62,295 nt of DNA from contig JAVHYA010000024.1 of NCBI GenBank assembly GCA_031119395.1, positions 1-62,295 of the forward strand. Direction: 5' to 3'. Shown here piece after piece: positions 1 to 62,295 of this stretch. The stretch is from Pseudomonadota bacterium (GTDB lineage Bacteria > Pseudomonadota > Gammaproteobacteria > Burkholderiales > Burkholderiaceae_C). How positions within the stretch are numbered: the first letter of the stretch is position 1; each line of letters opens with the position of its first letter. Below the pieces are notes generated by a model. That model was not told the DNA's origin. It searched no databases and saw only the letters and a list, made by a program, of their open reading frames with translations. Both the position numbers and the translations under genes were made by a program.

Positions 1-117
1 CTGGTGATCGCGACGACGTCGACCGTGGCGGGCGAAGCCGCCCCCGGGGGCGCCGCGCTCGACCTCATCCGCGGCCGACTGTTCGCCGCCGTCGGGCGGC
101 TCGCGGCCGCACGCTGA
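1..117 (+). CDS. 3' end of an unidentified gene (partial)
   Basis: An open frame runs from the first base to a TGA at 115-117, leaving 38 C-terminal residues rich in Ala, Gly and Arg (ending AVGRLAAAR). No motif is visible and I do not recognise the family. Its codon use (G/C in third positions) matches the neighbours, so a real coding end is more likely than chance. It converges on the clcB-like gene, 15 bases away. The rest lies outside the window. Confidence 0.4.
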   Translation: MVIATTSTVAGEAAPGGAALDLIRGRLFAAVGRLAAAR

Positions 118-132
118 GACGACACGCGCTTT

Positions 133-1452
133 TCAGGAGCGCGCCTCGATCGGGTTCCCGTACAGCGGCTTGGCCCCGAAGCGCGTGCTGACCGCGTGGG
201 CGACGCCGCAGGCCAGCATGGTCGGCAGGGTGAGCTGGAACTGGTTGGTCATCTCCATCACCATCACGATGGCCATGAGCGGGGCATGCGTCACCGCCGC
301 CAGCACCGCCGCCATGCCGACCACCGCCATCACCCGCGGGTCGCCGACCCAGGCCATGGGCAGCACGTGCACCGCGAGCTGCGCGAGCACGCTGCCGGCC
401 GCCGCGCCCACCAGCAGCGAGGGCGTGAACACGCCGCCGATGGCGCCGCTGCCCGAACTCAGCGCCGTGGCCAGCACCTTGGCCACCAGCACCCAGGCCA
501 GCATCTGCCAGAGCAGGTCGCCGCGCAGCACGGCCGACACCACGCTGTAGCCGTTGCCCCAGACCTCGGGCACCGCGGCCGCCAGCAGGCCCACCAGCAG
601 GCCGCCCAGGCCCAGCCGGGCGACCGGCGAAGCGATGCGGCCGAAGACGATGCGGCTGCGCTCCAGCAGCCCCAGCAGCGCCCAGCCGGTGGCGCCGAAC
701 AGCAGCCCCGCGACGAGCGCCGCACCGAGGCTGGTGGGCTGCAGGGCGAGCGTGGGCATCACGTACAGCGCCTGCGGCTCGACGAACCAGTGCATCAGCG
801 CGCTGGCCGTGGCGGCGGCGATGAGCACCGGCGCCACGGCCGAACGCACGAAGAAGCCCAGCGCCAGCTCGAGCACGAAGACCACGCCCGCGACCGGCGC
901 GTGGTAGGCCGCGCCGATGCCGGCCGCGATGCCGCACACCAGCAGGGTCTTGCGCTCCTCGGCCGCCAGTGGGAGATGGCGCGCCAGCGTGGCGGCGAAC
1001 CAGGCCGCCATCTGCACCATCGGCCCTTCCCGGCCGATGGAGGCCCCGGTGCCGACGGAGAGCAGGGACGAAAGGCTGCGCGCGAGCGTCGTCCGGTCAT
1101 TGAGATCGACGCGCCCCTGGCGCGCGGCGTCGATGTAGTCGAGGTGGTGCTCGCCCGCCGGCCCGCGGCGCGCCCAGCGCAGCCCCAGCTGCAGCACCGT
1201 CCCCGCCAGCAGGCCGCCCGCCGTGCCCACCACCACCCGCTGCCAGGGCGCGATGGCGCGCGCGGCATCGACGAAGCCGGCGGCATGCCCGGTCGCCAGC
1301 CATTCCACGCCGTGCGCCAGGCCGCGGAACAGCACGGTGGCCGCCGCGGCCAGCGCGCCGGTGAGCATGGCCAGCAGCCACAGCCGTGCGCCGCGGCCCG
1401 TGGGCCAGCGCCTGTATGTCGTCCCGGCCTCGCGACGGGCGGCGGCGCTCAC
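133..1452 (-). CDS. clcB: ClcB-type voltage-gated ClC chloride channel
   Basis: A 439-residue polytopic inner-membrane protein of the ClC family. Visible signatures are the GREGPMVQ loop carrying the external gating glutamate, the GGVFTP loop near residue 340 and KPLY near the C-terminus (the equivalent of Tyr445). There are no CBS domains. The GSGIP loop of ClC-ec1 is replaced by a GEHHLDYIDAA-like stretch, and the internal proton glutamate position aligns with Leu (VFVLELALG). As I recall, E. coli ClcB differs from ClcA in the same way, hence the ClcB call. The start is a GTG only 6 bases after the stop of the nucleoside permease gene, so the two are probably co-transcribed. Whether it is a channel or an antiporter cannot be settled here. 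Confidence 0.85.
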   Translation of the reverse strand: MSAAARREAGTTYRRWPTGRGARLWLLAMLTGALAAAATVLFRGLAHGVEWLATGHAAGFVDAARAIAPWQRVVVGTAGGLLAGTVLQLGLRWARRGPAGEHHLDYIDAARQGRVDLNDRTTLARSLSSLLSVGTGASIGREGPMVQMAAWFAATLARHLPLAAEERKTLLVCGIAAGIGAAYHAPVAGVVFVLELALGFFVRSAVAPVLIAAATASALMHWFVEPQALYVMPTLALQPTSLGAALVAGLLFGATGWALLGLLERSRIVFGRIASPVARLGLGGLLVGLLAAAVPEVWGNGYSVVSAVLRGDLLWQMLAWVLVAKVLATALSSGSGAIGGVFTPSLLVGAAAGSVLAQLAVHVLPMAWVGDPRVMAVVGMAAVLAAVTHAPLMAIVMVMEMTNQFQLTLPTMLACGVAHAVSTRFGAKPLYGNPIEARS

Positions 1453-1458
1453 ACCACG

Positions 1459-2499
1459 TCAGCGCAGCGGCGGCACGCCGGCCTGCCACTGCGGCCAGTG
1501 GGCCACGATGTGGTCGACCACGCGCGAGCCCACGGCCTCGATGTTGGCCACGGTCTCGGCGAAACCGCCGGCCGTCTGGCCCGGTGCCGGGTCCAGGTGC
1601 TGCAGGGTCGTCTCGCCGGGGCTGCCCTGGTCGAAGTTGACGGCGCCACGCAGGCTCATCACGCGGTCGGTGCCGTGGGTGCGCTTGATCACCAGCGTGA
1701 TGGCTGCGGCCTCCATCTCGGTGATGACGTAGTCGTCGGCACCGTAGAGCTTGGCGATGTACTGCGCCTGCTTCGACATGCCGGGGCCGTGGAAGAAGGT
1801 GTCGCCCGTCATGTGGGTGCCGGTGCCCACGAAAGGCGCGCGGCGCGCGGCGGCGTCGGGATAGCGCAGGCGGTAGGTGCGGGCCGAGTCGGCGTCCTTG
1901 AGCGGCGTGTCGGCCGACAGCTTCATGGCCCAGCCCACGAGCTGCGGGTTGAGCTGGAAGCGGCGGTACTCCTCGTAGCCCTTGCGCGGCATGAAGGTGG
2001 GTGCGCCGGCCGTGTTTTCTTCGGGCGCCCAGCGGTGGCCCAGGTCGTAGTCGACCAGCCAGGTGGCCCAGTTGACCTCGCCGATGGTGCCGCGCGAGGG
2101 CGGCGTGCCGCCCACCCCCGAGATGACGTAATAGGCCTGCGAGAAGTCGAAGCGGGGGTTGAGCAGGATGGCCTGCATCGACGAGGAGGAGTTCACCTTG
2201 CCCATGCCGAGCACCGCGCCGCAGACGCCGTCGACGTTGCAGTACACCGGGCCGAGCGCGCCGGGCACGGCAATGGGCGTGGCGCCCTTCCAGTAGCGCT
2301 CGTACCAATGCTGGAACTCGCCGGCGCGATCGCCCGTGTTCTGGCCGATCTCGAACATGGCGGCGACGAAGACCTTCACCCGCACCGGGCGCTGGGCCTC
2401 GGCACCCGGGGTGCTGGCGCAGCCGGCCAGCCAGGCGGCCAGGGCCAGGACGGCGGCGAGGCGAAGGGGTGACGAGAAGGAAGCGAGCAGGCGGCGCAT
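1459..2499 (-). CDS. Purine nucleoside permease family lipoprotein (NUP)
   Basis: This 346-residue protein resembles the purine nucleoside permease (NUP) family known from Candida and found in many proteobacteria. The N-terminus is a lipoprotein signal (hydrophobic run ending LAGC). The mature part begins with RPVRVKVFVAAMFEIG and contains family-like blocks GTGTHMTGDTFFHG and TEMEAAAI, which also recall nucleoside phosphorylases. The ATG at 2499 is chosen because it places the signal peptide at the N-terminus; a longer frame upstream reads into the topoisomerase promoter region. It is first of a two-gene unit with clcB. Transport of nucleosides is a family inference; a periplasmic binding or phosphorylase-like role is possible because the protein is not polytopic. 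Confidence 0.75.
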   Translation of the reverse strand: MRRLLASFSSPLRLAAVLALAAWLAGCASTPGAEAQRPVRVKVFVAAMFEIGQNTGDRAGEFQHWYERYWKGATPIAVPGALGPVYCNVDGVCGAVLGMGKVNSSSSMQAILLNPRFDFSQAYYVISGVGGTPPSRGTIGEVNWATWLVDYDLGHRWAPEENTAGAPTFMPRKGYEEYRRFQLNPQLVGWAMKLSADTPLKDADSARTYRLRYPDAAARRAPFVGTGTHMTGDTFFHGPGMSKQAQYIAKLYGADDYVITEMEAAAITLVIKRTHGTDRVMSLRGAVNFDQGSPGETTLQHLDPAPGQTAGGFAETVANIEAVGSRVVDHIVAHWPQWQAGVPPLR

Positions 2500-2549
2500 G
2501 GCGGGGTCCACGGAAGGAAAGGAAGTCCGCGAGTCTACGAAGCCGCACG

Positions 2550-3821
2550 ATGCGCTGCACGCGCACCCCGTGCGCGGCGCGCGTCCTACAGCCATCGACG
2601 CGCTCGAAACGGCATCGTCCGCTCGTGCCGACCGCCGCCCCCTCCCCCACCCCACGCCGCGCCACGGCAACGCCGCGGCCCCAACCCCTGGCCAACGGCC
2701 TGGTCTACGTGTCGCCCGACATGCCGGGCCTCACACGCGTGAAGCAGGGTGACAGCTTCCGCTACCGCGACGCCCGCGGCCGCTGGGTGCGCAATGCCGA
2801 CGAAATCGCGCGCATCCGGCAACTCGCCATTCCGCCTGCGTACACGGACGTGTGGATCTGTCCGTTGCCCAACGGCCACCTGCAGGCGATCGGGCTCGAT
2901 GCGCGCGGCCGCAAGCAGTACCGCTACCACCCCGACTGGCGGGTGTTGAAGGACGAGGCCAAGTTCGAGCGCCTGGAGGCCTTCGGCCGCGCGCTGCCGC
3001 GCATCCGCCTGCGGGTGCGGCGCGACCTGGCGGCGGCCCACAAGCTGCGCGCGGGCGCCCCGATCGGCCGCGAGACGGTGCTGGCCGCCATCGTGCGCCT
3101 GCTGGACACCACCTACCTGCGCGTGGGCAACGAGGAGTACGCCAGCAGCAATGGTTCCTATGGGCTGACCACGCTGCGCAACCGCCATGCCCAGGTCAAG
3201 GGCGGCTCCCTGAAGCTGCGCTTTCGCGGCAAGAGCGGCGTGATGCACGAGGCCGAGGTCGACGATGCGCGCGTCGCCCGGGTGGTGCGCCAGTGCCAGC
3301 AGTTGCCGGGCCAGGAGCTGTTCCAGTACACCGACGAGGACGGCACCCGCCACGGCATCGGCTCGGGCGACGTCAACGACTACCTGCGCCAGGCCTCGGG
3401 CGGCGAGTTCACGGCCAAGGATTTCCGCACCTGGCACGGCACGGTGCAGGCGCTGGAACTCACCCGCCTGGCCTGCGAGCAGAATGCCGCCGATCCCCAG
3501 GTGCGGTACAGCGCCAAGGAGATCCTCGGCGCGGTGGCGCGCCAGTTGGGCAACACGCCGGCGGTGTGCAAGAAGGCCTACGTGCACCCGGCGGTGCTGG
3601 CCCTGGGCACGCAGTTGTCGAAGGACGCGGAGGGCATGACGGCGATCTGGGAGCGCGTCGCAGGCTCGCGGCCGCCGCGCGGCCTGCTGGCGGCGGAATC
3701 GCGGCTGGCCGCCTTCATGCGGCACCAGCGGATGGCGGCAGCCCGCGCACAACGGGCGGCGACGCGGGCTGCCGTCAGCCCGCGCGCAGGTCGAGGTACA
3801 CCGCCTCGCGCTCGATCCTGA
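2550..3821 (+). CDS. DNA topoisomerase IB
   Basis: Bacterial type IB topoisomerase (poxvirus-like), which relaxes supercoils through a 3'-phosphotyrosyl intermediate. About 423 residues. The N-terminal domain has YVSPDMPGL and the conserved PPAYTDVWICP and GRKQYRYHPDW blocks. The catalytic domain shows TYLRVGNEEYA (Arg), a Lys in FRGKSG, FRTWHGT (Arg and His) and the nucleophile in KKAYVHPAV. The exact start is uncertain: the ATG at 2550 has no obvious ribosome-binding site, but the domain requires a start before about 2690. The gene is divergent from the nucleoside permease, and its last 47 bases overlap the 3' end of the opposite-strand kinase-like gene. Confidence 0.88.
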   Translation: MRCTRTPCAARVLQPSTRSKRHRPLVPTAAPSPTPRRATATPRPQPLANGLVYVSPDMPGLTRVKQGDSFRYRDARGRWVRNADEIARIRQLAIPPAYTDVWICPLPNGHLQAIGLDARGRKQYRYHPDWRVLKDEAKFERLEAFGRALPRIRLRVRRDLAAAHKLRAGAPIGRETVLAAIVRLLDTTYLRVGNEEYASSNGSYGLTTLRNRHAQVKGGSLKLRFRGKSGVMHEAEVDDARVARVVRQCQQLPGQELFQYTDEDGTRHGIGSGDVNDYLRQASGGEFTAKDFRTWHGTVQALELTRLACEQNAADPQVRYSAKEILGAVARQLGNTPAVCKKAYVHPAVLALGTQLSKDAEGMTAIWERVAGSRPPRGLLAAESRLAAFMRHQRMAAARAQRAATRAAVSPRAGRGTPPRARS

Positions 3822-4455
3822 CGGGGTGCCCGAGGTCGTCGGCCAGGCTCTGGAGGCTGACGGCGTCGATGGCCAGGCTGCGCGGAGCGCGGTGCGGCAC
3901 CATCTCCGGCCGCGCACTGTCGCCCGCGCGTGGCTCCGCCCGGACCGACACGCCCGCATCGCCCTCGGGGCCGACGCGCACGAGGCCGACCTCGGGCGCG
4001 CTGTCGTGCAGGTGGCACAGCGCGCCGAGCATGAGGTAGCGCAGGGCCGCGCCGCCGCGCCAGGTGGGCGCCTGCGCCTCGTCGGCATCGAAGGCCGGGT
4101 CCAACTCGAGCGCGATCCCGTTGAGGTCGAAGGCCGCGCGCATGAGCCCCGTGCACTGACGAACCAGCCCGGCACGCGTCACGCCCTCGTCGTCGGCGCC
4201 CAGCTCCCAATCGCGCAGCGCGCGCATGCTCGCGATGAGCATGCCCAGCTGCTCGTCGACCTGGCCGACGCGCTGCTCGCAGGCGGCGGCGTCGGGCGGG
4301 TTGGCCGCGACCTGCCGCCGCAGCATGAGCAGGCTCATGCGGATCAGCGACACCGGCGAGGCCATGTCGTGGCGCAGCCCCGGCAGCGCACGCATGAGCA
4401 GTTCGTGGCGCACACCGGCCGCGATCCAGCTGCGGGCGCTGGGAGAGGCTTTCAT
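3775..4455 (-). CDS. Degenerate histidine-kinase-like (DHp/CA) protein
   Basis: A 226-residue soluble protein with no sensor or membrane segment. Near residue 30 it has an H-box-like helix, LRHDMASPVSLIRMSLLMLRR, with HD followed by a Pro as in dimerisation/phosphotransfer domains. The region around residues 100-120 (LVRQCTGLMRAAFDLNGIALEL) matches the linker into a kinase ATPase domain. Where an N-box Asn is expected the sequence reads LGALCHLHDSAP, and no G-box is visible, so ATP binding is probably lost. Such proteins may act as phosphotransferases (compare ChpT) rather than kinases. It lies 25 bases downstream of a receiver-only response regulator on the same strand, its likely partner. 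The ATG at 4455 is the natural start. Confidence 0.6.
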   Translation of the reverse strand: MKASPSARSWIAAGVRHELLMRALPGLRHDMASPVSLIRMSLLMLRRQVAANPPDAAACEQRVGQVDEQLGMLIASMRALRDWELGADDEGVTRAGLVRQCTGLMRAAFDLNGIALELDPAFDADEAQAPTWRGGAALRYLMLGALCHLHDSAPEVGLVRVGPEGDAGVSVRAEPRAGDSARPEMVPHRAPRSLAIDAVSLQSLADDLGHPVRIEREAVYLDLRAG

Positions 4456-4480
4456 GGAAGGGAAAAGGTGCCGGCGGTGG

Positions 4481-4846
4481 CTAGGCGGCGGCCGGCGGCG
4501 TGGCCAGCAGCCGGTCGAGCGCATCGAAGTCGATCGGCTTTTGCAGGTAGTGGTCGAACAGGGGTGCCGCCTGGGCACCCGCCGCATCGCCCACGCCGTA
4601 GCCAGAGATGGCCACCAGCATCAGCGGGCGGTCCTGCGCGTTCTGGCGCAGGTGGCGGGCCACGTCGGTGCCGGGCCGGTCGGGCAGGGTGAGGTCGACC
4701 AGGGCGACGTCGAAATGCTCGCTGTCGAAGGTCTCGATCGCCTCCTGGGCCGTGAAGGCGCAGCGCGCCGTGTGGTCCTGCAGGACGATGAGCTCCTGCA
4801 GCAGCTCGGCCGCGGAAGCGTTGTCGTCGACGATGAGAACGTTCAA
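4481..4846 (-). CDS. Stand-alone response regulator receiver protein
   Basis: Single CheY-like receiver domain, about 121 residues if translation starts at the TTG (LNVLIVDDN) at 4846. The acidic pair IVDDN, the phosphoacceptor Asp in VALVDLTLPDRPG, the Ser in LVAISGYG and the Lys in LQKPID are all present. There is no output domain. An in-frame ATG at 4957 would add 37 Arg-rich residues and overlap the end of queF, so I prefer the TTG, although no convincing ribosome-binding site precedes it. It is followed after 25 bases by the kinase-like gene, suggesting a phosphorelay pair that signals by protein-protein contact. Confidence 0.75.
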   Translation of the reverse strand: MNVLIVDDNASAAELLQELIVLQDHTARCAFTAQEAIETFDSEHFDVALVDLTLPDRPGTDVARHLRQNAQDRPLMLVAISGYGVGDAAGAQAAPLFDHYLQKPIDFDALDRLLATPPAAA

Positions 4847-4934
4847 GTCGGGGGCCCCGGTGGATGGAAAGCAGCCAGTATCCCCGCGCGCCGCGACGCG
4901 CCGTGTAGGAAAGCGCCGATGGCGGCGCGCGTGC

Positions 4935-5810
4935 TCACTGTCGCGCCGTGCGGACATTGGCCGGCAGCGCCTGCGGCCAGCTCGTGCGGAAGGGGTTGAT
5001 GTCCAGCCCGCCGCGGCGCGTGTAACGGCAGTACACCGCCAGCTTGGTCGGTGCGCAGCGCGCGAGGATGTCGCTGAAGATGCGCTCGCAGCAGGGCTCG
5101 TGGAATTCGTTGTGGTTGCGAAAGCTCACGATGTAGCGCAGCAGGCCGGCCTGGTCGATGGCCGGGCCGCTGTAGCGGATCTGCACGCTGCCCCAGTCGG
5201 GCTGGCCGGTGACGCGGCAGTTGCTCTTGAGCAGCCGGCTGGTGAGCACCTCGTTGACGGGCGGCTCGTCGAAGGCGGCGGTGAGCAACTCGGGCGCCGG
5301 CTCGTACAGCGTGCAGTCCAGGTCCAGGCGGTCCAGGTCCAGGCCGTCGAGCTCGGCCACGCCCTCGCGGTCGAAATGGTCGGGCGGCAGGAGTTTCACC
5401 CCCACGGTGCCGGCACGGTCGCTGCCACGCCAGGCCGCTTCCGAGAGGTCGGCCCGCAGGCGCTCGCGCACCGCTTCGGCATCGGCGAACACCGTGCTGT
5501 TGAAGCTGTTGAGGTAGAGCTTGAAGGACTTGCTCTCGATGATGTTGGGCGACTCGCACGGGAAGGTGAAGTGCGCGATCGCCAATTGCGGCTTGCCGCG
5601 TGGGTTGAGCCAGCTCAGCTCGAAGGCGGTCCACATGTCCGCGCCGAAGAAGGGCAGCGCGGGCGCCGAGCCGGGCACCGGGGCCGGCAGGCCGAGCGCC
5701 AGGCGCTGCGGGGTGCGCGACAGCGGGAAGAGCAGCGACGCGTCGTAGCGGTCGACGTAGGCCGACGCGCGGCCCAGCTGTGATTGTTCGGGGGTGTTGG
5801 GAAGGCTCAT
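4935..5810 (-). CDS. queF: NADPH-dependent 7-cyano-7-deazaguanine reductase
   Basis: QueF reduces preQ0 to preQ1 in queuosine biosynthesis. The 291-residue length fits the long, unimodular-duplicated form (E. coli about 282). Visible signatures are [13 protein letters not shown], the thioimide-forming Cys in [16 protein letters not shown], and the C-terminal [12 protein letters not shown] and [11 protein letters not shown]. The start ATG at 5810 overlaps the stop of the upstream alpha/beta hydrolase gene (ATGA), indicating translational coupling. The receiver gene follows after 88 bases on the same strand. Confidence 0.96.
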
Positions 5811-6703
5811 GGCGATGCCCGTCGGGCCTCGGCAAGGAAGGGAAGGATGTGCGAGAGCAGCACCGGCAGCGCGCCGGCCGGCAGGTCGTGCGCCATGCCG
5901 GGGATGGCGGTGAAGCGGGCGCCGGGGATGCGCCGCGCCGTGTCCTGCCCGCAGGCGAGGGGCACCAGGGGATCGGCGTCGCCGTGCAGCACCAGCGTCG
6001 GGCTGGCGATGCGCGGCAGCACCTCGGGCCGGCGCCCGGTGTCGGCGCCGATGGCGAGCATCTGGCGCACCACGCCGGCGGGGTGGTAGGAACGCCGCAA
6101 GGCGGCGGCGATGCGCTCGCGCGCCGCCGCCTCGTCGAAGGGCCAGCCGGGGCTGGCGATCAGACGCACCAGGCCCAGCGTGTGCTCGACCAGCGCGGCT
6201 TCGCTGGTGCCCTTGGGACGGCGCATGAGCGCCGCGCCGACGTCGCCCCGCGCGCCCGGCAGCCCGGCGGCGCCGCTGGAGCTCATCACGCTGGTCAGCG
6301 TGCGCACGCGCCGCGGCGCGGTGGCCGCCATGCGCTGGGCGATCATGCCGCCCATCGAGACGCCGATCACATGCGCCTCGCCGATGTCGAGCGCATCGAG
6401 CACGCCGAGCGCGTCCAGCGCCATGTCCTGCAGCCCGTAGGGCGCGCGCACGCCCAGGCCGAACTTCTGGCGCAGCACCTCCCACAGCAGGTTGCGGGTG
6501 CCGGCGTCATCGAAATGCTGCGACAGGCCGATGTCGCGGTTGTCGTGCCGCAGCACGCGGTAGCCGGCGTCGGCCAAGGCGCGCACGAAGGGCTCGGGCC
6601 AGGCGATGAGCTGCATGCCCAGGCCCATGACCAGCAGCACGACGGGGCCGTCGCCGCCCGTGTCCTCGACCTCGATGGGGATGTTGTTTGCTATTACTTT
6701 CAT
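5807..6703 (-). CDS. Alpha/beta hydrolase
   Basis: A 298-residue cytoplasmic alpha/beta-fold hydrolase. The nucleophile elbow is GVSMGG (near residue 117), the acid is probably Asp in [10 protein letters not shown], and the base is His in PGMAHDLP near the C-terminus. The oxyanion segment [15 protein letters not shown] resembles the MGLG subgroup annotated as esterases or AB-hydrolase-1 proteins; the substrate is unknown. Its ATG (6701-6703) and first five codons (MKVIA) lie inside a copy of the dispersed ~65-bp repeat, so the N-terminus was supplied by the element. No Shine-Dalgarno sequence is visible. The 3' end overlaps queF by four bases. Confidence 0.85.
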
Positions 6704-6751
6704 AGCTGCTTGCGCAAGTGGGGCGGGCGCTGCAGCCCGATTTGGCTTGAA
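6688..6751 (+). repeat. Dispersed ~65-bp repeat, copy A
   Basis: Copy of the family whose consensus is TTGCTAT, about six variable bases, ATAGCTGC, then GCGCA, CGGGCGCTGCAG, TTTG and CTTGAA. The head GCTAT...ATAGC is self-complementary. This copy matches almost throughout and covers the start codon of the minus-strand alpha/beta hydrolase. Confidence 0.8.
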
Positions 6752-6764
6752 GTCCCGCGGCGGG

Positions 6765-7610
6765 CTACGTGAACGTGCGCTCGCGCAGCCATTTGGTGGC
6801 GACCCACTTCTCGCCGGCCAGCACCGGCGCGCCGCCGTGCAGGGTGCGGGTGGCGGGGTCGGCGCGGTCGTAGCTGAAGAAGACGGCCGAGCCGCGCACC
6901 GGCGCCACCTCGAGGCCGATGTCGGGGAAGGTGGTGGCGCCGCCCTGCTGCGGCTCCTGCAGGTACATCACCAGCGTGCCCACGCGCTGGCCGCCCCGCC
7001 GCAGGATGGTGGGCGTGCCCGGTTCCTTGGGGTCGAAGTAGTCGTAGTGCGGGCGGTACTGCGCGCCCGGGCTGTAGCGCAGGATCTGCAGGCCCTCGCC
7101 GAAATCCAGCGGCCAGTTCAGCAAGGTCGCGATGCGCGCCTCGATGCGCTGCACCACCTCGTTCTCGCCGCGCTCGAAGAACATGCCGTCGCTGGTGCGG
7201 TCGACGTTGAGCGTCTCGCCGCCGGTCTTGGTCTCGACGGTCAGGGAACGCGACAGGCGCTGGCGCGCGGCAGCGATCAGCGCCTCGCACTCGTCGGCCG
7301 ACAGCAGGTTGCCGAACACCACGATGCGCGGGTGCTTGACGGTCTGCACGACCTGCACGCGCCGGTCGCCGGCATCGAGGTAGAGGGGCGAGTTCTCCAG
7401 GTTGGGGCCGGGCATGTCCGTGCGTGCCGGCGCCTCGCCCCCGGCGCCCGCGTCGCCGCGGGTCGCGCGCTCCACCTCGGCCAGCGCGGCGTCGGTCGCG
7501 TCGTCGCGCCAGCCGGCGGCGTGCATGGACTGGCGCAGCGCCGGGACGGAGTGGCCGGCCGCAAGCTGGGCCACGATCCATTCGCGCAGTTCGGGACTGA
7601 TCGGTTGCAT
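6765..7610 (-). CDS. 2OG-Fe(II) oxygenase, prolyl 4-hydroxylase type
   Basis: A 281-residue protein. The first ~60 residues form a small helical domain (WIVAQLAAGHSVPALRQSM). The catalytic jelly-roll has PHYDYFD giving the HxD iron ligands (near residue 180), a C-terminal His in TRTLHGGAPV, and a Lys in GEKWVATKW that would bind 2-oxoglutarate. This is the P4Hc (prolyl 4-hydroxylase alpha subunit) pattern; the hydroxylated target in bacteria is usually unknown, with EF-Tu one reported case. It starts 17 bases after the stop of yaaA and is probably co-transcribed with it. Confidence 0.88.
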   Translation of the reverse strand: MQPISPELREWIVAQLAAGHSVPALRQSMHAAGWRDDATDAALAEVERATRGDAGAGGEAPARTDMPGPNLENSPLYLDAGDRRVQVVQTVKHPRIVVFGNLLSADECEALIAAARQRLSRSLTVETKTGGETLNVDRTSDGMFFERGENEVVQRIEARIATLLNWPLDFGEGLQILRYSPGAQYRPHYDYFDPKEPGTPTILRRGGQRVGTLVMYLQEPQQGGATTFPDIGLEVAPVRGSAVFFSYDRADPATRTLHGGAPVLAGEKWVATKWLRERTFT

Positions 7611-7627
7611 GGCGGCGTTCCCTCCGG

Positions 7628-8413
7628 TCAGGCGGTCTTCCTGCGGAAGACGAGGCGCTCGGGCGTCGACGCGGCCGGCGCGAAGGCGTAGCCCTCGAGG
7701 TCGAAGCCCTCGAGCTTGCGCGGCGTGCCGGCCTTGTGCAGCACGGCCCAGCGCGCCATCAGGCCGCGCGCCCGCTTGGCGAAGAAGCTGATGATCTTGT
7801 ACTGGCCGGCCTTCCAGTCCTCGAACACGCATTCGACGACGCGGGCCTTCAGCACCTGCCGGTCGACGGCGCGGAAATACTCCTGCGAGGCGAGGTTGAT
7901 CACCACGGGCGAGCGGTCCGCGGCGGCGCGTTCGTTCAGGTATTCGGCGATGCGCGCGCCCCAGAAGGCGTAGAGGTCCTTGCCGTGGCGGTTGGCCAGC
8001 GGCGTGCCCATCTCCAGCCGATAAGGCTGCAGCCGGTCGAGCGGGCGCAGCACGCCGTACAGGCCGCTGAGGATGACCAGGTGGTCCTGCGCCCAGCCGA
8101 GCTGTGCGGCGCTGAGCGACCTGGCGTCCAGCCCGCCATACACGTCGCCGTCGAAGGCCAGGGCCGCCTGCTTCGCATTCCTGTCGGTGGACTTCGCCGA
8201 CCAGGCGGCATAGCGCGCCACGTTGAGCGCCGACAGCTTGTCGGACAGGTGCATCAGCTCGCCCACCTGCTGGGGCGACTTCTCGCGCAGCAGCCGGATC
8301 AGCTCGACCGAGGGGCCGCGCGGCGCCTCGAAATGCGGCTGCGTGGCCGGCAGGCCTTCGGGCACGGGCGTGTCGTAGTCCAGCGACTTCGCCGGGGAGA
8401 GCAGGAAAAGCAT
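7628..8413 (-). CDS. yaaA: Peroxide stress protein YaaA (DUF328/UPF0246)
   Basis: The 261-residue length and sequence fit the YaaA family: it opens [16 protein letters not shown] and has [28 protein letters not shown] and [11 protein letters not shown]. In E. coli YaaA is induced by peroxide and limits intracellular free iron and DNA damage; the activity is linked to a DNA-binding fold. It is divergent from valS and lies upstream of the iron-dependent oxygenase, a pairing that fits an iron or oxidative-stress theme but does not prove it. Confidence 0.93.
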
Positions 8414-8466
8414 CGCGGGATTATCTACAGCGCCCCCGCCACGGCCGCATGCGCACCCCCCGCCGG

Positions 8467-8472
8467 TAAAAT
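8467..8472 (+). promoter_or_regulatory. Possible -10 element for valS
   Basis: TAAAAT lies about 78 bases upstream of the valS start in the yaaA/valS divergent region. No good -35 match is visible 17 bases upstream, so this is only a candidate. Confidence 0.3.
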
Positions 8473-8549
8473 CGTGGGCTTCCCTCTCCCCGGCCCCGGC
8501 CGCGCCCCCGCGGGCGCCGCCCGCCCCGACCTTGCCCCGATCCCCCGCC

Positions 8550-11450
8550 ATGAGCGACACCCCGAACCAGCCCGGCCTGCAATCCCTCGCCAAGTCCTTC
8601 GAACCCGCCGCCATCGAGGCGCACTGGGGCCCCGAATGGGAACAGCGCGGCTACGCGCGGGCGGGTTTCCGCGGCACGCAGCAGCCCAAGGACGGCGCGC
8701 CCTCCTTCGCCATCCAGCTGCCGCCGCCGAACGTGACCGGCACGCTGCACATGGGCCACGCGTTCAACCAGACCATCATGGACAGCCTGACGCGCTACCA
8801 CCGCATGGCCGGCGCGAACACGCTGTGGGTGCCCGGCACCGACCATGCCGGCATCGCGACGCAGATCGTGGTCGAGCGCCAGCTGCAGGCGCAGGGCATC
8901 AGCCGGCACGACATGGGCCCGACGCCAGCCGAGGCGCGCAAGAACTTCGTCGCCAAGGTGTGGGAGTGGAAGGAACAGTCCGGCAACACCATCACCCAGC
9001 AGATGCGCCGCATGGGCGACACGGTGGACTGGAGCCGCGAGTACTTCACCATGGACGAGAAGCTGTCGAAGGTGGTCACGCAGACCTTCGTGCAGCTGTA
9101 CGAGGAAGGCCTGATCTACCGCGGCAAGCGCCTGGGCAACTGGGACCCGGTGCTCAAGACCTCGGTGAGCGACCTGGAAGTCGAGAGCGAGGAAGAAGAA
9201 GGCTCGCTCTGGCACATCGCCTACCCGCTGGAAGACGGCAGCGGCACGCTGGTGGTGGCCACCACGCGGCCGGAGACCATGCTGGGCGACACCGCCGTGA
9301 TGGTCCACCCCGAGGACGAGCGCTACCGGCACCTGGTGGGCCGGCGCGTGAAGCTGCCGCTGGTGGACAGGCTCATCCCCGTCATTGCGGACGCCTACGT
9401 CGACAGGGAATTCGGCACCGGCGTGGTGAAGGTCACGCCCGCCCACGACTACAACGACTATGCCGTCGGCCAGCGCCACGGCCTGCCGATGGTCGGCGTG
9501 CTCGCGCTCGACGCCACCATCAACGACAACGCGCCCGAGAAGTACCGCGGCATGGACCGCTTCGTGGCGCGCAAGGCCATCGTGGCCGACCTGGAGGCGC
9601 TGGGCCTGCTGGTCGAGGTGAAGAAGCACCGGCTCATGGTGCCGCGCTGCGCGCGCTCGGGCGCGGTGGTCGAGCCGATGCTGACCGACCAGTGGTACGT
9701 CGCCATGACCAAGCCGGGCCGCCAGGGCGAGTCGATCGCGCAGCAGGCCATCGACGCGGTGAAGTCGGGCGAGGTGCGCTTCGTGCCCGAGAACTGGGTC
9801 AACACCTACAACCACTGGATGGAGAACATCCAGGACTGGACCATCTCGCGCCAGCTCTGGTGGGGCCACCAGATCCCCGCCTGGTACGACGAGGACGGCA
9901 AGGTGTACGTGGCGCACGACGAGGCCGAGGCGCAGGCACAAGCCGACAAGGTGTCCCCCGGCAAGCGTCTGCGCCGCGACGAGGACGTGCTCGACACCTG
10001 GTACTCCTCCGCCCTGGTGCCCTTCTCCTCCCTCGGCTGGCCCGAGCAGACGCAGGACCTGTCGCTCTACCTGCCCTCGACGGTGCTGGTCACCGGCTAC
10101 GACATCATCTTCTTCTGGGTCGCCCGGATGATCATGATGACCAAGCACTTCACGGGCAAGGTGCCGTTCAGGGACGTGTACATCCACGGCCTGGTGCGCG
10201 ACGCCCAGGGCCAGAAGATGAGCAAGTCCGAGGGCAACGTGCTCGACCCGGTCGACCTGATCGACGGCATCTCGCTGGCGCCGCTGCTGGACAAGCGCAC
10301 CACCGGCCTGCGCAAGCCCGAGACCGCGCCCAAGGTGCGCAAGCAGACCGAGAAGGAATTCCCCGAGGGCATCCCGGCCTACGGCGCCGACGCGCTGCGC
10401 TTCACCTTCGCGGCGCTGGCCTCGCTGGGCCGCAGCATCAACTTCGACTCCAAGCGCTGCGAGGGGTACCGCAACTTCTGCAACAAGCTCTGGAATGCCA
10501 CGCGCTTCGTGCTGATGAACTGCGAAGGCCAGGATTGCGGCCTGCAGGAGCACACCAAGGAAGAATGCCAGCCCGGCGGCCCCTTCCACGGCTACATGCG
10601 CTTCAGCCAGGCCGACCGCTGGATCGCCTCGCAGCTGCAGCGCGTGGAAGCGGAAGTGGCGAAGGGCTTCGAGGAATACCGCCTCGACAACGTCGCCAAC
10701 GCGATCTACCAGTTCGCCTGGGACGAGTTCTGCGACTGGTACCTGGAGATCGCCAAGGTGCAGATCCAGACCGGCAGCCAGGCCGAGCAGCGCGCCACGC
10801 GCCGCACCCTGATCCGCACGCTGGAGACGCTGCTGCGCCTGGCCCACCCCGTCATCCCCTTCATCACCGAGGAACTCTGGCAGAAGGTGGCCCCGGTCGC
10901 CGGCCGCGCCGGCCCGTCGGTCATGGTGGCGCCCTACCCAGTCGCCCAGCCCGAGAAGATCGACGAGGCAGCGGAAGCGCATGTGGCCAAACTCAAGTCC
11001 CTCGTGGCGGCCTGCCGCACCCTGCGCGGCGAGATGAACGTCTCGCCCGCGCAGCGCCTGCCCCTGTACGCGCTGGCCGAAACGCCGGCCGAGGCCGAGT
11101 TCCTGCGCGGCGCGGCGCCGGTGCTGCAGGCGCTGGCGAAGTTGAGCGAGCTCAAGGTCTTCGACGACGAGACGGCGTGGACGGCGGCCGCGCAGGCCGC
11201 CCCGGTGGCCGTCGTCGGCGGTGCACGGCTGGCGCTGTACGTGGAGATCGACGTGGCCGCCGAACGCACGCGCCTGGGCAAGGAAATTGCGCGCATCGAG
11301 GGCGAAATCGCCAAGGCCAACGGCAAGCTGGGCAACGAAAGCTTCGTCGCACGGGCACCCGCCGCGGTGATCGAGCAGGAGCGCCAGCGCCTGGCGGACT
11401 TCAGCACGACGCTGGAACGCCTAAAAAGTCAGGTTTTGCGTCTCGGCTGA
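8550..11450 (+). CDS. valS: Valyl-tRNA synthetase
   Basis: Class I aminoacyl-tRNA synthetase charging tRNA-Val, 966 residues, the normal length. The HIGH box appears as HMGH at residues 67-70 and the KMSKS loop at residues 556-560. Between them lies the CP1 editing domain ([17 protein letters not shown]) that removes misactivated Thr. The C-terminus is a Lys/Glu/Arg-rich coiled coil (residues ~900-966) typical of ValRS. The ATG at 8550 gives the usual N-terminus; an in-frame start 18 bases upstream is less likely. galU follows after 73 bases. Confidence 0.97.
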
Positions 11451-11523
11451 CAGCCAGCATTCACCCGGACTGGCTACCATGGTGAATTCGTCAAAGTAAA
11501 ACCTTCTTACTCATATTTGACCC

Positions 11524-12411
11524 ATGCCCACTTCGATGCGCATCCGCAAGGCGGTCTTCCCCGTCGCCGGTTTCGGCACCCGCTTCCTGCCGGCCACCAA
11601 GGCACAGCCCAAGGAAATGCTTCCGGTGGTCGACAAGCCCTTGATCCAGTACGCGGTCGAGGAGGCCTACGCCGCCGGCATCCGCGACATGATCTTCGTG
11701 ACCGGCCGCAACAAGCGCGCCATCGAGGACCACTACGACACCGCCTACGAGCTGGAGAGCCAGCTCGAGGCCAGCGGCAAGGATGCGCTGCTGCACATCG
11801 CCCGCTCGGTCGCGCCCGACGACATGACCTGTTCCTACGTGCGCCAGCCCCGCATGCTGGGCCTGGGCCACGCCGTGCTGTGCGCCGAGCACCTGGTGGG
11901 CGACCAGCCCTTCGCCGTGCTGCTGGCCGATGACCTGATGGTCGGCCCCGAGGGCGGCGAGGGCGTGCTGGCGCAGATGGTGCGCACCTACAACAACCTC
12001 GGCGGCTCGGTGCTCGCCGTGCAGGAGGTGCCGCTGGACCAGGTCAAGCGCTACGGCATCGTGGCCGGCGAATCCATGGGCAACGACATCACCAAGGTGA
12101 CGGCGATGATCGAGAAGCCCTCGCCCGAGAAAGCGCCTTCGCGCCTGGGCGTGGCGGGCCGCTACATCCTCACGCCCGGCGTGTTCGACGAGATCCGCAA
12201 CCAGCCCAAGGGCGCGGGCGGCGAGATCCAGCTCACCGACGGCATCGCCTCGCTGCTGAAGAAGGAAAACGTCTACGCCTACGCCTACAAGGGCACGCGC
12301 TACGACTGCGGCGCCAAGGAAGGCTTCCTGCAGGCGACGGTGGAGCTGGCGCTGGCGCACCCGGAGGTGGGCGGTTCCTTCCGCGAGTACCTGAAGACGC
12401 TGAGTCTCTGA
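11524..12411 (+). CDS. galU: UTP-glucose-1-phosphate uridylyltransferase
   Basis: GalU makes UDP-glucose from UTP and glucose-1-phosphate for polysaccharide and galactose metabolism. The 295-residue protein has the nucleotide-binding motif [23 protein letters not shown] in pieces typical of the family ([11 protein letters not shown]), the [13 protein letters not shown] block and LADDLMVG (the metal-binding Asp region). It follows valS in the same direction and converges on the SGNH gene, 76 bases beyond its stop. Confidence 0.96.
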
Positions 12412-12487
12412 GACGCCGGCCCTCGAGCCCAAGGCCGCCGCAGCCCGCACGGGCCGGCGGCCTGTTCGTTTCCGGGCAGCGACGCCG

Positions 12488-13585
12488 TCAGCGCAGTTGC
12501 GCCTCGATGAAGCGCCGCGCCTCCACGTCGTCGATGGGCTTGACCGGCAAGCCCACCGAAGCCAGGTGCCGGCTCATGGCCTGCGCCCACTTCACGTTGA
12601 CGACCAGGCCCCAGTGGTCGTCGCTCACCAGGGCGTGCGTCGGCGCGTCGCCCAGTGTGAGCGTGACCGTGAGGCGGTCGCCGATCTTCAGGTCGCGGTA
12701 GGCGGGCTTGCCATCCGGGCCGCGCGTGCCCCACAGGCCGCGAAACCATGCGCGGTCGTCGAAGAAGCTGGCATTCGGCGTCTTGGCCGCCAGCTCACGC
12801 AGGCCGGCGTCGTACCGGTCCAGGCCGCGCGAGATGTTGTCCAGCGCGGTGCGCGAATGCCAGCGGTCGAAGTTCAGCGGGTCGTTGCTGTCGTCGAAGA
12901 TGCCCACCAGCACGATGTGCGTCTGCGGATGGGCGGCGCGAATCATCTGCACCGCCCGCGCCACCTGGCCCAGGCATTCGCCGACCAGGCGCTGCCCCGC
13001 CGGGGACGCCGAATCGTTCGCGAGCTGGTCGAGGAAGGCGGGATCGGCCATCTGTACCAGGCCGATGCGCAGCACGACGACGCCCTGCTTCCAGCGCGGC
13101 GCGTCCTGCGCCATGGTGTGGAGCAGTGGCTGGACCTGGCGGTGCACGCCTTCGGTGAGCGCGGTGCAGCCGGCACCCGAAGCGGCGAAGTTGTAGCGGT
13201 AGTCCTGCTTGCGCGGCGAGCGGGCGCCCGGCACATCGGCCCATTCGCCCAGCTTGGCGACCACGCGGTTCTGGCCGACGACTTCCCAGGGGCCCGGGTC
13301 GATCACGCCGGCCCGCAGACGGGCGAGCACCTCGGTCCACTGGAAGGTGCGGTCCTGGTAGGGCCCCCCGCGCTGCCCGCTGCCCGCCGGGAAGGACACG
13401 CTGTCCTGGTAGGAGTGGTTGGTCGAATCGCCGAGGACGGCCATGGGCACGGGGCCGGCGGCGGGCGCCGGCTTCTGCGCCAGGGACGCGGCGCCGCCGA
13501 AGAGGGCCAGGGCCGCCAGTGCCACGGCACCGAGCAGCCGCGGAGCGCCGCGGCGCATGGAGGACGAAGGGGCTGCGCCGGCCAT
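12488..13585 (-). CDS. Secreted SGNH/GDSL-like hydrolase domain protein
   Basis: A 365-residue protein with an N-terminal signal sequence or anchor (RLLGAVALAALALFGGAASLAQ) and therefore probably periplasmic. VLGDSTNHSY near residue 50 looks like the GDS nucleophile block of SGNH hydrolases, YNFAASGAGC like block II, and SDDHWGLVVN near the C-terminus could hold the Asp-His pair. The block III Asn is not obvious, so catalysis is an inference. The start codon overlaps the stop of the upstream TusA-like gene by one base (TGATG), showing coupling. The substrate is unknown; an acyl or glycan esterase is possible. Confidence 0.6.
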   Translation of the reverse strand: MAGAAPSSSMRRGAPRLLGAVALAALALFGGAASLAQKPAPAAGPVPMAVLGDSTNHSYQDSVSFPAGSGQRGGPYQDRTFQWTEVLARLRAGVIDPGPWEVVGQNRVVAKLGEWADVPGARSPRKQDYRYNFAASGAGCTALTEGVHRQVQPLLHTMAQDAPRWKQGVVVLRIGLVQMADPAFLDQLANDSASPAGQRLVGECLGQVARAVQMIRAAHPQTHIVLVGIFDDSNDPLNFDRWHSRTALDNISRGLDRYDAGLRELAAKTPNASFFDDRAWFRGLWGTRGPDGKPAYRDLKIGDRLTVTLTLGDAPTHALVSDDHWGLVVNVKWAQAMSRHLASVGLPVKPIDDVEARRFIEAQLR

Positions 13586-13833
13586 CAGCGCCGCCTCAGC
13601 ACATGGACGAATTCGGTGCCCACGGTCTGCTGCTCGACCAGCCCATGGCCCGTCTGGCGCGCAAAGGCCTGGAAGTCGCGCAGCGAGCCCGGGTCCGTGG
13701 CCACGACCCTGAGCAGCTGCCCGGTCTGCATGTCGTTGAGCGCCTTCTTGGCCTTGAGGATGGGCAGCGGGCAGTTGAGCCCGCGCGTGTCGATCTCGCG
13801 GTCGATCTGGAGGGGGGGCGATGCGTTGTCCAT
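13585..13833 (-). CDS. TusA/SirA-like sulfur carrier protein
   Basis: An 82-residue protein of the TusA family. The signature CPLP sits in DTRGLNCPLPILKAKKALN, where the Cys carries persulfide sulfur. The rest (GQLLRVVATDPGS, then FVHVL) follows the alpha/beta two-layer fold of TusA. True TusA acts in tRNA 2-thiolation, but close paralogues serve other sulfur or selenium traffic, so no gene symbol is assigned. It lies 16 bases after the Nudix gene and overlaps the next gene by one base. Confidence 0.88.
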   Translation of the reverse strand: MDNASPPLQIDREIDTRGLNCPLPILKAKKALNDMQTGQLLRVVATDPGSLRDFQAFARQTGHGLVEQQTVGTEFVHVLRRR

Positions 13834-13849
13834 GGCGGTTGCGGCTGCC

Positions 13850-14398
13850 TCAGTTCAAACCACGCCGGCGCTCTTCGTTCTCCTGCGCCGTGAAGAAGAC
13901 CGGCTCGTGGCCGCGCGTGCGCAGCCAGTCCGCCAATGCATAGCCCGTGCCTGCCGGCCAGCATCGCAGGTCGGGCAGGTCGTACAGGCGGTAGTCGACC
14001 AGTTCGGGCGAGAGCTTCACCTCGCCGTCGGCCACCACGTGGTAGGCGATGATGACCTGGTTCATCCGCTGGAAGTCGTAGGCGCCGACGATCTTGATGG
14101 CGCTCACGTCGAGGTTGGTCTCTTCCTTCACCTCGCGGGCCACGCCCTCCTCCGGCGTCTCGGCGGCTTCCATGAAGCCGGTGATGAGCGCGAACATCTT
14201 GGCCGGCCAGGCCGCGTTGCGGGCCAGCAGCACCTGGCCCCGGTATTCGACGATGGCGGCCAGCACGGGCGTCGGGTTGTTCCAGTGCGTGTGGCCGCAG
14301 GCCGGGCAGCGCAGGCGCGACTTGGGGCCGCCGTCCTCCATCATCTCGATCCATTCGAGCGGCGTCGCGCAGGCGGGGCAGAACTTCGGCAGATTCAT
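13850..14398 (-). CDS. Nudix hydrolase with N-terminal zinc ribbon
   Basis: A 182-residue pyrophosphohydrolase. The N-terminus has two CPAC motifs (residues 7-10 and about 31-34), forming a zinc ribbon as in NudC-type enzymes. The Nudix box runs from GFMEAAETPEEGVAREV into KEETNLD, matching GX5EX7REUXEEXGU except that the final Gly is Asn. NudC enzymes remove NAD caps from RNA; this one is shorter than NudC and belongs to a general zinc-ribbon Nudix subgroup, so the substrate is open. The ATG lies three bases from repeat copy B, with no clear ribosome-binding site. Confidence 0.85.
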   Translation of the reverse strand: MNLPKFCPACATPLEWIEMMEDGGPKSRLRCPACGHTHWNNPTPVLAAIVEYRGQVLLARNAAWPAKMFALITGFMEAAETPEEGVAREVKEETNLDVSAIKIVGAYDFQRMNQVIIAYHVVADGEVKLSPELVDYRLYDLPDLRCWPAGTGYALADWLRTRGHEPVFFTAQENEERRRGLN

Positions 14399-14401
14399 CG
14401 T

Positions 14402-14466
14402 TTGCTACTTTTTTGATAGCTGCTCGCGCAGGCGGAACGGGCGCTGCAGGCCTGTTTGGCTTGTAA
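14402..14466 (+). repeat. Dispersed ~65-bp repeat, copy B
   Basis: Strong match to the consensus: TTGCTACT head, GATAGCTGCTCGCGCAG, then CGGGCGCTGCAGGCC and TTTGGCTTG. It fills almost the whole gap between the Nudix start and the cysM stop, so it forms the Nudix 5' leader on the minus strand. Confidence 0.85.
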
Positions 14467-14475
14467 GAACTCGGC

Positions 14476-15384
14476 TCAGGCGGGGAACACGCCCGTCGAC
14501 AGGTAGCGGTCGCCGCGGTCGCAGACGACGAAGACGATGGTCGCGTTCTCCACCTTCTTCGCGACCTGGAGGGCCACCCACAGCGCACCGGCGGCCGAGA
14601 TGCCGCCGAAGATGCCTTCCTCGCGCGCGAGCCGGCGCGCCAGGTCCTCGGCGTCGTCCTGGCTGACGTACACCAGTTCGTCCACGCGGCTGGGGTCGTA
14701 GATCTTGGGCAGGTATTCCTGCGGCCACTTGCGGATGCCCGGGATGCGCGAGCCCTCGTCGGGCTGCGCGCCGACGATGCGGATCTCGGGGTTCTGCTCC
14801 TTGAGGAACTGCGACACGCCGGTGATCGTGCCGGTGGTTCCCATGGCGCTCACGAAATGCGTGATGCGCCCGCCCGTCTGCTCCCACAGCTCGGGGCCGG
14901 TGGTCTCGTAATGGATGCGCGGGTTGTCCGGGTTGGCGAACTGGTCCAGCACGCGCCCCTTGCCCTGCGCGACCATCTGCTCCGCCAGGTCGCGTGCGTA
15001 CTCCATGCCCCCGCTCTTGGGGGTGAGGATGAGTTCGGCACCGAAGGCCTTCATGGTCTGCGCGCGCTCGACCGACAGGTCCTCCGGCATGATCAGCACC
15101 ATGCGGTAGCCCTTGACGGCCGCCGCCATCGCCAGCGCGATGCCGGTGTTGCCCGAGGTGGCCTCGATCAGCGTGTCGCCGGGGCGGATCTCGCCGCGCT
15201 CCTCGGCACGCCGGATCATCGACAGCGCCGGGCGGTCCTTCACGGACCCCGCCGGGTTGTTGCCTTCGAGCTTGGCCAGGATCACGTTGCCGCGAGCGGC
15301 GTTCTCGGCGGCGTCGATGCGCTGCAGCGCCACCAGCGGCGTGCGGCCGATCGCGTCTTCGATCGTCGGGTAGGAATGGGTCAT
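14476..15384 (-). CDS. cysM: Cysteine synthase B (O-acetylserine sulfhydrylase)
   Basis: A 302-residue PLP enzyme making cysteine from O-acetylserine and sulfide or thiosulfate. The PLP lysine is in NNPAGSVKDRPAL (near residue 46), the phosphate-cup in TSGNTGIALAMA, and the substrate loop and late Gly-rich region in GTTGTITGVSQFL. CysM rather than CysK is favoured by length and the KDRPAL motif. The long open frame upstream of 15384 reads through the tRNA gene antisense and is not coding. Neighbouring sulfur carrier and Nudix genes follow on the same strand. Confidence 0.94.
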   Translation of the reverse strand: MTHSYPTIEDAIGRTPLVALQRIDAAENAARGNVILAKLEGNNPAGSVKDRPALSMIRRAEERGEIRPGDTLIEATSGNTGIALAMAAAVKGYRMVLIMPEDLSVERAQTMKAFGAELILTPKSGGMEYARDLAEQMVAQGKGRVLDQFANPDNPRIHYETTGPELWEQTGGRITHFVSAMGTTGTITGVSQFLKEQNPEIRIVGAQPDEGSRIPGIRKWPQEYLPKIYDPSRVDELVYVSQDDAEDLARRLAREEGIFGGISAAGALWVALQVAKKVENATIVFVVCDRGDRYLSTGVFPA

Positions 15385-15465
15385 GGGGTGGTGTGGTCGT
15401 GTCCGCGTGCTTTCGCCCGAGGGCGCAAGGCCCGCCGGAAGGCGGGTGCGGCCGGGGCACTGTGC

Positions 15466-15471
15466 CATAAT
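15466..15471 (+). promoter_or_regulatory. Candidate -10 box of tRNA-Leu
   Basis: CATAAT lies 23 bases before the mature tRNA 5' end, a suitable distance for a tRNA promoter. The -35 region overlaps a small GC hairpin (CCCGCC/GGCGGG at about 15430-15445) and is not a good consensus match. Confidence 0.4.
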
Positions 15472-15494
15472 TTTGGGCTGTCTTTGCGCTCCGT

Positions 15495-15579
15495 GCCGGA
15501 GTGGTGAAATTGGTAGACGCAGGGGACTCAAAATCCCCCGCCGCAAGGCGTGCCGGTTCGATTCCGGCCTCCGGCACCA
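15495..15579 (+). tRNA. tRNA-Leu (anticodon CAA)
   Basis: An 85-base type II tRNA with a complete cloverleaf. The acceptor stem GCCGGAG pairs with CTCCGGC, and CCA is encoded. The D arm contains GGTAGACGC. The anticodon stem GGGGA/TCCCC encloses the loop CTCAAAA, giving anticodon CAA for UUG codons. A variable arm is followed by the T arm GCCGG-TTCGATT-CCGGC. The long variable arm and the A73 discriminator agree with tRNA-Leu. Confidence 0.97.
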
Positions 15580-15586
15580 AAAGCTT

Positions 15587-15616
15587 GGCCCGCCTTTGGC
15601 GGGCCTTTGCTTTTTG
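15587..15616 (+). terminator. Rho-independent terminator after tRNA-Leu
   Basis: The perfect 8-bp stem GGCCCGCC/GGCGGGCC with loop TTT is followed by TTTGCTTTTT, seven bases past the tRNA CCA end. Confidence 0.9.
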
Positions 15617-15628
15617 GGCCTTCGCGCA

Positions 15629-15706
15629 CGGAATCGAACCGGCACGCCCCTGGCGGTCTGTGATCGTCCTCGCTGGCGCGAGGACGAGGGTTCGATTCCG
15701 GCCTCC
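15629..15706. repeat. tRNA-Leu-derived fragments (inverted then direct)
   Basis: Bases 15629-15648 are an exact 20-base inverted copy of the tRNA-Leu T-arm region 15547-15566. Bases 15689-15706 are an exact 18-base direct copy of 15555-15572, the T arm plus the start of the acceptor strand. Between them lies the hairpin GTCCTCG/CGAGGAC. There is no complete cloverleaf, so this is debris, possibly an old attachment site, rather than a second tRNA. Confidence 0.75.
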
Positions 15707-15746
15707 TGCGCCGCGCCGGATGCGATCGCTGCGCTGCGCATCGGGA

Positions 15747-16658
15747 TCAGGTATCCAGGCCCTGCCGCACGGTCGGATACCGAAGGCGCACTCGGAGTTC
15801 TCGCTTCAGGCGCGTGTTGTCCAGGCGGCGCGACTCGTTCATGAAGCTCAGGCGCTGCGCGGACATCTGGCGCTGCGCTTCGTCGCGGTCGATGCGCGGC
15901 GGGCGCGGCAGGCCGTAGAGGTCGGCGGCGAGGTCCATGTAGTCGCCCATCTTCAGGTCGGTGTCGTCGTTGGCGTTCACCGCACGCTGCGGCCGGCCGC
16001 GGAACAGCGCGGCGACGCAGGCGCGTGCGAGGTCGTCGGCATGGACGTGGTTGGTGTAGACGTCGTCCTCGGCACGCAGCACGGGCGTGGCCTGCAAGAG
16101 CCGCGCGCGCGGGGTGCCGCCCTCGCGGTCGGGCGCATAGATGCCGGGAATGCGCAGGATGCTGGCGCGCGTGCCGGCGCTGCGCCCCAGGTGGCGCACG
16201 ACGCGCTCGGCATCCACGCGCCGCTGCGCACGCAGGGTGCCGGGCTGCACGCGACGGGTCTCGTCGATGCGCAGGCCGCCGCAGTCGCCGTACACGCCGG
16301 TGGTCGAGCCGTAGACCAGCGCCCCCGGCGGCGAGCGGCGGCGCAGCGCATGGGCGAGCGCCAGCGTGCGGCCGTCGCGGGCTCCGGCCGCTTCGCCGGA
16401 CGGCGGCGGCGCCAGGTGCAGCACGCGCGTGGCCAGGCCGCCCAGGCGGCGCAGGCTGGCCGGCACGTCGAGGTCGCCGACGAGCGGCACCGCACCGGCG
16501 GCGCGCAGCGCGGGCACGCGCGACGCGCTGGACGTCAGCGCCAGCACCTGCATGCGGCCGCCGAGCTGGCGCAGCACGCGCAGGCCGACGTCGCCGCAGC
16601 CGACGACCAGCAGCCGCCCGCGCCGGAAGCGCGCGGGCAGCGCGCCGAGGGGGTTCAT
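15747..16658 (-). CDS. NAD-dependent epimerase/dehydratase family protein
   Basis: A 303-residue extended-SDR protein with a Rossmann N-terminus LLVVGCGDVGLRVLRQL (GxGxxG-like, residues ~17-25). VYGSTTGVYGD matches the active-site Ser/Thr region of this family, though a canonical YxxxK is replaced by a later RRVDAERVVR segment. Its nearest annotated relatives are SDR/YeeZ-like proteins whose reaction is unknown. The ATG at 16658 is preferred over a TTG 12 bases upstream. The gene is divergent from the ferredoxin-reductase gene, 53 bases away. Confidence 0.75.
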   Translation of the reverse strand: MNPLGALPARFRRGRLLVVGCGDVGLRVLRQLGGRMQVLALTSSASRVPALRAAGAVPLVGDLDVPASLRRLGGLATRVLHLAPPPSGEAAGARDGRTLALAHALRRRSPPGALVYGSTTGVYGDCGGLRIDETRRVQPGTLRAQRRVDAERVVRHLGRSAGTRASILRIPGIYAPDREGGTPRARLLQATPVLRAEDDVYTNHVHADDLARACVAALFRGRPQRAVNANDDTDLKMGDYMDLAADLYGLPRPPRIDRDEAQRQMSAQRLSFMNESRRLDNTRLKRELRVRLRYPTVRQGLDT

Positions 16659-16711
16659 GTTTGAAGGCAAAATCCCGGGTTCCCTGTCGAAGACCGAGCC
16701 GAAGAATACCC

Positions 16712-17776
16712 ATGAGCCTTGCCGCGCCCCACGATGCGGGCTTTTCCGTCACCGTCGAACCCAGCGGCCGCGCCTTCACGGTGAGCGGCGAAGAAACCAT
16801 CCTCGCCGCCGGCATCCGCCAGGGCATCGGCCTGCCCTACGGCTGCAAGGACGGCGCCTGCGGCTCCTGCAAGTGCAAGAAGCTGTCGGGCACCGTGACG
16901 ATGGAGGCGCACCAGAGCAAGGCCTTGTCGGCCGACGAGGAACTGGCCGGCTACATCCTCACCTGCCGCTCGCATCCCACGAGCGACGTGGTGCTCGAGT
17001 CGCGCCAGGTCACCGAGGCCGGCGCCTTCCCGATCCGCAAGATGCCGGCGCGCGTGCTGGCCCTGGCCAAGCAGTCGCACGACGTGATGATGGTGCGCCT
17101 GCAGTTGCCGGCGGGCGAGCCCCTCCAGTTCCACGCCGGCCAGTACGTGGAGTTCATCCTGCGCGATGGTGCGCGCCGCAGCTATTCGATGGCCAACGCG
17201 CCGCACACGCTGGCCGAGCCCGGCACCGGCATCGAGCTGCACATCCGCCACATGCCCGGCGGCAAGTTCACCGACCATGTGTTCGGCGCCATGAAGGAAA
17301 AGGAGATCCTGCGCATCGAAGGGCCCTACGGCAGCTTCTTCCTGCGCGAGGATTCGGACAAGCCGATCGTGATGCTCGCCTCGGGCACCGGCTTCGCGCC
17401 GATCAAGGCGCTGATCGAGCACATGAAGTTCAAGGCCATCGACCGGCCCGCAGTGCTGTACTGGGGGGGCCGCCGGCCCGAGGACCTGTACATGGACGGC
17501 TGGCTGCGCGAGCGCCTGGCCGAGATGCCCAACCTGCGCTACGTGCCGGTGGTCTCGAACGCCACGCCGCAGGACAACTGGACCGGCCGCACCGGCTTCG
17601 TCCACCGCGCGGTGCTGGAAGACATCGCCGACCTGTCGGGTCACCAGGTGTATGCCTGCGGTGCGCCGATCGTGGTCGAGTCGGCCAAACGCGACTACGT
17701 GGCCGAGGGCGGCCTGCCGGAAGAGGAGTTCTACGCCGACGCGTTCACGACCGAGGCGGACAAGGCGCTGCCCTGA
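16712..17776 (+). CDS. Ferredoxin/FAD/NAD(P) reductase (CDP-6-deoxy-glucoseen reductase-like)
   Basis: A 354-residue three-domain electron-transfer flavoprotein. Residues ~10-95 form a plant-type 2Fe-2S ferredoxin with PYGCKDGACGSCKCKK and a fourth Cys in YILTCRSHP. Next comes the FAD domain (RRSYSMANAP, GKFTDHVF) and the NAD(P) domain (MLASGTGFAPIKALIEH, then VYACGAP). This order matches CDP-6-deoxy-delta-3,4-glucoseen reductase (AscD/RfbI-like), a common annotation in betaproteobacteria, but no 3,6-dideoxysugar genes are nearby, so it more likely feeds an unidentified oxygenase or desaturase. The acyl-CoA desaturase at 30.3 kb is one conceivable client, by inference only. Confidence 0.85.
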   Translation: MSLAAPHDAGFSVTVEPSGRAFTVSGEETILAAGIRQGIGLPYGCKDGACGSCKCKKLSGTVTMEAHQSKALSADEELAGYILTCRSHPTSDVVLESRQVTEAGAFPIRKMPARVLALAKQSHDVMMVRLQLPAGEPLQFHAGQYVEFILRDGARRSYSMANAPHTLAEPGTGIELHIRHMPGGKFTDHVFGAMKEKEILRIEGPYGSFFLREDSDKPIVMLASGTGFAPIKALIEHMKFKAIDRPAVLYWGGRRPEDLYMDGWLRERLAEMPNLRYVPVVSNATPQDNWTGRTGFVHRAVLEDIADLSGHQVYACGAPIVVESAKRDYVAEGGLPEEEFYADAFTTEADKALP

Positions 17777-17778
17777 GC

Positions 17779-17855
17779 AGGTGTGAACGAACCCGACATG
17801 GCCGCTCGTTCCGCCAAGACACACCCGCTCGGCCACGCCGGATTCATTCACACCT
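17779..17855. repeat. Nested long inverted repeat downstream of the reductase
   Basis: Arms of 17 bases (17779-17795 and 17839-17855) are complementary at 15 of 17 positions. Inside is a second perfect stem TGGCCG/CGGCCA (17799-17804 and 17830-17835) around a 25-base loop. No T-run follows, so it is not a standard terminator. It lies just after the reductase stop and about 80 bases before the Bug gene. A 25-codon frame starting GTG at 17783 fits between the arms but is not supported as a gene. Confidence 0.65.
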
Positions 17856-17935
17856 TCTGAGCCGGCCCGCAACCGCCGCGGGTCAGGGATAGCCGCGCTG
17901 CGGACCGTGGGCCGGATGCGGACAATCGCGGCACC

Positions 17936-18925
17936 ATGCAACGCAACACTTTTCTGTCGTCCTTCGCTGCCGCGGCCCTCGCGCTTGGCGGCTTCGCTTC
18001 CATCGCCACGCCCGCACAGGCGCAGCAGCGCACCGTCCGGCTCGTCGTGCCCTACGCCGCCGGCGGCCCCATCGACATCACGGCGCGCGCGCTGGCCGAG
18101 CGCGTCAAGGACGTGCTGGGCGGCCCGGTCATCATCGACAACAAGCCCGGCGCGGGCGGCAACATCGGCGCCGACATGGTGGCCAAGGCGGCACCGGACG
18201 GCCTGACCATCGGCATCGCCGCGACGGCCACGAACGCGGTCAACCCGTGGCTCTATTCGAAGATGCCCTTCGACGCGGCCAAGGACTTCGCGCCCATCAC
18301 GCAGATGGTCCGCGTGCCCAACGTGCTGGTGATGAACGCCGACACGGCGCAGCGCCTGAAGATCAATTCGCTCAAGGACCTGATCGCCTACGCCAAGGCC
18401 AACCCCGGCAAGCTCAACTACGGCAGTGGCGGCAACGGCAGCGCCGGCCACCTGGCCGGCGAGATGTTCAAGAAGGCGGCCGGCATCTTCGCCGTGCACA
18501 TCCCCTACAACGGCGGCAACCCGGCGCAGCTGGCGCTGCTGTCGGGCCAGGTGGACTTCAACTTCGACAACCTCGCGACGGCGGCACCGAACATCAAGGC
18601 CGGCAAGCTCAAGGCGATTGCCGTCACCACGCTGCAGCGCAGCCCCTTCCTGCCCGAGACGCCGCCGGTGGCCGACACGCTCAAGGGCTTCTCCATCGAC
18701 ACCTGGTGGGGCCTGGTCGCACCCGCCGGCACGCCCAGGGACGTGATCGAGAAACTCAACCACGCCTTCGTGGCGGCGTTGAACGCGCCGGAGACGAAGA
18801 GCCGCTTCGCGCTGCTCTTCGCCGAGCCGGTGCCGACGACGCCCGAGCAGTTCGGCGCCCTGATGAAGAACGAGCTGGCCAAGTACGAGCAGGTGGTGAA
18901 GGCGACCGGCGCGAAGGTCGACTGA
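17936..18925 (+). CDS. Bug-family tripartite tricarboxylate receptor (TctC-like)
   Basis: A 329-residue periplasmic solute receptor. The signal peptide ends near ATPAQAQQ (residue ~30). The mature protein shows the family motifs VRLVVPYAAGGPIDITAR, IIDNKPGAGGNIGADMVAKAAPDG and NYGSGGNGSAGHLAGEMF. Bug receptors bind small carboxylates, often via a bridging water, and feed TctA/TctB permeases; many are orphans, and no permease gene is adjacent. The ligand cannot be predicted. Confidence 0.92.
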   Translation: MQRNTFLSSFAAAALALGGFASIATPAQAQQRTVRLVVPYAAGGPIDITARALAERVKDVLGGPVIIDNKPGAGGNIGADMVAKAAPDGLTIGIAATATNAVNPWLYSKMPFDAAKDFAPITQMVRVPNVLVMNADTAQRLKINSLKDLIAYAKANPGKLNYGSGGNGSAGHLAGEMFKKAAGIFAVHIPYNGGNPAQLALLSGQVDFNFDNLATAAPNIKAGKLKAIAVTTLQRSPFLPETPPVADTLKGFSIDTWWGLVAPAGTPRDVIEKLNHAFVAALNAPETKSRFALLFAEPVPTTPEQFGALMKNELAKYEQVVKATGAKVD

Positions 18926-18931
18926 GGCCGG

Positions 18932-19000
18932 AAATTTCAAGCGAAAAGTGGCTGCAGCGCCCGCCCGATGGGCGCAGACAGCTATCGATTTGATAGCAAA
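18932..19000 (-). repeat. Dispersed ~65-bp repeat, copy C
   Basis: Inverse orientation. Read on the minus strand it begins TTGCTATCAAATCGATAGCT and contains GGGCGGGCGCTGCAGCC, ending CGCTTGAAATTT. It sits seven bases after the Bug receptor stop. Confidence 0.85.
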
Positions 19001-19006
19001 GCGCTG

Positions 19007-19035
19007 CAAAAAAAGGCCCGCATCCGCGGGCCTTT
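19007..19035 (-). terminator. Terminator of the liv operon
   Basis: On the minus strand GGCCCGC/GCGGGCC with a four-base loop is followed by seven or eight T residues, 20 bases after the livF stop. The flanking AAA/TTT pairs extend the stem. Confidence 0.88.
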
Positions 19036-19054
19036 CGCCGTCGGGTGGCGTGCC

Positions 19055-19771
19055 TCACTCACCCAGGTAGGCGGCGCGCACCTTCGGGTCGTTCAGCATC
19101 ACCTTCGCGTCACCGCTCATGGTGATGAGGCCCGACTCCATGACGTAGCCGCGGTTGGCCAGCTGCAGTGCGCGGCTGGCGTTCTGCTCGACCAGCAGGA
19201 TCGTGACGCCCTGCTTGTAGACCTCCTGCACGACCTCGAAGATCTTGTCGCACATGATGGGCGACAGGCCCATGGTCGGCTCGTCGAGCAGCAGCACCTT
19301 GGGGTTGGCCATGAGCGCGCGGCCCATCGCCAGCATCTGCTGCTCGCCGCCGGACATGGTGCCGGCCAGCTGCGTGGCGCGCTCCTTCAGGCGCGGGAAG
19401 ATGCCGAAGACGCGGTCGATGTCGCGCGCGATGCCGGCCTTGTCGTTGCGGATGTAGGCGCCGATCTGCAGGTTCTCGGTGATGGTCATGCGCGTGAACA
19501 CGCCGCGCCCCTCGGGCACCATGACCAGGCCTTCCTTGACCATGTCCCACGCGCCGCGGCCCTTGATGGGCTTGCCCAGGAACTCGATGTGACCATCGAG
19601 CGCCGCGAGGGTGCCGGTGATCGCCTTCATGGTGGTGGTCTTGCCGGCGCCGTTGGAGCCGATGAGCGACACCAGCTCGCCCTCGCGCACCTCGAAATCC
19701 ACGCCCTTGACGGCCTGGATGCCGCCGTACGCGACCTTCAGGCCGCTGACTTTCAACAGTGTCTGTGCCAT
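19055..19771 (-). CDS. livF: Branched-chain amino acid ABC transporter ATPase LivF
   Basis: A 238-residue ATPase for branched-chain amino acid (HAAT-type) import. Walker A is GSNGAGKTTT (near residue 37), the signature LAGTMSGGEQQMLAMGRAL, Walker B VLLLDEPTMGLSP, and the switch His lies in ILLVEQNASRAL, where the usual His is Asn, as is typical of LivF. It is last of the livH-M-G-F set, 10 bases after livG, with a terminator behind it. Confidence 0.94.
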   Translation of the reverse strand: MAQTLLKVSGLKVAYGGIQAVKGVDFEVREGELVSLIGSNGAGKTTTMKAITGTLAALDGHIEFLGKPIKGRGAWDMVKEGLVMVPEGRGVFTRMTITENLQIGAYIRNDKAGIARDIDRVFGIFPRLKERATQLAGTMSGGEQQMLAMGRALMANPKVLLLDEPTMGLSPIMCDKIFEVVQEVYKQGVTILLVEQNASRALQLANRGYVMESGLITMSGDAKVMLNDPKVRAAYLGE

Positions 19772-19781
19772 GCGTGGCCTC

Positions 19782-20552
19782 TCAATGTGCGCCGGTGCCG
19801 AGGTACGCCTCGATCACCTTTTCGTTCTTCTGCACCTCGGCGGGCAGGCCCTCGGCAATCTGCTTGCCGTAGTCGAGCACCGTCACGCGGTCGCACAGGC
19901 CCATGATGAGCTTCACGTCGTGCTCGATGATGAGCACGGTGCGGTTGTCCCGGCGGATGCGATCGATCAGTTCGCGCAGCTGCACCTTCTCGGTGGCATT
20001 CATGCCGGCGGCCGGCTCGTCCAGCGCGATGAGCTGCGGGTCGGTGGCCAGGGCACGCGCGATCTCCAGGCGCCGCTGGTCGCCGTAGCTCAGGGTGCGG
20101 GCCTTGAAGTCGGCGTACTTGCCGACGCCGACGTAGTCGAGCAGCTCGTGCGCGCGGTCGGCGATGGCCTTCTCCTCGGCCTTGAAGCCGGGGCTGCGGA
20201 AGATGGCGCCGAACACGCCCGAATGCGTGCGCACATGGCGCCCGACCATCACGTTCTCCAGCGCCGTCATCTCGGCGAAGAGGCGGATGTTCTGGAAGGT
20301 GCGTGCGATGCCGGCCTTGGCCACCGTGTGCACCGCGGTCGGCGCGTAGGGCTTGCCGGCCAGCTCGAAGCTGCCGCTGTCGGGCGTGTACAGCCCGGTG
20401 ATGACATTGAAGAAGGTGGTCTTGCCGGCACCGTTGGGACCGATGAGGCCGTAGACCTGGCCGCGCTCGATCTTGATGCCGACGTCCGACAGGGCCTGCA
20501 GGCCGCCGAAGCGTTTGGAGATGCCGCTGACGTTGAGGATGGTGTCTGCCAT
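19782..20552 (-). CDS. livG: Branched-chain amino acid ABC transporter ATPase LivG
   Basis: A LivG-type ATPase of 256 residues from the ATG at 20552 (MADTILNV); an ATG 15 bases upstream is also possible. Walker A GPNGAGKTTFFNVITG, the LivG-specific ARTFQNIRLFAEMTALENVMVGRH, signature LSYGDQRRLEIARAL, Walker B LIALDEPAAGMN and the switch in LIIEHDVKLIMGL are all intact. It pairs with LivF as the motor heterodimer. Confidence 0.94.
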   Translation of the reverse strand: MADTILNVSGISKRFGGLQALSDVGIKIERGQVYGLIGPNGAGKTTFFNVITGLYTPDSGSFELAGKPYAPTAVHTVAKAGIARTFQNIRLFAEMTALENVMVGRHVRTHSGVFGAIFRSPGFKAEEKAIADRAHELLDYVGVGKYADFKARTLSYGDQRRLEIARALATDPQLIALDEPAAGMNATEKVQLRELIDRIRRDNRTVLIIEHDVKLIMGLCDRVTVLDYGKQIAEGLPAEVQKNEKVIEAYLGTGAH

Positions 20553-20573
20553 GTTCCGATGCTCCATCCGTGC

Positions 20574-21761
20574 TCAGGGGTTGATCGACATCGGCCGGTT
20601 CGCCGTTCCCGGCACTTCGTCGGCCGGGTTGTCGACGCCGGGCTCGACCGCTTGCGCGGAGCCGGGATTCGGGTCCGGCGCGCGCCGGTTCTTGAGCGAC
20701 TTGCCGTGCTCCGGCGAGGGCCACAGGCCGCGCGGGCGGGTGAGCATGATGAGGATCATGGCCAGCGCGATGAAGAGCTGGCGCAGGATGGAGGCGTCGA
20801 GGCGGCCGTCGGTCATCGACTGCAGCGGGCCAGCGACGTAGCGCAGCACCTCGGGCAGCGCGGCCAGCAGCACGGCGCCCAGGATGACGCCCGGCAGGTG
20901 GCCCACGCCGCCGAGCACCACCATGGCGACGATCATCACCGACTCCATCAGGCTGAAGGACTCGGGCGACACGAAGCCCTGGAAGGCCGCGAACATCGCG
21001 CCGGACACGCCGCCGAAACTCGCGCCCATGCCGAAGGCCAGCAGCTTCATGTTGCGGGTGTTGATGCCCATGGCCTTGGCGGCGATTTCGTCCTCGCGGA
21101 TGGCCATCCAGCCGCGGCCCACGCGCGAGTTCTGCAGGCGGTGCGAGATGATCACGCTGAAGATCACCAGCAGCAGGAACAGGTAGTAGTACAGCGAGAC
21201 CGAGGAGATCGTGTAGTCGCCCAGCTTGAGCGGCCGGCCCAGGTCGAGGCCGAAGATCTTGATTGAGTCGATCGCCGTGATGCCCTTGGGGCCGTTGGTG
21301 ATGTTGTAGGGATGGTCCAGCGTGTTCATGAACACGCGGATGATTTCGCCGAAGCCCAGCGTCACGATGGCGAGGTAGTCGCCGCGCAGCTTGAGCGTGG
21401 GCGCCCCGAGCAGCACGCCCAGCAGACCGGCGAGTGCGAGCGCCGCCGGTATGACGAGGATGAGCGAGGTGTGGAAGCCGTTGGGGAACATCGCCTTCAG
21501 CGCGGCAAAGTTGTCCGTGAGCTGGGTCGAGCCCAGCAGCGCGAACAGGTAGGCACCGATGGCGAAGAAGGCCACGTAGCCCAGGTCGAGCAGGCCGGCG
21601 TAGCCCACCACGATGTTCAGGCCCAGGGCCAGCAGCACGTACAGCAGTGCGATGTCGACGATGCGCACCCAGGCGTTGCCCTGGGTCTGAAGCACCAGCG
21701 GCAGCGCCAGCAGGGCGACCGCGGCGATCAGGAAGACGATGAGGTTCTTGCTGTTCTTCAT
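20574..21761 (-). CDS. livM: Branched-chain amino acid ABC transporter permease LivM
   Basis: A 395-residue inner-membrane permease with about ten hydrophobic helices, including the family blocks LLYVLLALGLNIVVGYAGLLDLGYVAFFAIGAY and the cytoplasmic coupling stretch GRGWMAIREDEIAAKAMGIN. The C-terminus carries an extra ~45 hydrophilic residues rich in Pro and Asn (after RPRGLWPSPEHGK), longer than usual LivM. The ATG at 21761 is used rather than a start 21 bases upstream. The gene lies 13 bases after livH. Confidence 0.93.
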   Translation of the reverse strand: MKNSKNLIVFLIAAVALLALPLVLQTQGNAWVRIVDIALLYVLLALGLNIVVGYAGLLDLGYVAFFAIGAYLFALLGSTQLTDNFAALKAMFPNGFHTSLILVIPAALALAGLLGVLLGAPTLKLRGDYLAIVTLGFGEIIRVFMNTLDHPYNITNGPKGITAIDSIKIFGLDLGRPLKLGDYTISSVSLYYYLFLLLVIFSVIISHRLQNSRVGRGWMAIREDEIAAKAMGINTRNMKLLAFGMGASFGGVSGAMFAAFQGFVSPESFSLMESVMIVAMVVLGGVGHLPGVILGAVLLAALPEVLRYVAGPLQSMTDGRLDASILRQLFIALAMILIMLTRPRGLWPSPEHGKSLKNRRAPDPNPGSAQAVEPGVDNPADEVPGTANRPMSINP

Positions 21762-21774
21762 GTGCGTCTCCCGT

Positions 21775-22704
21775 TCAGGCACGGTCCGCCACGCGCTCGC
21801 CCAGCAGGCCCGAGGGCCGGATGGTCAAGGTGATGATCAGGATGATGAAGGCGAAGATGTCGCTGTGCTGGCTGCCGAGCACGCCGCCGGTGACGTCGCT
21901 GAGGTAGCCCGCGCCGACCGCCTCGATGATGCCCAGCAGGATGCCGCCGACCACTGCGCCGGCCAGGTTGCCGATGCCGCCGAACACGGCCGCCGTGAAG
22001 GCCTTGAGGCCGGGGATGAAGCCCATCGCGTGCTGCGCGATGCCGTAGTTGGAGGCGTACATCACGCCCGCGATGGCCGCGAGCACGGCGCCGATGATGA
22101 AGGTGGCCGAGATCACCATGTCCGGACGGATGCCCATGAGCGCGGCCACGCGCGGGTTCTCGGCGGTGGCGCGCATCGCGCGGCCGAGCTTGGTGTAGTT
22201 GACCAGCCAGGTCAGCACCGCCAGCGACACGGCGGTGAGGCCCAGGATCATGATCTGCGTGGGCGTGATCGCCGCGCCGGCGATGTGGATCGGGTCGCTG
22301 GGCAGCAGCGTCGGGTAGGCCTTGTTGGTCGGACGCCAGATGATCATCGCCAGCGTCTGCAGGAAGATCGACATGCCGATCGCGGTGATCAGCGGGGCCA
22401 GCTTGGGACTGTTTCGAAGCGGCCGGTAGGCCACCTTCTCGATCACGAAGTTGAGCGTGGCGGCCACCACGCAGGCGATGATCAGCGCCAGGATCAGGAT
22501 GATCCAGCCCGGCGTGCCCGGCATGGCTGCCTGCATCCAGCCGATGATGGTCCAGCTGGTGAGCGCCCCCACCATGAGGACCTCGCCATGGGCGAAATTG
22601 ATCAGGTTGATGATGCCGTACACCATGGTGTAGCCCAAGGCTATCAAGGCGTACATGCTGCCGAGAACCAGACCGTTGATGATCTGCTGCAGCAGGATTT
22701 CCAT
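21775..22704 (-). CDS. livH: Branched-chain amino acid ABC transporter permease LivH
   Basis: A 309-residue permease: MEILLQQIINGLVLGSMYALIALGYTMVYGIINLINFAHGE is the classic LivH opening, and GRAMRATAENPRVAALMGI is the coupling motif. It is first of the livH-M-G-F operon. No LivJ/LivK binding protein gene lies upstream (rarA is there) or downstream, so the receptor must be encoded elsewhere. The leader of about 85 bases to the rarA-side terminator holds no recognised riboswitch. Confidence 0.93.
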   Translation of the reverse strand: MEILLQQIINGLVLGSMYALIALGYTMVYGIINLINFAHGEVLMVGALTSWTIIGWMQAAMPGTPGWIILILALIIACVVAATLNFVIEKVAYRPLRNSPKLAPLITAIGMSIFLQTLAMIIWRPTNKAYPTLLPSDPIHIAGAAITPTQIMILGLTAVSLAVLTWLVNYTKLGRAMRATAENPRVAALMGIRPDMVISATFIIGAVLAAIAGVMYASNYGIAQHAMGFIPGLKAFTAAVFGGIGNLAGAVVGGILLGIIEAVGAGYLSDVTGGVLGSQHSDIFAFIILIITLTIRPSGLLGERVADRA

Positions 22705-22788
22705 AAGAAAGAGTCCCTCTGTTGTGCACCCTGTGAAGGTGCGCGCTTTGCCAACCGGTGCACCGGATTGGCGCCTTGGTCTACTTAG

Positions 22789-22833
22789 CAAAAAACCCGC
22801 CAGCATGGGTGATGCGCGGGTCGAGTGGGCGGG
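22789..22833 (-). terminator. Probable terminator downstream of rarA
   Basis: On the minus strand CCCGCC (22833-22828) pairs with GGCGGG (22801-22796), followed by six T residues. The 26-base loop is large and the hairpin is 119 bases past the rarA stop, so the assignment is moderate. It would insulate livH from rarA. Confidence 0.55.
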
Positions 22834-22951
22834 ATTTTAGACAGGCGCGCTTGCCAGTTTGGTGCGCAGTTGGCGCGGGTTTACCCGCTGGTCGATCTGC
22901 CGTTTGGGCATGAGCGCATGCCCCTGGTGCATGCCTGCCTGACCGTGCGAG

Positions 22952-24259
22952 TCAGCTTCCGGCGTCGTCGTTGCGGCGCCGCAGCTCGCGCAGCTTCTCG
23001 GCGATGCGGATCTCCAGCCCGCGCTCGACCGGCCGGTAGAAGCCCGGGGCGTCCATGCCCTCGGGCAGGTAGGTCTCGCCTGCGGCGAAGCCGCCCTCCT
23101 CGTCGTGCGCGTAGCGGTAGCCCTTGCCGTAGTCGAGTTCCTTCATGAGCTTCGTCGGGGCATTGCGCAGGTGCATCGGAACCGGGCGCGTGCCGTCCTT
23201 CTTGATGAAGGCCCTGACCTCGTTGTAGGCCTTGTAGACCGCGTTCGATTTGGGCGCGATCGCCAGGTAGACCACGCACTCGGCCAGCGCCAGTTCGCCC
23301 TCGGGCGTGCCCAGGCGCTCGTAGACCTCGGCCGCGTCCAGCGCCAGCCGCAGCGCCCGCGGGTCGGCCAGGCCGATGTCCTCGCTGGCCATGCGCACCA
23401 GCCGGCGCGCCATGTAGCGCGGGTCGGCGCCGCCATCGAGCATGCGCACGAACCAGTACAGCGCCGCGTCCGGGTCGCTGCCGCGCACCGACTTGTGCAA
23501 CGCGCTGATGGTGTCGTAGAACTGTTCGCCGCCCTTGTCGTAGCGCCGCATGCGCTCGCCCAGCACGCGCAGCAGCCAGGCGTCGTCGATGCGCTGCAAC
23601 TGCTCGGCCCCCGCGGCGACGGCCAGGGTCTCCAGGGTGTTCAGCAGCCGCCGCGCGTCGCCGTCGGCATAGGCGATGAGCCGCTCGAGCGCGGCGTCCT
23701 CGATCGCGGGAACGGCGTCGATGGCCTGCGCGCGCTCGACGATCTGCTTCAGGTCGGCCTCGCCCAGGGGCTGAAGCACGTAGACCGCGGCGCGCGAGAG
23801 CAGCGCGGAGTTGACCTCGAAGGACGGGTTCTCGGTGGTCGCGCCGATGAAGGTGAACAGGCCCGATTCGACGTGCGGCAGGAAGGCGTCCTGCTGGCTC
23901 TTGTTGAAGCGGTGCACCTCGTCGACGAAGACGATGGTGCGCTGCTGCGTGAGGCCGTCGCGTGCGAGCGTGGCGCGCTCGACGGCCTCGCGGATGTCCT
24001 TGACGCCGCCCAGCACCGCGCTGATGGCGATGAACTGCGCATCGAAGGCATCGGCCATCAGGCGCGCGATGGTGGTCTTGCCCACCCCTGGCGGGCCCCA
24101 GAGGATGCAGGAGTGCGGCCGGCCCGACTCGAAGGCGATGCGCAGCGGCATGCCCGGGCCGAGCAGGTGCTGCTGGCCGATCACCTCGCCCAGGTTGCGC
24201 GGCCGCAGGCGCTCCGCCAGCGGCGAGTGTGTGGACGGTGGCGAGGGCGCGGCGGGCAT
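22952..24259 (-). CDS. rarA: Replication-associated recombination protein A (RarA/MgsA AAA+ ATPase)
   Basis: A 435-residue AAA+ clamp-loader-like ATPase acting at stalled forks. Walker A is WGPPGVGKTTIAR (near residue 50), Walker B FVDEVHRFNKSQQDAF, sensor 1 FIGATTENPSFEVN, and the C-terminal tetramerisation region SVRGSDPDAALYWFVRMLDGG is complete. The ATG at 24259 gives MPAAPSPPSTHSPLAERLRP, the usual RarA N-terminus; a longer frame adds unrelated residues. Gene order ftsK-lolA-rarA is common in proteobacteria. Confidence 0.95.
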   Translation of the reverse strand: MPAAPSPPSTHSPLAERLRPRNLGEVIGQQHLLGPGMPLRIAFESGRPHSCILWGPPGVGKTTIARLMADAFDAQFIAISAVLGGVKDIREAVERATLARDGLTQQRTIVFVDEVHRFNKSQQDAFLPHVESGLFTFIGATTENPSFEVNSALLSRAAVYVLQPLGEADLKQIVERAQAIDAVPAIEDAALERLIAYADGDARRLLNTLETLAVAAGAEQLQRIDDAWLLRVLGERMRRYDKGGEQFYDTISALHKSVRGSDPDAALYWFVRMLDGGADPRYMARRLVRMASEDIGLADPRALRLALDAAEVYERLGTPEGELALAECVVYLAIAPKSNAVYKAYNEVRAFIKKDGTRPVPMHLRNAPTKLMKELDYGKGYRYAHDEEGGFAAGETYLPEGMDAPGFYRPVERGLEIRIAEKLRELRRRNDDAGS

Positions 24260-24330
24260 GGGGTGGTTATAGCGTGGTGAACGGTGCGGCGCCGACATGG
24301 CGGCCGGCACGCTGTTCCGCCCGCCGGACC

Positions 24331-24396
24331 CTGAGGCCAAAAATGGCTGCAACGCCCGCCCCGCTTGCGCGGGACGCTATGTTATCGATAGCAAAA
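24331..24396 (-). repeat. Dispersed ~65-bp repeat, copy D
   Basis: Inverse copy lying between the lolA stop and the rarA start. Minus-strand reading starts TTGCTATCGATAACATAGC and continues CGCGCAAG, GGGCGGGCGTTGCAGCC, TTTTTGGCCTC. It is two bases from the lolA stop. Confidence 0.8.
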
Positions 24397-24398
24397 CA

Positions 24399-25043
24399 TC
24401 ACTGCTTGATCACGTCCGCGCCGGCGGGAACCTTGAACTGGAAGGCTTCGGCAGGCAGCGCAGGGTTGAGCTCGACCTTCTCGAACTTCAGCACCGAGCG
24501 CTGCCCGAAGGCATCGAGGATCTCGAGCGCGGCGAGCGCATCGCCCTTGAAGCCGATCTGCACGTTCTGCAGTTGGCCATCCTTGGACTTGGGCGTGGCA
24601 CGCACCCACTGCAGGCCGTCGCGCTCGGGCTGGTTGTCGAGCGTGAAATCCGCCTGCAGCGCCTTCACGTCGGCGGCCGCGGCGATGAGCGCGGCGGGCG
24701 TCGAGCCCAGGGCCTGCGCCTGGGCACGCTGCGTGACCTGGTTGAGGTCGGCGTCGTACAGCGAGAGCGTCTTGCCGTCGGCCACGATGGTCTGTGCGAA
24801 GGGCTTGCGGTAGTCGAAGCGGAAACGCCCCGGCCGCTGGAACTCGAAACTGCCGGTCGAGGTCTTGGCGCGCGCGGGCTGGCCGTCCTTGGCCGGCGGC
24901 GTGACGGTCTGCGTGAACTCGGCACGGCCGGACTTCGCGTTCTTGACGAAGGCTTCGAGGCTGTCGAGGCCCGTGGCCCAGGCACCCATCGCCGGCAGCG
25001 AGAGCACCGCAGCGAGGCCGAGGAGACGAAAGGAGCGGTTCAT
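24399..25043 (-). CDS. lolA: Outer-membrane lipoprotein carrier protein
   Basis: A 214-residue periplasmic chaperone that carries lipoproteins from LolCDE to LolB. The ATG at 25043 puts a signal peptide at the N-terminus (FRLLGLAAVLSLPAMGAWA, then TGLDSLEAF). Family features include GRAEFTQTV, GSFEFQRPGRFRFDYRKPF, VADGKTLSLYDADLNQVTQR and ALEILDAFGQRSVLKFEKVELN. It follows ftsK after 142 bases. Confidence 0.92.
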   Translation of the reverse strand: MNRSFRLLGLAAVLSLPAMGAWATGLDSLEAFVKNAKSGRAEFTQTVTPPAKDGQPARAKTSTGSFEFQRPGRFRFDYRKPFAQTIVADGKTLSLYDADLNQVTQRAQAQALGSTPAALIAAAADVKALQADFTLDNQPERDGLQWVRATPKSKDGQLQNVQIGFKGDALAALEILDAFGQRSVLKFEKVELNPALPAEAFQFKVPAGADVIKQ

Positions 25044-25185
25044 GGACAGGTGAGGAAAGGAAAGGCTGCGCATGTGAGTTGGAGCTTGCGGCAAGGCCCG
25101 CGTTCCGGCCGTCGGCCGCCGACCGTGCAAAGGGTCGGCAAAGGACGGCAACCCGTTGTGACCGGTGCGAACGGCCGAGCGGCCC

Positions 25186-27576
25186 TCATTCGGCGCGCGC
25201 CGGCACCAGGATGTCGCGCTGGCCGCTGCCGCTCATGGCGCTCACGAGGCCGGCCTTCTCCATGTCCTCGACCAGGCGCGCGGCGCGGTTGTAGCCGATC
25301 TTCAGATGACGCTGCACGAGCGAGATGCTGGCCTTGCGGTTCTTCAGCACCACCTCCACGGCCTGGTCGTACATCGGATCCTTCTCGCCATCGGGGCCGC
25401 CCGGCATGGACAGGTCTTCGTCGTCGACCGTGCCGCCTTCGAGCACACCCTCGATGTAGTCGGGCTCGCCCTGGCTCTTCAGATAGGCCACGACGCGGTG
25501 CACCTCGTCGTCGGACACGAAGGCGCCATGGACGCGGATCGGCAGGCCGGTGCCGCTGGCCATGTAGAGCATGTCGCCCATGCCCAGCAGGGCCTCCGCG
25601 CCCATCTGGTCGAGGATGGTGCGCGAGTCGATCTTGCTGCTCACCTGGAAGGCGATGCGCGTCGGGATGTTGGCCTTGATGAGGCCGGTGATCACGTCCA
25701 CGCTGGGGCGCTGCGTGGCCAGGATGAGGTGGATGCCGGCCGCGCGCGCCTTCTGCGCAAGGCGTGCGATCAGCTCCTCGATCTTCTTGCCGACCACCAT
25801 CATGAGGTCGGCCAGCTCGTCGATGACGACGACGATGTGCGGCTCGCGCTTGAGCGGTTCCGGGTCGTCGGGCGTGAGGCTGAAGGGGTTGTAGATGAAC
25901 TCCTCGCGTGCCTTGGCCTCGTCGATCTTGGTGTTGTAGCCGGCCAGGTTGCGAACGCCCAGCTTGCTCATCAGCTTGTAGCGGCGCTCCATCTCGGCCA
26001 CGCACCAGTTCAGGCCGTGCGCGGCCTGCTTCATGTCGGTGACCACGGGCGCCAGCAGGTGCGGGATGCCTTCGTAGACCGACATTTCCAGCATCTTGGG
26101 GTCGATCATCAGCAGGCGCACGTCGTTCGCCTCGGCCTTGTAGAGCAGCGAGAGGATCATGGCGTTGATCCCGACCGACTTCCCCGAGCCGGTGGTGCCG
26201 GCCACCAGCACGTGGGGCATCTTGGCCAGATCGGCGACCACGGGGTTGCCGACGATGTCCTTGCCCAGCCCCATCGTGAGCATGGACCTGGCCTCGTTGT
26301 AGATCTGCGAGCCGAGGATCTCGCTGAGCTTGATCGACTGGCGCTTGGCGTTGGGCAGTTCCAGCGCCATGTAGTTCTTGCCGGGGATGGTCTCGATCAC
26401 ACGGATCGACACCAGCGACAGCGAGCGCGCCAGGTCCTTGGCCAGGTTCACGATCTGCGAGCCCTTCACGCCGGTGGCCGGCTCGATCTCGTAGCGCGTG
26501 ATCACCGGGCCGGGCGAGGCGAGCACCACGCGCACCTCGACGCCGAAGTCCTTGAGCTTCTTCTCGATCAGGCGCGAGGTCATCTCCAGCGTCTCGGCGG
26601 ACACCGACTCCTGGCGCACCTGCGCAGCGTCGAGGAGGTCGACCTGCGGCAGCTTGCTGTCGGGCAACTCCTTGAAGAGCGGCTTCTGCCGTTCCTTCAC
26701 CACGCGGTCGCTCTTGGGGACCTCGGCCAACGCAGGCTCGATCTGCACCGGCGGCGCCTTTTCGCGCCGCTTGGGCTTGGGGAGGATGGTGATCTCGTCG
26801 TCGGCCGGGCCGCCGGCAGCGTCGATGTCGGACAGGTCGCGCTCGGAGGCCGAAACCTCCTCCCGCTCGCGGCGCGCCTGCTTGCCCAGCGCGATGTCCT
26901 CGGCGATCTCGCGCTTCTCGCGCCGCATCTCGAACAACGAATACAGGCGGGAACCGATGCGTTCCGCGATGTGGCTCCACGAGAAGCGGAACACCAGCGC
27001 CGAACCGATCACGCCGGCCGCGATGGCCACGAGCGCCGAGCCGGTGAAGCCCAGCCACTTGATGCCGAAGGGCCCGACGAAGTAGCCCAGCACGCCGCCG
27101 CCATGGCCGGGAAGGCGAAATTCAAGGCGGTACAGGCGCGACCACTCGAGCACGGCACTGGCCGAAAGCAAGAGCAGCAGACCGAACCAGAAGGCCAGCC
27201 GGCTGCGGTTGAAGCGGCCGCGGGGTGGCGCGTCGGCCGCGTCGGGCCCGCCGCCGCGCAGCCAGTCGGCCAGCGAGGACAGCCATGCGCGAATGCCGGC
27301 GGCAAAGCACCACCAGACCGAATAGCCCGCCAGGTAGTAACTGCCATCGGCGATCCAGGCGCCCAGGCGGCCGCCCCAGTTCTTGATCGACCCACCGGTG
27401 CCGGAGGTGGACCAGGCCGCATCCGACGGCGTATAGCTGAACATCGCGAGCAGCCAGAAGAGCAGCGCGACGAAGCCGGCGATGAGGGTGATCTCGTGGG
27501 CGAAGCGCAGCGCCCGCTGACGCACCGGCTGGCTGTCGCCGGTCGAGGAGTGAAGGGTGTTCAGCGAATAGGTCAT
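25186..27576 (-). CDS. ftsK: DNA translocase FtsK
   Basis: A 796-residue septal DNA pump for chromosome segregation and dimer resolution at dif. The N-terminus has four hydrophobic segments (residues ~25-45, 75-100, 130-150 and 175-205). A shortish linker leads into the alpha/beta motor, with Walker [12 protein letters not shown] (residue ~455) and Walker [14 protein letters not shown]. The C-terminal winged-helix gamma domain runs from [25 protein letters not shown] to the end and would read KOPS. It is first of ftsK-lolA-rarA. Confidence 0.96.
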
Positions 27577-27701
27577 GAAAAGTCCGGGCCCGGCCCACCG
27601 TGGCGTGCCGAGACCCCGAGACTACAACGAATCATGGCCCGGGCCGGTCCCCGAGGCAGGCAGGACGAGGCGATGTGGCGTGCTACCCGCACGCGCACCC
27701 G

Positions 27702-28376
27702 TCAGGCCATCGACATCAGGCGTTCCTTGACGATCATCGAGCCGTCGTCCTGGGTCTGGACGAAGCCGCGCTCTTCCAGGTCCTTCATCACGCGGCTGAC
27801 CATCTCGCGCGACGCACCGACCATCTTGGCCAGGTCCTGGCGCGAGATCTTCTCGCGCACCTTGAGGTTGCCCGCACCGTCGTCGACGGCGAATTCGAGC
27901 AGCGAGCGCGCCACCCGGCCGTACACGTCCATCAGGGCCAGCGATTCGATCTTGCGATCGGCATGGCGCAGCCGCTGCACCAGCCCGCGCATGATGTTGT
28001 ACGACATGGAGGAGTTCTCGGGCAGGCAGCGCGAGAAGGCCTCGCGGCCCAGCATCAAGACATCGGTCTGCACCTCGGTGCGCACCGTGGCCGAATGCGG
28101 CTCGTCGTCGATCAGGCTCATCTCGCCGATGTAGTCGCCCGGCTGCAGGGTGGCCAGGATCACCTCGCGGCCTCGGCTGTCGGCGCTCATCACGCGAGCG
28201 CGGCCGGTGAGGATGATGTAGAGCGCATCGGACTTCTTGCCCTGCTCCACCACGACCTCCGCCCGCTTGAACCGCTTCTTCACAATCGCATCGGCGATGC
28301 TCGCTGACTGAGACGGAGTGAGGGCCGCGAACAGCGGGACGCGCCGCAGCAGTTCAAGATTGGACAACATCGACAT
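27702..28376 (-). CDS. Crp/Fnr-family transcriptional regulator
   Basis: A 224-residue regulator. Residues ~15-130 form a cyclic-nucleotide-binding beta-roll, with GDYIGEMSLIDDEPHSATVRTEVQ resembling the CRP phosphate-binding cassette (E in GEMS, R/T equivalents partly kept). A long dimer helix follows, then a helix-turn-helix ISRQDLAKMVGASREMVSRVMKDLEERGFV. No N-terminal Cys cluster is present, so it is not an Fnr-type oxygen sensor. It sits between ftsK and trxB, transcribed with ftsK and divergent from trxB. A possible minus-strand promoter has a TAAAAT -10 (28400-28405). Confidence 0.9.
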   Translation of the reverse strand: MSMLSNLELLRRVPLFAALTPSQSASIADAIVKKRFKRAEVVVEQGKKSDALYIILTGRARVMSADSRGREVILATLQPGDYIGEMSLIDDEPHSATVRTEVQTDVLMLGREAFSRCLPENSSMSYNIMRGLVQRLRHADRKIESLALMDVYGRVARSLLEFAVDDGAGNLKVREKISRQDLAKMVGASREMVSRVMKDLEERGFVQTQDDGSMIVKERLMSMA

Positions 28377-28459
28377 GCATGGACCCCCGTGTCAGCGCAA
28401 TTTTATGAACGAATGAATTAAAGCAATCGCGCGCATAGAAAATCGGCCATCCGCCAGCA

Positions 28460-28488
28460 TTGAACCGTGCTGGGATACTCCGTATCTA
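28460..28488 (+). promoter_or_regulatory. Probable sigma-70 promoter of trxB
   Basis: TTGAAC (28460-28465) and TATCTA (28483-28488) are separated by 17 bases, 52 bases before the trxB start, in the AT-rich crp/trxB intergenic region. Confidence 0.5.
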
Positions 28489-28495
28489 CTTGTGA

Positions 28496-29500
<1,005 letters not shown>

Positions 29501-29528
29501 CATCCGAACGGCCCGATTCTGTCCAGGG

Positions 29529-29558
29529 TTGGCAGATCGGGCGCGCGCCTGCTAGAAT
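29529..29558 (+). promoter_or_regulatory. Probable promoter of rpmB-rpmG
   Basis: TTGGCA (29529-29534) and TAGAAT (29553-29558) are spaced by 18 bases. The start would lie about 145 bases before rpmB, leaving a long leader that may carry regulation, although no known ribosomal-leader motif was recognised. Confidence 0.6.
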
Positions 29559-29711
29559 CGCGGGCTTTGCTGAATTTGGCGCGTCCGGAGACAGCAGACA
29601 GGGTACCGCCACCTGATTCTGGCGAGGTCAAGCCGCAACACACCCCGTGGTGCTTCGCCAGAGCGATGCCCCCACGCGCAAGGTGCCGGCTGTTCATGAA
29701 AGAGTGTCCTC

Positions 29712-29945
29712 ATGGCACGCGTATGTGAAGTCACGGGCAAGGGCCCGATGGTCGGGAACAATGTCTCCCACGCCAACAACAAAACCAAGCGCCGGTTCAT
29801 GCCGAACCTGCAATACCGCCGTTTCTGGGTCGAGAGCGAGAACCGTTGGGTCCGCCTTCGCGTGTCGAGCGCCGCGCTGCGCCTGATCGACAAGAATGGC
29901 ATCGACGCCGTGCTCGCCGACATGCGTGCACGCGGTCAAGCTTAA
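29712..29945 (+). CDS. rpmB: 50S ribosomal protein L28
   Basis: A 77-residue L28: [33 protein letters not shown] in family order, then [16 protein letters not shown] and a basic C-terminus. Only one zinc-type Cys remains, so it is the zinc-independent form. rpmG follows after 16 bases with GGAG as its ribosome-binding site. Confidence 0.97.
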
Positions 29946-29961
29946 TTAAGGAGCGATCACC

Positions 29962-30135
29962 ATGGCTACGAGCAAAGGCGGCCGCGAGAAGATCAAGCTG
30001 GAGTCCACTGCGGGCACCGGCCACTTCTACACCACGAGCAAGAACAAGAAGACGATGCCCGAGAAGATGTCGATCATGAAGTTCGACCCCAAGGCGCGCA
30101 AGCACGTCGAGTACAAGGAAATCAAGCTGAAGTAA
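29962..30135 (+). CDS. rpmG: 50S ribosomal protein L33
   Basis: A 57-residue L33 ([20 protein letters not shown], then [21 protein letters not shown]). The GGAG of TTAAGGAGCG precedes the ATG by eight bases. No CxxC pairs are present, so this is the zinc-independent (C-minus) form. It forms a two-gene operon with rpmB. Confidence 0.96.
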
Positions 30136-30154
30136 TTCGGCTTGACCCCGCGAG

Positions 30155-30183
30155 AAACCCGCTGCGATCCAGCGGGTTTTTTG
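30155..30183 (+). terminator. Terminator of rpmB-rpmG
   Basis: AAACCCGCTG (30155-30164) pairs with CAGCGGGTTT (30170-30179), followed by more T residues, 20 bases after the rpmG stop. Confidence 0.92.
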
Positions 30184-30272
30184 TTGGCCGCGCAGGAGCG
30201 ACGGCGTCGAGGGCGGCGGACCCCGCACCTGCGCGCTCGCCGGACTGGCGCATCGCACGTCCACCCGAAAGC

Positions 30273-30300
30273 CAAAAGAAAAGCCGACTTGCGTCGGCTT
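30273..30300 (-). terminator. Terminator of the desaturase gene
   Basis: The perfect stem AAGCCGAC/GTCGGCTT (30281-30300) is followed on the minus strand by TTCTTTT, 48 bases past the desaturase stop. Confidence 0.8.
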
Positions 30301-30347
30301 TCTTCATTGGCCCCTGCGCCCGGAGCGCAGAGGCATCGACCAGGCGA

Positions 30348-31562
30348 TCAGGCTCGTGCCGCACGCAGGCGGATCGAGAACTCCCGCAAGGCCGAGATGC
30401 CGCTCGCCTCGGCGCGGTGGCACCAGGCCGCCAGGTCCGCAGCCAGCTGCTCGCGTGACTGCGAGGTGTTCATCCACATCTGGCGCAATTCCTCGCGCAT
30501 GACGACCATCTTGTCGAGCACCGGATGCGCCTGGCGCGCCTGCACGAGGTGCGTGCGGGCCGAGGCGGGCACCTTGTCGTCGTCGCGGTGCAGCCAGCGC
30601 TTGGCCGCCTTCAAGACCGAGAGGTCAGCACCCTTGTCCTTCAGTTGCGCGATCTCCTGCTTGCAGGCGCGGCGCATCTCGCGGGCGTAGCCGGCCATCA
30701 CCTCGTAGCGATTCGCGATGACGGCCTCGAGCGTCTTCTCGTCGGCCACGGGGCGCACATCGCCCATCTGCAGCTTCGGCGGCACCTTCTTGACCTTGGC
30801 CCAGCCGATCTTCTGCATCAGGCTGATGTAGACCCAGCCGATGTCGAACTCGTACTTCTTGACCGAGAACTTGGCCGAGGTCGGGTAGGTGTGGTGGTTG
30901 TTGTGCAGCTCTTCGCCGCCGATGATCACGCCCCACGGGGTGAGGTTGGTGCTGGCGTCCTGCGCCTCGAAGTTGCGGTAGCCCCAGTAGTGGCCCAGGC
31001 CGTTGACGACGCCGGCCGCCCAGAACGGGATCCACAGCATCTGCACCGCCCACACCGTGGCACCCACGGCGCCGAACAGGGCGAGGTTCAGCACCAGCAT
31101 CAGGCCCACGCCCTGCCAGCCGAAGCGGCTGTAGACGTTGCGCTCCATCCAGTCGTCGGGCGTGCCGTGACCGAACTTCTTCATCGTTTCCTGGTTGCGC
31201 GACTCGGCGCGGTACAGCTCGGCGCCGCGCCACATCACGGTGTCGATGCCGCGCGTCTGCGGGCTGTGCGGGTCCTCTTCCGTTTCGCACTTGGCGTGAT
31301 GCTTGCGGTGAATGGCCACCCATTCCTTGGTCACCATGCCGGTGCCGATCCACAGCCAGAAGCGGAAGAAGTGGGACGGAATCGCCCCCAGGTCCATCGA
31401 GCGGTGGGCCTGCGTGCGGTGCAGGAACACGGTCACCGCGACGATGGTGATGTGCGTGGTGGCCAGCGTGTACAGCACGATCTGCCACCAGGTCAGGTCC
31501 CACAGGCCGTGGCCGAGCCAGTCGATGGCCGAGCTCAGAACGGCGGAGTCAGGAAAGATCAA
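30348..31562 (-). CDS. Acyl-CoA desaturase (membrane di-iron fatty acid desaturase)
   Basis: A 404-residue polytopic protein with the three His boxes of delta-9 type desaturases: HRTQAHRS (near residue 48), HRKHHA (near 85) and HNNHH (near 220). Hydrophobic segments flank the boxes. The ~130 residues after the last box are hydrophilic and helical, longer than in minimal DesA. It introduces a double bond into membrane acyl chains using an electron donor not encoded adjacently. It is monocistronic with its own terminator; a 130-base gap separates it from the methyltransferase gene. Confidence 0.92.
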   Translation of the reverse strand: MIFPDSAVLSSAIDWLGHGLWDLTWWQIVLYTLATTHITIVAVTVFLHRTQAHRSMDLGAIPSHFFRFWLWIGTGMVTKEWVAIHRKHHAKCETEEDPHSPQTRGIDTVMWRGAELYRAESRNQETMKKFGHGTPDDWMERNVYSRFGWQGVGLMLVLNLALFGAVGATVWAVQMLWIPFWAAGVVNGLGHYWGYRNFEAQDASTNLTPWGVIIGGEELHNNHHTYPTSAKFSVKKYEFDIGWVYISLMQKIGWAKVKKVPPKLQMGDVRPVADEKTLEAVIANRYEVMAGYAREMRRACKQEIAQLKDKGADLSVLKAAKRWLHRDDDKVPASARTHLVQARQAHPVLDKMVVMREELRQMWMNTSQSREQLAADLAAWCHRAEASGISALREFSIRLRAARA

Positions 31563-31692
31563 GTTCGGTTCTCCAATGGCGGGCGAAGGCCGGCCTTGTC
31601 AGATGAGTCCCACATTTTAAGGGCCACGGGGTGTTTTAACCCCTTGTTTTCCCTCAAGAAATAGGACATTACCTGACGTTGGAGCCGCGCAT

Positions 31693-32964
31693 CTAGACGC
31701 GGTTCCACACCGCGGCGAAAAAACCGTCCGTCGCGTGTCGGTGCGGCCAGAGACGCAGGTAGCGCTGCCCGCTCTCCCCACCGGCGGCGAGCGTGGCAGC
31801 CCGGTCGACTTTCAGCCCCGCCAGCAGCTCCCCGGCCTCCACAGGCTGGAAGTCCGGGTGCGCAGCCGAAAAGGCCTCCGCAATCGCCTCGTTTTCCTCC
31901 GGCAGCACGCTGCAGGTGGCGTAGACGAGGCGTCCGCCCGGCTTCAACAGGCGCGCGGCGCTGTTCAGGATGGCGGCCTGCTTCTGCTCCAGTTCCTTGA
32001 CCGATTCGGGCGACTGGCGCCATTTCAGGTCGGGATTGCGCCGCAGCGTGCCCAGTCCGGAGCACGGCGCGTCGACCAGCACCCGGTCGATCTTGCCGGC
32101 GAGGCGCTTGATCCGGTCGTCGCGCTCGTGCGCGATGGCCGCCGGGTGCACGTTCGACAGCCCGCTGCGCGCAAGGCGCGGCTTGAGCGCCTCCAGCCGG
32201 TGGGCCGAGGTGTCGAAGGCATACAGCCGCCCGGTGTTGCGCATCGTCGCGCCGATGGCCAGCGTCTTGCCGCCCGCGCCGGCGCAGAAGTCCACCACCA
32301 TCTCACCGCGCTTGGCATCGAGCAGCAGCGCGAGCAGCTGCGAGCCCTCGTCCTGCACCTCGACCGCACCGCGGGTGAAGGCGTCGAGTCGGTTGACCGG
32401 CGGCTTGCCCTCGACGCGCAGTCCCCAGGGCGAGTACGGCGTTGCGACGGACTTGATCGCTGCCCGCGCAAGCTCCTCGCGCACCTCGGCCCTTTTTGCC
32501 ACCAAGGCATTGACCCGCAGGTCCAGGGGCGCGGGCTGCTGCAGCGCTTCGGCCAGCGCCCAGAACTCGTCGCCCAGCTGGGCCTTGAGCGGCGCCGCCA
32601 GCCATTCCGGCAGGTTGTGGCGGTGGCGCTCCAGCAGGTCGGCCGGGGCCACGGCGTCGCAGGCGTCGAGCCAGCGCTTCTCGGTGTCGTTCAGCGCGCT
32701 CTTGAGGAAGTCGCGCGGGCCGTGGAAGCCCAGGATCGCCAGGCGGCGCTCCTTCGGACCCGTGCCCGAGGGCGCGAGGTGGTCGAACAGCAGCTTCTTG
32801 CGCAGCACGGTGTAGACCGTCTCGGCGAGAGTGGCGCGCTCGCGCGGGCCGAGCTGGCGGTTGTCGCGGAAGTAGCGCGACACCACCGCGTCGGCGGGGT
32901 GATCGAATTTCACGACGAGGCCGACCAGCGTGGCGCAGGCGTCGAGCAGGGCTTTGGGATGCAT
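31693..32964 (-). CDS. RsmB/NOP-family RNA (cytosine-5) methyltransferase
   Basis: A 423-residue SAM-dependent m5C methyltransferase. The N-terminal helical domain resembles the RsmB-associated fold. SAM motifs are VVDFCAGAGGKTLAIG (near residue 245), VLVDAPCSGLGTLRRNPD with the release Cys, and VYATCSVLPEENEAI with the catalytic Cys. E. coli RsmB modifies 16S C967; this one is a paralogue-level match, so the exact target is open. It is divergent from the DUF1653 gene. Confidence 0.9.
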   Translation of the reverse strand: MHPKALLDACATLVGLVVKFDHPADAVVSRYFRDNRQLGPRERATLAETVYTVLRKKLLFDHLAPSGTGPKERRLAILGFHGPRDFLKSALNDTEKRWLDACDAVAPADLLERHRHNLPEWLAAPLKAQLGDEFWALAEALQQPAPLDLRVNALVAKRAEVREELARAAIKSVATPYSPWGLRVEGKPPVNRLDAFTRGAVEVQDEGSQLLALLLDAKRGEMVVDFCAGAGGKTLAIGATMRNTGRLYAFDTSAHRLEALKPRLARSGLSNVHPAAIAHERDDRIKRLAGKIDRVLVDAPCSGLGTLRRNPDLKWRQSPESVKELEQKQAAILNSAARLLKPGGRLVYATCSVLPEENEAIAEAFSAAHPDFQPVEAGELLAGLKVDRAATLAAGGESGQRYLRLWPHRHATDGFFAAVWNRV

Positions 32965-33028
32965 AGGGCGGCGATTGTCCCACCCGACCCGCCAGCGCCC
33001 GGCGGGAACACCGGCCTATGCTCGGCCC

Positions 33029-33265
33029 ATGACGGACGACGACCTGCCCCCACTCCCCGACCTGCCGACCGGCCGCTACCGCCACTACAAGGGCGGCGAG
33101 TACGAGGTGATGGGCACCGTGCGCCACAGCGAGACGCTGGAGCCCCTGGTGCTGTACCGCGCGCTCTACGGGGCCCGCGGCCTGTGGGTGCGGCCGGCCG
33201 CGATGTTCCAGGAAGAGGTCGTGATCGGCGGCCATCGGCAACCGCGCTTCCAGCGCCTCGACTGA
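33029..33265 (+). CDS. DUF1653 domain protein
   Basis: A 78-residue protein matching DUF1653: GRYRHYKGGEYEVMGTVRHSETLEPLVLYRALYG, then LWVRPAAMFQEEV. The function of the family is unknown; the small beta fold resembles SH3-like modules. The ATG at 33029 is chosen because the frame before it overlaps the methyltransferase gene. Repeat copy E begins almost immediately after its stop. Confidence 0.88.
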   Translation: MTDDDLPPLPDLPTGRYRHYKGGEYEVMGTVRHSETLEPLVLYRALYGARGLWVRPAAMFQEEVVIGGHRQPRFQRLD

Positions 33266-33266
33266 C

Positions 33267-33326
33267 AACGAAATGGTCCGCAAACGCCCGACCAGCGGGC
33301 GCTGACCGCTACTGATTCGATAGCAA
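33267..33326 (-). repeat. Dispersed ~65-bp repeat, copy E (diverged)
   Basis: Inverse copy between the convergent DUF1653 and lipoprotein genes. The head TTGCTATCGAATCAGTAGC is kept and the rest (CAGCGCCC, GGTCGGGCGTTTGCGG) is diverged. Confidence 0.65.
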
Positions 33327-33338
33327 ATCGCCGGCAGG

Positions 33339-33677
33339 TCAGCCGCAGCGCACCGTCTTCACGCGGTTGCGCGCATCCAGATCGATGTTCACCCGGGCCG
33401 GGTTGAAGTCCATCGTCGCCGGCTGGCCGGGCTTGAGGACCCGTGCGCTGGCGGCGTTGGCGCGGGCACGCACGGCGGCTTCGAGTTGCGGCGTCATCGG
33501 CTGGCCGACCGCGAACTGGGCGCCGGCGGCCTCACAGGCCGGCGGTGGAGGCGGCGGCGGCGCGGCGGGTGCAGCCGCCTGGGGCGGCGTGGCCGGGGCG
33601 GGCGCGGGGGCCGAGGCGCAACCGGCCAGTGCAGTGGCCACCAGCGCAGCCAGAAGAATGGAAGGGGAACGGGTCAT
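33339..33677 (-). CDS. Lipoprotein with I78-type peptidase-inhibitor domain
   Basis: A 112-residue lipoprotein. The signal (ILLAALVATALAGC) ends in a lipobox, followed by a Pro/Ala-rich linker with a run of seven Pro. The C-terminal ~55 residues (VGQPMTPQLEAAVRARANA, ARVLKPGQPATMDFNPARVN, VKTVRCG) fit the I78 inhibitor family of subtilisin-like proteases, with a likely disulfide between the Cys of PACEAAG and the final CG. The second of two close ATGs (33677) is favoured because GAGGAG then lies eight bases upstream. Confidence 0.75.
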   Translation of the reverse strand: MTRSPSILLAALVATALAGCASAPAPAPATPPQAAAPAAPPPPPPPACEAAGAQFAVGQPMTPQLEAAVRARANAASARVLKPGQPATMDFNPARVNIDLDARNRVKTVRCG

Positions 33678-33732
33678 CGACATCTCTCCTCGGCCCAACG
33701 GGCCATGTCATACAAGCAAAGTGGTCCGCCCA

Positions 33733-34341
33733 TCACGTCGCGCGGGCAACGACCTCTGACGAAGCCGCCAGCCACTGCTCCACGGCCAACGGGTAGATCC
33801 GATGCTCCTGCGACAGCACCCGCGCCGCCAGCGACTCGGGCGTGTCGTCCGGCAGGACCGGCACCGCCGCCTGCGCGAGGATGGGGCCGTGGTCCAGCTC
33901 GGTCGTCACCTGGTGCACCGTGGCGCCGGCTACGCGGCAACCGGCCTCGATCGCGCGGCGGTGCGTGTGCAGGCCCGGGAAGGCCGGCAGCAGCGACGGG
34001 TGGATGTTGATCAGCCGCCCGGCGTAGCGCTCGACGAAGCCCGGTGTGAGGATGCGCATGAAGCCCGCCAGCACCACCAGTGCGGGCGAATGCGCATCGA
34101 TGGCCGACGCCAGCGCGGCATCGAAGGCCTCGCGCGACTCGAAGGCCTTGTGGTCCACCGCACCGGTGGCGATGCCCTCGCCCCGCGCCCAGGTCAGGCC
34201 GGCGGCGTCGGGCCGGTTGCTCAGCACCGCGGCCACACGGGCGTCGAAGCGCTGGGCCCAGCGCCCGGCGGCGGCGGCGCGCACGATCGCCGCCATGTTC
34301 GAGCCGCTGCCCGAGATCAGGATGACGATGTGGCGCGGCAT
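33733..34341 (-). CDS. purN: Phosphoribosylglycinamide formyltransferase
   Basis: A 202-residue PurN transferring formyl from 10-formyl-THF to GAR in purine synthesis. The N-terminus VILISGSGSNMAAIVRA binds substrate, LAGFMRILTPGFVERY and INIHPSLLPAFPGLHTH (active Asn and His) are complete, and the Asp lies in VTTELDHGPILAQ. It is divergent from the acyl-CoA dehydrogenase operon. Confidence 0.96.
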   Translation of the reverse strand: MPRHIVILISGSGSNMAAIVRAAAAGRWAQRFDARVAAVLSNRPDAAGLTWARGEGIATGAVDHKAFESREAFDAALASAIDAHSPALVVLAGFMRILTPGFVERYAGRLINIHPSLLPAFPGLHTHRRAIEAGCRVAGATVHQVTTELDHGPILAQAAVPVLPDDTPESLAARVLSQEHRIYPLAVEQWLAASSEVVARAT

Positions 34342-34514
34342 CAGCGCGCGCCCGCGTACCGAAAGGGGGGCAGGAAGGCCGCATCGGCGCGGCGGGCAAG
34401 GGGTCGGAAGGCGGGAGCGCGGGTCATACTGGCGCGGATTATCTTCGTGTCGCCGGCCGGACTTGCGTTTGCGAACGACCGTGCTAAAAACCCGTATTCT
34501 CTGGAGACTCCCCC

Positions 34515-35696
34515 ATGGATTTGGCCTTCACCCCCGAGGAACAGAAGTTCCGCGAAGACATCCGCGCCTGGGTCGCGGACAACCTGCCCAAGCACATCTC
34601 GCACAAGGTGCACAACGCGCTCGAGCTGACGCGCGACGATATGCAGACCTGGGCGAAGATCCTCGGCAAGAAGGGCTGGCTGGGCTACGGCTGGCCCAAG
34701 GAATTCGGCGGCCCCGGCTGGACCGCCATCGAGAAGCACCTCTTCGAAGAGGAATGCGCCATGGCCGGCGCGCCGCGCATCGTGCCCTTCGGCCCGGTGA
34801 TGGTGGCTCCGGTCATCATGGCCTACGGCAACAAGGAGCAGCAGCAGCGCCTGCTGCCCGGCATCGCCAGCGGCGAGGTCTGGTGGAGCCAGGGCTACAG
34901 CGAACCGGGCTCGGGTTCGGACCTGGCCTCGTTGCGCACCAAGGCCGAACGCAAGGGCGACAAGTACATCATCAACGGCCAGAAGACCTGGACCACCCTG
35001 GGCCAATACGGCGACTGGATGTTCAACCTCGTGCGCACCAGCAGCGAGGGCAAGCCGCAGACCGGCATCAGCTTCATCGTGCTCGACATGAAGTCGCCCG
35101 GCGTGACGGTGCGGCCGATCAAGCTGCTGGACGGCGGCTTCGAGGTCAACGACGTGTTCTTCGACAACGTCGAGGTGCCGGCGGAGAACCTGATCGGCGA
35201 GGAGAACAAGGGCTGGACCTATGCCAAGCACCTGCTCTCCCACGAGCGCACCAACATCGCCGACGTGAACCGCGCCAAGCGTGAACTCGAACGCCTCAAG
35301 CGCATCGCCAAGGCCGAGGGCGTGTACGACGACCTGCGCTTCCGCGACGAGATCGCCAAGCTCGAAGTCGACATCGTCGCGCTCGAGATGCTCGTGCTGC
35401 GCGTGCTGTCGGCCGCCACCTCGGGCAAGAACTCGCTGGACATCGCCGGCCTGCTCAAGATCAAGGGCAGCGAGATCCAGCAGCGCTACACCGAACTCAT
35501 GATGCTCGCCGGCGGCGCGTACTCGCTGCCGCTGATCCGCGAGGCGATGGAGGCCGGCTGGCAGGGCGACTTCCCCGGCGGCAACCCCGCGCTGGCGCCT
35601 TTGGCGTCGAACTTCTTCAACTACCGCAAGACCACGATCTACGGCGGTTCGAACGAAGTGCAGAGAAACATCGTTGCTCAGACCGTGCTCGGCTGA
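34515..35696 (+). CDS. Acyl-CoA dehydrogenase, large subunit (PimC-like)
   Basis: A 393-residue FAD enzyme of the acyl-CoA dehydrogenase family: QGYSEPGSGSDLASLRTKAER binds FAD and substrate, WTTLGQYGDWMF follows, and the C-terminal IYGGSNEVQRNIVAQTVLG is family-typical. Sequence style and its immediate partner resemble the PimC/PimD pimeloyl-CoA dehydrogenase pair of Rhodopseudomonas and other heteromeric enzymes, so a dicarboxylyl-CoA or complex acyl-CoA substrate is plausible. The next gene starts 12 bases after its stop. Confidence 0.88.
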   Translation: MDLAFTPEEQKFREDIRAWVADNLPKHISHKVHNALELTRDDMQTWAKILGKKGWLGYGWPKEFGGPGWTAIEKHLFEEECAMAGAPRIVPFGPVMVAPVIMAYGNKEQQQRLLPGIASGEVWWSQGYSEPGSGSDLASLRTKAERKGDKYIINGQKTWTTLGQYGDWMFNLVRTSSEGKPQTGISFIVLDMKSPGVTVRPIKLLDGGFEVNDVFFDNVEVPAENLIGEENKGWTYAKHLLSHERTNIADVNRAKRELERLKRIAKAEGVYDDLRFRDEIAKLEVDIVALEMLVLRVLSAATSGKNSLDIAGLLKIKGSEIQQRYTELMMLAGGAYSLPLIREAMEAGWQGDFPGGNPALAPLASNFFNYRKTTIYGGSNEVQRNIVAQTVLG

Positions 35697-35708
35697 TCGG
35701 AGACTCAG

Positions 35709-36824
35709 ATGGACTTCAATTTCTCGGACGACCAGCAGCAACTGCGCGACGCCGTCGCCAAGTGGGTGGAAAAGGGCTACGACTTCGAGCGTCGCCGCAA
35801 GATCGAGGCGGCGGGCGGCTTCGACCGCACCGCCTGGAACGAACTCGCTGAACTGGGCCTCGCCGGCCTGTACATCCCCGAGGACGACGGTGGCCTGGGC
35901 ATGGGCCCGGTCGAGGGCATGGTGGTGCTCGAGGAGCTCGGCCGCGGCATCGTGCTGGAGCCGCTGGCGCAATCGCTGATCGCCGGCGCCGTGCTGGCCG
36001 GCCATGCCGACGCCGCCACCAAGCAGGCGTGGCTGCCGCGCATCGCCAGCGGCGAAGCGCTGGTCGTGCTCGCCTGGCAGGAAAAGAAGGCACGCTGGCG
36101 CCTGGACGCCTGCGCGGCCACCGCCAAGAAGGCCGGCGACGGCTACACGGTGCACGGCACCAAGGGCGTGGTGCCTGCAGGCGACCAGGCCGATGCGTAC
36201 CTCGTTCCGGCCCAGCTCGACGGCAGGATCGCCCTCTTCCTGGTCGAACGCTCGGCCGACGGCGTGGCCGCCCGCGGCTATGTCACCCAGGACGGCAGCC
36301 GCGCGGCCGAGGTGGTGTTCGACAACGCCGCCGCGACGCTGGTTGCCGCCGACGGCCTGCCGGTGCTCGAGCATGCGGTGGACATCGGCATCGCCGCCAC
36401 CTGCGCCGAGGGCGTGGGCGTGATGGACAAGACGCTGGCGCTCACCGTCGAGTACATGAACACGCGCAAGCAGTTCGGCGTGCCGATCGCCAGCTTCCAG
36501 GCCCTGCGCCACCGCGTGGCCGACATGAAGATGCAGCTGGAACTGGCGCGCTCGATGAGCTACTACGCCAGCCTCAAGCTCAACGCCCCCGCCGCCGAGC
36601 GCCGCCAGGCGATGGCACGCGCCAAGTACCAGCTCGGCGTGGCCATGCGCTTCGTCGGCCAGCAGTCGGTGCAGCTGCACGGCGGCATCGGCGTGACCGA
36701 CGAGTACATGGGCAGCCACTACTTCCGCAAGCTCACGCAGATGGAGATGGTGTTCGGCGACACCCTGCACCACCTGGGCGAGGTGTCGGCCCGCATGACC
36801 GACACCGCCGGCGTGTTCGCCTGA
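35709..36824 (+). CDS. Acyl-CoA dehydrogenase, small subunit (PimD-like)
   Basis: A 371-residue second subunit. The N-terminal helical domain (MDFNFSDDQQQLRDAVAKWV) and the C-terminal domain (GVPIASFQALRHRVADM, HGGIGVTDEYMGSHYF) are intact, but the middle FAD loop (QEKKARWRLDACAATAKKA) and the C-terminus differ from catalytic subunits, and no YGG-EIQRN motif occurs. In alpha2beta2 enzymes one subunit commonly lacks the catalytic Glu, which fits. It is followed at once by the terminator made by repeat copy F. Confidence 0.88.
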   Translation: MDFNFSDDQQQLRDAVAKWVEKGYDFERRRKIEAAGGFDRTAWNELAELGLAGLYIPEDDGGLGMGPVEGMVVLEELGRGIVLEPLAQSLIAGAVLAGHADAATKQAWLPRIASGEALVVLAWQEKKARWRLDACAATAKKAGDGYTVHGTKGVVPAGDQADAYLVPAQLDGRIALFLVERSADGVAARGYVTQDGSRAAEVVFDNAAATLVAADGLPVLEHAVDIGIAATCAEGVGVMDKTLALTVEYMNTRKQFGVPIASFQALRHRVADMKMQLELARSMSYYASLKLNAPAAERRQAMARAKYQLGVAMRFVGQQSVQLHGGIGVTDEYMGSHYFRKLTQMEMVFGDTLHHLGEVSARMTDTAGVFA

Positions 36825-36839
36825 CCCCGCCAACGCAGC

Positions 36840-36907
36840 TCGCTACAAATTTCATAGCTGCTCCCGCCCGCCAGTCCTGCGCTGGCGGGCTTTTTTGTTT
36901 ATAAGTC
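36840..36907 (+). repeat. Dispersed ~65-bp repeat, copy F
   Basis: The head CGCTACAAATTTCATAGCTGCTC matches in pieces; the second half has evolved into a hairpin, CCCGCCAG/CTGGCGGG, followed by six T residues, then TTTATAAGTCGAA. Confidence 0.75.
36866..36896 (+). terminator. Terminator within repeat copy F
   Basis: The perfect 9-bp stem GCCCGCCAG (36866-36874)/CTGGCGGGC (36882-36890) and six T residues end the acyl-CoA dehydrogenase operon 41 bases past its stop. Confidence 0.92.
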
Positions 36908-36926
36908 GAAGCCAGGAGACATTGCC

Positions 36927-38303
36927 ATGACCCAACGCCGCACCCTGCTGCTCGGCGCGCCCGCGCTGCTCGCCCTCACCGCCTGCTCGACCATGATGCC
37001 CACGTCGTACCCGCCCATCGTCTTCGTGCACGGCAACGGCGACTCGGCCGCGCTCTGGCAGACCACCGTGTGGCGCTTCGAATCCAATGGCTGGCCGCGC
37101 GAGCGGCTCTTCGCCTTCGACCAGCCCATGCCGCTGGCGCGCGACGACGACACCGCCGCCCAGCCGGGTCGCAGCTCGACCGCCGAGTCGATGGCTTTCC
37201 TGGCCGAGCGGGTCGATGCCGTGCTTCGCCAGACGGGCGCGAACCAGGTCGTGCTCATCGGCAACTCGCGCGGCGGCAACACGATCCGCAACTACGTGCA
37301 GAACGGCGGCGGCGCCGCGAAGGTGAGCCACGTGGTGCTGGGCGGCAACCCGGCGCACGGGATCTGGAACATCCCCGGCTACCTGGAGCAGAACGAGTTC
37401 TCGGCCCGCTCGTCCTTCCTCACGCAGCTCAATGCGCCGAAGGGCCCGAACGGCGACGAGGTGACGCCCGGCGTGCGCTGGCTCACGCTGCGCTCGGACA
37501 ACAACGACAAGTACGCCCAGCCCGACGGCGTGTGGATCGGCAGGCCGGGCACGCCCACCGGCATCGGTTTCGACGGCCCGGCCCTGCGCGGCGCGCGCAA
37601 CGTCGTGCTGCCGCGCGTGGACCACCGCGAGACCTCCTTCTCGCCGGCCGCCTTCGCCGCGACCTGGGAGTTCCTCACCGGCTCGGCGCCGCGCAGCACG
37701 GCCATCTCGGCCGAGTCCTCGGTGCGGCTGGACGGCCGCCTGACCGGCCTGGGCCTCGTGTCGACCGACCCCGCGAGCGGCAGCTTCGCCAACAACCAGC
37801 CCCTCGTCGGCGCCCAGTTGGCGGTGTACGCGGTCGACCCCGCCACCGGGGCGCGCATCGGCGCGCCGGCCTGGCGCAAGACCATCGGCCCCGACGGCCG
37901 CTGGGGTCCGTTCGCGGCGGACCCGCGCCTGTTCTACGAATTCGAGATCACCGCGCCCGGCTACGCGACCACGCACATCTACCGCAGCCCCTTTCCGCGC
38001 TCGAGCGAGATCGTCAACCTGCGGCCGGAACGCCTGCTGCCGGCCGACCGCGACGCCAAGGCCATCGTGGTGTTCACGCGGCCGCGCGGCTACTTCGATG
38101 CCCAGCGCGACACGATGCGGCTCGACGGCCAGGCCCAGTTGCCCGGCGTGCCACCGCGCGGCTCGGGCGTCGCCAGCGCGCGACTCAAGGTCACCACAGA
38201 GGCCCAGCGCAGCGTGGTGGGCGAGTTCAACGGCGAGCGCATTGCCGGGCTGACGTGGCCCGCGGCGCAAGGCCACCTCGGCGTGCTCGAACTCACGTAC
38301 TGA
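36927..38303 (+). CDS. Exported lipase-like alpha/beta hydrolase with C-terminal beta domain
   Basis: A 458-residue protein. The leader MTQRRTLLLGAPALLALTAC has a lipobox-like LTAC, so it is probably a lipoprotein. The hydrolase domain starts PPIVFVHGNGDSAALW (oxyanion HG) and has the nucleophile elbow IGNSRGGN near residue 113. The base is probably His in VDHRETSFSP (near 235). Residues ~260-458 are beta-rich (GARIGAPAWRKTIGPDGRWG, YEFEITAPGYATTHIYRS), like carboxypeptidase-regulatory or Ig-like modules. The true substrate (triglyceride, polyester) is unknown. The enoyl-CoA hydratase gene starts eight bases after. Confidence 0.7.
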   Translation: MTQRRTLLLGAPALLALTACSTMMPTSYPPIVFVHGNGDSAALWQTTVWRFESNGWPRERLFAFDQPMPLARDDDTAAQPGRSSTAESMAFLAERVDAVLRQTGANQVVLIGNSRGGNTIRNYVQNGGGAAKVSHVVLGGNPAHGIWNIPGYLEQNEFSARSSFLTQLNAPKGPNGDEVTPGVRWLTLRSDNNDKYAQPDGVWIGRPGTPTGIGFDGPALRGARNVVLPRVDHRETSFSPAAFAATWEFLTGSAPRSTAISAESSVRLDGRLTGLGLVSTDPASGSFANNQPLVGAQLAVYAVDPATGARIGAPAWRKTIGPDGRWGPFAADPRLFYEFEITAPGYATTHIYRSPFPRSSEIVNLRPERLLPADRDAKAIVVFTRPRGYFDAQRDTMRLDGQAQLPGVPPRGSGVASARLKVTTEAQRSVVGEFNGERIAGLTWPAAQGHLGVLELTY

Positions 38304-38311
38304 GCCACGCC

Positions 38312-39094
38312 ATGGCCGATGCGCCCATGCTGCTGGAGAGCCGCGATGCGCGCGGCGTCGTCACGCTCACACTCAACCGCCCGCAGGCGTTCAACGCGCT
38401 GTCGGAAGCGCTGATCGACGCGCTCCACCACACGGCCGAGCGCCTGGCGAACGACGAGTCGCTGCGCGCCGTCGTGGTCGCCGGCGCAGGCAAGGCCTTC
38501 TGCGCCGGCCACGATCTGCGCCAGATGCGCGCCACGCCCGAGCAGGCCTACTACGAGGCCTTGTTCGCCCGTTGCAGCGCCATGATGCTGGCGCTGCACC
38601 GGCTGCCGGTGCCCGTCATCGCGCGGGTGCACGGCATCGCCACCGCGGCCGGCTGCCAGCTGGTGGCGCTGTGCGACCTGGCCGTGGCATCGAGCGACGC
38701 GCGCTTCGCCACCAGCGGCATCGACGTCGGCCTGTTCTGCTCGACGCCGGCCGTCACCGTCTCGCGCAACGTGGCGCGCAAGGCCGCCTTCGAGATGCTG
38801 GTGACGGGCGACTTCATCGATGCCGAGACGGCACGCCAGCGCGGCCTGGTCAACCGTGTGGTCGCACCCGAGGCGCTGGACGCGGAGGTCGAGACGCTGC
38901 TCGCGCGCATCCTCGACAAACCCCGCGTCGCCCTGGAGATGGGCAAGGCGCTGTTCTACCGCCAGCTCGAATGCGGCACGCAGGCCGCGCTGCAGGACGC
39001 GAGCCGCACCATGGCGGCCAACATGATCGACGGCACCGCACTGGAGGGCGTGCAGGCCTTCCTGGAAAAGCGGCCGCCCGTCTGGCGCGGCTGA
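38312..39094 (+). CDS. Enoyl-CoA hydratase/isomerase family protein (ECHDC3-like)
   Basis: A 260-residue crotonase-fold protein. The oxyanion loops are FCAGHDLRQM (near residue 65) and GIATAAGCQLVALCDLAVAS (near 107). The Glu used by hydratases in the second loop region and at GLFCSTPAV is absent, as in the mitochondrial ECHDC3 type, so classic hydration is doubtful. It is probably translated with the upstream hydrolase (eight-base gap). Confidence 0.85.
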   Translation: MADAPMLLESRDARGVVTLTLNRPQAFNALSEALIDALHHTAERLANDESLRAVVVAGAGKAFCAGHDLRQMRATPEQAYYEALFARCSAMMLALHRLPVPVIARVHGIATAAGCQLVALCDLAVASSDARFATSGIDVGLFCSTPAVTVSRNVARKAAFEMLVTGDFIDAETARQRGLVNRVVAPEALDAEVETLLARILDKPRVALEMGKALFYRQLECGTQAALQDASRTMAANMIDGTALEGVQAFLEKRPPVWRG

Positions 39095-39100
39095 GCCTGC

Positions 39101-39126
39101 AAAGAAAAGAGGCGCCGTGGCGCCTC
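39101..39126 (-). terminator. Terminator of the HNH gene (bidirectional stem)
   Basis: GAGGCGCC/GGCGCCTC (39109-39126) with a two-base loop is followed on the minus strand by TTTTCTTT, 21 bases past the HNH stop. It may also serve the plus-strand operon. Confidence 0.75.
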
Positions 39127-39147
39127 CTTGCGTCGCGGCACGCGCCG

Positions 39148-39705
39148 CTACCCGTGCAGCCGCGAACTGCTCGGGATGTGCGCCATCAGGAACTCCATCT
39201 GGTCGGCCAGGATGCGGCGGTTGCGCAGGATGAAGTCTTCCCACAGGCTGGGGATGTACGGCGTGTACAGCAGGGGCATGTGCGCCTGCTCGGGCGTGCG
39301 GCTGCTCTTGCGGTGGTTGCAGGGGCGGCAGGCGGTGACGACGTTCATCCAGTGGTCCACGCCGTTCTGCGCGAAGGGGATGATGTGCTCGCGCGTGAGC
39401 TCGTCCTCGTGGAAATGGCCGCCGCAGTAGGCGCAGACGTTGCGGTCGCGCGCGAAGAGCTTGCTGTTGGTGAGGCCCGGGCGCAGCTGGAAGGGGCTGA
39501 TGCGCGGCACGCCCTTGGTGCCGATGATGCTGCTCACCGCGATCTGCGACTGCTCGCCGGTGACGGCGTTGTGGCCGCCGCGGAACAGCGCGATCTGCCC
39601 GCCTGCCTCCCAGCGCACTTCGTCCGCCGCGTAGTGGGTCACCGCCTGTTCCAGCGAGATCCACGATTGCGGCAGGCCCTGGGCCGACAGCTTCAATACC
39701 TTCAC
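39148..39705 (-). CDS. HNH endonuclease domain protein
   Basis: A 185-residue protein with a C-terminal-half HNH nuclease: zinc Cys pair VCAYCGG, the DELTREHIIPFAQNG segment with the catalytic His, WMNVVTACRPCNHRKSSRTPEQA with the structural Asn/His and the second Cys pair. It ends in a helical tail. The start is a GTG with GAGGAGG eight bases upstream; another GTG lies one codon earlier. A conserved betaproteobacterial gene; the biological target is unknown and no toxin/immunity partner is adjacent. Confidence 0.85.
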   Translation of the reverse strand: MKVLKLSAQGLPQSWISLEQAVTHYAADEVRWEAGGQIALFRGGHNAVTGEQSQIAVSSIIGTKGVPRISPFQLRPGLTNSKLFARDRNVCAYCGGHFHEDELTREHIIPFAQNGVDHWMNVVTACRPCNHRKSSRTPEQAHMPLLYTPYIPSLWEDFILRNRRILADQMEFLMAHIPSSSRLHG

Positions 39706-39750
39706 CACACAAGCCTCCTCAAGGAAACGACGGGCCGCCCCGAGTTTCCT

Positions 39751-39795
39751 TGCCCCCCTCGGGGGGCGGGCGCCGCGCAGCGGCGGTCTGGGGGC
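39751..39795. repeat. C/G-run interspersed repeat, copy 1
   Basis: The CCCCCCTCGGGGGG palindrome, then GCGCCGCGCAGCGGCG, then TCTGGGGG. The architecture is shared with 57706-57756. It lies between the HNH gene and ribF. Confidence 0.55.
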
Positions 39796-39861
39796 GAACG
39801 TCGATAAGAGAACCGAACGGGGGATGGGAATACAGCGAACGCGCCACAATATAACCCGCTT

Positions 39862-39924
39862 TGATGACAACTCGCCCGCCAAGGCGCATCCGCCGGGCGC
39901 GGCCTGCTATCAAAAACATAACAT
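39862..39924 (-). repeat. Dispersed ~65-bp repeat, copy J (degenerate)
   Basis: Read on the minus strand the region contains GTTATGTTTTTGATAGC, GCGCCCGGCGG and GGCGGGCG in family order. It ends three bases before the ribF ATG. The match is weaker than for the other copies. Confidence 0.45.
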
Positions 39925-39927
39925 CCC

Positions 39928-40977
39928 ATGCAGATATTCCGTGGCTTCCGGCACCCCGGCGTGGCGCCTGCCTGCGCGCTGACCATCGGCAACTTCGATG
40001 GCGTGCACCGCGGGCACCAGGCCATGCTCGCGCTGCTCAATGCCGAGGCCCGGCAGCGCGGCCTGCCCAGCTGCGTCATGACCTTCGAGCCTCACCCGCG
40101 CGACTACTTCGCCGGCGCGACGAAGCGGCCCGAACTCGCGCCGGCGCGCATCGCCAGCCTGCGCGACAAGCTGTGCGAACTCGCGGCCAACGGCGTCGAC
40201 CAGACCATCGTGCTGCCCTTCGACGCGCGCCTGGCCAGCCAGCCGCCGGAGCAGTTCATCCGCGACGTGCTGATCGACGGGCTGGGTGCGCGCTATGTGC
40301 TGGTGGGCGACGACTTCCGCTTCGGTGCCAAGCGCGCTGGCGACTACGCCATGCTCGATGCGGCCGGCGCGCAGCACGGCTTCGATGTCGCCCGCATGAT
40401 GAGCTACGAGGTGCACGGCCTGCGCGTGTCCAGCTCTGCCGTGCGGGATGCGCTGGCCCAGGGCCGCATGGGCGACGTGCAGGCCCTGCTCGGCCGCCCC
40501 TACGCGATCTCGGGCCACGTGGTGCACGGCCGCAAGCTCGGCCGGGCGCTGGGCGCTTCGCTCCCGGGCGGCAGCGACGGCTTTCGCACGCTCAACCTGC
40601 GCTTCAAGCACTGGAAGCCGGCCGCCAGCGGCATCTTCGCGGTGCTGGTGCACGGCCTGGCCGACCGGCCGCTGCCGGGCGTGGCCAACCTGGGCGTGCG
40701 TCCCTCGCTCGACGCCAACGACGTCAACGGCGGCCGGGTGCTGCTCGAGACGCACTGCCTCGAATGGCCGGCGAGCCTGGGCGCCGAGGGGGCCTACGGT
40801 AAAATCGTCCGGGTGGACCTGCTCTCCAAACTGCACGACGAACTGCGCTACACGAGCCTGGAAGCCCTGACCGCGGGCATCGCCAAGGACCGTGACGACG
40901 CGCGCGCCTTCTTCGCAGCGACGCACAGCAATCCCCACGCGGAAACCCGGCGCCAGACCACGCGCGACCGAATTTAG
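39928..40977 (+). CDS. ribF: Bifunctional riboflavin kinase/FAD synthetase
   Basis: A 349-residue RibF. The N-terminal FMN adenylyltransferase has [16 protein letters not shown] and [13 protein letters not shown] with [10 protein letters not shown]. The C-terminal riboflavin kinase (residues ~185-310) has [14 protein letters not shown] and [12 protein letters not shown] (NxG-like). The remaining ~35 residues are a hydrophilic tail. Placement before ileS-lspA is a frequent proteobacterial order. Confidence 0.96.
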
Positions 40978-40999
40978 CCCTGCACGTCCCGTGCTGCCG

Positions 41000-41085
41000 C
41001 CCTTGGACAAGCTCGGGGCGAACGGCTCCCACCCCTTTTTGCCGACGGCCGCCGCCGCTCGGGCTGAGCCTGTCGAAGCTCTTTT
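41000..41085. repeat. Inverted pair of GACAAGCTC-type repeats
   Basis: Left arm (41000-41025) reads TTGGACAAGCTCGGGGCGAACGG; the right arm (41057-41085) is an inverted relative, whose minus-strand reading is GCTTCGACAGGCTCAGCCC. They can form a large stem between ribF and ileS, ending 14 bases before the ileS ATG. Confidence 0.65.
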
Positions 41086-41099
41086 CGTTCGCACCCACC

Positions 41100-43958
41100 A
41101 TGTCTGATGCTGCCCAACCCACCGACTACCGCGCCACGCTGAACCTGCCCGACACCCCCTTCCCCATGCGCGGCGACCTGCCCAAGCGCGAGCCGGGCTG
41201 GGTGAAGCAGTGGAACGACGAGGGCCTGTACAAGCGCCTGCGCGTGGCCCGCGCCGGGGCGCCCAAGTTCATCCTGCACGACGGCCCGCCGTACGCCAAC
41301 GGCCAGATCCACATGGGCCACGCGGTGAACAAGATCCTCAAGGACATGATCACCAAGGCGCGCCAGTTGAAGGGCTTCGACGCGCTGTACGTGCCGGGCT
41401 GGGATTGCCATGGCCTGCCGATCGAGAACGCCATCGAGAAGCAGTATGGCCGCAACCTCAGCCGCGACGAGATGCAGGCCAGGAGCCGCGCCTACGCCAC
41501 CGAGCAGATCGCGCAGCAGATGGCCGACTTCCAGCGCCTGGGCGTGCTGGGCGAATGGGACCACCCGTACAAGACGATGGACTTCGCCAACGAGGCGGGC
41601 GAGATCCGCGCCTTCAAGAAGGTGATCGAGCGCGGCTTCGTCTACCGCGGCCTGAAGCCCGTGTACTGGTGCTTCGACTGCGGCTCCTCGCTGGCCGAGT
41701 TCGAGATCGAGTACCAGGACAAGAAGTCGCAGACCATCGATGTCGCCTTCAAGGCGCATGAGCGCGACAAGGTGCTGGCCGCCTTCGGCCGCCCCGACGC
41801 GCTGGGCGACGTGTTCGCCGTCATCTGGACCACCACCGCCTGGACCATCCCGGCCAACCAGGCGCTCAATCTCAACCCCGAACTGGTCTACGCGCTGGTG
41901 GACACCGACAAGGGCCTGCTGATCGTGGCCGAGTCGCTGGTCGAGATGTGCATGACGCGCTATGCGCTCGACGGCCAGGTGATCGCCACCGTGAAGGGCG
42001 AGGCGCTGGGCGGCCTCGAATTCGAACACCCGCTGTACGACGTGCAGAGCGACGACGGCAGCTACGGCTACCGGCGCCTCGCGCCCGTGTACCTGGCCGA
42101 CTACGCCACCGCCACCGACGGCACCGGCATCGTGCATTCCTCGCCCGCCTACGGCCTGGACGACTTCAATTCCTGCGTGGCGCACGGCCTCGCCTACGAC
42201 GACATCCTCAACCCGGTGCAGGGCCATGGCAGCTACGCGGCCGACTTCCCGCTCTTCGGCGGCCAGAACATCTGGAAGGCGGTGCCGCACATCATCGAGG
42301 CGCTGCGCGACGCCGGCCGGCTGCTGACCACCGAGACCATCACCCACAGCTACCCGCACTGCTGGCGCCACAAGACGCCGGTGATCTACCGCGCCGCCGC
42401 GCAGTGGTTCATCCGCATGGACGAGGGCGAAGGCGTGTTCACGAAGCCCGGCGCCAAGCCGGCGAAGACGCTGCGCCAGATCGCGCTGGACGCCATCGAG
42501 CAGACCGGCTTCTACCCCGAGAACGGCAAGGCGCGCCTGCACGACATGATCGCCAACCGGCCCGACTGGTGCATCTCGCGCCAGCGCAGCTGGGGCGTGC
42601 CGATCCCCTTCTTCCTGCACAAGGAGTCGGGCGAGCTGCACCCGCGCACGATGGAGATCCTGGACCAGGCCGCGGCCATCGTCGAGCAGGGCGGCATCGA
42701 GGCCTGGAGCCGCGCCACCACCGAGGAGATCCTCGGCGCCCAGGACGCACCGAACTACACCAAGAGCAGCGACATCCTCGAGGTGTGGTTCGACTCCGGC
42801 TCGACCTTCTTCCACGTGCTGCGCGGCACGCACGCACCGCAGTTCCACGAGGTCGGTCCCGAGGCCGACCTGTACCTGGAGGGGCATGACCAGCACCGCG
42901 GGTGGTTCCACTCCTCGCTGCTGCTGGCCTGCGCGCTCGAAGGGCGCGCGCCCTACAAGGGCCTGCTGACGCACGGCTTCACCGTCGACAGCCAGGGCCG
43001 CAAGATGAGCAAGTCGCTCAAGAACGGCATCGAGCCGCAGGAGATCAGCAACAAGCTGGGCTCCGAGATCATCCGCCTGTGGGTGGCGGCGAGCGACTAT
43101 TCGGGCGACATCGCCGGCGACGACAAGATCCTCGCCCGCGTGGTCGATGCCTACCGCCGCATCCGCAACACGCTGCGCTTCCTGCTGGCCAACACCAGCG
43201 ACTTCGACATCGCGAAGGACGGCGTGCCGCTGGACGAGCTGTTCGAGATCGACCGCTACGCGCTGGCGCGCGCGGCGCAGTTCCAGGCCGAGGTGCTGGC
43301 CCACTACGAGGTGTACGAGTTCCACCCGGTGGTCGCCAAGCTGCAGGTCTACTGCTCCGAGGACCTGGGCGCCTTCTACCTCGACGTGCTCAAGGACCGG
43401 CTCTACACCACCGCGCCGGGCTCGCGCGCGCGCCGCAGCGCGCAGACCGCCCTGTGGCACATCACCCAGGCGATGCTGCGCTGGATGGCGCCCTTCCTCA
43501 GCTTCACCGCGGAGGAGGCGTGGAAATTCGCGGGCACGTCCGAGTCCATCTTCATGGAAACGTACAGCGTGTTCGGCGAGCCCGATGCCGCGCTGCTGGC
43601 CAAGTGGTCGCGCATCCGCGAGATCCGCGACGCGGTCAACAAGGACATCGAGGCGGTGCGCGCTGCCGGCCAGCTCGGCTCGTCGCTGCAGGCCAACGTG
43701 ACGCTGACCGTGGCGCCCGAGGACCACGCGCTGCTGGCCTCGCTGGGCGACGACCTGAAGTTCGTCTTCATCACCTCCGCGATCGAATTGATCGCCGGCA
43801 GCGCCCTGTCCACGGGCGTCACGGCCAGCGCCGACACCAAGTGCGAGCGCTGCTGGCACTGGCGCGCCGACGTCGGCAGCGACCCGGCGCACCCCACGAT
43901 CTGCGGCCGCTGCACCGCCAACCTGTACGGCGCCGGCGAGGCGCGGAGCCACGCATGA
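41100..43958 (+). CDS. ileS: Isoleucyl-tRNA synthetase
   Basis: A 952-residue class I synthetase. HMGH is at residues 71-74 and KMSKS at 635-639. The CP1 editing domain includes [17 protein letters not shown]. The C-terminal zinc module has [12 protein letters not shown] and CGRC, the form seen in bacterial IleRS. Its stop overlaps the lspA start (ATGA). No Shine-Dalgarno is visible; the upstream region is the inverted repeat pair. Confidence 0.97.
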
Positions 43959-44473
43959 CGCCCGCCGTGGCGCCTTCGCCCGCCGGTGCCGCGCGGGCCG
44001 GCATCTGGCCCTGGCTGGCACTGGCGGTGCTGATCTTCATCGCCGACCAGTGGACCAAGACGCTGATCCTCGGCAACTACCGGCTGTACGACTTCACCGT
44101 CGTCACCGGCTTCTTCAACATCGGCCGCTGGCACAACACGGGCGCGGCGTTCTCGTTCCTGGCCGGTGCCTCGGGCTGGCAGCGCTGGTTCTTCACCGCC
44201 ATCGGCATCGGTGCCGGCGTCTTCATCGTCTGGATGCTGCACAAGCACCGCGGCCAGAGGCTCTTCGGCTTCGCCATGGCCTGCATCCTGGGCGGCGCGG
44301 TGGGCAACGTGATCGACCGCCTCATGCACGGCTACGTGGTCGACTTCCTGGACTTCCACTGGGGCGGCCGCCATTTCCCGGCCTTCAACCTGGCCGACAG
44401 CGCCATCACGCTGGGCGCCATCTGCCTGATCATCGACGAGCTGCGCCGCGTGCGCAGCGGCAACAAGTCCTGA
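43955..44473 (+). CDS. lspA: Lipoprotein signal peptidase II
   Basis: A 172-residue aspartic protease with four transmembrane helices that cleaves prolipoproteins after diacylglyceryl addition. The catalytic Asp residues lie in [17 protein letters not shown] and [23 protein letters not shown] is the conserved second-loop motif. It is translationally coupled to ileS by a four-base overlap. Confidence 0.97.
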
Positions 44474-44625
44474 CCCCGGTTCGCGCCGACCGCCCCGCTC
44501 GCGCCGACGCGCGGGCGGTCCACGGCTTCGCCCCACGCTAGCGCTCCCGCCCCGCCGGGCGGCACACGGGCGGGTTTCCACCACTTCTGTTCGACGTCAT
44601 CACGGCGTCATACTCGCGGCGCCCA

Positions 44626-44641
44626 ATGTAATCGATTACAT
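44626..44641. promoter_or_regulatory. 16-bp perfect palindrome, probable LacI-family operator
   Basis: ATGTAATCGATTACAT is fully self-complementary, with a central CG step as in LacI/GalR-family operators, and lies 28 bases before the regulator start. It is AT-rich in a GC-rich region. Autoregulation of the lacI-ABC-phosphodiesterase set is the natural reading. Confidence 0.7.
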
Positions 44642-44668
44642 GAACACGCCCCACCGAGTGGTCCGCCC

Positions 44669-45673
44669 ATGAGCATCCAGAAAGTCGCACGACGCGCCGG
44701 CGTTTCCGTCGCGACCGTCTCGCGCGCCTTCAACCTGCCGGACAAGGTCACGCCCGCCACGCGCGAGCTGGTGGAGCGCGTCGCGCGCGAGCTGGGCTAC
44801 GTGCCCAATGCCAGCGCACGCACCCTGCGCACCCAGCGCAGCCGCGTGCTGGGCGTGGTGCTGCCCACGCTCATGAACCCCACCTTCGCCGAGTGCCTGC
44901 AGGGCATCGCCGCCGCCGCGGCGGCGCAGGGCTACGCGATCATGCCGGTCACCTCCGGCTACCGCATCGACGAGGAAGAGCGCGCCGTGGCCCTGCTCCA
45001 GGGCAGCAACGTCGACGGCGTCATCCTCGTGGTGGCCAACCCGTCCACCTCGGCCACGCTGCAGCGGCTGGCGCAGGCCGGCACGCCCTACGTGCTGGCC
45101 TACAACCGCCATGCCGCCCACCCCTGCGTCGGCGTCGACGGCGAGGCCGCGGTGGCCGACGTGGTGGCGCGCCTGGCCCTGCTGGGCCACCGCCACATCG
45201 CCATGGTGAGCGGCACGCTGGCGGCGTCGGACCGCGCGCAACAGCGCTACCAGGGCTTCCTGCGGGGCATGGACGAAGCCGGCTTCGCGCCGCCGCCGCT
45301 CATCGAAGTGCCCTTCGTCGAAGCGGCCAGCGACGTGATCGCGCGTGCGCTGTCCGAACACCGGCGGCCGACGGCGCTGGTGTGCTCGAACGACCTGCTG
45401 GCCATCCGCAGCATCCGCGCCGCACACCTGGGCGGCCTCTCCGTGCCGCAGGCGCTGTCGGTGGTCGGCTTCGACGGCATCGCGCTGGGCGAGGACCTCA
45501 TGCCGGCGCTGAGCACCATCGCCCAACCCAACATCGACATCGGCAAGACCAGTGTCGAACTGCTGACCGCTGCGCTCGCGCAGGGCCAGCCCCTGTCGCC
45601 CGGGGACAGCGTGCTGCTGCCGCACGTGTTCCGCGTCGGCGAGTCGTGCGCGCAGGCGCCGGGCTTCGCCTAG
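44669..45673 (+). CDS. LacI-family transcriptional regulator
   Basis: A 334-residue regulator. The N-terminal helix-turn-helix and hinge (MSIQKVARRAGVSVATVSRAFNLPDKVTPATRELV) are followed by VPNASARTLRTQRSRVLGVVLP, entering a periplasmic-binding-protein-like sensor domain. It heads a co-directional set: binding protein, two permeases, ATPase, phosphodiesterase. The sensed ligand is probably the transported solute or its hydrolysis product. Confidence 0.93.
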   Translation: MSIQKVARRAGVSVATVSRAFNLPDKVTPATRELVERVARELGYVPNASARTLRTQRSRVLGVVLPTLMNPTFAECLQGIAAAAAAQGYAIMPVTSGYRIDEEERAVALLQGSNVDGVILVVANPSTSATLQRLAQAGTPYVLAYNRHAAHPCVGVDGEAAVADVVARLALLGHRHIAMVSGTLAASDRAQQRYQGFLRGMDEAGFAPPPLIEVPFVEAASDVIARALSEHRRPTALVCSNDLLAIRSIRAAHLGGLSVPQALSVVGFDGIALGEDLMPALSTIAQPNIDIGKTSVELLTAALAQGQPLSPGDSVLLPHVFRVGESCAQAPGFA

Positions 45674-45732
45674 ACCGCGCCTCCTTGCTCTTTCTCCCAC
45701 AACAACCACCCATCCATCCCAGGAGCTTCTCC

Positions 45733-46746
45733 ATGTCCTTCGTCACCTTCCACCGCATCGCCCGCGCGGCCGTGCTCGCGGCCGGCCTCGTCGCCGGCGG
45801 CGCCATGGCGCAGACCGCCATCTGCTACAACTGCCCGACCGAATGGGCCGACTGGGGCACCCAGCTGCGCGCCATCAAGGCGAAGACGGGCGTCACCGTG
45901 CCGGCCGACAACAAGAACTCGGGCCAGGCCCTGGCCCAGCTGGTGGCCGAGAAGGCCAGCCCGGTCGCCGACGTCACCTACCTGGGCGTGACCTTCGCCA
46001 TCCAGGCGCAGAAGGACGGCGTGGTCGAGCCCTACAAGCCGGCCGCATGGAACGACATTCCCGCCGGCCTGAAGGACCCCGCCGGCAACTGGTTCAGCAT
46101 CCACTCGGGCACGCTCGGCTTCATGGTCAACGTCGATGCGCTCAAGGGCAAGCCCATTCCCAAGAGCTGGGCCGACCTGCTCAAGCCCGACTACAAGGGC
46201 CTGATCGGCTACCTGGACCCGGCCTCGGCCTTCGTGGGCTACGTGGGAGCCGTGGCCGTGAACGAATCGCGCGGCGGCAACATGGACAACTTCACGCCCG
46301 CCATCGAGTACTTCAAGCAGCTGCAGAAGAACGAGCCCATCGTGCCCAAGCAGACCTCGTACGCGCGCGTGCTGTCGGGCGAGATCGCGATCCTGCTGGA
46401 CTACGACTTCAACGCCTACCGCGCCAAGTACAAGGACAAGGCCAACGTCGCCTTCGTCATCCCCAGCGAAGGCACCGTGGTCGTGCCCTACGTGATGAGC
46501 CTGGTGGCCAAGGCGCCGCACGCGGCCGATGCGAAGAAGGTGCTGGACTTCGTGCTCTCCGACGAAGGCCAGGCCATCTGGGCCAAGGCCTACCTGCGCC
46601 CCGTGCGCGCCGGCGCCATGCCCAAGGACGTGGAAGCCCAGTTCCTGCCGGCCAGCGACTACGCGCGCGCCAAGGCCGTCGACTATGCCCGCATGGCCCA
46701 GGCCCAGCGCGCCTTCTCCGACCGCTACCTGAAGGACGTGCGCTGA
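45733..46746 (+). CDS. ABC transporter substrate-binding protein (type II, phosphonate/polyamine-like)
   Basis: A 337-residue periplasmic protein with a signal ending AMAQTAICYNCPTEW. The mature domain resembles type II receptors of the spermidine/iron/aminoethylphosphonate group: SGQALAQLVAEK, VTYLGVTFA, SIHSGTLGFMVN and GEIAILLDYDFNAYRAKY. A Cys pair (CYNC) sits at the mature N-terminus. AGGAG precedes the ATG by eight bases. The gene context with a GpdQ-like enzyme suggests a phosphodiester ligand. Confidence 0.85.
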   Translation: MSFVTFHRIARAAVLAAGLVAGGAMAQTAICYNCPTEWADWGTQLRAIKAKTGVTVPADNKNSGQALAQLVAEKASPVADVTYLGVTFAIQAQKDGVVEPYKPAAWNDIPAGLKDPAGNWFSIHSGTLGFMVNVDALKGKPIPKSWADLLKPDYKGLIGYLDPASAFVGYVGAVAVNESRGGNMDNFTPAIEYFKQLQKNEPIVPKQTSYARVLSGEIAILLDYDFNAYRAKYKDKANVAFVIPSEGTVVVPYVMSLVAKAPHAADAKKVLDFVLSDEGQAIWAKAYLRPVRAGAMPKDVEAQFLPASDYARAKAVDYARMAQAQRAFSDRYLKDVR

Positions 46747-46762
46747 GCGCCGGCACCCGGGC

Positions 46763-47584
46763 ATGAAGGCTTCCACGAACGGGAACGCCCGCTGGCTGCT
46801 GCTGGCGTGCCTGCTGCCGGCGGCGGCCTTCTTCGCCGCCTTCTGGCTGCTGCCCATCGCCCGCCTGCTGGCACTGCCGGCCGAGAAGGGCTGGGCGACG
46901 TATTTCGCCGTGCTGACCGACGGCCGCTACCTGCAGAGCATGGCCAACACCGTGCTGCTGTCGGCGGCCGTGACGGTCGCGACGCTCGCCCTCGGCTCGG
47001 CCGTGGGCATCTACCTCGCGCGCCGCGACTTCGTCGGCAAGCGCGTGCTGCTGTCGCTGCTCACGCTGCCGCTGTCCTTCCCCGGCGTGATCATCGGCTT
47101 CTTCGTGATCCTGCTGGGCGGCCGGCAGGGGCTGGTGGCCGACCTCAGCAGCGCACTCGGCGGCGAACGCATCACCTTCGCCTACGGGCTGCTCGGGCTC
47201 TTCCTGGCCTACCTGTACTTCTCGCTGCCACGCGCCATCGCCACCTACGCGGCGGCGGCCGAGGCGATGAACCCGCAGCTCGAGGAGGCCGCGCGCTCGC
47301 TGGGCGCCTCGCGCCTGCGCGTGGTGCGCGACGTGTGGGTGCCCGAGCTGGCGCCCACCACCCTGGCCTGCGGCGCCATCCTCTTCGCCACCGCGATGGG
47401 CGCCTTCGGCACGGCCTTCACGCTGGCCAGCAAGTTCGAGGTGATCCCCATCACCATCTACAACGAGTTCACCAACTACGCCAACTTCGCGCTCGCGGCC
47501 TCGCTGTCGATCGCGCTGGGCCTGGTCACCTGGCTGGTGCTCTTCCTGGCGCGCCGCGCGGGCGGCAGCCCGGCGGTGCGCTGA
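46763..47584 (+). CDS. ABC transporter permease 1
   Basis: A 273-residue permease with about six transmembrane helices. The coupling loop EEAARSLGASRLRVVRDVWVPEL is the EAA motif of importers. The start lies 16 bases after the binding-protein stop. Confidence 0.9.
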   Translation: MKASTNGNARWLLLACLLPAAAFFAAFWLLPIARLLALPAEKGWATYFAVLTDGRYLQSMANTVLLSAAVTVATLALGSAVGIYLARRDFVGKRVLLSLLTLPLSFPGVIIGFFVILLGGRQGLVADLSSALGGERITFAYGLLGLFLAYLYFSLPRAIATYAAAAEAMNPQLEEAARSLGASRLRVVRDVWVPELAPTTLACGAILFATAMGAFGTAFTLASKFEVIPITIYNEFTNYANFALAASLSIALGLVTWLVLFLARRAGGSPAVR

Positions 47585-47596
47585 GCAAAAGGAACG

Positions 47597-48406
47597 ATGT
47601 CCATGCAACACAGGCACAGCACCACGCGCTCCCCCTTCCTCTTCGCCGTCACCGTGGCGGTGAGCGTGTTCATGATCGCGCCCATGCTCCTGTCGGTGAT
47701 GGCTGGGCTGGTCAACAACTACAGCAGCGGGCTCAAGAGCGGCCTCACGCTGCGCTGGCTCGGCGAGGTGTGGGAGGTGTACGGCAACACGGTCGGCGCA
47801 TCGCTGCTGCTGGCCCTGGCCTGCGTCGTCGGCACCATCGTGCTCGGCGTGCCCTGCGCCTATGCGCTGGCGCGCAGCCGCTCGCGCTGGGCGCACACCT
47901 TCGAGGAGCTGCTCACGCTGCCCGTCGCGGTTCCCGGCCTCGCCACCGCCCTGGCGCTGATCCTGGCCTACGGCCAGGTCACCGCCTTCCGCCAGAGCTT
48001 CGCCTTCATCCTGGTCGGCCACATCGTCTTCACGCTGCCCTTCATGGTGCGCACGGTGTCCTCGGCCTTCCAGCGCGACGACCTGGTGGCGCTGGAGGAG
48101 GCGGCGCGCTCGCTGGGCGCGAGCTTTCGCCAGCGCTTCCTGGACGTGCTGGTGCCGGCGGTCTTCCCGGCCATCGTCGCGGGCAGCCTGATGGTGTTCA
48201 CGCTCTCGGTGGGCGAGTTCAACCTGACCTGGATGCTGCACACGCCGCTCACGCGCACCCTGCCCGTCGGCCTGGCCGACAGCTATGCGTCGATGCGCCT
48301 GGAAGTGGGCTCGGCCTACACCCTCGTCTTCTTCGCCGTCATCCTGCCGGTGCTGTGGATCCTGCAGTACCTGGCCAACCTGATCCAGAAACGCCATGGA
48401 ACTTGA
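47597..48406 (+). CDS. ABC transporter permease 2
   Basis: A 269-residue second permease with the EAA motif EEAARSLGASFRQRFLDVLVPAVFPAI. It starts 12 bases after permease 1 and its last 11 bases overlap the ATPase gene. Confidence 0.9.
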   Translation: MSMQHRHSTTRSPFLFAVTVAVSVFMIAPMLLSVMAGLVNNYSSGLKSGLTLRWLGEVWEVYGNTVGASLLLALACVVGTIVLGVPCAYALARSRSRWAHTFEELLTLPVAVPGLATALALILAYGQVTAFRQSFAFILVGHIVFTLPFMVRTVSSAFQRDDLVALEEAARSLGASFRQRFLDVLVPAVFPAIVAGSLMVFTLSVGEFNLTWMLHTPLTRTLPVGLADSYASMRLEVGSAYTLVFFAVILPVLWILQYLANLIQKRHGT

Positions 48407-49457
48407 ACGAATCCCGGTCGACATCGCCAACTGCGCGAAGACCTACGCCGACGGCACGCGCGGCCTGCTGCCCACCGACCTGCACGTGGAGGCCGGCGAG
48501 GTGCTCGCGCTGCTGGGCCCCTCGGGCTGCGGCAAGACCACCCTGCTGCGCATCATCGCGGGCCTGGAGTCGCCCGACGAGGGCAGCCGCATCGTCTTCG
48601 GCGGCCAGGACGTGACGCGCCGCCCGGTCGAGCAGCGCGGCATCGGCATGGTGTTCCAGAGCTACGCGCTGTTCCCGCAGATGACGGTGGCGGCCAACAT
48701 CGGCTACGGGCTGCGCATCCGTGGCGTGTCGCGCGACGAGGAGCGCCGCGCGGTGGGCGAGCTGGTCGAGTTGACTCGCCTGACGGGCCTGGAGAACAAG
48801 CGGCCGTCCGAACTCTCGGGCGGCCAGCGACAGCGGGTGGCACTGGCGCGCGCCGTGGCCGTGCGCCCGCGCGTGCTGCTGCTGGACGAGCCGCTGGCCG
48901 CGCTCGATGCCAAGCTCAAGGAATCGCTGCGCGACGAGCTGGCCGAGCTGCTGCGTCGCCTGAACATCACGGCCATCCACGTCACCCACGACCAGCAGGA
49001 GGCGATGGCCATCGCCGACCGGCTGGCCGTCATGCGGGCCGGGCGCATCGTGCAGGTCGGCCGTGGCGAAGACCTGTACCGCGCACCGGCGCATCCTTTC
49101 GTGGCGGAATTCCTGGGCCGCGTGAACCGCCTGGCCCGCGACGCGCAGGCGCAGGCCGAGCGCGTGGTCCGGGTGGGCGGCGCGGCCCTCGCCTGCCCCG
49201 AGGCCTGGCACGGCCAGGAGACGCTGCTCGTGCGGCCGGAAGACATCGAGATCGGCGCCCGGCAGCCCGGCTGGGGCCTGGCGCGCGTGGAGCGCCGCAC
49301 CTTCCTCGGCGAGCGGGTGCAGCTGCAGCTGCGCGCCGACGACCAGCCGCTGCTGATGGCCGAGGTCGGCCGCGACGCACCCTACCAGCCGGGCGACGAG
49401 GTCGGCATCCGCATCCGCGCGGAACGGCTGATGAGCACCCAGGAGGTGGGCGCATGA
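48396..49457 (+). CDS. ABC transporter ATP-binding protein
   Basis: A 353-residue ATPase: Walker A LGPSGCGKTTLLRIIAG, signature LSGGQRQRVALARAVAV, Walker B VLLLDEPLAALDAKLK, switch ITAIHVTHDQQEAMAIA. The C-terminal ~110 residues form a TOBE-type domain (QETLLVRPEDIEIGARQPG), as in MalK/PotA-type importers. Its stop overlaps the phosphodiesterase start by four bases. Confidence 0.93.
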   Translation: MELERIPVDIANCAKTYADGTRGLLPTDLHVEAGEVLALLGPSGCGKTTLLRIIAGLESPDEGSRIVFGGQDVTRRPVEQRGIGMVFQSYALFPQMTVAANIGYGLRIRGVSRDEERRAVGELVELTRLTGLENKRPSELSGGQRQRVALARAVAVRPRVLLLDEPLAALDAKLKESLRDELAELLRRLNITAIHVTHDQQEAMAIADRLAVMRAGRIVQVGRGEDLYRAPAHPFVAEFLGRVNRLARDAQAQAERVVRVGGAALACPEAWHGQETLLVRPEDIEIGARQPGWGLARVERRTFLGERVQLQLRADDQPLLMAEVGRDAPYQPGDEVGIRIRAERLMSTQEVGA

Positions 49458-50317
49458 CCCCGCAGAACCCATCGGCCGCGCCCGTCGCGAGCACGGTCAC
49501 GCTGCTGGGCCAGATCACGGACCTGCACATCCGCGAGCCGGGCCGGCTGGCCTACGGCCGCATCGACACCGCACCCTACCTGGCCCGCGCCGTGGCCTCG
49601 GTGCTGCGCCTGCCGCAGCAGCCCGACGCGATCGTGCTGACCGGCGACCTGACCGACTTCGGCCGCGAAGCCGAATACGCGCACCTGGCGCGCCTGCTCG
49701 CGCCCCTGCCCATGCCGCTGTACCTGCTGCCCGGCAACCACGACGAGCGCCAGCAGATGCGCCGCAGCTTTCCCGACCACACCTACCTGGGCACCGAAGG
49801 CCCGGTGCGCTATTCGGTGCGGGTGGGCGCGCTGCGCCTGGTCGCGCTGGACACGGCCGTCGCCGGCGCGAGCCACGGCGAACTCGACGACGGGCAACTC
49901 GACTGGCTCGAGGCCACGCTGGCCGCCTGCCGCGGCGAGCCGGTGGTCATCGCCATGCACCACCCGCCCTTCTCGACGCTGATCGGCCACATGGACCGCA
50001 TCGGCCTGCTCCAGGGCCGGGACCGGCTCGAGGCCATCGTGCGCCAGCATCCCAACGTGGAGCGCATCGTCTGCGGCCACCTGCACCGCGCCATCGACGT
50101 GCGCTTCGGCGGCACCCTGGCCAGCACCTCGCCGGCACCGGGCCACCAGGTGCGCCTCGACCTCGCACCCGACGCCGCGTCGGCCTGGACGCTGGAGCCG
50201 CCGGGCTATCGCCTGCACGCCTGGACCTCGGAACAACGCCTGGTCACCCACCTGGCCATGTCGGGCGAATTCGAGGGGCCCTATCCTTTCCATGAAAATG
50301 GCGCCCTGATCGATTGA
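49454..50317 (+). CDS. GpdQ-like class III (calcineurin-fold) phosphodiesterase
   Basis: A 287-residue cytoplasmic metallophosphodiesterase. The dinuclear metal ligands are complete: TDLHI (D, H), VLTGDLTDFG (D), GNHDERQ (N, H), MHHPP (H) and CGHLHRA (GHxH). The REPGRLAYGRIDTAPYLARAV block closely recalls GpdQ, the glycerophosphodiesterase that splits diesters such as glycerophosphoethanolamine; cAMP phosphodiesterases (CpdA) lack this stretch. It is translationally coupled to the ABC ATPase gene. Confidence 0.88.
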   Translation: MTPQNPSAAPVASTVTLLGQITDLHIREPGRLAYGRIDTAPYLARAVASVLRLPQQPDAIVLTGDLTDFGREAEYAHLARLLAPLPMPLYLLPGNHDERQQMRRSFPDHTYLGTEGPVRYSVRVGALRLVALDTAVAGASHGELDDGQLDWLEATLAACRGEPVVIAMHHPPFSTLIGHMDRIGLLQGRDRLEAIVRQHPNVERIVCGHLHRAIDVRFGGTLASTSPAPGHQVRLDLAPDAASAWTLEPPGYRLHAWTSEQRLVTHLAMSGEFEGPYPFHENGALID

Positions 50318-50395
50318 CGCCCTGCGCCGACAGACGCCCGCACCGCGCGGGCGCATGATGGCGGCCCACAAGAACAAGGAGCGGACACCCCGTCC

Positions 50396-52063
50396 ATGAA
50401 ACATCTGCTGAACCTGCTGGCGGCCATCGCATTGCTCGTGTGGGGCACCCATCTCGTTCGCACGGGGGTGCTGCGCGTGTTCGGCGGCAACCTGCGCAAG
50501 TTCCTGCAGCACAGCCTGTCCAACCGCTTCTCGGCCGCGCTGGCCGGCATCGGCGTGACGGCGCTGGTGCAGTCGAGCACCGCCACCTCGCTGATGACCT
50601 CGTCCTTCGTCGGGCAGGGGCTCATCACGCTGCCGGCGGCGTTGGCGGTGATGCGCGGCGCGGACATCGGCACCGCCCTGATGTCGGTGCTGTTCTCCAC
50701 CGACCTGTCCTGGCTGTCGCCCCTCTTCATCTTCACCGGCGTGGTGTTCTCCATCACGCGGCCGGCCAGCCCCGCGGGGCGCTTCGGCCGCGTGCTGATC
50801 GGCCTGGGGCTGATGCTGCTGGCGCTGCAGCTGGTGGTGCAGGCCACGGGGCCGCTGTTCGAAGGGCCGGCGATGCGGGCCATCATCACCTCCATCACCA
50901 GCGACGTGCTGCTGGAGATCACCGTGGGCGCCGTGCTGGCCGTGGTGGCCTACTCGAGCCTGGCGGTGGTGCTGCTGGTCGCGGCCATGGCATCGTCGGC
51001 CGTGGTGCCGCTGGACGTGGCGCTGGGCCTGGTGCTGGGCGCCAACCTCGGCAGCGGCCTGCTGGCCGTGCTGACCACGGCCAAGTCCTCGGTCGCGGTG
51101 CGCCAGGTCACGGTGGGCAACCTGGTCTTCAAGCTGCTCGGCGTGGCCATCGCGGCGCCCTTCATCGGCCTGTGGCTGCAGTACGTGCGGCCCCACGTCG
51201 AGGGTCCGACCCAGCTGGTGGTGCTGTACCACCTGGCCTTCAACGTGGTCGCGAGCGTCGCCTTCATCGGCCTGACGGCGCCGGTGGCGCGGCTGTCGAT
51301 GAAGCTGCTGCCGGCACCGCCGCAGTCGCCGTCGAGCAGCCGGCCGCAGCACCTCGATCCCTCGGCGTTGTCGACGCCGTCGCTGGCCATCTCCAACGCC
51401 GCGCGCGAGGCGCTGCACCAGGCCGACGTGGTGGAGAGCATGCTGATCGGCATGCTCACGGTGATCCGCACCAACGACCTGCGGCTGGCCGAGGAGCTGC
51501 GCCGCATGGACGACACGGTCGACCAGCTCTATTCCGACATCAAGTACTACCTCACCAAGATCTCCCGCGAGGCGCTGGGGGAGGAGGAGAGCAAGCGCTG
51601 GACCGACATCATCAGCTTCACCATCAACATGGAGCAGGTGGGCGACATCATCGAGCGGGTGATCATCGACATCGAGGACAAGAAGATCCGCCCCCAGCGC
51701 AACTTCTCCGAGGCCGGCATGGCCGAGATCGTGGAGCTGCACGAGCGCCTGGTGGCCAACCTGCGGCTGGGCATGAGCGTGTTCCTCAACGGCAATGTGC
51801 GCGATGCGCAGAAGCTGCTGGAGGAGAAGGCGCGCTTTCGCGACCTGGAACGCGCCTATGCCACGACGCACCTGGCACGGCTGATGGACCGCACCGCGCC
51901 GAGCATGGAAACCAGCTCGCTGCACATCGACCTGATCAGCGACCTCAAGCGCATCAACTCGCACATCTGCTCGATCGCCTACCCGATCCTGGATTCGGCC
52001 GGGGCGCTGGCGCCGAGTCGCCTGCGGGCCTCCCAGCTGATGCCGCTGGACGACCACCCCTGA
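50396..52063 (+). CDS. Na/Pi cotransporter family protein with PhoU-like C-terminus
   Basis: A 555-residue protein. Eight or so hydrophobic helices hold two inverted repeats: ALVQSSTATSLMTSSFVGQGL keeps the QSS signature (near residue 60), while the second reads VAYSSLAVVLLVAA, with YSS instead of QSS. From residue ~340 a helical PhoU-like domain follows (TNDLRLAEELRRMDDTVDQLYSDI, EQVGDIIERVIIDIEDKK). Bacterial homologues (YjbB type) mainly export phosphate. It begins 78 bases after the phosphodiesterase stop with no terminator between them, so a shared operon is likely. Confidence 0.85.
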   Translation: MKHLLNLLAAIALLVWGTHLVRTGVLRVFGGNLRKFLQHSLSNRFSAALAGIGVTALVQSSTATSLMTSSFVGQGLITLPAALAVMRGADIGTALMSVLFSTDLSWLSPLFIFTGVVFSITRPASPAGRFGRVLIGLGLMLLALQLVVQATGPLFEGPAMRAIITSITSDVLLEITVGAVLAVVAYSSLAVVLLVAAMASSAVVPLDVALGLVLGANLGSGLLAVLTTAKSSVAVRQVTVGNLVFKLLGVAIAAPFIGLWLQYVRPHVEGPTQLVVLYHLAFNVVASVAFIGLTAPVARLSMKLLPAPPQSPSSSRPQHLDPSALSTPSLAISNAAREALHQADVVESMLIGMLTVIRTNDLRLAEELRRMDDTVDQLYSDIKYYLTKISREALGEEESKRWTDIISFTINMEQVGDIIERVIIDIEDKKIRPQRNFSEAGMAEIVELHERLVANLRLGMSVFLNGNVRDAQKLLEEKARFRDLERAYATTHLARLMDRTAPSMETSSLHIDLISDLKRINSHICSIAYPILDSAGALAPSRLRASQLMPLDDHP

Positions 52064-52079
52064 GCCGACCCAGGTCGCG

Positions 52080-52144
52080 TTGCTACCAAATCGATAGCAT
52101 CCTGCGCCCGCGGTACGGGCGCTCCAGACCTTTTTGACTCGAAC
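52080..52144 (+). repeat. Dispersed ~65-bp repeat, copy G
   Basis: The head TTGCTACCAAATCGATAGC is followed by TGCGCCCGCGG, ACGGGCGCTCCAG and TTTTTGACTCGAA. It sits between the convergent Na/Pi and SBF transporter genes. Confidence 0.82.
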
Positions 52145-52179
52145 GCCGGGGCGAAGTCCGTGAGGCCGGCCCGGCGAAT

Positions 52180-53187
52180 TCAGGGCTTGGCGTAGCCCGC
52201 CTCGCCGGCCGCTGGCGCCGGGTCCTGGGCACGCCGCGCATAGCGCTGCGCCAGGACGGCGCAGACCATCAGCTGCATCTGGTGGAAGAGCATCAGCGGC
52301 AGCACGATCGCGCCCACGGAGGCGGCCGGGAACAGCACCTTGGCCATCGGCACGCCGCTGGCCAGGCTCTTCTTGGAGCCGCAGAAGACGATCGTGATCT
52401 CGTCGGCCTTGTCGAAGCCCAGCTTGCGCGCGGCCAGCGTGGTGAGCACCAGCGCCAGCGTCAGCAGCACCGCGTTCACCACCAGCAGCCCGCCCAGCGC
52501 CGACAGCGGCACCTGCTTCCACAGCCCCTCGATCACGGCCGCGCTGAAGGCGGTGTAGACCACGAGCAGGATCGAGCCCTGGTCGACGAACTTGAGCACC
52601 GGCGCATGCCGCTTGACGAAGCCGCCGATCCACGGGCGCAGCAGGTGGCCCGCGACGAAGGGCACCATCAGCTGCAGCAGGATGCGGCCGATGGCGTCGA
52701 GCGAGCCGCTGCCCATGTGGTGCGGCACCACCACCAGGTTGACCAGCAGCGGCGTGACGAACACGCCCAGCAGCGTCGAGGCCGAGGCGCTGCACACGGC
52801 AGCCGGGATGTTGCCGCGCGCCAGCGAGGTGAAGGCGATGGCCGACTGCACCGTGGCCGGCAGCACGCACAGGTACAGCACGCCGACGTAGAGGGCCGGC
52901 GTCACCAGCGGGGCGAGCACCGGCTTGAGCGCGAGGCCCAGCAGGGGGAAGAGCACGAAGGTCGCGCAGAACACCAGCAGGTGCAGCCGCCAGTGCGTGA
53001 TGCCCGCGAGGATCGCCTCGCGCGAGAGCTTGGCGCCGTGCAGGAAGAACAGCAGGCCGATGGCCACCGTGGTCAGCCCCTCGAAGAAATGGGCGACCCG
53101 GCCGGCGGCCGGCAGCAGCGTGGCGACGACCACCGTGGTGACCAGGGCCAGGGTGAAGTTGTCGGGGAGGAAGCGTGAGCGTGCCAT
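52180..53187 (-). CDS. SBF-type (bile acid:Na+ symporter family) transporter
   Basis: A 335-residue membrane protein with about ten hydrophobic helices. YLCVLPATVQSAIAFTSLARGN and FCGSKKSLASGVPMAKVLF are the two conserved SBF-like (YfeH/PF13593-type) repeats. The substrate is an organic anion, not specified. It is divergent from a LysR regulator across 87 bases that carry a 39-bp motif also found near 61.5 kb. Confidence 0.88.
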   Translation of the reverse strand: MARSRFLPDNFTLALVTTVVVATLLPAAGRVAHFFEGLTTVAIGLLFFLHGAKLSREAILAGITHWRLHLLVFCATFVLFPLLGLALKPVLAPLVTPALYVGVLYLCVLPATVQSAIAFTSLARGNIPAAVCSASASTLLGVFVTPLLVNLVVVPHHMGSGSLDAIGRILLQLMVPFVAGHLLRPWIGGFVKRHAPVLKFVDQGSILLVVYTAFSAAVIEGLWKQVPLSALGGLLVVNAVLLTLALVLTTLAARKLGFDKADEITIVFCGSKKSLASGVPMAKVLFPAASVGAIVLPLMLFHQMQLMVCAVLAQRYARRAQDPAPAAGEAGYAKP

Positions 53188-53220
53188 GGCCCCGATTGGG
53201 CGCCGGCGACATTGAAAAGT

Positions 53221-53259
53221 GAAATGGATTTATCTCATCGTTTTATGATCCGGCTGCAT
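53221..53259. promoter_or_regulatory. 39-bp shared motif, copy 1 (candidate LysR operator)
   Basis: It begins GAAATGGATTTATCT and ends GCTGCAT, and is identical at 31 of 39 ungapped positions to 61525-61563. It lies in the divergent region between the SBF transporter and the LysR gene, the expected place for a LysR binding site. Confidence 0.65.
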
Positions 53260-53274
53260 GAAAGCGGTCCGTCG

Positions 53275-54192
53275 ATGAACGTCACCCTGCGCCAGCTGCG
53301 CGTCTTCCGCGCCGTCGCGCTGGAGCGCAACTTCAGCCGCGCCGGCGACGGCATCGGGCTCACGCAGCCGGCCGTCAGCCGCTCGATCCACGAGCTGGAG
53401 TCGCAGCTCGGCCTCAAGCTGCTGGACCGCACCACGCGCGAGGTCGCGCTCACCGAAGCCGGCCAGTCGCTGGCGGCGCGGCTGGACCGCCTGCTCGACG
53501 AGCTCGACCAGACCCTGCAGGACGTGGGCGGCATGGCCCACGCGCGGCGCGGCAAGGTGCGGGTGGCCAGCAGCCCCACGCTGTCGGCCAACCTGATGCC
53601 GGACTGCATCGCGGCCTGCGCGCGGCAGGAGCCCGACATCCAGCTGGTGCTGCTCGACCGCATCCAGCAGGACGTGCTGGGCAGCGTGCGCGCGGGCGAG
53701 GTGGACTTCGGCGTGGTCATCGAGCCTTCCGCGCCCGACGACCTGCACTGCGAATCGATCATGCACGACCCCTTCGTGCTGGTGGCCCCCGCCGGCCACG
53801 CCCTGATGCGGGCTCGCACGGTGCGCTGGTCGGCCCTGAGCGGCCAGCCGCTGGTGCTGCTGGACCATGCCTCGGGCAGCCGTCGGCTCATCGACACGGC
53901 GCTGGAACGGCACGGTGCACGGTGCGAGGTGGTGCAGGAGCTGGGCCATCCCACCACCGTGTTCCGCATGGTCGAGGCGGGCATCGGCATCAGCGTGATG
54001 CCCGCGCTGGCGGTGCCGCCCGACGGCCTGGGCCGACTGGCGGTGCGGCCGCTCACGCCGGTGGTGCAGCGCGACATCGTGCTCGTGCACCGGCGCAACC
54101 GCGCGCCCTCGCCGCTGGCGCAACGGGTGTGGCAACTGATCCGTGAGACGGCGGCCGGCCGGGCGGCCGGCGGCGTCGATCGGGCTCAGTGA
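53275..54192 (+). CDS. LysR-family transcriptional regulator
   Basis: A 305-residue LTTR. The helix-turn-helix is MNVTLRQLRVFRAVALERN, FSRAGDGIGLTQPAVSRSIHELESQLGLKLLDR, followed by the effector-binding domain (VRVASSPTLSANLMPDCIAA). The ATG at 53275 gives the normal LTTR N-terminus; an in-frame ATG at 53212 would place translated copy of the 39-bp motif in the protein and is rejected. It probably controls the divergent SBF gene. Its 3' end overlaps the opposite-strand receiver gene by 7 bases. Confidence 0.92.
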   Translation: MNVTLRQLRVFRAVALERNFSRAGDGIGLTQPAVSRSIHELESQLGLKLLDRTTREVALTEAGQSLAARLDRLLDELDQTLQDVGGMAHARRGKVRVASSPTLSANLMPDCIAACARQEPDIQLVLLDRIQQDVLGSVRAGEVDFGVVIEPSAPDDLHCESIMHDPFVLVAPAGHALMRARTVRWSALSGQPLVLLDHASGSRRLIDTALERHGARCEVVQELGHPTTVFRMVEAGIGISVMPALAVPPDGLGRLAVRPLTPVVQRDIVLVHRRNRAPSPLAQRVWQLIRETAAGRAAGGVDRAQ

Positions 54193-54578
54193 GCGTGCAA
54201 CTGCGCCTCGCGGCTGCGCAGGCAGAAGTCGATCAGGTCGTCGAGCTCGGTGGCCTTGTCGAACACCGCGTCGGCGCCCAGTTGGCGGCAGCGCACGCGC
54301 ACCTCGTACGTCGTGTGGTTGCTCAGCACCACCACCCGCTGGCCGGGCTTGCGCACGCGGCAGGCCTCCAGCACCCGCAGGCCGCTGCCCGCACCGATGA
54401 AGAGGTCGACGATGGCCAGGTCCCATTGGCCCGCATGCTCGCGCAGCCAGGCGCTGCCGCTGGCCTCGGAGTCGGCCTCGCCGACCGGTTCCACGCGCGC
54501 CATGTTGCGCAGGGTGCCCGCCAGGTTCGCCCGGAGGGTGGGGTTGTCATCGACGATGAATGCCCTGACGACGGCCAT
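54186..54578 (-). CDS. Receiver-only response regulator
   Basis: A 130-residue CheY/DNA-less receiver. FIVDDNPTLRANL holds the acidic pair, DLAIVDLFIGAGSG the phosphoacceptor Asp, VVLSNHTT the Ser switch and VFDKATELDDL the Lys. No output domain and no adjacent kinase. Sequence resembles the receiver of NarL/LuxR regulators with the output domain missing. The ATG at 54578 is used; a start 60 bases upstream is less likely. Confidence 0.85.
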   Translation of the reverse strand: MAVVRAFIVDDNPTLRANLAGTLRNMARVEPVGEADSEASGSAWLREHAGQWDLAIVDLFIGAGSGLRVLEACRVRKPGQRVVVLSNHTTYEVRVRCRQLGADAVFDKATELDDLIDFCLRSREAQLHAH

Positions 54579-54730
54579 GCGCGCTGCTTCCAGATGAGTC
54601 GAACGGCGCGCCGCACCGATGCCGTGCAGGCGCGCCAAAAAGGAGACTGGAGCTTCGGCGATGGTGCGGGCGCACCACGCGGGCGCACGCGCACAGGGCG
54701 GGTAGGAGCCGTCCGGCAGCCCGGGCGCGC

Positions 54731-55723
54731 TCAGTCCAGCGTCAGCACCGTGCAGCCGGTCGTCTTGCGGGCTTCCAGATCACGGTGCGCCTGCTGCACG
54801 TCCCTGAGCGCATAGCGCTGGTCGATCGGGATCGTCACCTGACCGCTTTCGACCACGGCGAACAGGTCGTCGGCCATGGCCTGGGTGCTCTCGCGCGTGG
54901 CGATGTGGGTGAAGAGCGTGGGCCGCGTGATGTACAGCGAGCCCTTGGCGCCCAGCGTGCCGATGTTGACCGGCGGCACCGGTCCCGAGCCGTTGCCGAA
55001 GCTCGCCAGCAGGCCGAAGGGGCGCAGGCAGGCGAGCGAGCCCTCGAAGGTGTCCTTGCCCACCGAGTCGTAGACCACCTTCACGCCGGCACCGCCGGTG
55101 ATCTCCCTGACGCGCGCGGCGAAGTCCTCGGTGCCGTAGTTGATGGCGTGCGCGGCGCCGTGCTCCAGCGCCATCCTGCACTTGGCATCGGAGCCGGCGG
55201 TACCGATGAGCTGCAGGCCCAGCGCCTTCGCCCACTGGCAGGCGATCAGCCCCACGCCACCGGCGGCCGCATGGAAGAGGATGAAGTCGCCGGGCACGAG
55301 GCCCTCGACCGGCAGCGTCTTCTTGAGCAGGTACTGCGCCGTGAGGCCCTTGAGCATCATGGCCGCGCCGGTCTCGAAGGAGATCGCGTCGGGCAGCCGG
55401 CACACGCACTTGGCCGGCATCACGCGCAGCTCGCAGTAGGCGCCCGGCGGCTGGCTGGCGTAGGCCGCGCGGTCGCCGACTTTCAGGTGCGTGACGCCTT
55501 CGCCCACCGCCTCGACCACGCCGGCGGCCTCCATGCCCAGCTGCAGCGGCATCGGAAAGGGATACAGGCCATTGCGCTGGTAGACGTCGATGAAGTTCAG
55601 GCCCACCGCCTTGTGGCGGATGCGGATCTCGCCGGGTCCGGGCTCGCCCACCTCGACCTCGACGATCTTCAGTTCTTCGGGACCGCCTTGGCGGTCGATG
55701 CGGACGGCGAGGCTCAAGCTCAT
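54731..55723 (-). CDS. NADPH:quinone oxidoreductase (zinc-free MDR)
   Basis: A 330-residue medium-chain reductase of the QorA type. IRHKAVGLNFIDVYQRNGLYP, GMEAAGVVEAVGEGV and the NADPH-binding FHAAAGGVGLIACQWAKALG are complete, and the catalytic zinc Cys/His set of alcohol dehydrogenases is absent. It reduces quinones or enones in the cytoplasm. The gene is divergent from a DMT exporter; the intergenic gap is 104 bases. Confidence 0.92.
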   Translation of the reverse strand: MSLSLAVRIDRQGGPEELKIVEVEVGEPGPGEIRIRHKAVGLNFIDVYQRNGLYPFPMPLQLGMEAAGVVEAVGEGVTHLKVGDRAAYASQPPGAYCELRVMPAKCVCRLPDAISFETGAAMMLKGLTAQYLLKKTLPVEGLVPGDFILFHAAAGGVGLIACQWAKALGLQLIGTAGSDAKCRMALEHGAAHAINYGTEDFAARVREITGGAGVKVVYDSVGKDTFEGSLACLRPFGLLASFGNGSGPVPPVNIGTLGAKGSLYITRPTLFTHIATRESTQAMADDLFAVVESGQVTIPIDQRYALRDVQQAHRDLEARKTTGCTVLTLD

Positions 55724-55827
55724 GGTGGCAACCCAGGTCGTGGAAGGAAGGGGCCGCATCGTGCCACGAATGGCCCGGCCGGTGCAGGCCGGGGACCCGG
55801 TGGCTACAGTGGCGCCCTCTGCGCACC

Positions 55828-56751
55828 ATGACAACGAAGACAACACCCGCCCGCGCCGGCCTCGGTGCCGGCACCGCGTTCCTGCTGACCGTGCCGCCGC
55901 TGCTGTGGGCCAGCAATGCGGTGATCGGTCGCATGCTGCGCGAACTGGTGTCGCCGCTCACGCTCAACGCGGTGCGCTGGGCGCTGGCCCTGCTGCTCCT
56001 GCTGCCACTGGCCGCGGCGGTGCTGCGCCCCGGCAGCCCGCTGTGGCCGCACTGGCGCCGCTACGCGCTGCTGGGGCTGCTGGGCGTGGGCTGCTACAAC
56101 GCCCTGCAGTACCTGGCGCTGCAGACCTCGACGCCGATCAACGTGACGCTGGTCGGCTCCAGCATGCCGCTGTGGATGATGGCCACCGGCGCCCTCTTCT
56201 TCGGCCACCGCATCACCCGGCACGAACTGGCCGGCGCCGTGCTGTCGATGGCCGGCGTGGCGCTCGTCCTGAGCCGCGGCGACTGGCAGCAATTGCTCGC
56301 GCTGCGCCTGGTGCGGGGCGACCTCTACATGCTGCTGGCGACCGTCGCCTGGTCGGTGTACAGCTGGCTGCTCACGCGCACCCACGAGCCGGCCGGCGTG
56401 CGGGCCGACTGGGCGGCCTTCCTGATGGCGCAGGTCGTCTTCGGCGTGCTCTGGTCGGCGCTGTTCTCGGCCGGCGAATGGGCCGTGGGCGACGGCTTCC
56501 TCGTGCTCGACTGGCGCGTGGCCGCCGCCCTGGCCTTCATCGCCATCGGGCCGGCGGTGCTCGCCTTCCGCTGCTGGGCGGCGGGCGTGCAGCGCGCGGG
56601 TCCCAACGCGGCGGGATTCTTCGTCAACCTCACGCCGCTGTTCGCGGCGATGCTCTCGGCGCTGTTCCTGGGCGAGATGCCGCACGGCTACCACGCGCTG
56701 GCCTTCGCGCTGATCGTGGCCGGGATCGTGCTGTCGTCCCGCCCGACGTGA
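55828..56751 (+). CDS. EamA/DMT-superfamily transporter 1
   Basis: A 307-residue inner-membrane protein with ten hydrophobic helices in two EamA halves: LWASNAVIGRMLRELVSPLTLNAVRW and the second half from DLYMLLATVAWSVYSWLL. Members export amino acids and other metabolites; the substrate is unknown. It converges on the SDR gene. Confidence 0.88.
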   Translation: MTTKTTPARAGLGAGTAFLLTVPPLLWASNAVIGRMLRELVSPLTLNAVRWALALLLLLPLAAAVLRPGSPLWPHWRRYALLGLLGVGCYNALQYLALQTSTPINVTLVGSSMPLWMMATGALFFGHRITRHELAGAVLSMAGVALVLSRGDWQQLLALRLVRGDLYMLLATVAWSVYSWLLTRTHEPAGVRADWAAFLMAQVVFGVLWSALFSAGEWAVGDGFLVLDWRVAAALAFIAIGPAVLAFRCWAAGVQRAGPNAAGFFVNLTPLFAAMLSALFLGEMPHGYHALAFALIVAGIVLSSRPT

Positions 56752-56787
56752 TCCGCGACGGCGGGCCGCCGCCGCGGCGGCGCCCGC

Positions 56788-57591
56788 TCAGTACGTGCCG
56801 GGGTAGGCGCCGCCGTCCGCCAGCACGTTCTGGCCGGTGAGATAGCCGGCCTGCCGGCTGCACAGGAAGGCGCAGATGGCGCCGAACTCCTCGGGCGTGC
56901 CGAAGCGGCGCGCGGGAATGGTCTTCTTGCGCGACTCCTGGATGGCCTCGATGGTCTGGCCGGTCTTCTGGGCCGCGCCGGCCGCGGTGTTGCGCAGGCG
57001 GTCGGTGTCGAACGCGCCGGGCAGCAGGTTGTTGATCGTCACGCCCTGCGCGGCCAGGCCGCTGCGCGCCACGCCGGCCACGAAGCCGGTGAGCCCGCTG
57101 CGCGCGCCGTTGGACAGGCCCAGGATGTCGATCGGCGCCTTCACGGCGCTGGAGGTGATGTTCACGATGCGGCCGAAGCCGCGGGCCGCCATCCCGTCGA
57201 CCGTGGCCTTGATCAGCTCGATGGGCGTGAGCATGTTGGCATCCACGGCCTTGATCCACGCCTCGCGGTCCCAGCTGCGGAAGTCGCCCGGCGGCGGTCC
57301 GCCGGCGTTGGTGACGACGATGTCGTAGTCGGCCTGCACCGCGAACACGGCGGCGCGCCCTTCGGGCGTCGTGATGTCGGCCGCCACGTGCTTGACGAAT
57401 GGGCCGGCAGCCCCCATCCCACCTGCACGAGCAGCTATCAATTTAGTAGCAGCCGCCTCCAGCGCCTCGGCGCCGCGCGCCACGATCACGACGTTCACGC
57501 CTTCCTGCACCAGCGCCAGCGCGCAGCCGTAGCCGAGGCCCTTGCTCGCGCCGCACACCAGCGCCGTCTTGCCTGCGATGCCCAGATCCAT
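56788..57591 (-). CDS. SDR-family oxidoreductase carrying an in-frame repeat segment
   Basis: A 267-residue short-chain dehydrogenase fold. The cofactor motif GASKGLGYG (residues 14-22), VAADI, NAGGPPPG and the C-terminal LTGQNVLADGGAYPGTY are typical. Residues ~47-65 (ATKLIAARAGGMGAAGPF) are encoded by copy H of the dispersed repeat; they fall in the variable loop after strand 2, which tolerates insertions. The usual YxxxK reads SNGARSG, so the catalytic Tyr and Lys are absent, as in a known divergent SDR subgroup; the Ser is present in ITSSAVKAP. Oxidoreductase activity is therefore uncertain. Confidence 0.82.
   Translation of the reverse strand: MDLGIAGKTALVCGASKGLGYGCALALVQEGVNVVIVARGAEALEAAATKLIAARAGGMGAAGPFVKHVAADITTPEGRAAVFAVQADYDIVVTNAGGPPPGDFRSWDREAWIKAVDANMLTPIELIKATVDGMAARGFGRIVNITSSAVKAPIDILGLSNGARSGLTGFVAGVARSGLAAQGVTINNLLPGAFDTDRLRNTAAGAAQKTGQTIEAIQESRKKTIPARRFGTPEEFGAICAFLCSRQAGYLTGQNVLADGGAYPGTY
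57398..57452 (-). repeat. Dispersed repeat, copy H, inside the SDR gene
   Basis: On the minus strand CTGCTACTAAATTGATAGC, TGCTCGTGCAGGTGGG and GGGCTGCCGGCCC follow the family order. It is 55 bases long and read without a stop. Confidence 0.75.
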
Positions 57592-57705
57592 GTGTTTTCT
57601 CCTTGTCGTGAATGTCGGATGTGATGCGAATTCGCGCCTGCCGTGCCGCCGCTACGGCGAGTCGTTCAGGGCACCCGTGGAACCGGCTTTGCCGGGCCAC
57701 TGGGT

Positions 57706-57756
57706 GCGCCCCCCTCGCGAAGCAGAGGGGGGAGCGGCGAAGCCGCTTGGGGGGTG
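57706..57756. repeat. C/G-run interspersed repeat, copy 2
   Basis: CGCCCCCCTCGCGAAGCAG, GAGGGGGGAGCGGCGAAGCC and GCTTGGGGGG: the same C-run, GCGGC-type stem and G-run order as copy 1. It is between two minus-strand genes, immediately after the DMT transporter 2 stop. Confidence 0.55.
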
Positions 57757-57758
57757 AT

Positions 57759-58682
57759 TCATTTTCCCGCGCGGGTGAAGACGAAGATGCCGGCGATCAC
57801 CAGCGCCGTGCCGGCCGCGATCCAGGCGGTGAAGGGCTCGCCCAGGATCACGACGCCCATGAGGATGGTCGACATCGGGCCGATCATGCCGGTCTGCGCG
57901 GCCACGGCGGCGCCGATGCGCTCGATGGCCATCATCACCGCGAGCACCGGCACGGCGGTGCACAGCGTGGCGTTGAGGACCGACAGCCAGATCACCTGCG
58001 GCGCCAGCTCGAACACCGCGCCCACCGGCCGCAGCACCAGGTACTGGCCGATGCACAGCAGGCAGGCCACGCTGGTCGCCAGGCCCACCAGCCGCAGCGA
58101 GCCCAGGCGCTTGACGAACTCGCCGCTCCACACGAGGTAGATGGCATAGCTCACGGCACTCAGGAAGACCAGCAGCGTGCCCCAGGCCGCCGCGCGGCTC
58201 TGGCCGATCTGCAGCTCATGGCCGAAGACCAGCATCACGCCCGCATAGCTGATCGCCATGCCCAGCAGTTGCCCGCCGCGGATGCGCCGCCCGTACACCA
58301 GCCAGCCGAAGAGCAGGACCAGCGTGGGGTTGAGGTACAGGATCAGCCGCTCGAGGCTGGCCGTGATGTAGGCCAGGCCGGCGAAGTCGAGGAAGCTCGC
58401 CAGGTAGTAACCGGTGACGCCCAGCCCCAGCACGCCCAGCCAGTCGCGCCGGGTCAGCGGCGGCTTGCCGCGGCCCGACCACCAGGCCATGACGGCGAAC
58501 AGCGGCAGCGCGAAGAGCATGCGCAGCATGATCAGCGTCACCGCATCCACGCCGTAGCGGTAGGCCAGCTTGACGATGATGGCCTTGCCGCTGAAGGCGA
58601 TGGCGCCGAAGGAGGCCAGCGCCAGGCCGGGTGCTATGGATTTCGTAGCTGCTTGCGCAGGCAGGGCGGGCGTTGCGGGCAC
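57759..58682 (-). CDS. EamA/DMT-superfamily transporter 2
   Basis: A 307-residue protein with ten hydrophobic helices in two EamA repeats (GAIAFSGKAIIVKLAYRYGVDAVTLIMLRM, and the later SVLNATLCTAVPVLAVMMAIERIGAAVAAQTG). The only in-frame start before the first helix is a GTG at 58682. It and the next 16 codons (PATPALPAQAATKSIAP) lie within repeat copy I, so the N-terminus was donated by the element. The substrate is unknown. Confidence 0.87.
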   Translation of the reverse strand: MPATPALPAQAATKSIAPGLALASFGAIAFSGKAIIVKLAYRYGVDAVTLIMLRMLFALPLFAVMAWWSGRGKPPLTRRDWLGVLGLGVTGYYLASFLDFAGLAYITASLERLILYLNPTLVLLFGWLVYGRRIRGGQLLGMAISYAGVMLVFGHELQIGQSRAAAWGTLLVFLSAVSYAIYLVWSGEFVKRLGSLRLVGLATSVACLLCIGQYLVLRPVGAVFELAPQVIWLSVLNATLCTAVPVLAVMMAIERIGAAVAAQTGMIGPMSTILMGVVILGEPFTAWIAAGTALVIAGIFVFTRAGK

Positions 58683-58697
58683 TTTTTATTCTGAAAG
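58631..58697 (+). repeat. Dispersed ~65-bp repeat, copy I
   Basis: Plus-strand reading GTGCTATGGATTTCGTAGC, TGCTTGCGCAGGCAGGGCGG, GCGTTGCGGGC, CTTTTTATTCTGAAAG. It covers the start of DMT transporter 2. Confidence 0.8.
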
Positions 58698-58790
58698 TCA
58701 GCCCCGGATGTTCGCACGCATGGCGCACGCGCGCCGACGCATCCGGCGATGCCCCCGCACGCCGGTGGCGCGGGCCGGCCCCGCCGTGGA

Positions 58791-60419
58791 TCAGTAACCG
58801 GCCGCCAGCCCGTCGCGCCGCGGGTCGCTGGCGATGACGTAGCCTTCCTCGGAGGGCTTGCCGTTCTCCTCGCCCACGCGCCAGATGAACTGGCCGGCAC
58901 CGAAGTCCTGGTAGGAGTCGTTGATGACCTCGACCTCGTGGCCCAGGTCCTTCAGGCCCTGCACCGTGGCCGGGTTCATCGCCCCCTCGACGTTGATCGC
59001 GCGCCCGGCGTTGAAGCGCCAGCGCGGCGCGTCGCAGGCCGCCTGCGGGTTCTGGCCGTAGTCGAGCATGCGCACCAGGGTCTGCAGGTGGCCCTGCGGC
59101 TGCATGTTGCCGCCCATCACGCCGAAGCTCATGATCGGCTGGCCCTTCTTGGTGAGGAAACCCGGGATGATGGTGTGGAAGGGCCGCTTGCCCGGCGCCA
59201 CCTGGTTGGGGCTGCCGTCCTTGAGGCTGAAGCCGTGGCCGCGATTCTGCAGGCTGATGCCGAAGGTGGGCTCCACGCACCCCGAGCCGAAGCCCATGTA
59301 GTTGCTCTGGATGAAGCTGACCATCATGCCGTTCTCGTCGGCCGCCGTGAGGTAGATGGTGCCGCCCTTGACCGGGTTGCCGGCCTGGAAGTCCTGTGCA
59401 CGCTTCGGGTCGATGAGCTTCGCGCGCGAGGCGAGGTAGGCATCGTCCAGCATCTGTTCGGTCGTCACCTCCATCGCGCCGCGCTCGGCCACGTAGCGGT
59501 ACACGTCGGCGAAGGCCAGCTTCATGGCCTCGATCTGCAGGTGCTGCGACTGCACCGAGTCGACCGGCAGCGCGGCGATGTCGAAGTGCGAGAGGATGCC
59601 CAGCGCGATCAACGCCGCGATGCCCTGGCCGTTGGGGGGGATCTCGTGCAGCGTGTAGCCGCGGTACTCGCGCTCCACCGGCGTGACCCATTCGGGCTTC
59701 CAGGCCGCGAGGTCGCTGGCCTTGAGGCTGCCGCCGTTCGCGGTGGAGAACTTCTCGAGCGCCGCGGCGATCTCGCCGCGGTAGAAGGACTCGCCCTTGC
59801 TGCCCGCGATGGACTTCAGCGCTCGCGCCGCAGCGGGGAACTTGAACAGCTCGCCCACCTTCGGCGAGCGGCCCCAGGGCAGGAAGGCGTCGGCGAAGCC
59901 GGGCAGGTCCTTCAGGATCGGCGTGGCCGCGTCCCACTTCTGCTGCACCACCGGCGGCACGAGGTAGCCACGCTCGGCGATCTCGATGGCCGGCGCCATG
60001 AGGTCGGCGAAGGGCAGCTTGCCGAAGCGTTCGGACAGCGCGGCCCACGCGCCCACCGCGCCGGGCACGGTGACCGAGTCGATGCCGCGCATCGGCGGCG
60101 TGGCGGCGTCGGCGCCGTACTTCTTTCGGAAGTACTCCGGCGACCAGCCCGCCGGCGCGCTGCCCGAGCTGTTGAGGCCGTGCAGCTGCTGGCCGTCCCA
60201 CAGGATGCAGAAGGCATCGGAGCCCAGGCCGTTGCTCACCGGCTCGACCAGCGTCATCGCGGCCGCGGCGGCGATGGCGGCATCCACCGCGTTGCCGCCC
60301 TGCTGCAGCATGCGCAGGCCGGCCTGCGCCGCGAGCGGGTGCGAGGTCGAGACCACGTTGCGGGCGAACACCGGGATGCGGGTCGAGAGGTAGGGGTTGG
60401 CGTAGTCGAAGTGCTTCAT
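58791..60419 (-). CDS. Gamma-glutamyltransferase-family Ntn hydrolase (HpxW/YwrD-like)
   Basis: A 542-residue enzyme of the self-cleaving GGT family. The N-terminal half holds VSTSHPLAAQAGLRMLQQGGNAVDAAIAAA. Self-processing would occur before Thr in VKGGTIYLTAADENGMMVS (near residue 352), aligning with the GGT nucleophile, although the TTHxS motif reads TIYLT. No signal peptide is present (MKHFDYANPYLS), so it is probably cytoplasmic. The TIYLTAAD signature and missing signal fit the oxamate-amidohydrolase (HpxW) or YwrD branch more than glutathione hydrolases. A Bug receptor and TctA gene lie upstream on the same strand. Confidence 0.85.
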   Translation of the reverse strand: MKHFDYANPYLSTRIPVFARNVVSTSHPLAAQAGLRMLQQGGNAVDAAIAAAAAMTLVEPVSNGLGSDAFCILWDGQQLHGLNSSGSAPAGWSPEYFRKKYGADAATPPMRGIDSVTVPGAVGAWAALSERFGKLPFADLMAPAIEIAERGYLVPPVVQQKWDAATPILKDLPGFADAFLPWGRSPKVGELFKFPAAARALKSIAGSKGESFYRGEIAAALEKFSTANGGSLKASDLAAWKPEWVTPVEREYRGYTLHEIPPNGQGIAALIALGILSHFDIAALPVDSVQSQHLQIEAMKLAFADVYRYVAERGAMEVTTEQMLDDAYLASRAKLIDPKRAQDFQAGNPVKGGTIYLTAADENGMMVSFIQSNYMGFGSGCVEPTFGISLQNRGHGFSLKDGSPNQVAPGKRPFHTIIPGFLTKKGQPIMSFGVMGGNMQPQGHLQTLVRMLDYGQNPQAACDAPRWRFNAGRAINVEGAMNPATVQGLKDLGHEVEVINDSYQDFGAGQFIWRVGEENGKPSEEGYVIASDPRRDGLAAGY

Positions 60420-60462
60420 GGCAACGGGGCGGGAACGGGATGAGGGCGAACGCGGATGGCGA

Positions 60463-61428
60463 TCAGTCGCCGGTGATCTTGCGCTCGACGATGATCTTCT
60501 TCCATTTGGCGGCGTCCTGCGCCACCAGCTGGGCAAACTGCGCCGGCGTGCCGGTGGCGGGCTCGATGCCGAGCTTGGCCAGCTTCTCGCGCAGCTCCGG
60601 ATCGCTCATCGCCTGGTTGGCGGCGGCGTTGACGCGCGCCACCAGCTCCGGCGGCAGGCCCTTGGGCCCGTACAGGCCGAACCAGGTCGTCGATTCGAAG
60701 CCCGGCAGCGTGTCGGCCACCGGCGGCAGGTCGGGCGCCAGCGGGCTGCGCCTGGCCGAGGTGACGGCCAGCGCGCGCAGCCGTCCGTCGCGCACGAAGG
60801 GCAGGCCCGTGGGCAGCGAGTCGAACAGCACATCGACCTTGCCGCTCATGAGGTCGGGCATGGCCAGCGCCGTGCCCTTGTAGGGGATGTGCGTGACGAA
60901 CACGCCGGCCATCGCCTTGAAGAGCTCGGCCGTCAGCTGCACGATGGTGCCGTTGCCGCTGGACGCGTAGTTGAGCTTGCCGGGGTTCTTCTTCGCGTAC
61001 TCGATCCACTCGCGCACGGTCTTCGCCGGCGAGTCGACGGGCACCAGCATGATGCTGGGCGCGTCACCCACGTGGCCGATGGGGGTGAAGTCGCGCACCG
61101 TGTCGTAGGGCAGCCGGAGGTTGATCGACGGGCCGATGGCATGTGTGCTGGTGGTGGCCAGCAACAGCGTGTAGCCGTCGGGCGCGGCCTTGGCGGCGAG
61201 GTCGGAGCCGATGGCGCCGCCGGCGCCGGGCTTGTTGTCGACCACCAAGGTGGTGCCGAGCTTCTCGCCCATCTTCTGCGACAGCGTGCGCGCGAACAGG
61301 TCGGTGGCGCCGCCCGCCGGGAAGGGCACGACCAGGCGGATCGGCCGCGCGGGCCAGGCCTGGGCATGGGCGCCGGCGGCAGTGAGGGCGCCGGCCGCGG
61401 CGGCCAGCATCAGGTGTCTGCGTTGCAT
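60463..61428 (-). CDS. Bug-family tripartite tricarboxylate receptor (TctC-like)
   Basis: A 321-residue periplasmic receptor. The signal (LMLAAAAGALTAAGAHAQ) precedes AWPARPIRLVVPFPAGGATDLFAR; LVVDNKPGAGGAIGSDLAAKAAPDG and NYASSGNGTIVQLTAELF are typical. ATG at 61428 chosen for the signal. It follows the TctA gene after 211 bases and precedes the GGT-family gene by 43, suggesting uptake of the enzyme's substrate. The 39-bp motif lies about 100 bases upstream. Confidence 0.93.
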   Translation of the reverse strand: MQRRHLMLAAAAGALTAAGAHAQAWPARPIRLVVPFPAGGATDLFARTLSQKMGEKLGTTLVVDNKPGAGGAIGSDLAAKAAPDGYTLLLATTSTHAIGPSINLRLPYDTVRDFTPIGHVGDAPSIMLVPVDSPAKTVREWIEYAKKNPGKLNYASSGNGTIVQLTAELFKAMAGVFVTHIPYKGTALAMPDLMSGKVDVLFDSLPTGLPFVRDGRLRALAVTSARRSPLAPDLPPVADTLPGFESTTWFGLYGPKGLPPELVARVNAAANQAMSDPELREKLAKLGIEPATGTPAQFAQLVAQDAAKWKKIIVERKITGD

Positions 61429-61524
61429 GGGAAGGTGTGGCAAGGGATTGAGGGCGCCAGGGTGGCAGGACCACCCTGCACGCCCCATGCCGGCGCCGAT
61501 TGGAGCGCGAACACGACCTGGAAG

Positions 61525-61563
61525 GAAATGGATTTATCTGATGAATCCATGATTCTGCTGCAT
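61525..61563. promoter_or_regulatory. 39-bp shared motif, copy 2 (candidate LysR operator)
   Basis: It begins GAAATGGATTTATCT, contains ATGATTC and ends GCTGCAT. It matches 31 of 39 bases with 53221-53259, lies 97 bases upstream of the Bug receptor gene, and follows the TctA terminator. A 13-codon frame (MDLSDESMILLHQ) on the plus strand is probably incidental. Confidence 0.65.
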
Positions 61564-61584
61564 CAATGAAAGGGAGGTCCCCCC

Positions 61585-61612
61585 AAATAAAAACGGCACC
61601 CGAAGGTGCCGT
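61585..61612 (-). terminator. Terminator of the TctA gene
   Basis: On the minus strand ACGGCACC/GGTGCCGT with a TTCG tetraloop is followed by TTTTATTT, 28 bases past the TctA stop. Confidence 0.92.
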
Positions 61613-61639
61613 TGCGCTGAAGTGGCCCGGAGGCCGCGC

Positions 61640-62295
61640 TCATTCCTCGACGAAGGCCTCTTCGCGTTTGGACTTCACCGACGGCAGCAGCACGATCACG
61701 ATCAGCAGGGCCGCCGCGACCAGCAGGCCGGCCGAGATCGGCCGCGTGACCAGCACCGACCAGTCGCCGCGCGAGAGCAGCAGCGCCCGGCGCAGGTTTT
61801 CTTCCATCATCGGCCCCAGGATGAAGCCCAGCAGCAGCGGCGCGGGTTCGCAGCCCAGCTTGATGAAGGCATAGCCGATCACGCCGAAGATGCCCACCAT
61901 CCAGATGTCGAAGGTGTTGTTGTTGGTCGAGTACACGCCGATCGCGCAGAACAGCACGATGGACGGGAACAGCCACTTGTAGGGGATGGTCAGCAGCTTG
62001 ATCCACATGCCGATGAGCGGCAGGTTCAGCACGATCAGCATCAGGTTGCCGATCCACATCGAGGCGATCAGGCCCCAGAACAGCTCGGGGTTGCTGGTCA
62101 TCACCTGCGGGCCGGGCTGGATGTTGTGGATGGTCATCGCGCCGACCATCAGCGCCATCACCGGGTTGGGCGGGATGCCCAGCGTCAGCAGCGGGATGAA
62201 GGAGGTCTGCGCGCCGGCGTTGTTGGCCGACTCGGGACCGGCCACGCCGCGGATGTTGCCCTTGCCGAACGGGATCTCGCCCGGCTTGAGCTTGA
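61640..62295 (-). CDS. Tripartite tricarboxylate transporter permease TctA (partial, 3' part)
   Basis: The last 218 residues of a TctA large permease; the frame is open to the window edge, so the 5' part lies outside. Visible are KPGEIPFGKGNIRGVAGPESANNAGAQTSFIPLLTLGIPPNPVMALMVGAM, the hallmark TctA signature, and several hydrophobic helices, ending in a charged tail. It precedes a Bug receptor gene, its likely partner, but its own strong terminator and the 39-bp motif separate the two transcripts. Confidence 0.93.
   Translation of the reverse strand, partial: KLKPGEIPFGKGNIRGVAGPESANNAGAQTSFIPLLTLGIPPNPVMALMVGAMTIHNIQPGPQVMTSNPELFWGLIASMWIGNLMLIVLNLPLIGMWIKLLTIPYKWLFPSIVLFCAIGVYSTNNNTFDIWMVGIFGVIGYAFIKLGCEPAPLLLGFILGPMMEENLRRALLLSRGDWSVLVTRPISAGLLVAAALLIVIVLLPSVKSKREEAFVEE

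Follow-up and report, generated by a model that had tools for sequence, protein, structure and literature searches.

In-frame copies of a dispersed repeat at one SDR coding site in Comamonadaceae: identity, distribution and probable recurrent gain

An SDR gene with an in-frame repeat copy

The stretch of DNA analysed here (the window) is 62,295 nucleotides long and carries on its minus strand an ATG-initiated ORF of 267 amino acids (56788..57591) that encodes a short-chain dehydrogenase/reductase (SDR) protein (Pfam adh_short_C2, E 1.2e-33; adh_short, E 2.8e-28). This gene is matched in 15 of the 15 genomes of the genus that were searched. Within it, on the same strand and in sense orientation, lies a copy of a ~65-bp dispersed repeat (57389/57393-57451; a profile built without the SDR copy gives 57393-57451). 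SDR codons 47-63 (57403-57453) read AATKLIAARAGGMGAAG and are stop-free. A blastn search of the own genome with positions 57340-57510 gives at least 40 matches including the segment itself (40 of 325 candidates were scored), the best non-self match having E 4.4e-10. An AlphaFold model of the protein with a mean pLDDT of 46 has a predicted helix at residues 41-56 followed by coil, and nothing else is drawn from it.

The original prediction held that these codons are a repeat copy with its frame kept, and this is confirmed. A profile of 14 own-genome copies, with the SDR copy excluded, recovers the SDR copy at E 2.3e-13 and 45.3 bits, while 2000 random synonymous recodings of the SDR protein reach a top score of 26.4 bits; the DNA match is therefore not accounted for by the amino acids. 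GC at third codon positions is 0.35 within the repeat segment versus 0.96 across the remaining gene. Equally poor codon usage occurs in 4 of 15,389 17-codon windows of the training ORFs, and three windows that start at SDR codons 45-47 reach this value, the SDR gene itself being among the training ORFs.

The repeat family in the window and in its genome

The repeat is present in at least 150 copies in its own genome (G000), and a broader profile finds at least 149 copies per genome in five genomes that represent four further Comamonadaceae genera, where its right half differs by genus. The majority sequence over 92 own-genome copies is TGCTATnGAATnGATAGCTGCTCGCGCAGGCGGGACGGGCGCTGCAGGCCGATTTGGCTTGAAA. 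Nine copies occur in the window at E 1e-3 or better with the profile that lacks the SDR copy. Besides the SDR copy, these lie at 6689..6752 (plus strand, E 1.6e-19) and 14403..14466 (plus, E 3e-19), both of which are themselves part of the profile, and at 18935..18998 (minus, E 2.9e-15), 24334..24393 (minus, E 1.3e-11), 33271..33325 (minus, a weak copy, E 8.6e-5), 36842..36904 (plus, E 2.6e-6), 52081..52143 (plus, E 9.2e-12) and 58632..58694 (plus, E 1.4e-13), where the last overlaps the upstream end of a transporter-like ORF (57759-58682, minus). Rfam searches of the window at gathering thresholds return a tRNA and no other match. The copy at 36842-36904 is diverged, with a longer hairpin and a T run in its second half; its hairpin is strong and GC-rich, as if the repeat had become a transcription terminator, and the copy is well preserved in G008, G006 and G001.

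Each window copy is matched by one at the corresponding position in G006 (9/9) and G008 (8/8 of those covered), so that copies appear stable within the genus, with no visible jumping. Recent jumping within the genus was rejected in view of these shared positions, and mobility, implied by the term mobile element in the original prediction, is not shown for a repeat to which no transposase could be tied. In G001, the SDR copy and the copy at 58632 are the only two of the nine that are still recognised.

A repeat of this kind could have a function of its own, such as protein binding or formation of an mRNA hairpin, and could be selected at the DNA or RNA level within the gene. A core around TAGCT is conserved in 67 aligned copies from six genomes, and a codon heuristic applied to 97 copies gives a one-sided coding signal for 51 and none for 24. 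Under the proposed hairpins, 75.5% of cells are paired, versus 24-48% when the hairpins are slid. Shuffles, however, reach the observed numbers of paired cells and the observed covariation in 148 and 117 of 500 cases, consensus folding is not clearly stronger than in shuffles (z 1.39 and -0.44), and the SDR segment drifts quickly. We consider selection for such a function improbable. Folding and covariation lend no support to an RNA hairpin as the conserved entity. A GCTAY/RTAGC palindrome can be seen on the left of the repeat, with hairpin pairs no more frequent than in shuffles.

The SDR site within the genus

The repeat is present at the SDR site in 6/15 genus genomes and absent in 9/15, and the same six have strong repeat matches (E 1e-15): 27 in G000, 18 in G008, 29 in G010, 5 each in G006 and G007, and 1 in G001, as counted with a profile that was made from G000 copies and is biased to their form, with the SDR copy included in the G000 and G008 counts. 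The remaining nine genomes have zero matches at this threshold. SDR proteins have 267-271 residues where the site is occupied and 262 or 265 where it is empty. In the genus alignment the helix residues are gap-free and the difference is confined to the loop; the repeat coincides in register with the last part of helix alpha-C and contributes a short added loop. Residues A47, A48, L51 and A53 are invariant in 14 aligned orthologues. Orthologues without the copy had been expected to show a gap of about 10-15 residues at this loop. Nine of the 15 genus genomes do lack the copy exactly there, but the gap amounts to 5 residues (262-aa proteins) or 2 residues (265-aa proteins), since in its first half the repeat coincides in register with codons of helix alpha-C.

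Among occupied genes, the repeat segment changes faster than the gene around it. Third-position differences from G000, in the segment and in the rest of the gene, are 3/17 and 27/250 in G008, 6/17 and 45/250 in G010, 9/17 and 40/250 in G006, and 11/17 and 36/250 in G001. With such divergence within one genus, repeat-like DNA in distant genera is unlikely to be a single ancient copy. Concerted upkeep within the genus was rejected in view of the same drift. At locus L014 (G010), the SDR copy has 12 additional bases at its right edge, possibly left over from the repeat tail, which hints at in-frame trimming in the other genomes.

Distribution across the family

The family sample comprises 80 named SDR orthologues, the best of 540 confirmed relatives, together with the 15 genus genomes (95 rows), and a site is termed occupied when it has at most 3 mismatches in 21 nt of the repeat. 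The 21-nt match is bimodal: 31 rows have at most 3 mismatches, 1 has 4 and 63 have at least 6. A position-free scan locates the repeat in 28/31 occupied genes, always starting at nt 141, and in 0/64 other genes, with one further match on the reverse strand of L155. These results bear on coincidence, that is, on chance encoding of a helix peptide AAxKLxAAR by repeat-like DNA. Distant orthologues with the same residues over unrelated DNA were to mark the similarity as coincidental; similar helix residues do occur in copy-free orthologues, but the repeat DNA itself separates occupied from empty genes, and the bit scores (45.3 versus at most 26.4 in 2000 recodings) and third-position GC (0.35 versus 0.96) also make chance a negligible explanation.

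Occupied rows include part of Xenophilus, Acidovorax (7/8), Diaphorobacter (1/2), Simplicispira, Comamonas granuli (1/3 Comamonas), Rhodoferax (5/8), Polaromonas (6/7) and three others, while empty rows include Variovorax (18/18) and those of Hydrogenophaga, Curvibacter and Limnohabitans. Occupied genes fall into three length groups (267-271, 264-265 and 274-279 aa). This recurrence at one site across genera was not anticipated by the original prediction. Occupancy is associated with nearby repeats: a flanking copy occurs at 21/25 occupied versus 4/55 empty named loci at E 1e-3, and stricter cut-offs leave 18 versus 3 (E 1e-4) and 17 versus 1 (E 1e-5). The flank profile is free of all 80 named loci, and Fisher p values range from 1e-9 to 1e-11 for rows that are related, with relatedness uncorrected.

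An SDR tree built without the loop columns contains 93 rows, 30 of them occupied (L116 and L117 are omitted as duplicates of L013 and L016). The occupancy label changes at least 10 times on this tree, 4 of these changes being forced by supported branches, and a single occupied clade is rejected (p-AU 0.0014). Supported branches provide four independent pairs, for which random pairings give averages of 3.2 in the same direction, 0 in the opposite direction and 0.8 with no difference; four pairs are too few to reach significance. As a separate observation, a shared stretch resembling the left half of the repeat occurs in Variovorax L116, L122 and L123 and in Xenophilus aerolatus L151 (~1018, ~351, ~433 and ~324, minus strand), seemingly within a different coding region that lies ~9 kb away from the SDR gene.

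A different history would have one ancient insertion in the family ancestor passed on vertically, with repeat-like DNA kept by concerted evolution among dispersed copies in some lineages and eroded elsewhere. The identical start nucleotide in the 28 genes found by the position-free scan fits this history, as does the way in which occupancy follows nearby repeats. Possible length-keeping relics point in the same direction: among empty genes, Acidovorax SUPP3334 retains 276 aa and two Comamonas genes retain 274 aa. Variovorax dw_308, also empty, has 267 aa, and its SDR DNA is still nearest the Xenophilus form of the repeat. Some empty SDR genes may thus be decayed relics. Against a single ancient insertion, the segment decays faster than the gene within the genus and is not kept up, occupied lengths split into three groups, and the tree, with its changes numbering at least 10, requires about nine losses. 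We consider one old gain with many losses conceivable, though rather unlikely.

In-frame copies in other genes

Copies read in frame are not confined to the SDR gene. By a codon-usage heuristic, which is not annotation, 97 distinct G000 copies comprise 7 with one coding frame on both sides and no stop, 4 likewise with a stop, 8 with the same strand in different frames and 3 with different strands; the 51 copies with a one-sided signal and the 24 with a signal on neither side make up the others. These 97 represent the surroundings of 90 of at least 150 copies plus the window, and derive from 103 matches after removal of those starting after model position 4 and of duplicate contexts. The seven in-frame hosts resemble ThiL, a biotin-dependent carboxylase linker, SDR, a small membrane protein, DapE, UvrD and a desaturase-YhhN fusion, where names other than SDR come from reading the sequence, and the Pfam search covered SDR alone. 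The copies in the desaturase-YhhN-like fusion and the small membrane protein are at G000 loci L111 and L070.

ThiL, DapE, carboxylase and UvrD genes were compared across the genus. Recognisable copies with 38-45/50 consensus bases are borne by G000, G008, G010, G006 and G007; G001 keeps the lengths of all four genes with no recognisable repeat there (best stretch 31/50). DapE has a clean 22-codon insert relative to G014, which is missing in 8/15 genomes, and G003 has a different partial insert. ThiL with the repeat exceeds that of the nine genomes without it by 3-6 residues, the carboxylase linker shows a difference of 1-4 residues (14/15 genomes aligned, with the partial L240 omitted), and UvrD is variable in a linker. 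Repeat-bearing genes seem to display two modes, addition and overlay.

Proposed gain and decay at the SDR site

Genus-specific forms of the repeat (dialects) provide information about origins. Six Xenophilus-clade SDR copies are nearest the Xenophilus dialect, with identities of 0.75-0.87 in the variable part versus at most 0.69 for any other dialect, and the SDR copy of L155 is nearest the Acidovorax dialect (0.75 versus 0.64). The dialect of the own genus is best in only 15/26 occupied rows (Xenophilus 7/7, with one strain counted twice; Acidovorax 4/7; Rhodoferax 3/5; Polaromonas 1/6; Comamonas 0/1), so separate origins are not established genus by genus.

Genes without the copy often resemble the repeat at the same place. 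Of the 64 SDR rows outside the occupied class, 34 have the site within the top 1% of positions, counted over both strands, for repeat resemblance, and 53 have it within the top 5%. The corresponding top-5% figure is 8/9 for ThiL. Prior resemblance is lacking at the carboxylase (0/8) and UvrD (0/9) sites, a point against the interpretation preferred below. These figures fit similarity-guided overwriting at structured sites, survival of copies only where the repeat peptide imitates the helix, or the presence of relics, three readings that the data do not discriminate.

Our preferred interpretation, to which we assign a probability of roughly two in three, is that a REP-like repeat has recurrently been written in register into one permissive coding site of the SDR gene, with codon decay afterwards. 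Several of the state changes on the gene tree would then represent separate gains with later decay, and several gains with decay are the most likely history of the site. A ~65-bp REP-like family, abundant in many Comamonadaceae, would have written itself into the SDR gene of the ancestor from which six genomes of the host genus (Xenophilus, judging from its named members) descend as a clade, in frame and over codons that were already repeat-like. Helix alpha-C would thereby have retained its A-A-x-x-L-x-A pattern while the downstream loop gained up to 5 residues. The gene would have remained open, with its segment now losing repeat-like codons, and the SDR protein presumably still works. Genes of Acidovorax, Diaphorobacter, Simplicispira, Comamonas, Rhodoferax and Polaromonas have the repeat at this codon too, with several state changes on the gene tree, which together suggest that the site is a recurrent and permissive target. 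Occupancy would persist where the repeat family is abundant and decay where the family has gone. At SDR and ThiL, partial sequence similarity may have aided the writing, through ectopic gene conversion or template switching, and plain insertion is probable at DapE. The stronger proposal, that short dispersed repeats can replace coding DNA in register through ectopic conversion guided by similarity and that the same enzyme codon was overwritten independently in several genera, each with its own dialect, is tentative and on balance doubtful. If true, proteins would vary through a recurrent, template-driven process distinct from both plain insertion and point mutation.

Relationship to known repeats

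In-frame coding repeats are already known from Rickettsia RPEs and from REPs in genes, and the Comamonadaceae case differs from these as a variant. The statement in the original prediction that such events are rarely described in bacteria is fair, although examples of this kind have been published. According to the available text of the relevant papers, Rickettsia RPEs and the coding palindromes of Wolbachia and Methanocaldococcus are short dispersed repeats found in frame in unrelated protein genes, where they are apparently tolerated (PMC10969869, PMC2996958, PMC3733652). The Comamonadaceae repeat is likewise short, dispersed and in frame within unrelated protein genes. It occurs in frame inside conserved protein genes (7/97 by the heuristic), and copy-free orthologues lack the extra residues (22 codons in DapE; 2 or 5 in SDR). 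Compared with RPEs as described there, its hosts are Comamonadaceae rather than intracellular bacteria, its length is ~65 bp and most examined copies lie outside gene frames. At SDR, ThiL and the carboxylase, the repeat overlays existing codons and adds few residues on balance, and one and the same SDR codon is occupied in several genera, which also sets it apart from the RPEs of these accounts.

GTAG/CGTC REPs are described as 20-40 bp elements of high copy number that are chiefly intergenic and sometimes intragenic (PMC3733652). REPs near the same recB site in two Xanthomonas species are the nearest precedent for a shared site in the portions of that paper available (PMC3733652). The Comamonadaceae repeat exceeds the 20-40 bp given for REPs, and its hairpins lack covariation support. 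BRE, as portrayed in the available text, is a ~90-bp element of Betaproteobacteria including Polaromonas, Acidovorax, Rhodoferax and Delftia; it is mostly intergenic, with some copies wholly within coding sequences and at most 29 counted in one genome (PMC3110155). Hosts overlap and both families have intragenic copies, whereas size and copy number differ, in a comparison made by description rather than by sequence. A literature search for a description of the present repeat gave PMC3110155 as the sole relevant paper among the matches listed.

In the literature as retrieved, accounts of in-frame coding repeats come mainly from Rickettsia and Wolbachia, with scattered REP cases. A culturable bacterial family now provides a single site in many occupied, empty and decaying states, in which one can trace how repeat-derived protein sequence is gained, is tolerated and decays. 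It also becomes possible to test whether repeats of this type enter genes by insertion or by overwriting.

Y1 transposase genes near repeat copies

A Y1 transposase is a candidate driver of the repeat family. A single Y1 transposase gene was found in G000, with a repeat copy at its stop codon. Copies also lie at the Y1 stop in G010 and G008 and, weakly, in G006 and G007, at the same offset in G015, G016 and G017, and upstream of the gene in G020. Such adjacency in several repeat-rich genomes recalls the REP/REPtron arrangement, as far as the sources describe it. No copy adjoins the Y1 gene in the repeat-bearing genomes G001, G018, G019 and G029 or at the loci of repeat-poor genomes. The gene is present in 14/15 genus genomes and 14/15 others, with and without repeats, and this equal presence in repeat-free genomes departs from REPtrons as the same sources depict them. 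The Y1 transposase was rejected as driver on these grounds, with no transposase tied to the copies, and it is a weak lead because of the adjoining copies.

A GGGGACAC motif follows the Y1 transposase gene, and motifs of the GGGGACAC type have been reported for TIR-type relatives. A TGTCCCC motif is kept in several relatives without a repeat at the Y1 locus. In L279 (G000:C15), positions 2154-2222 contain a decayed repeat copy together with a minus-strand GGGGACAC motif after the Y1 transposase gene.
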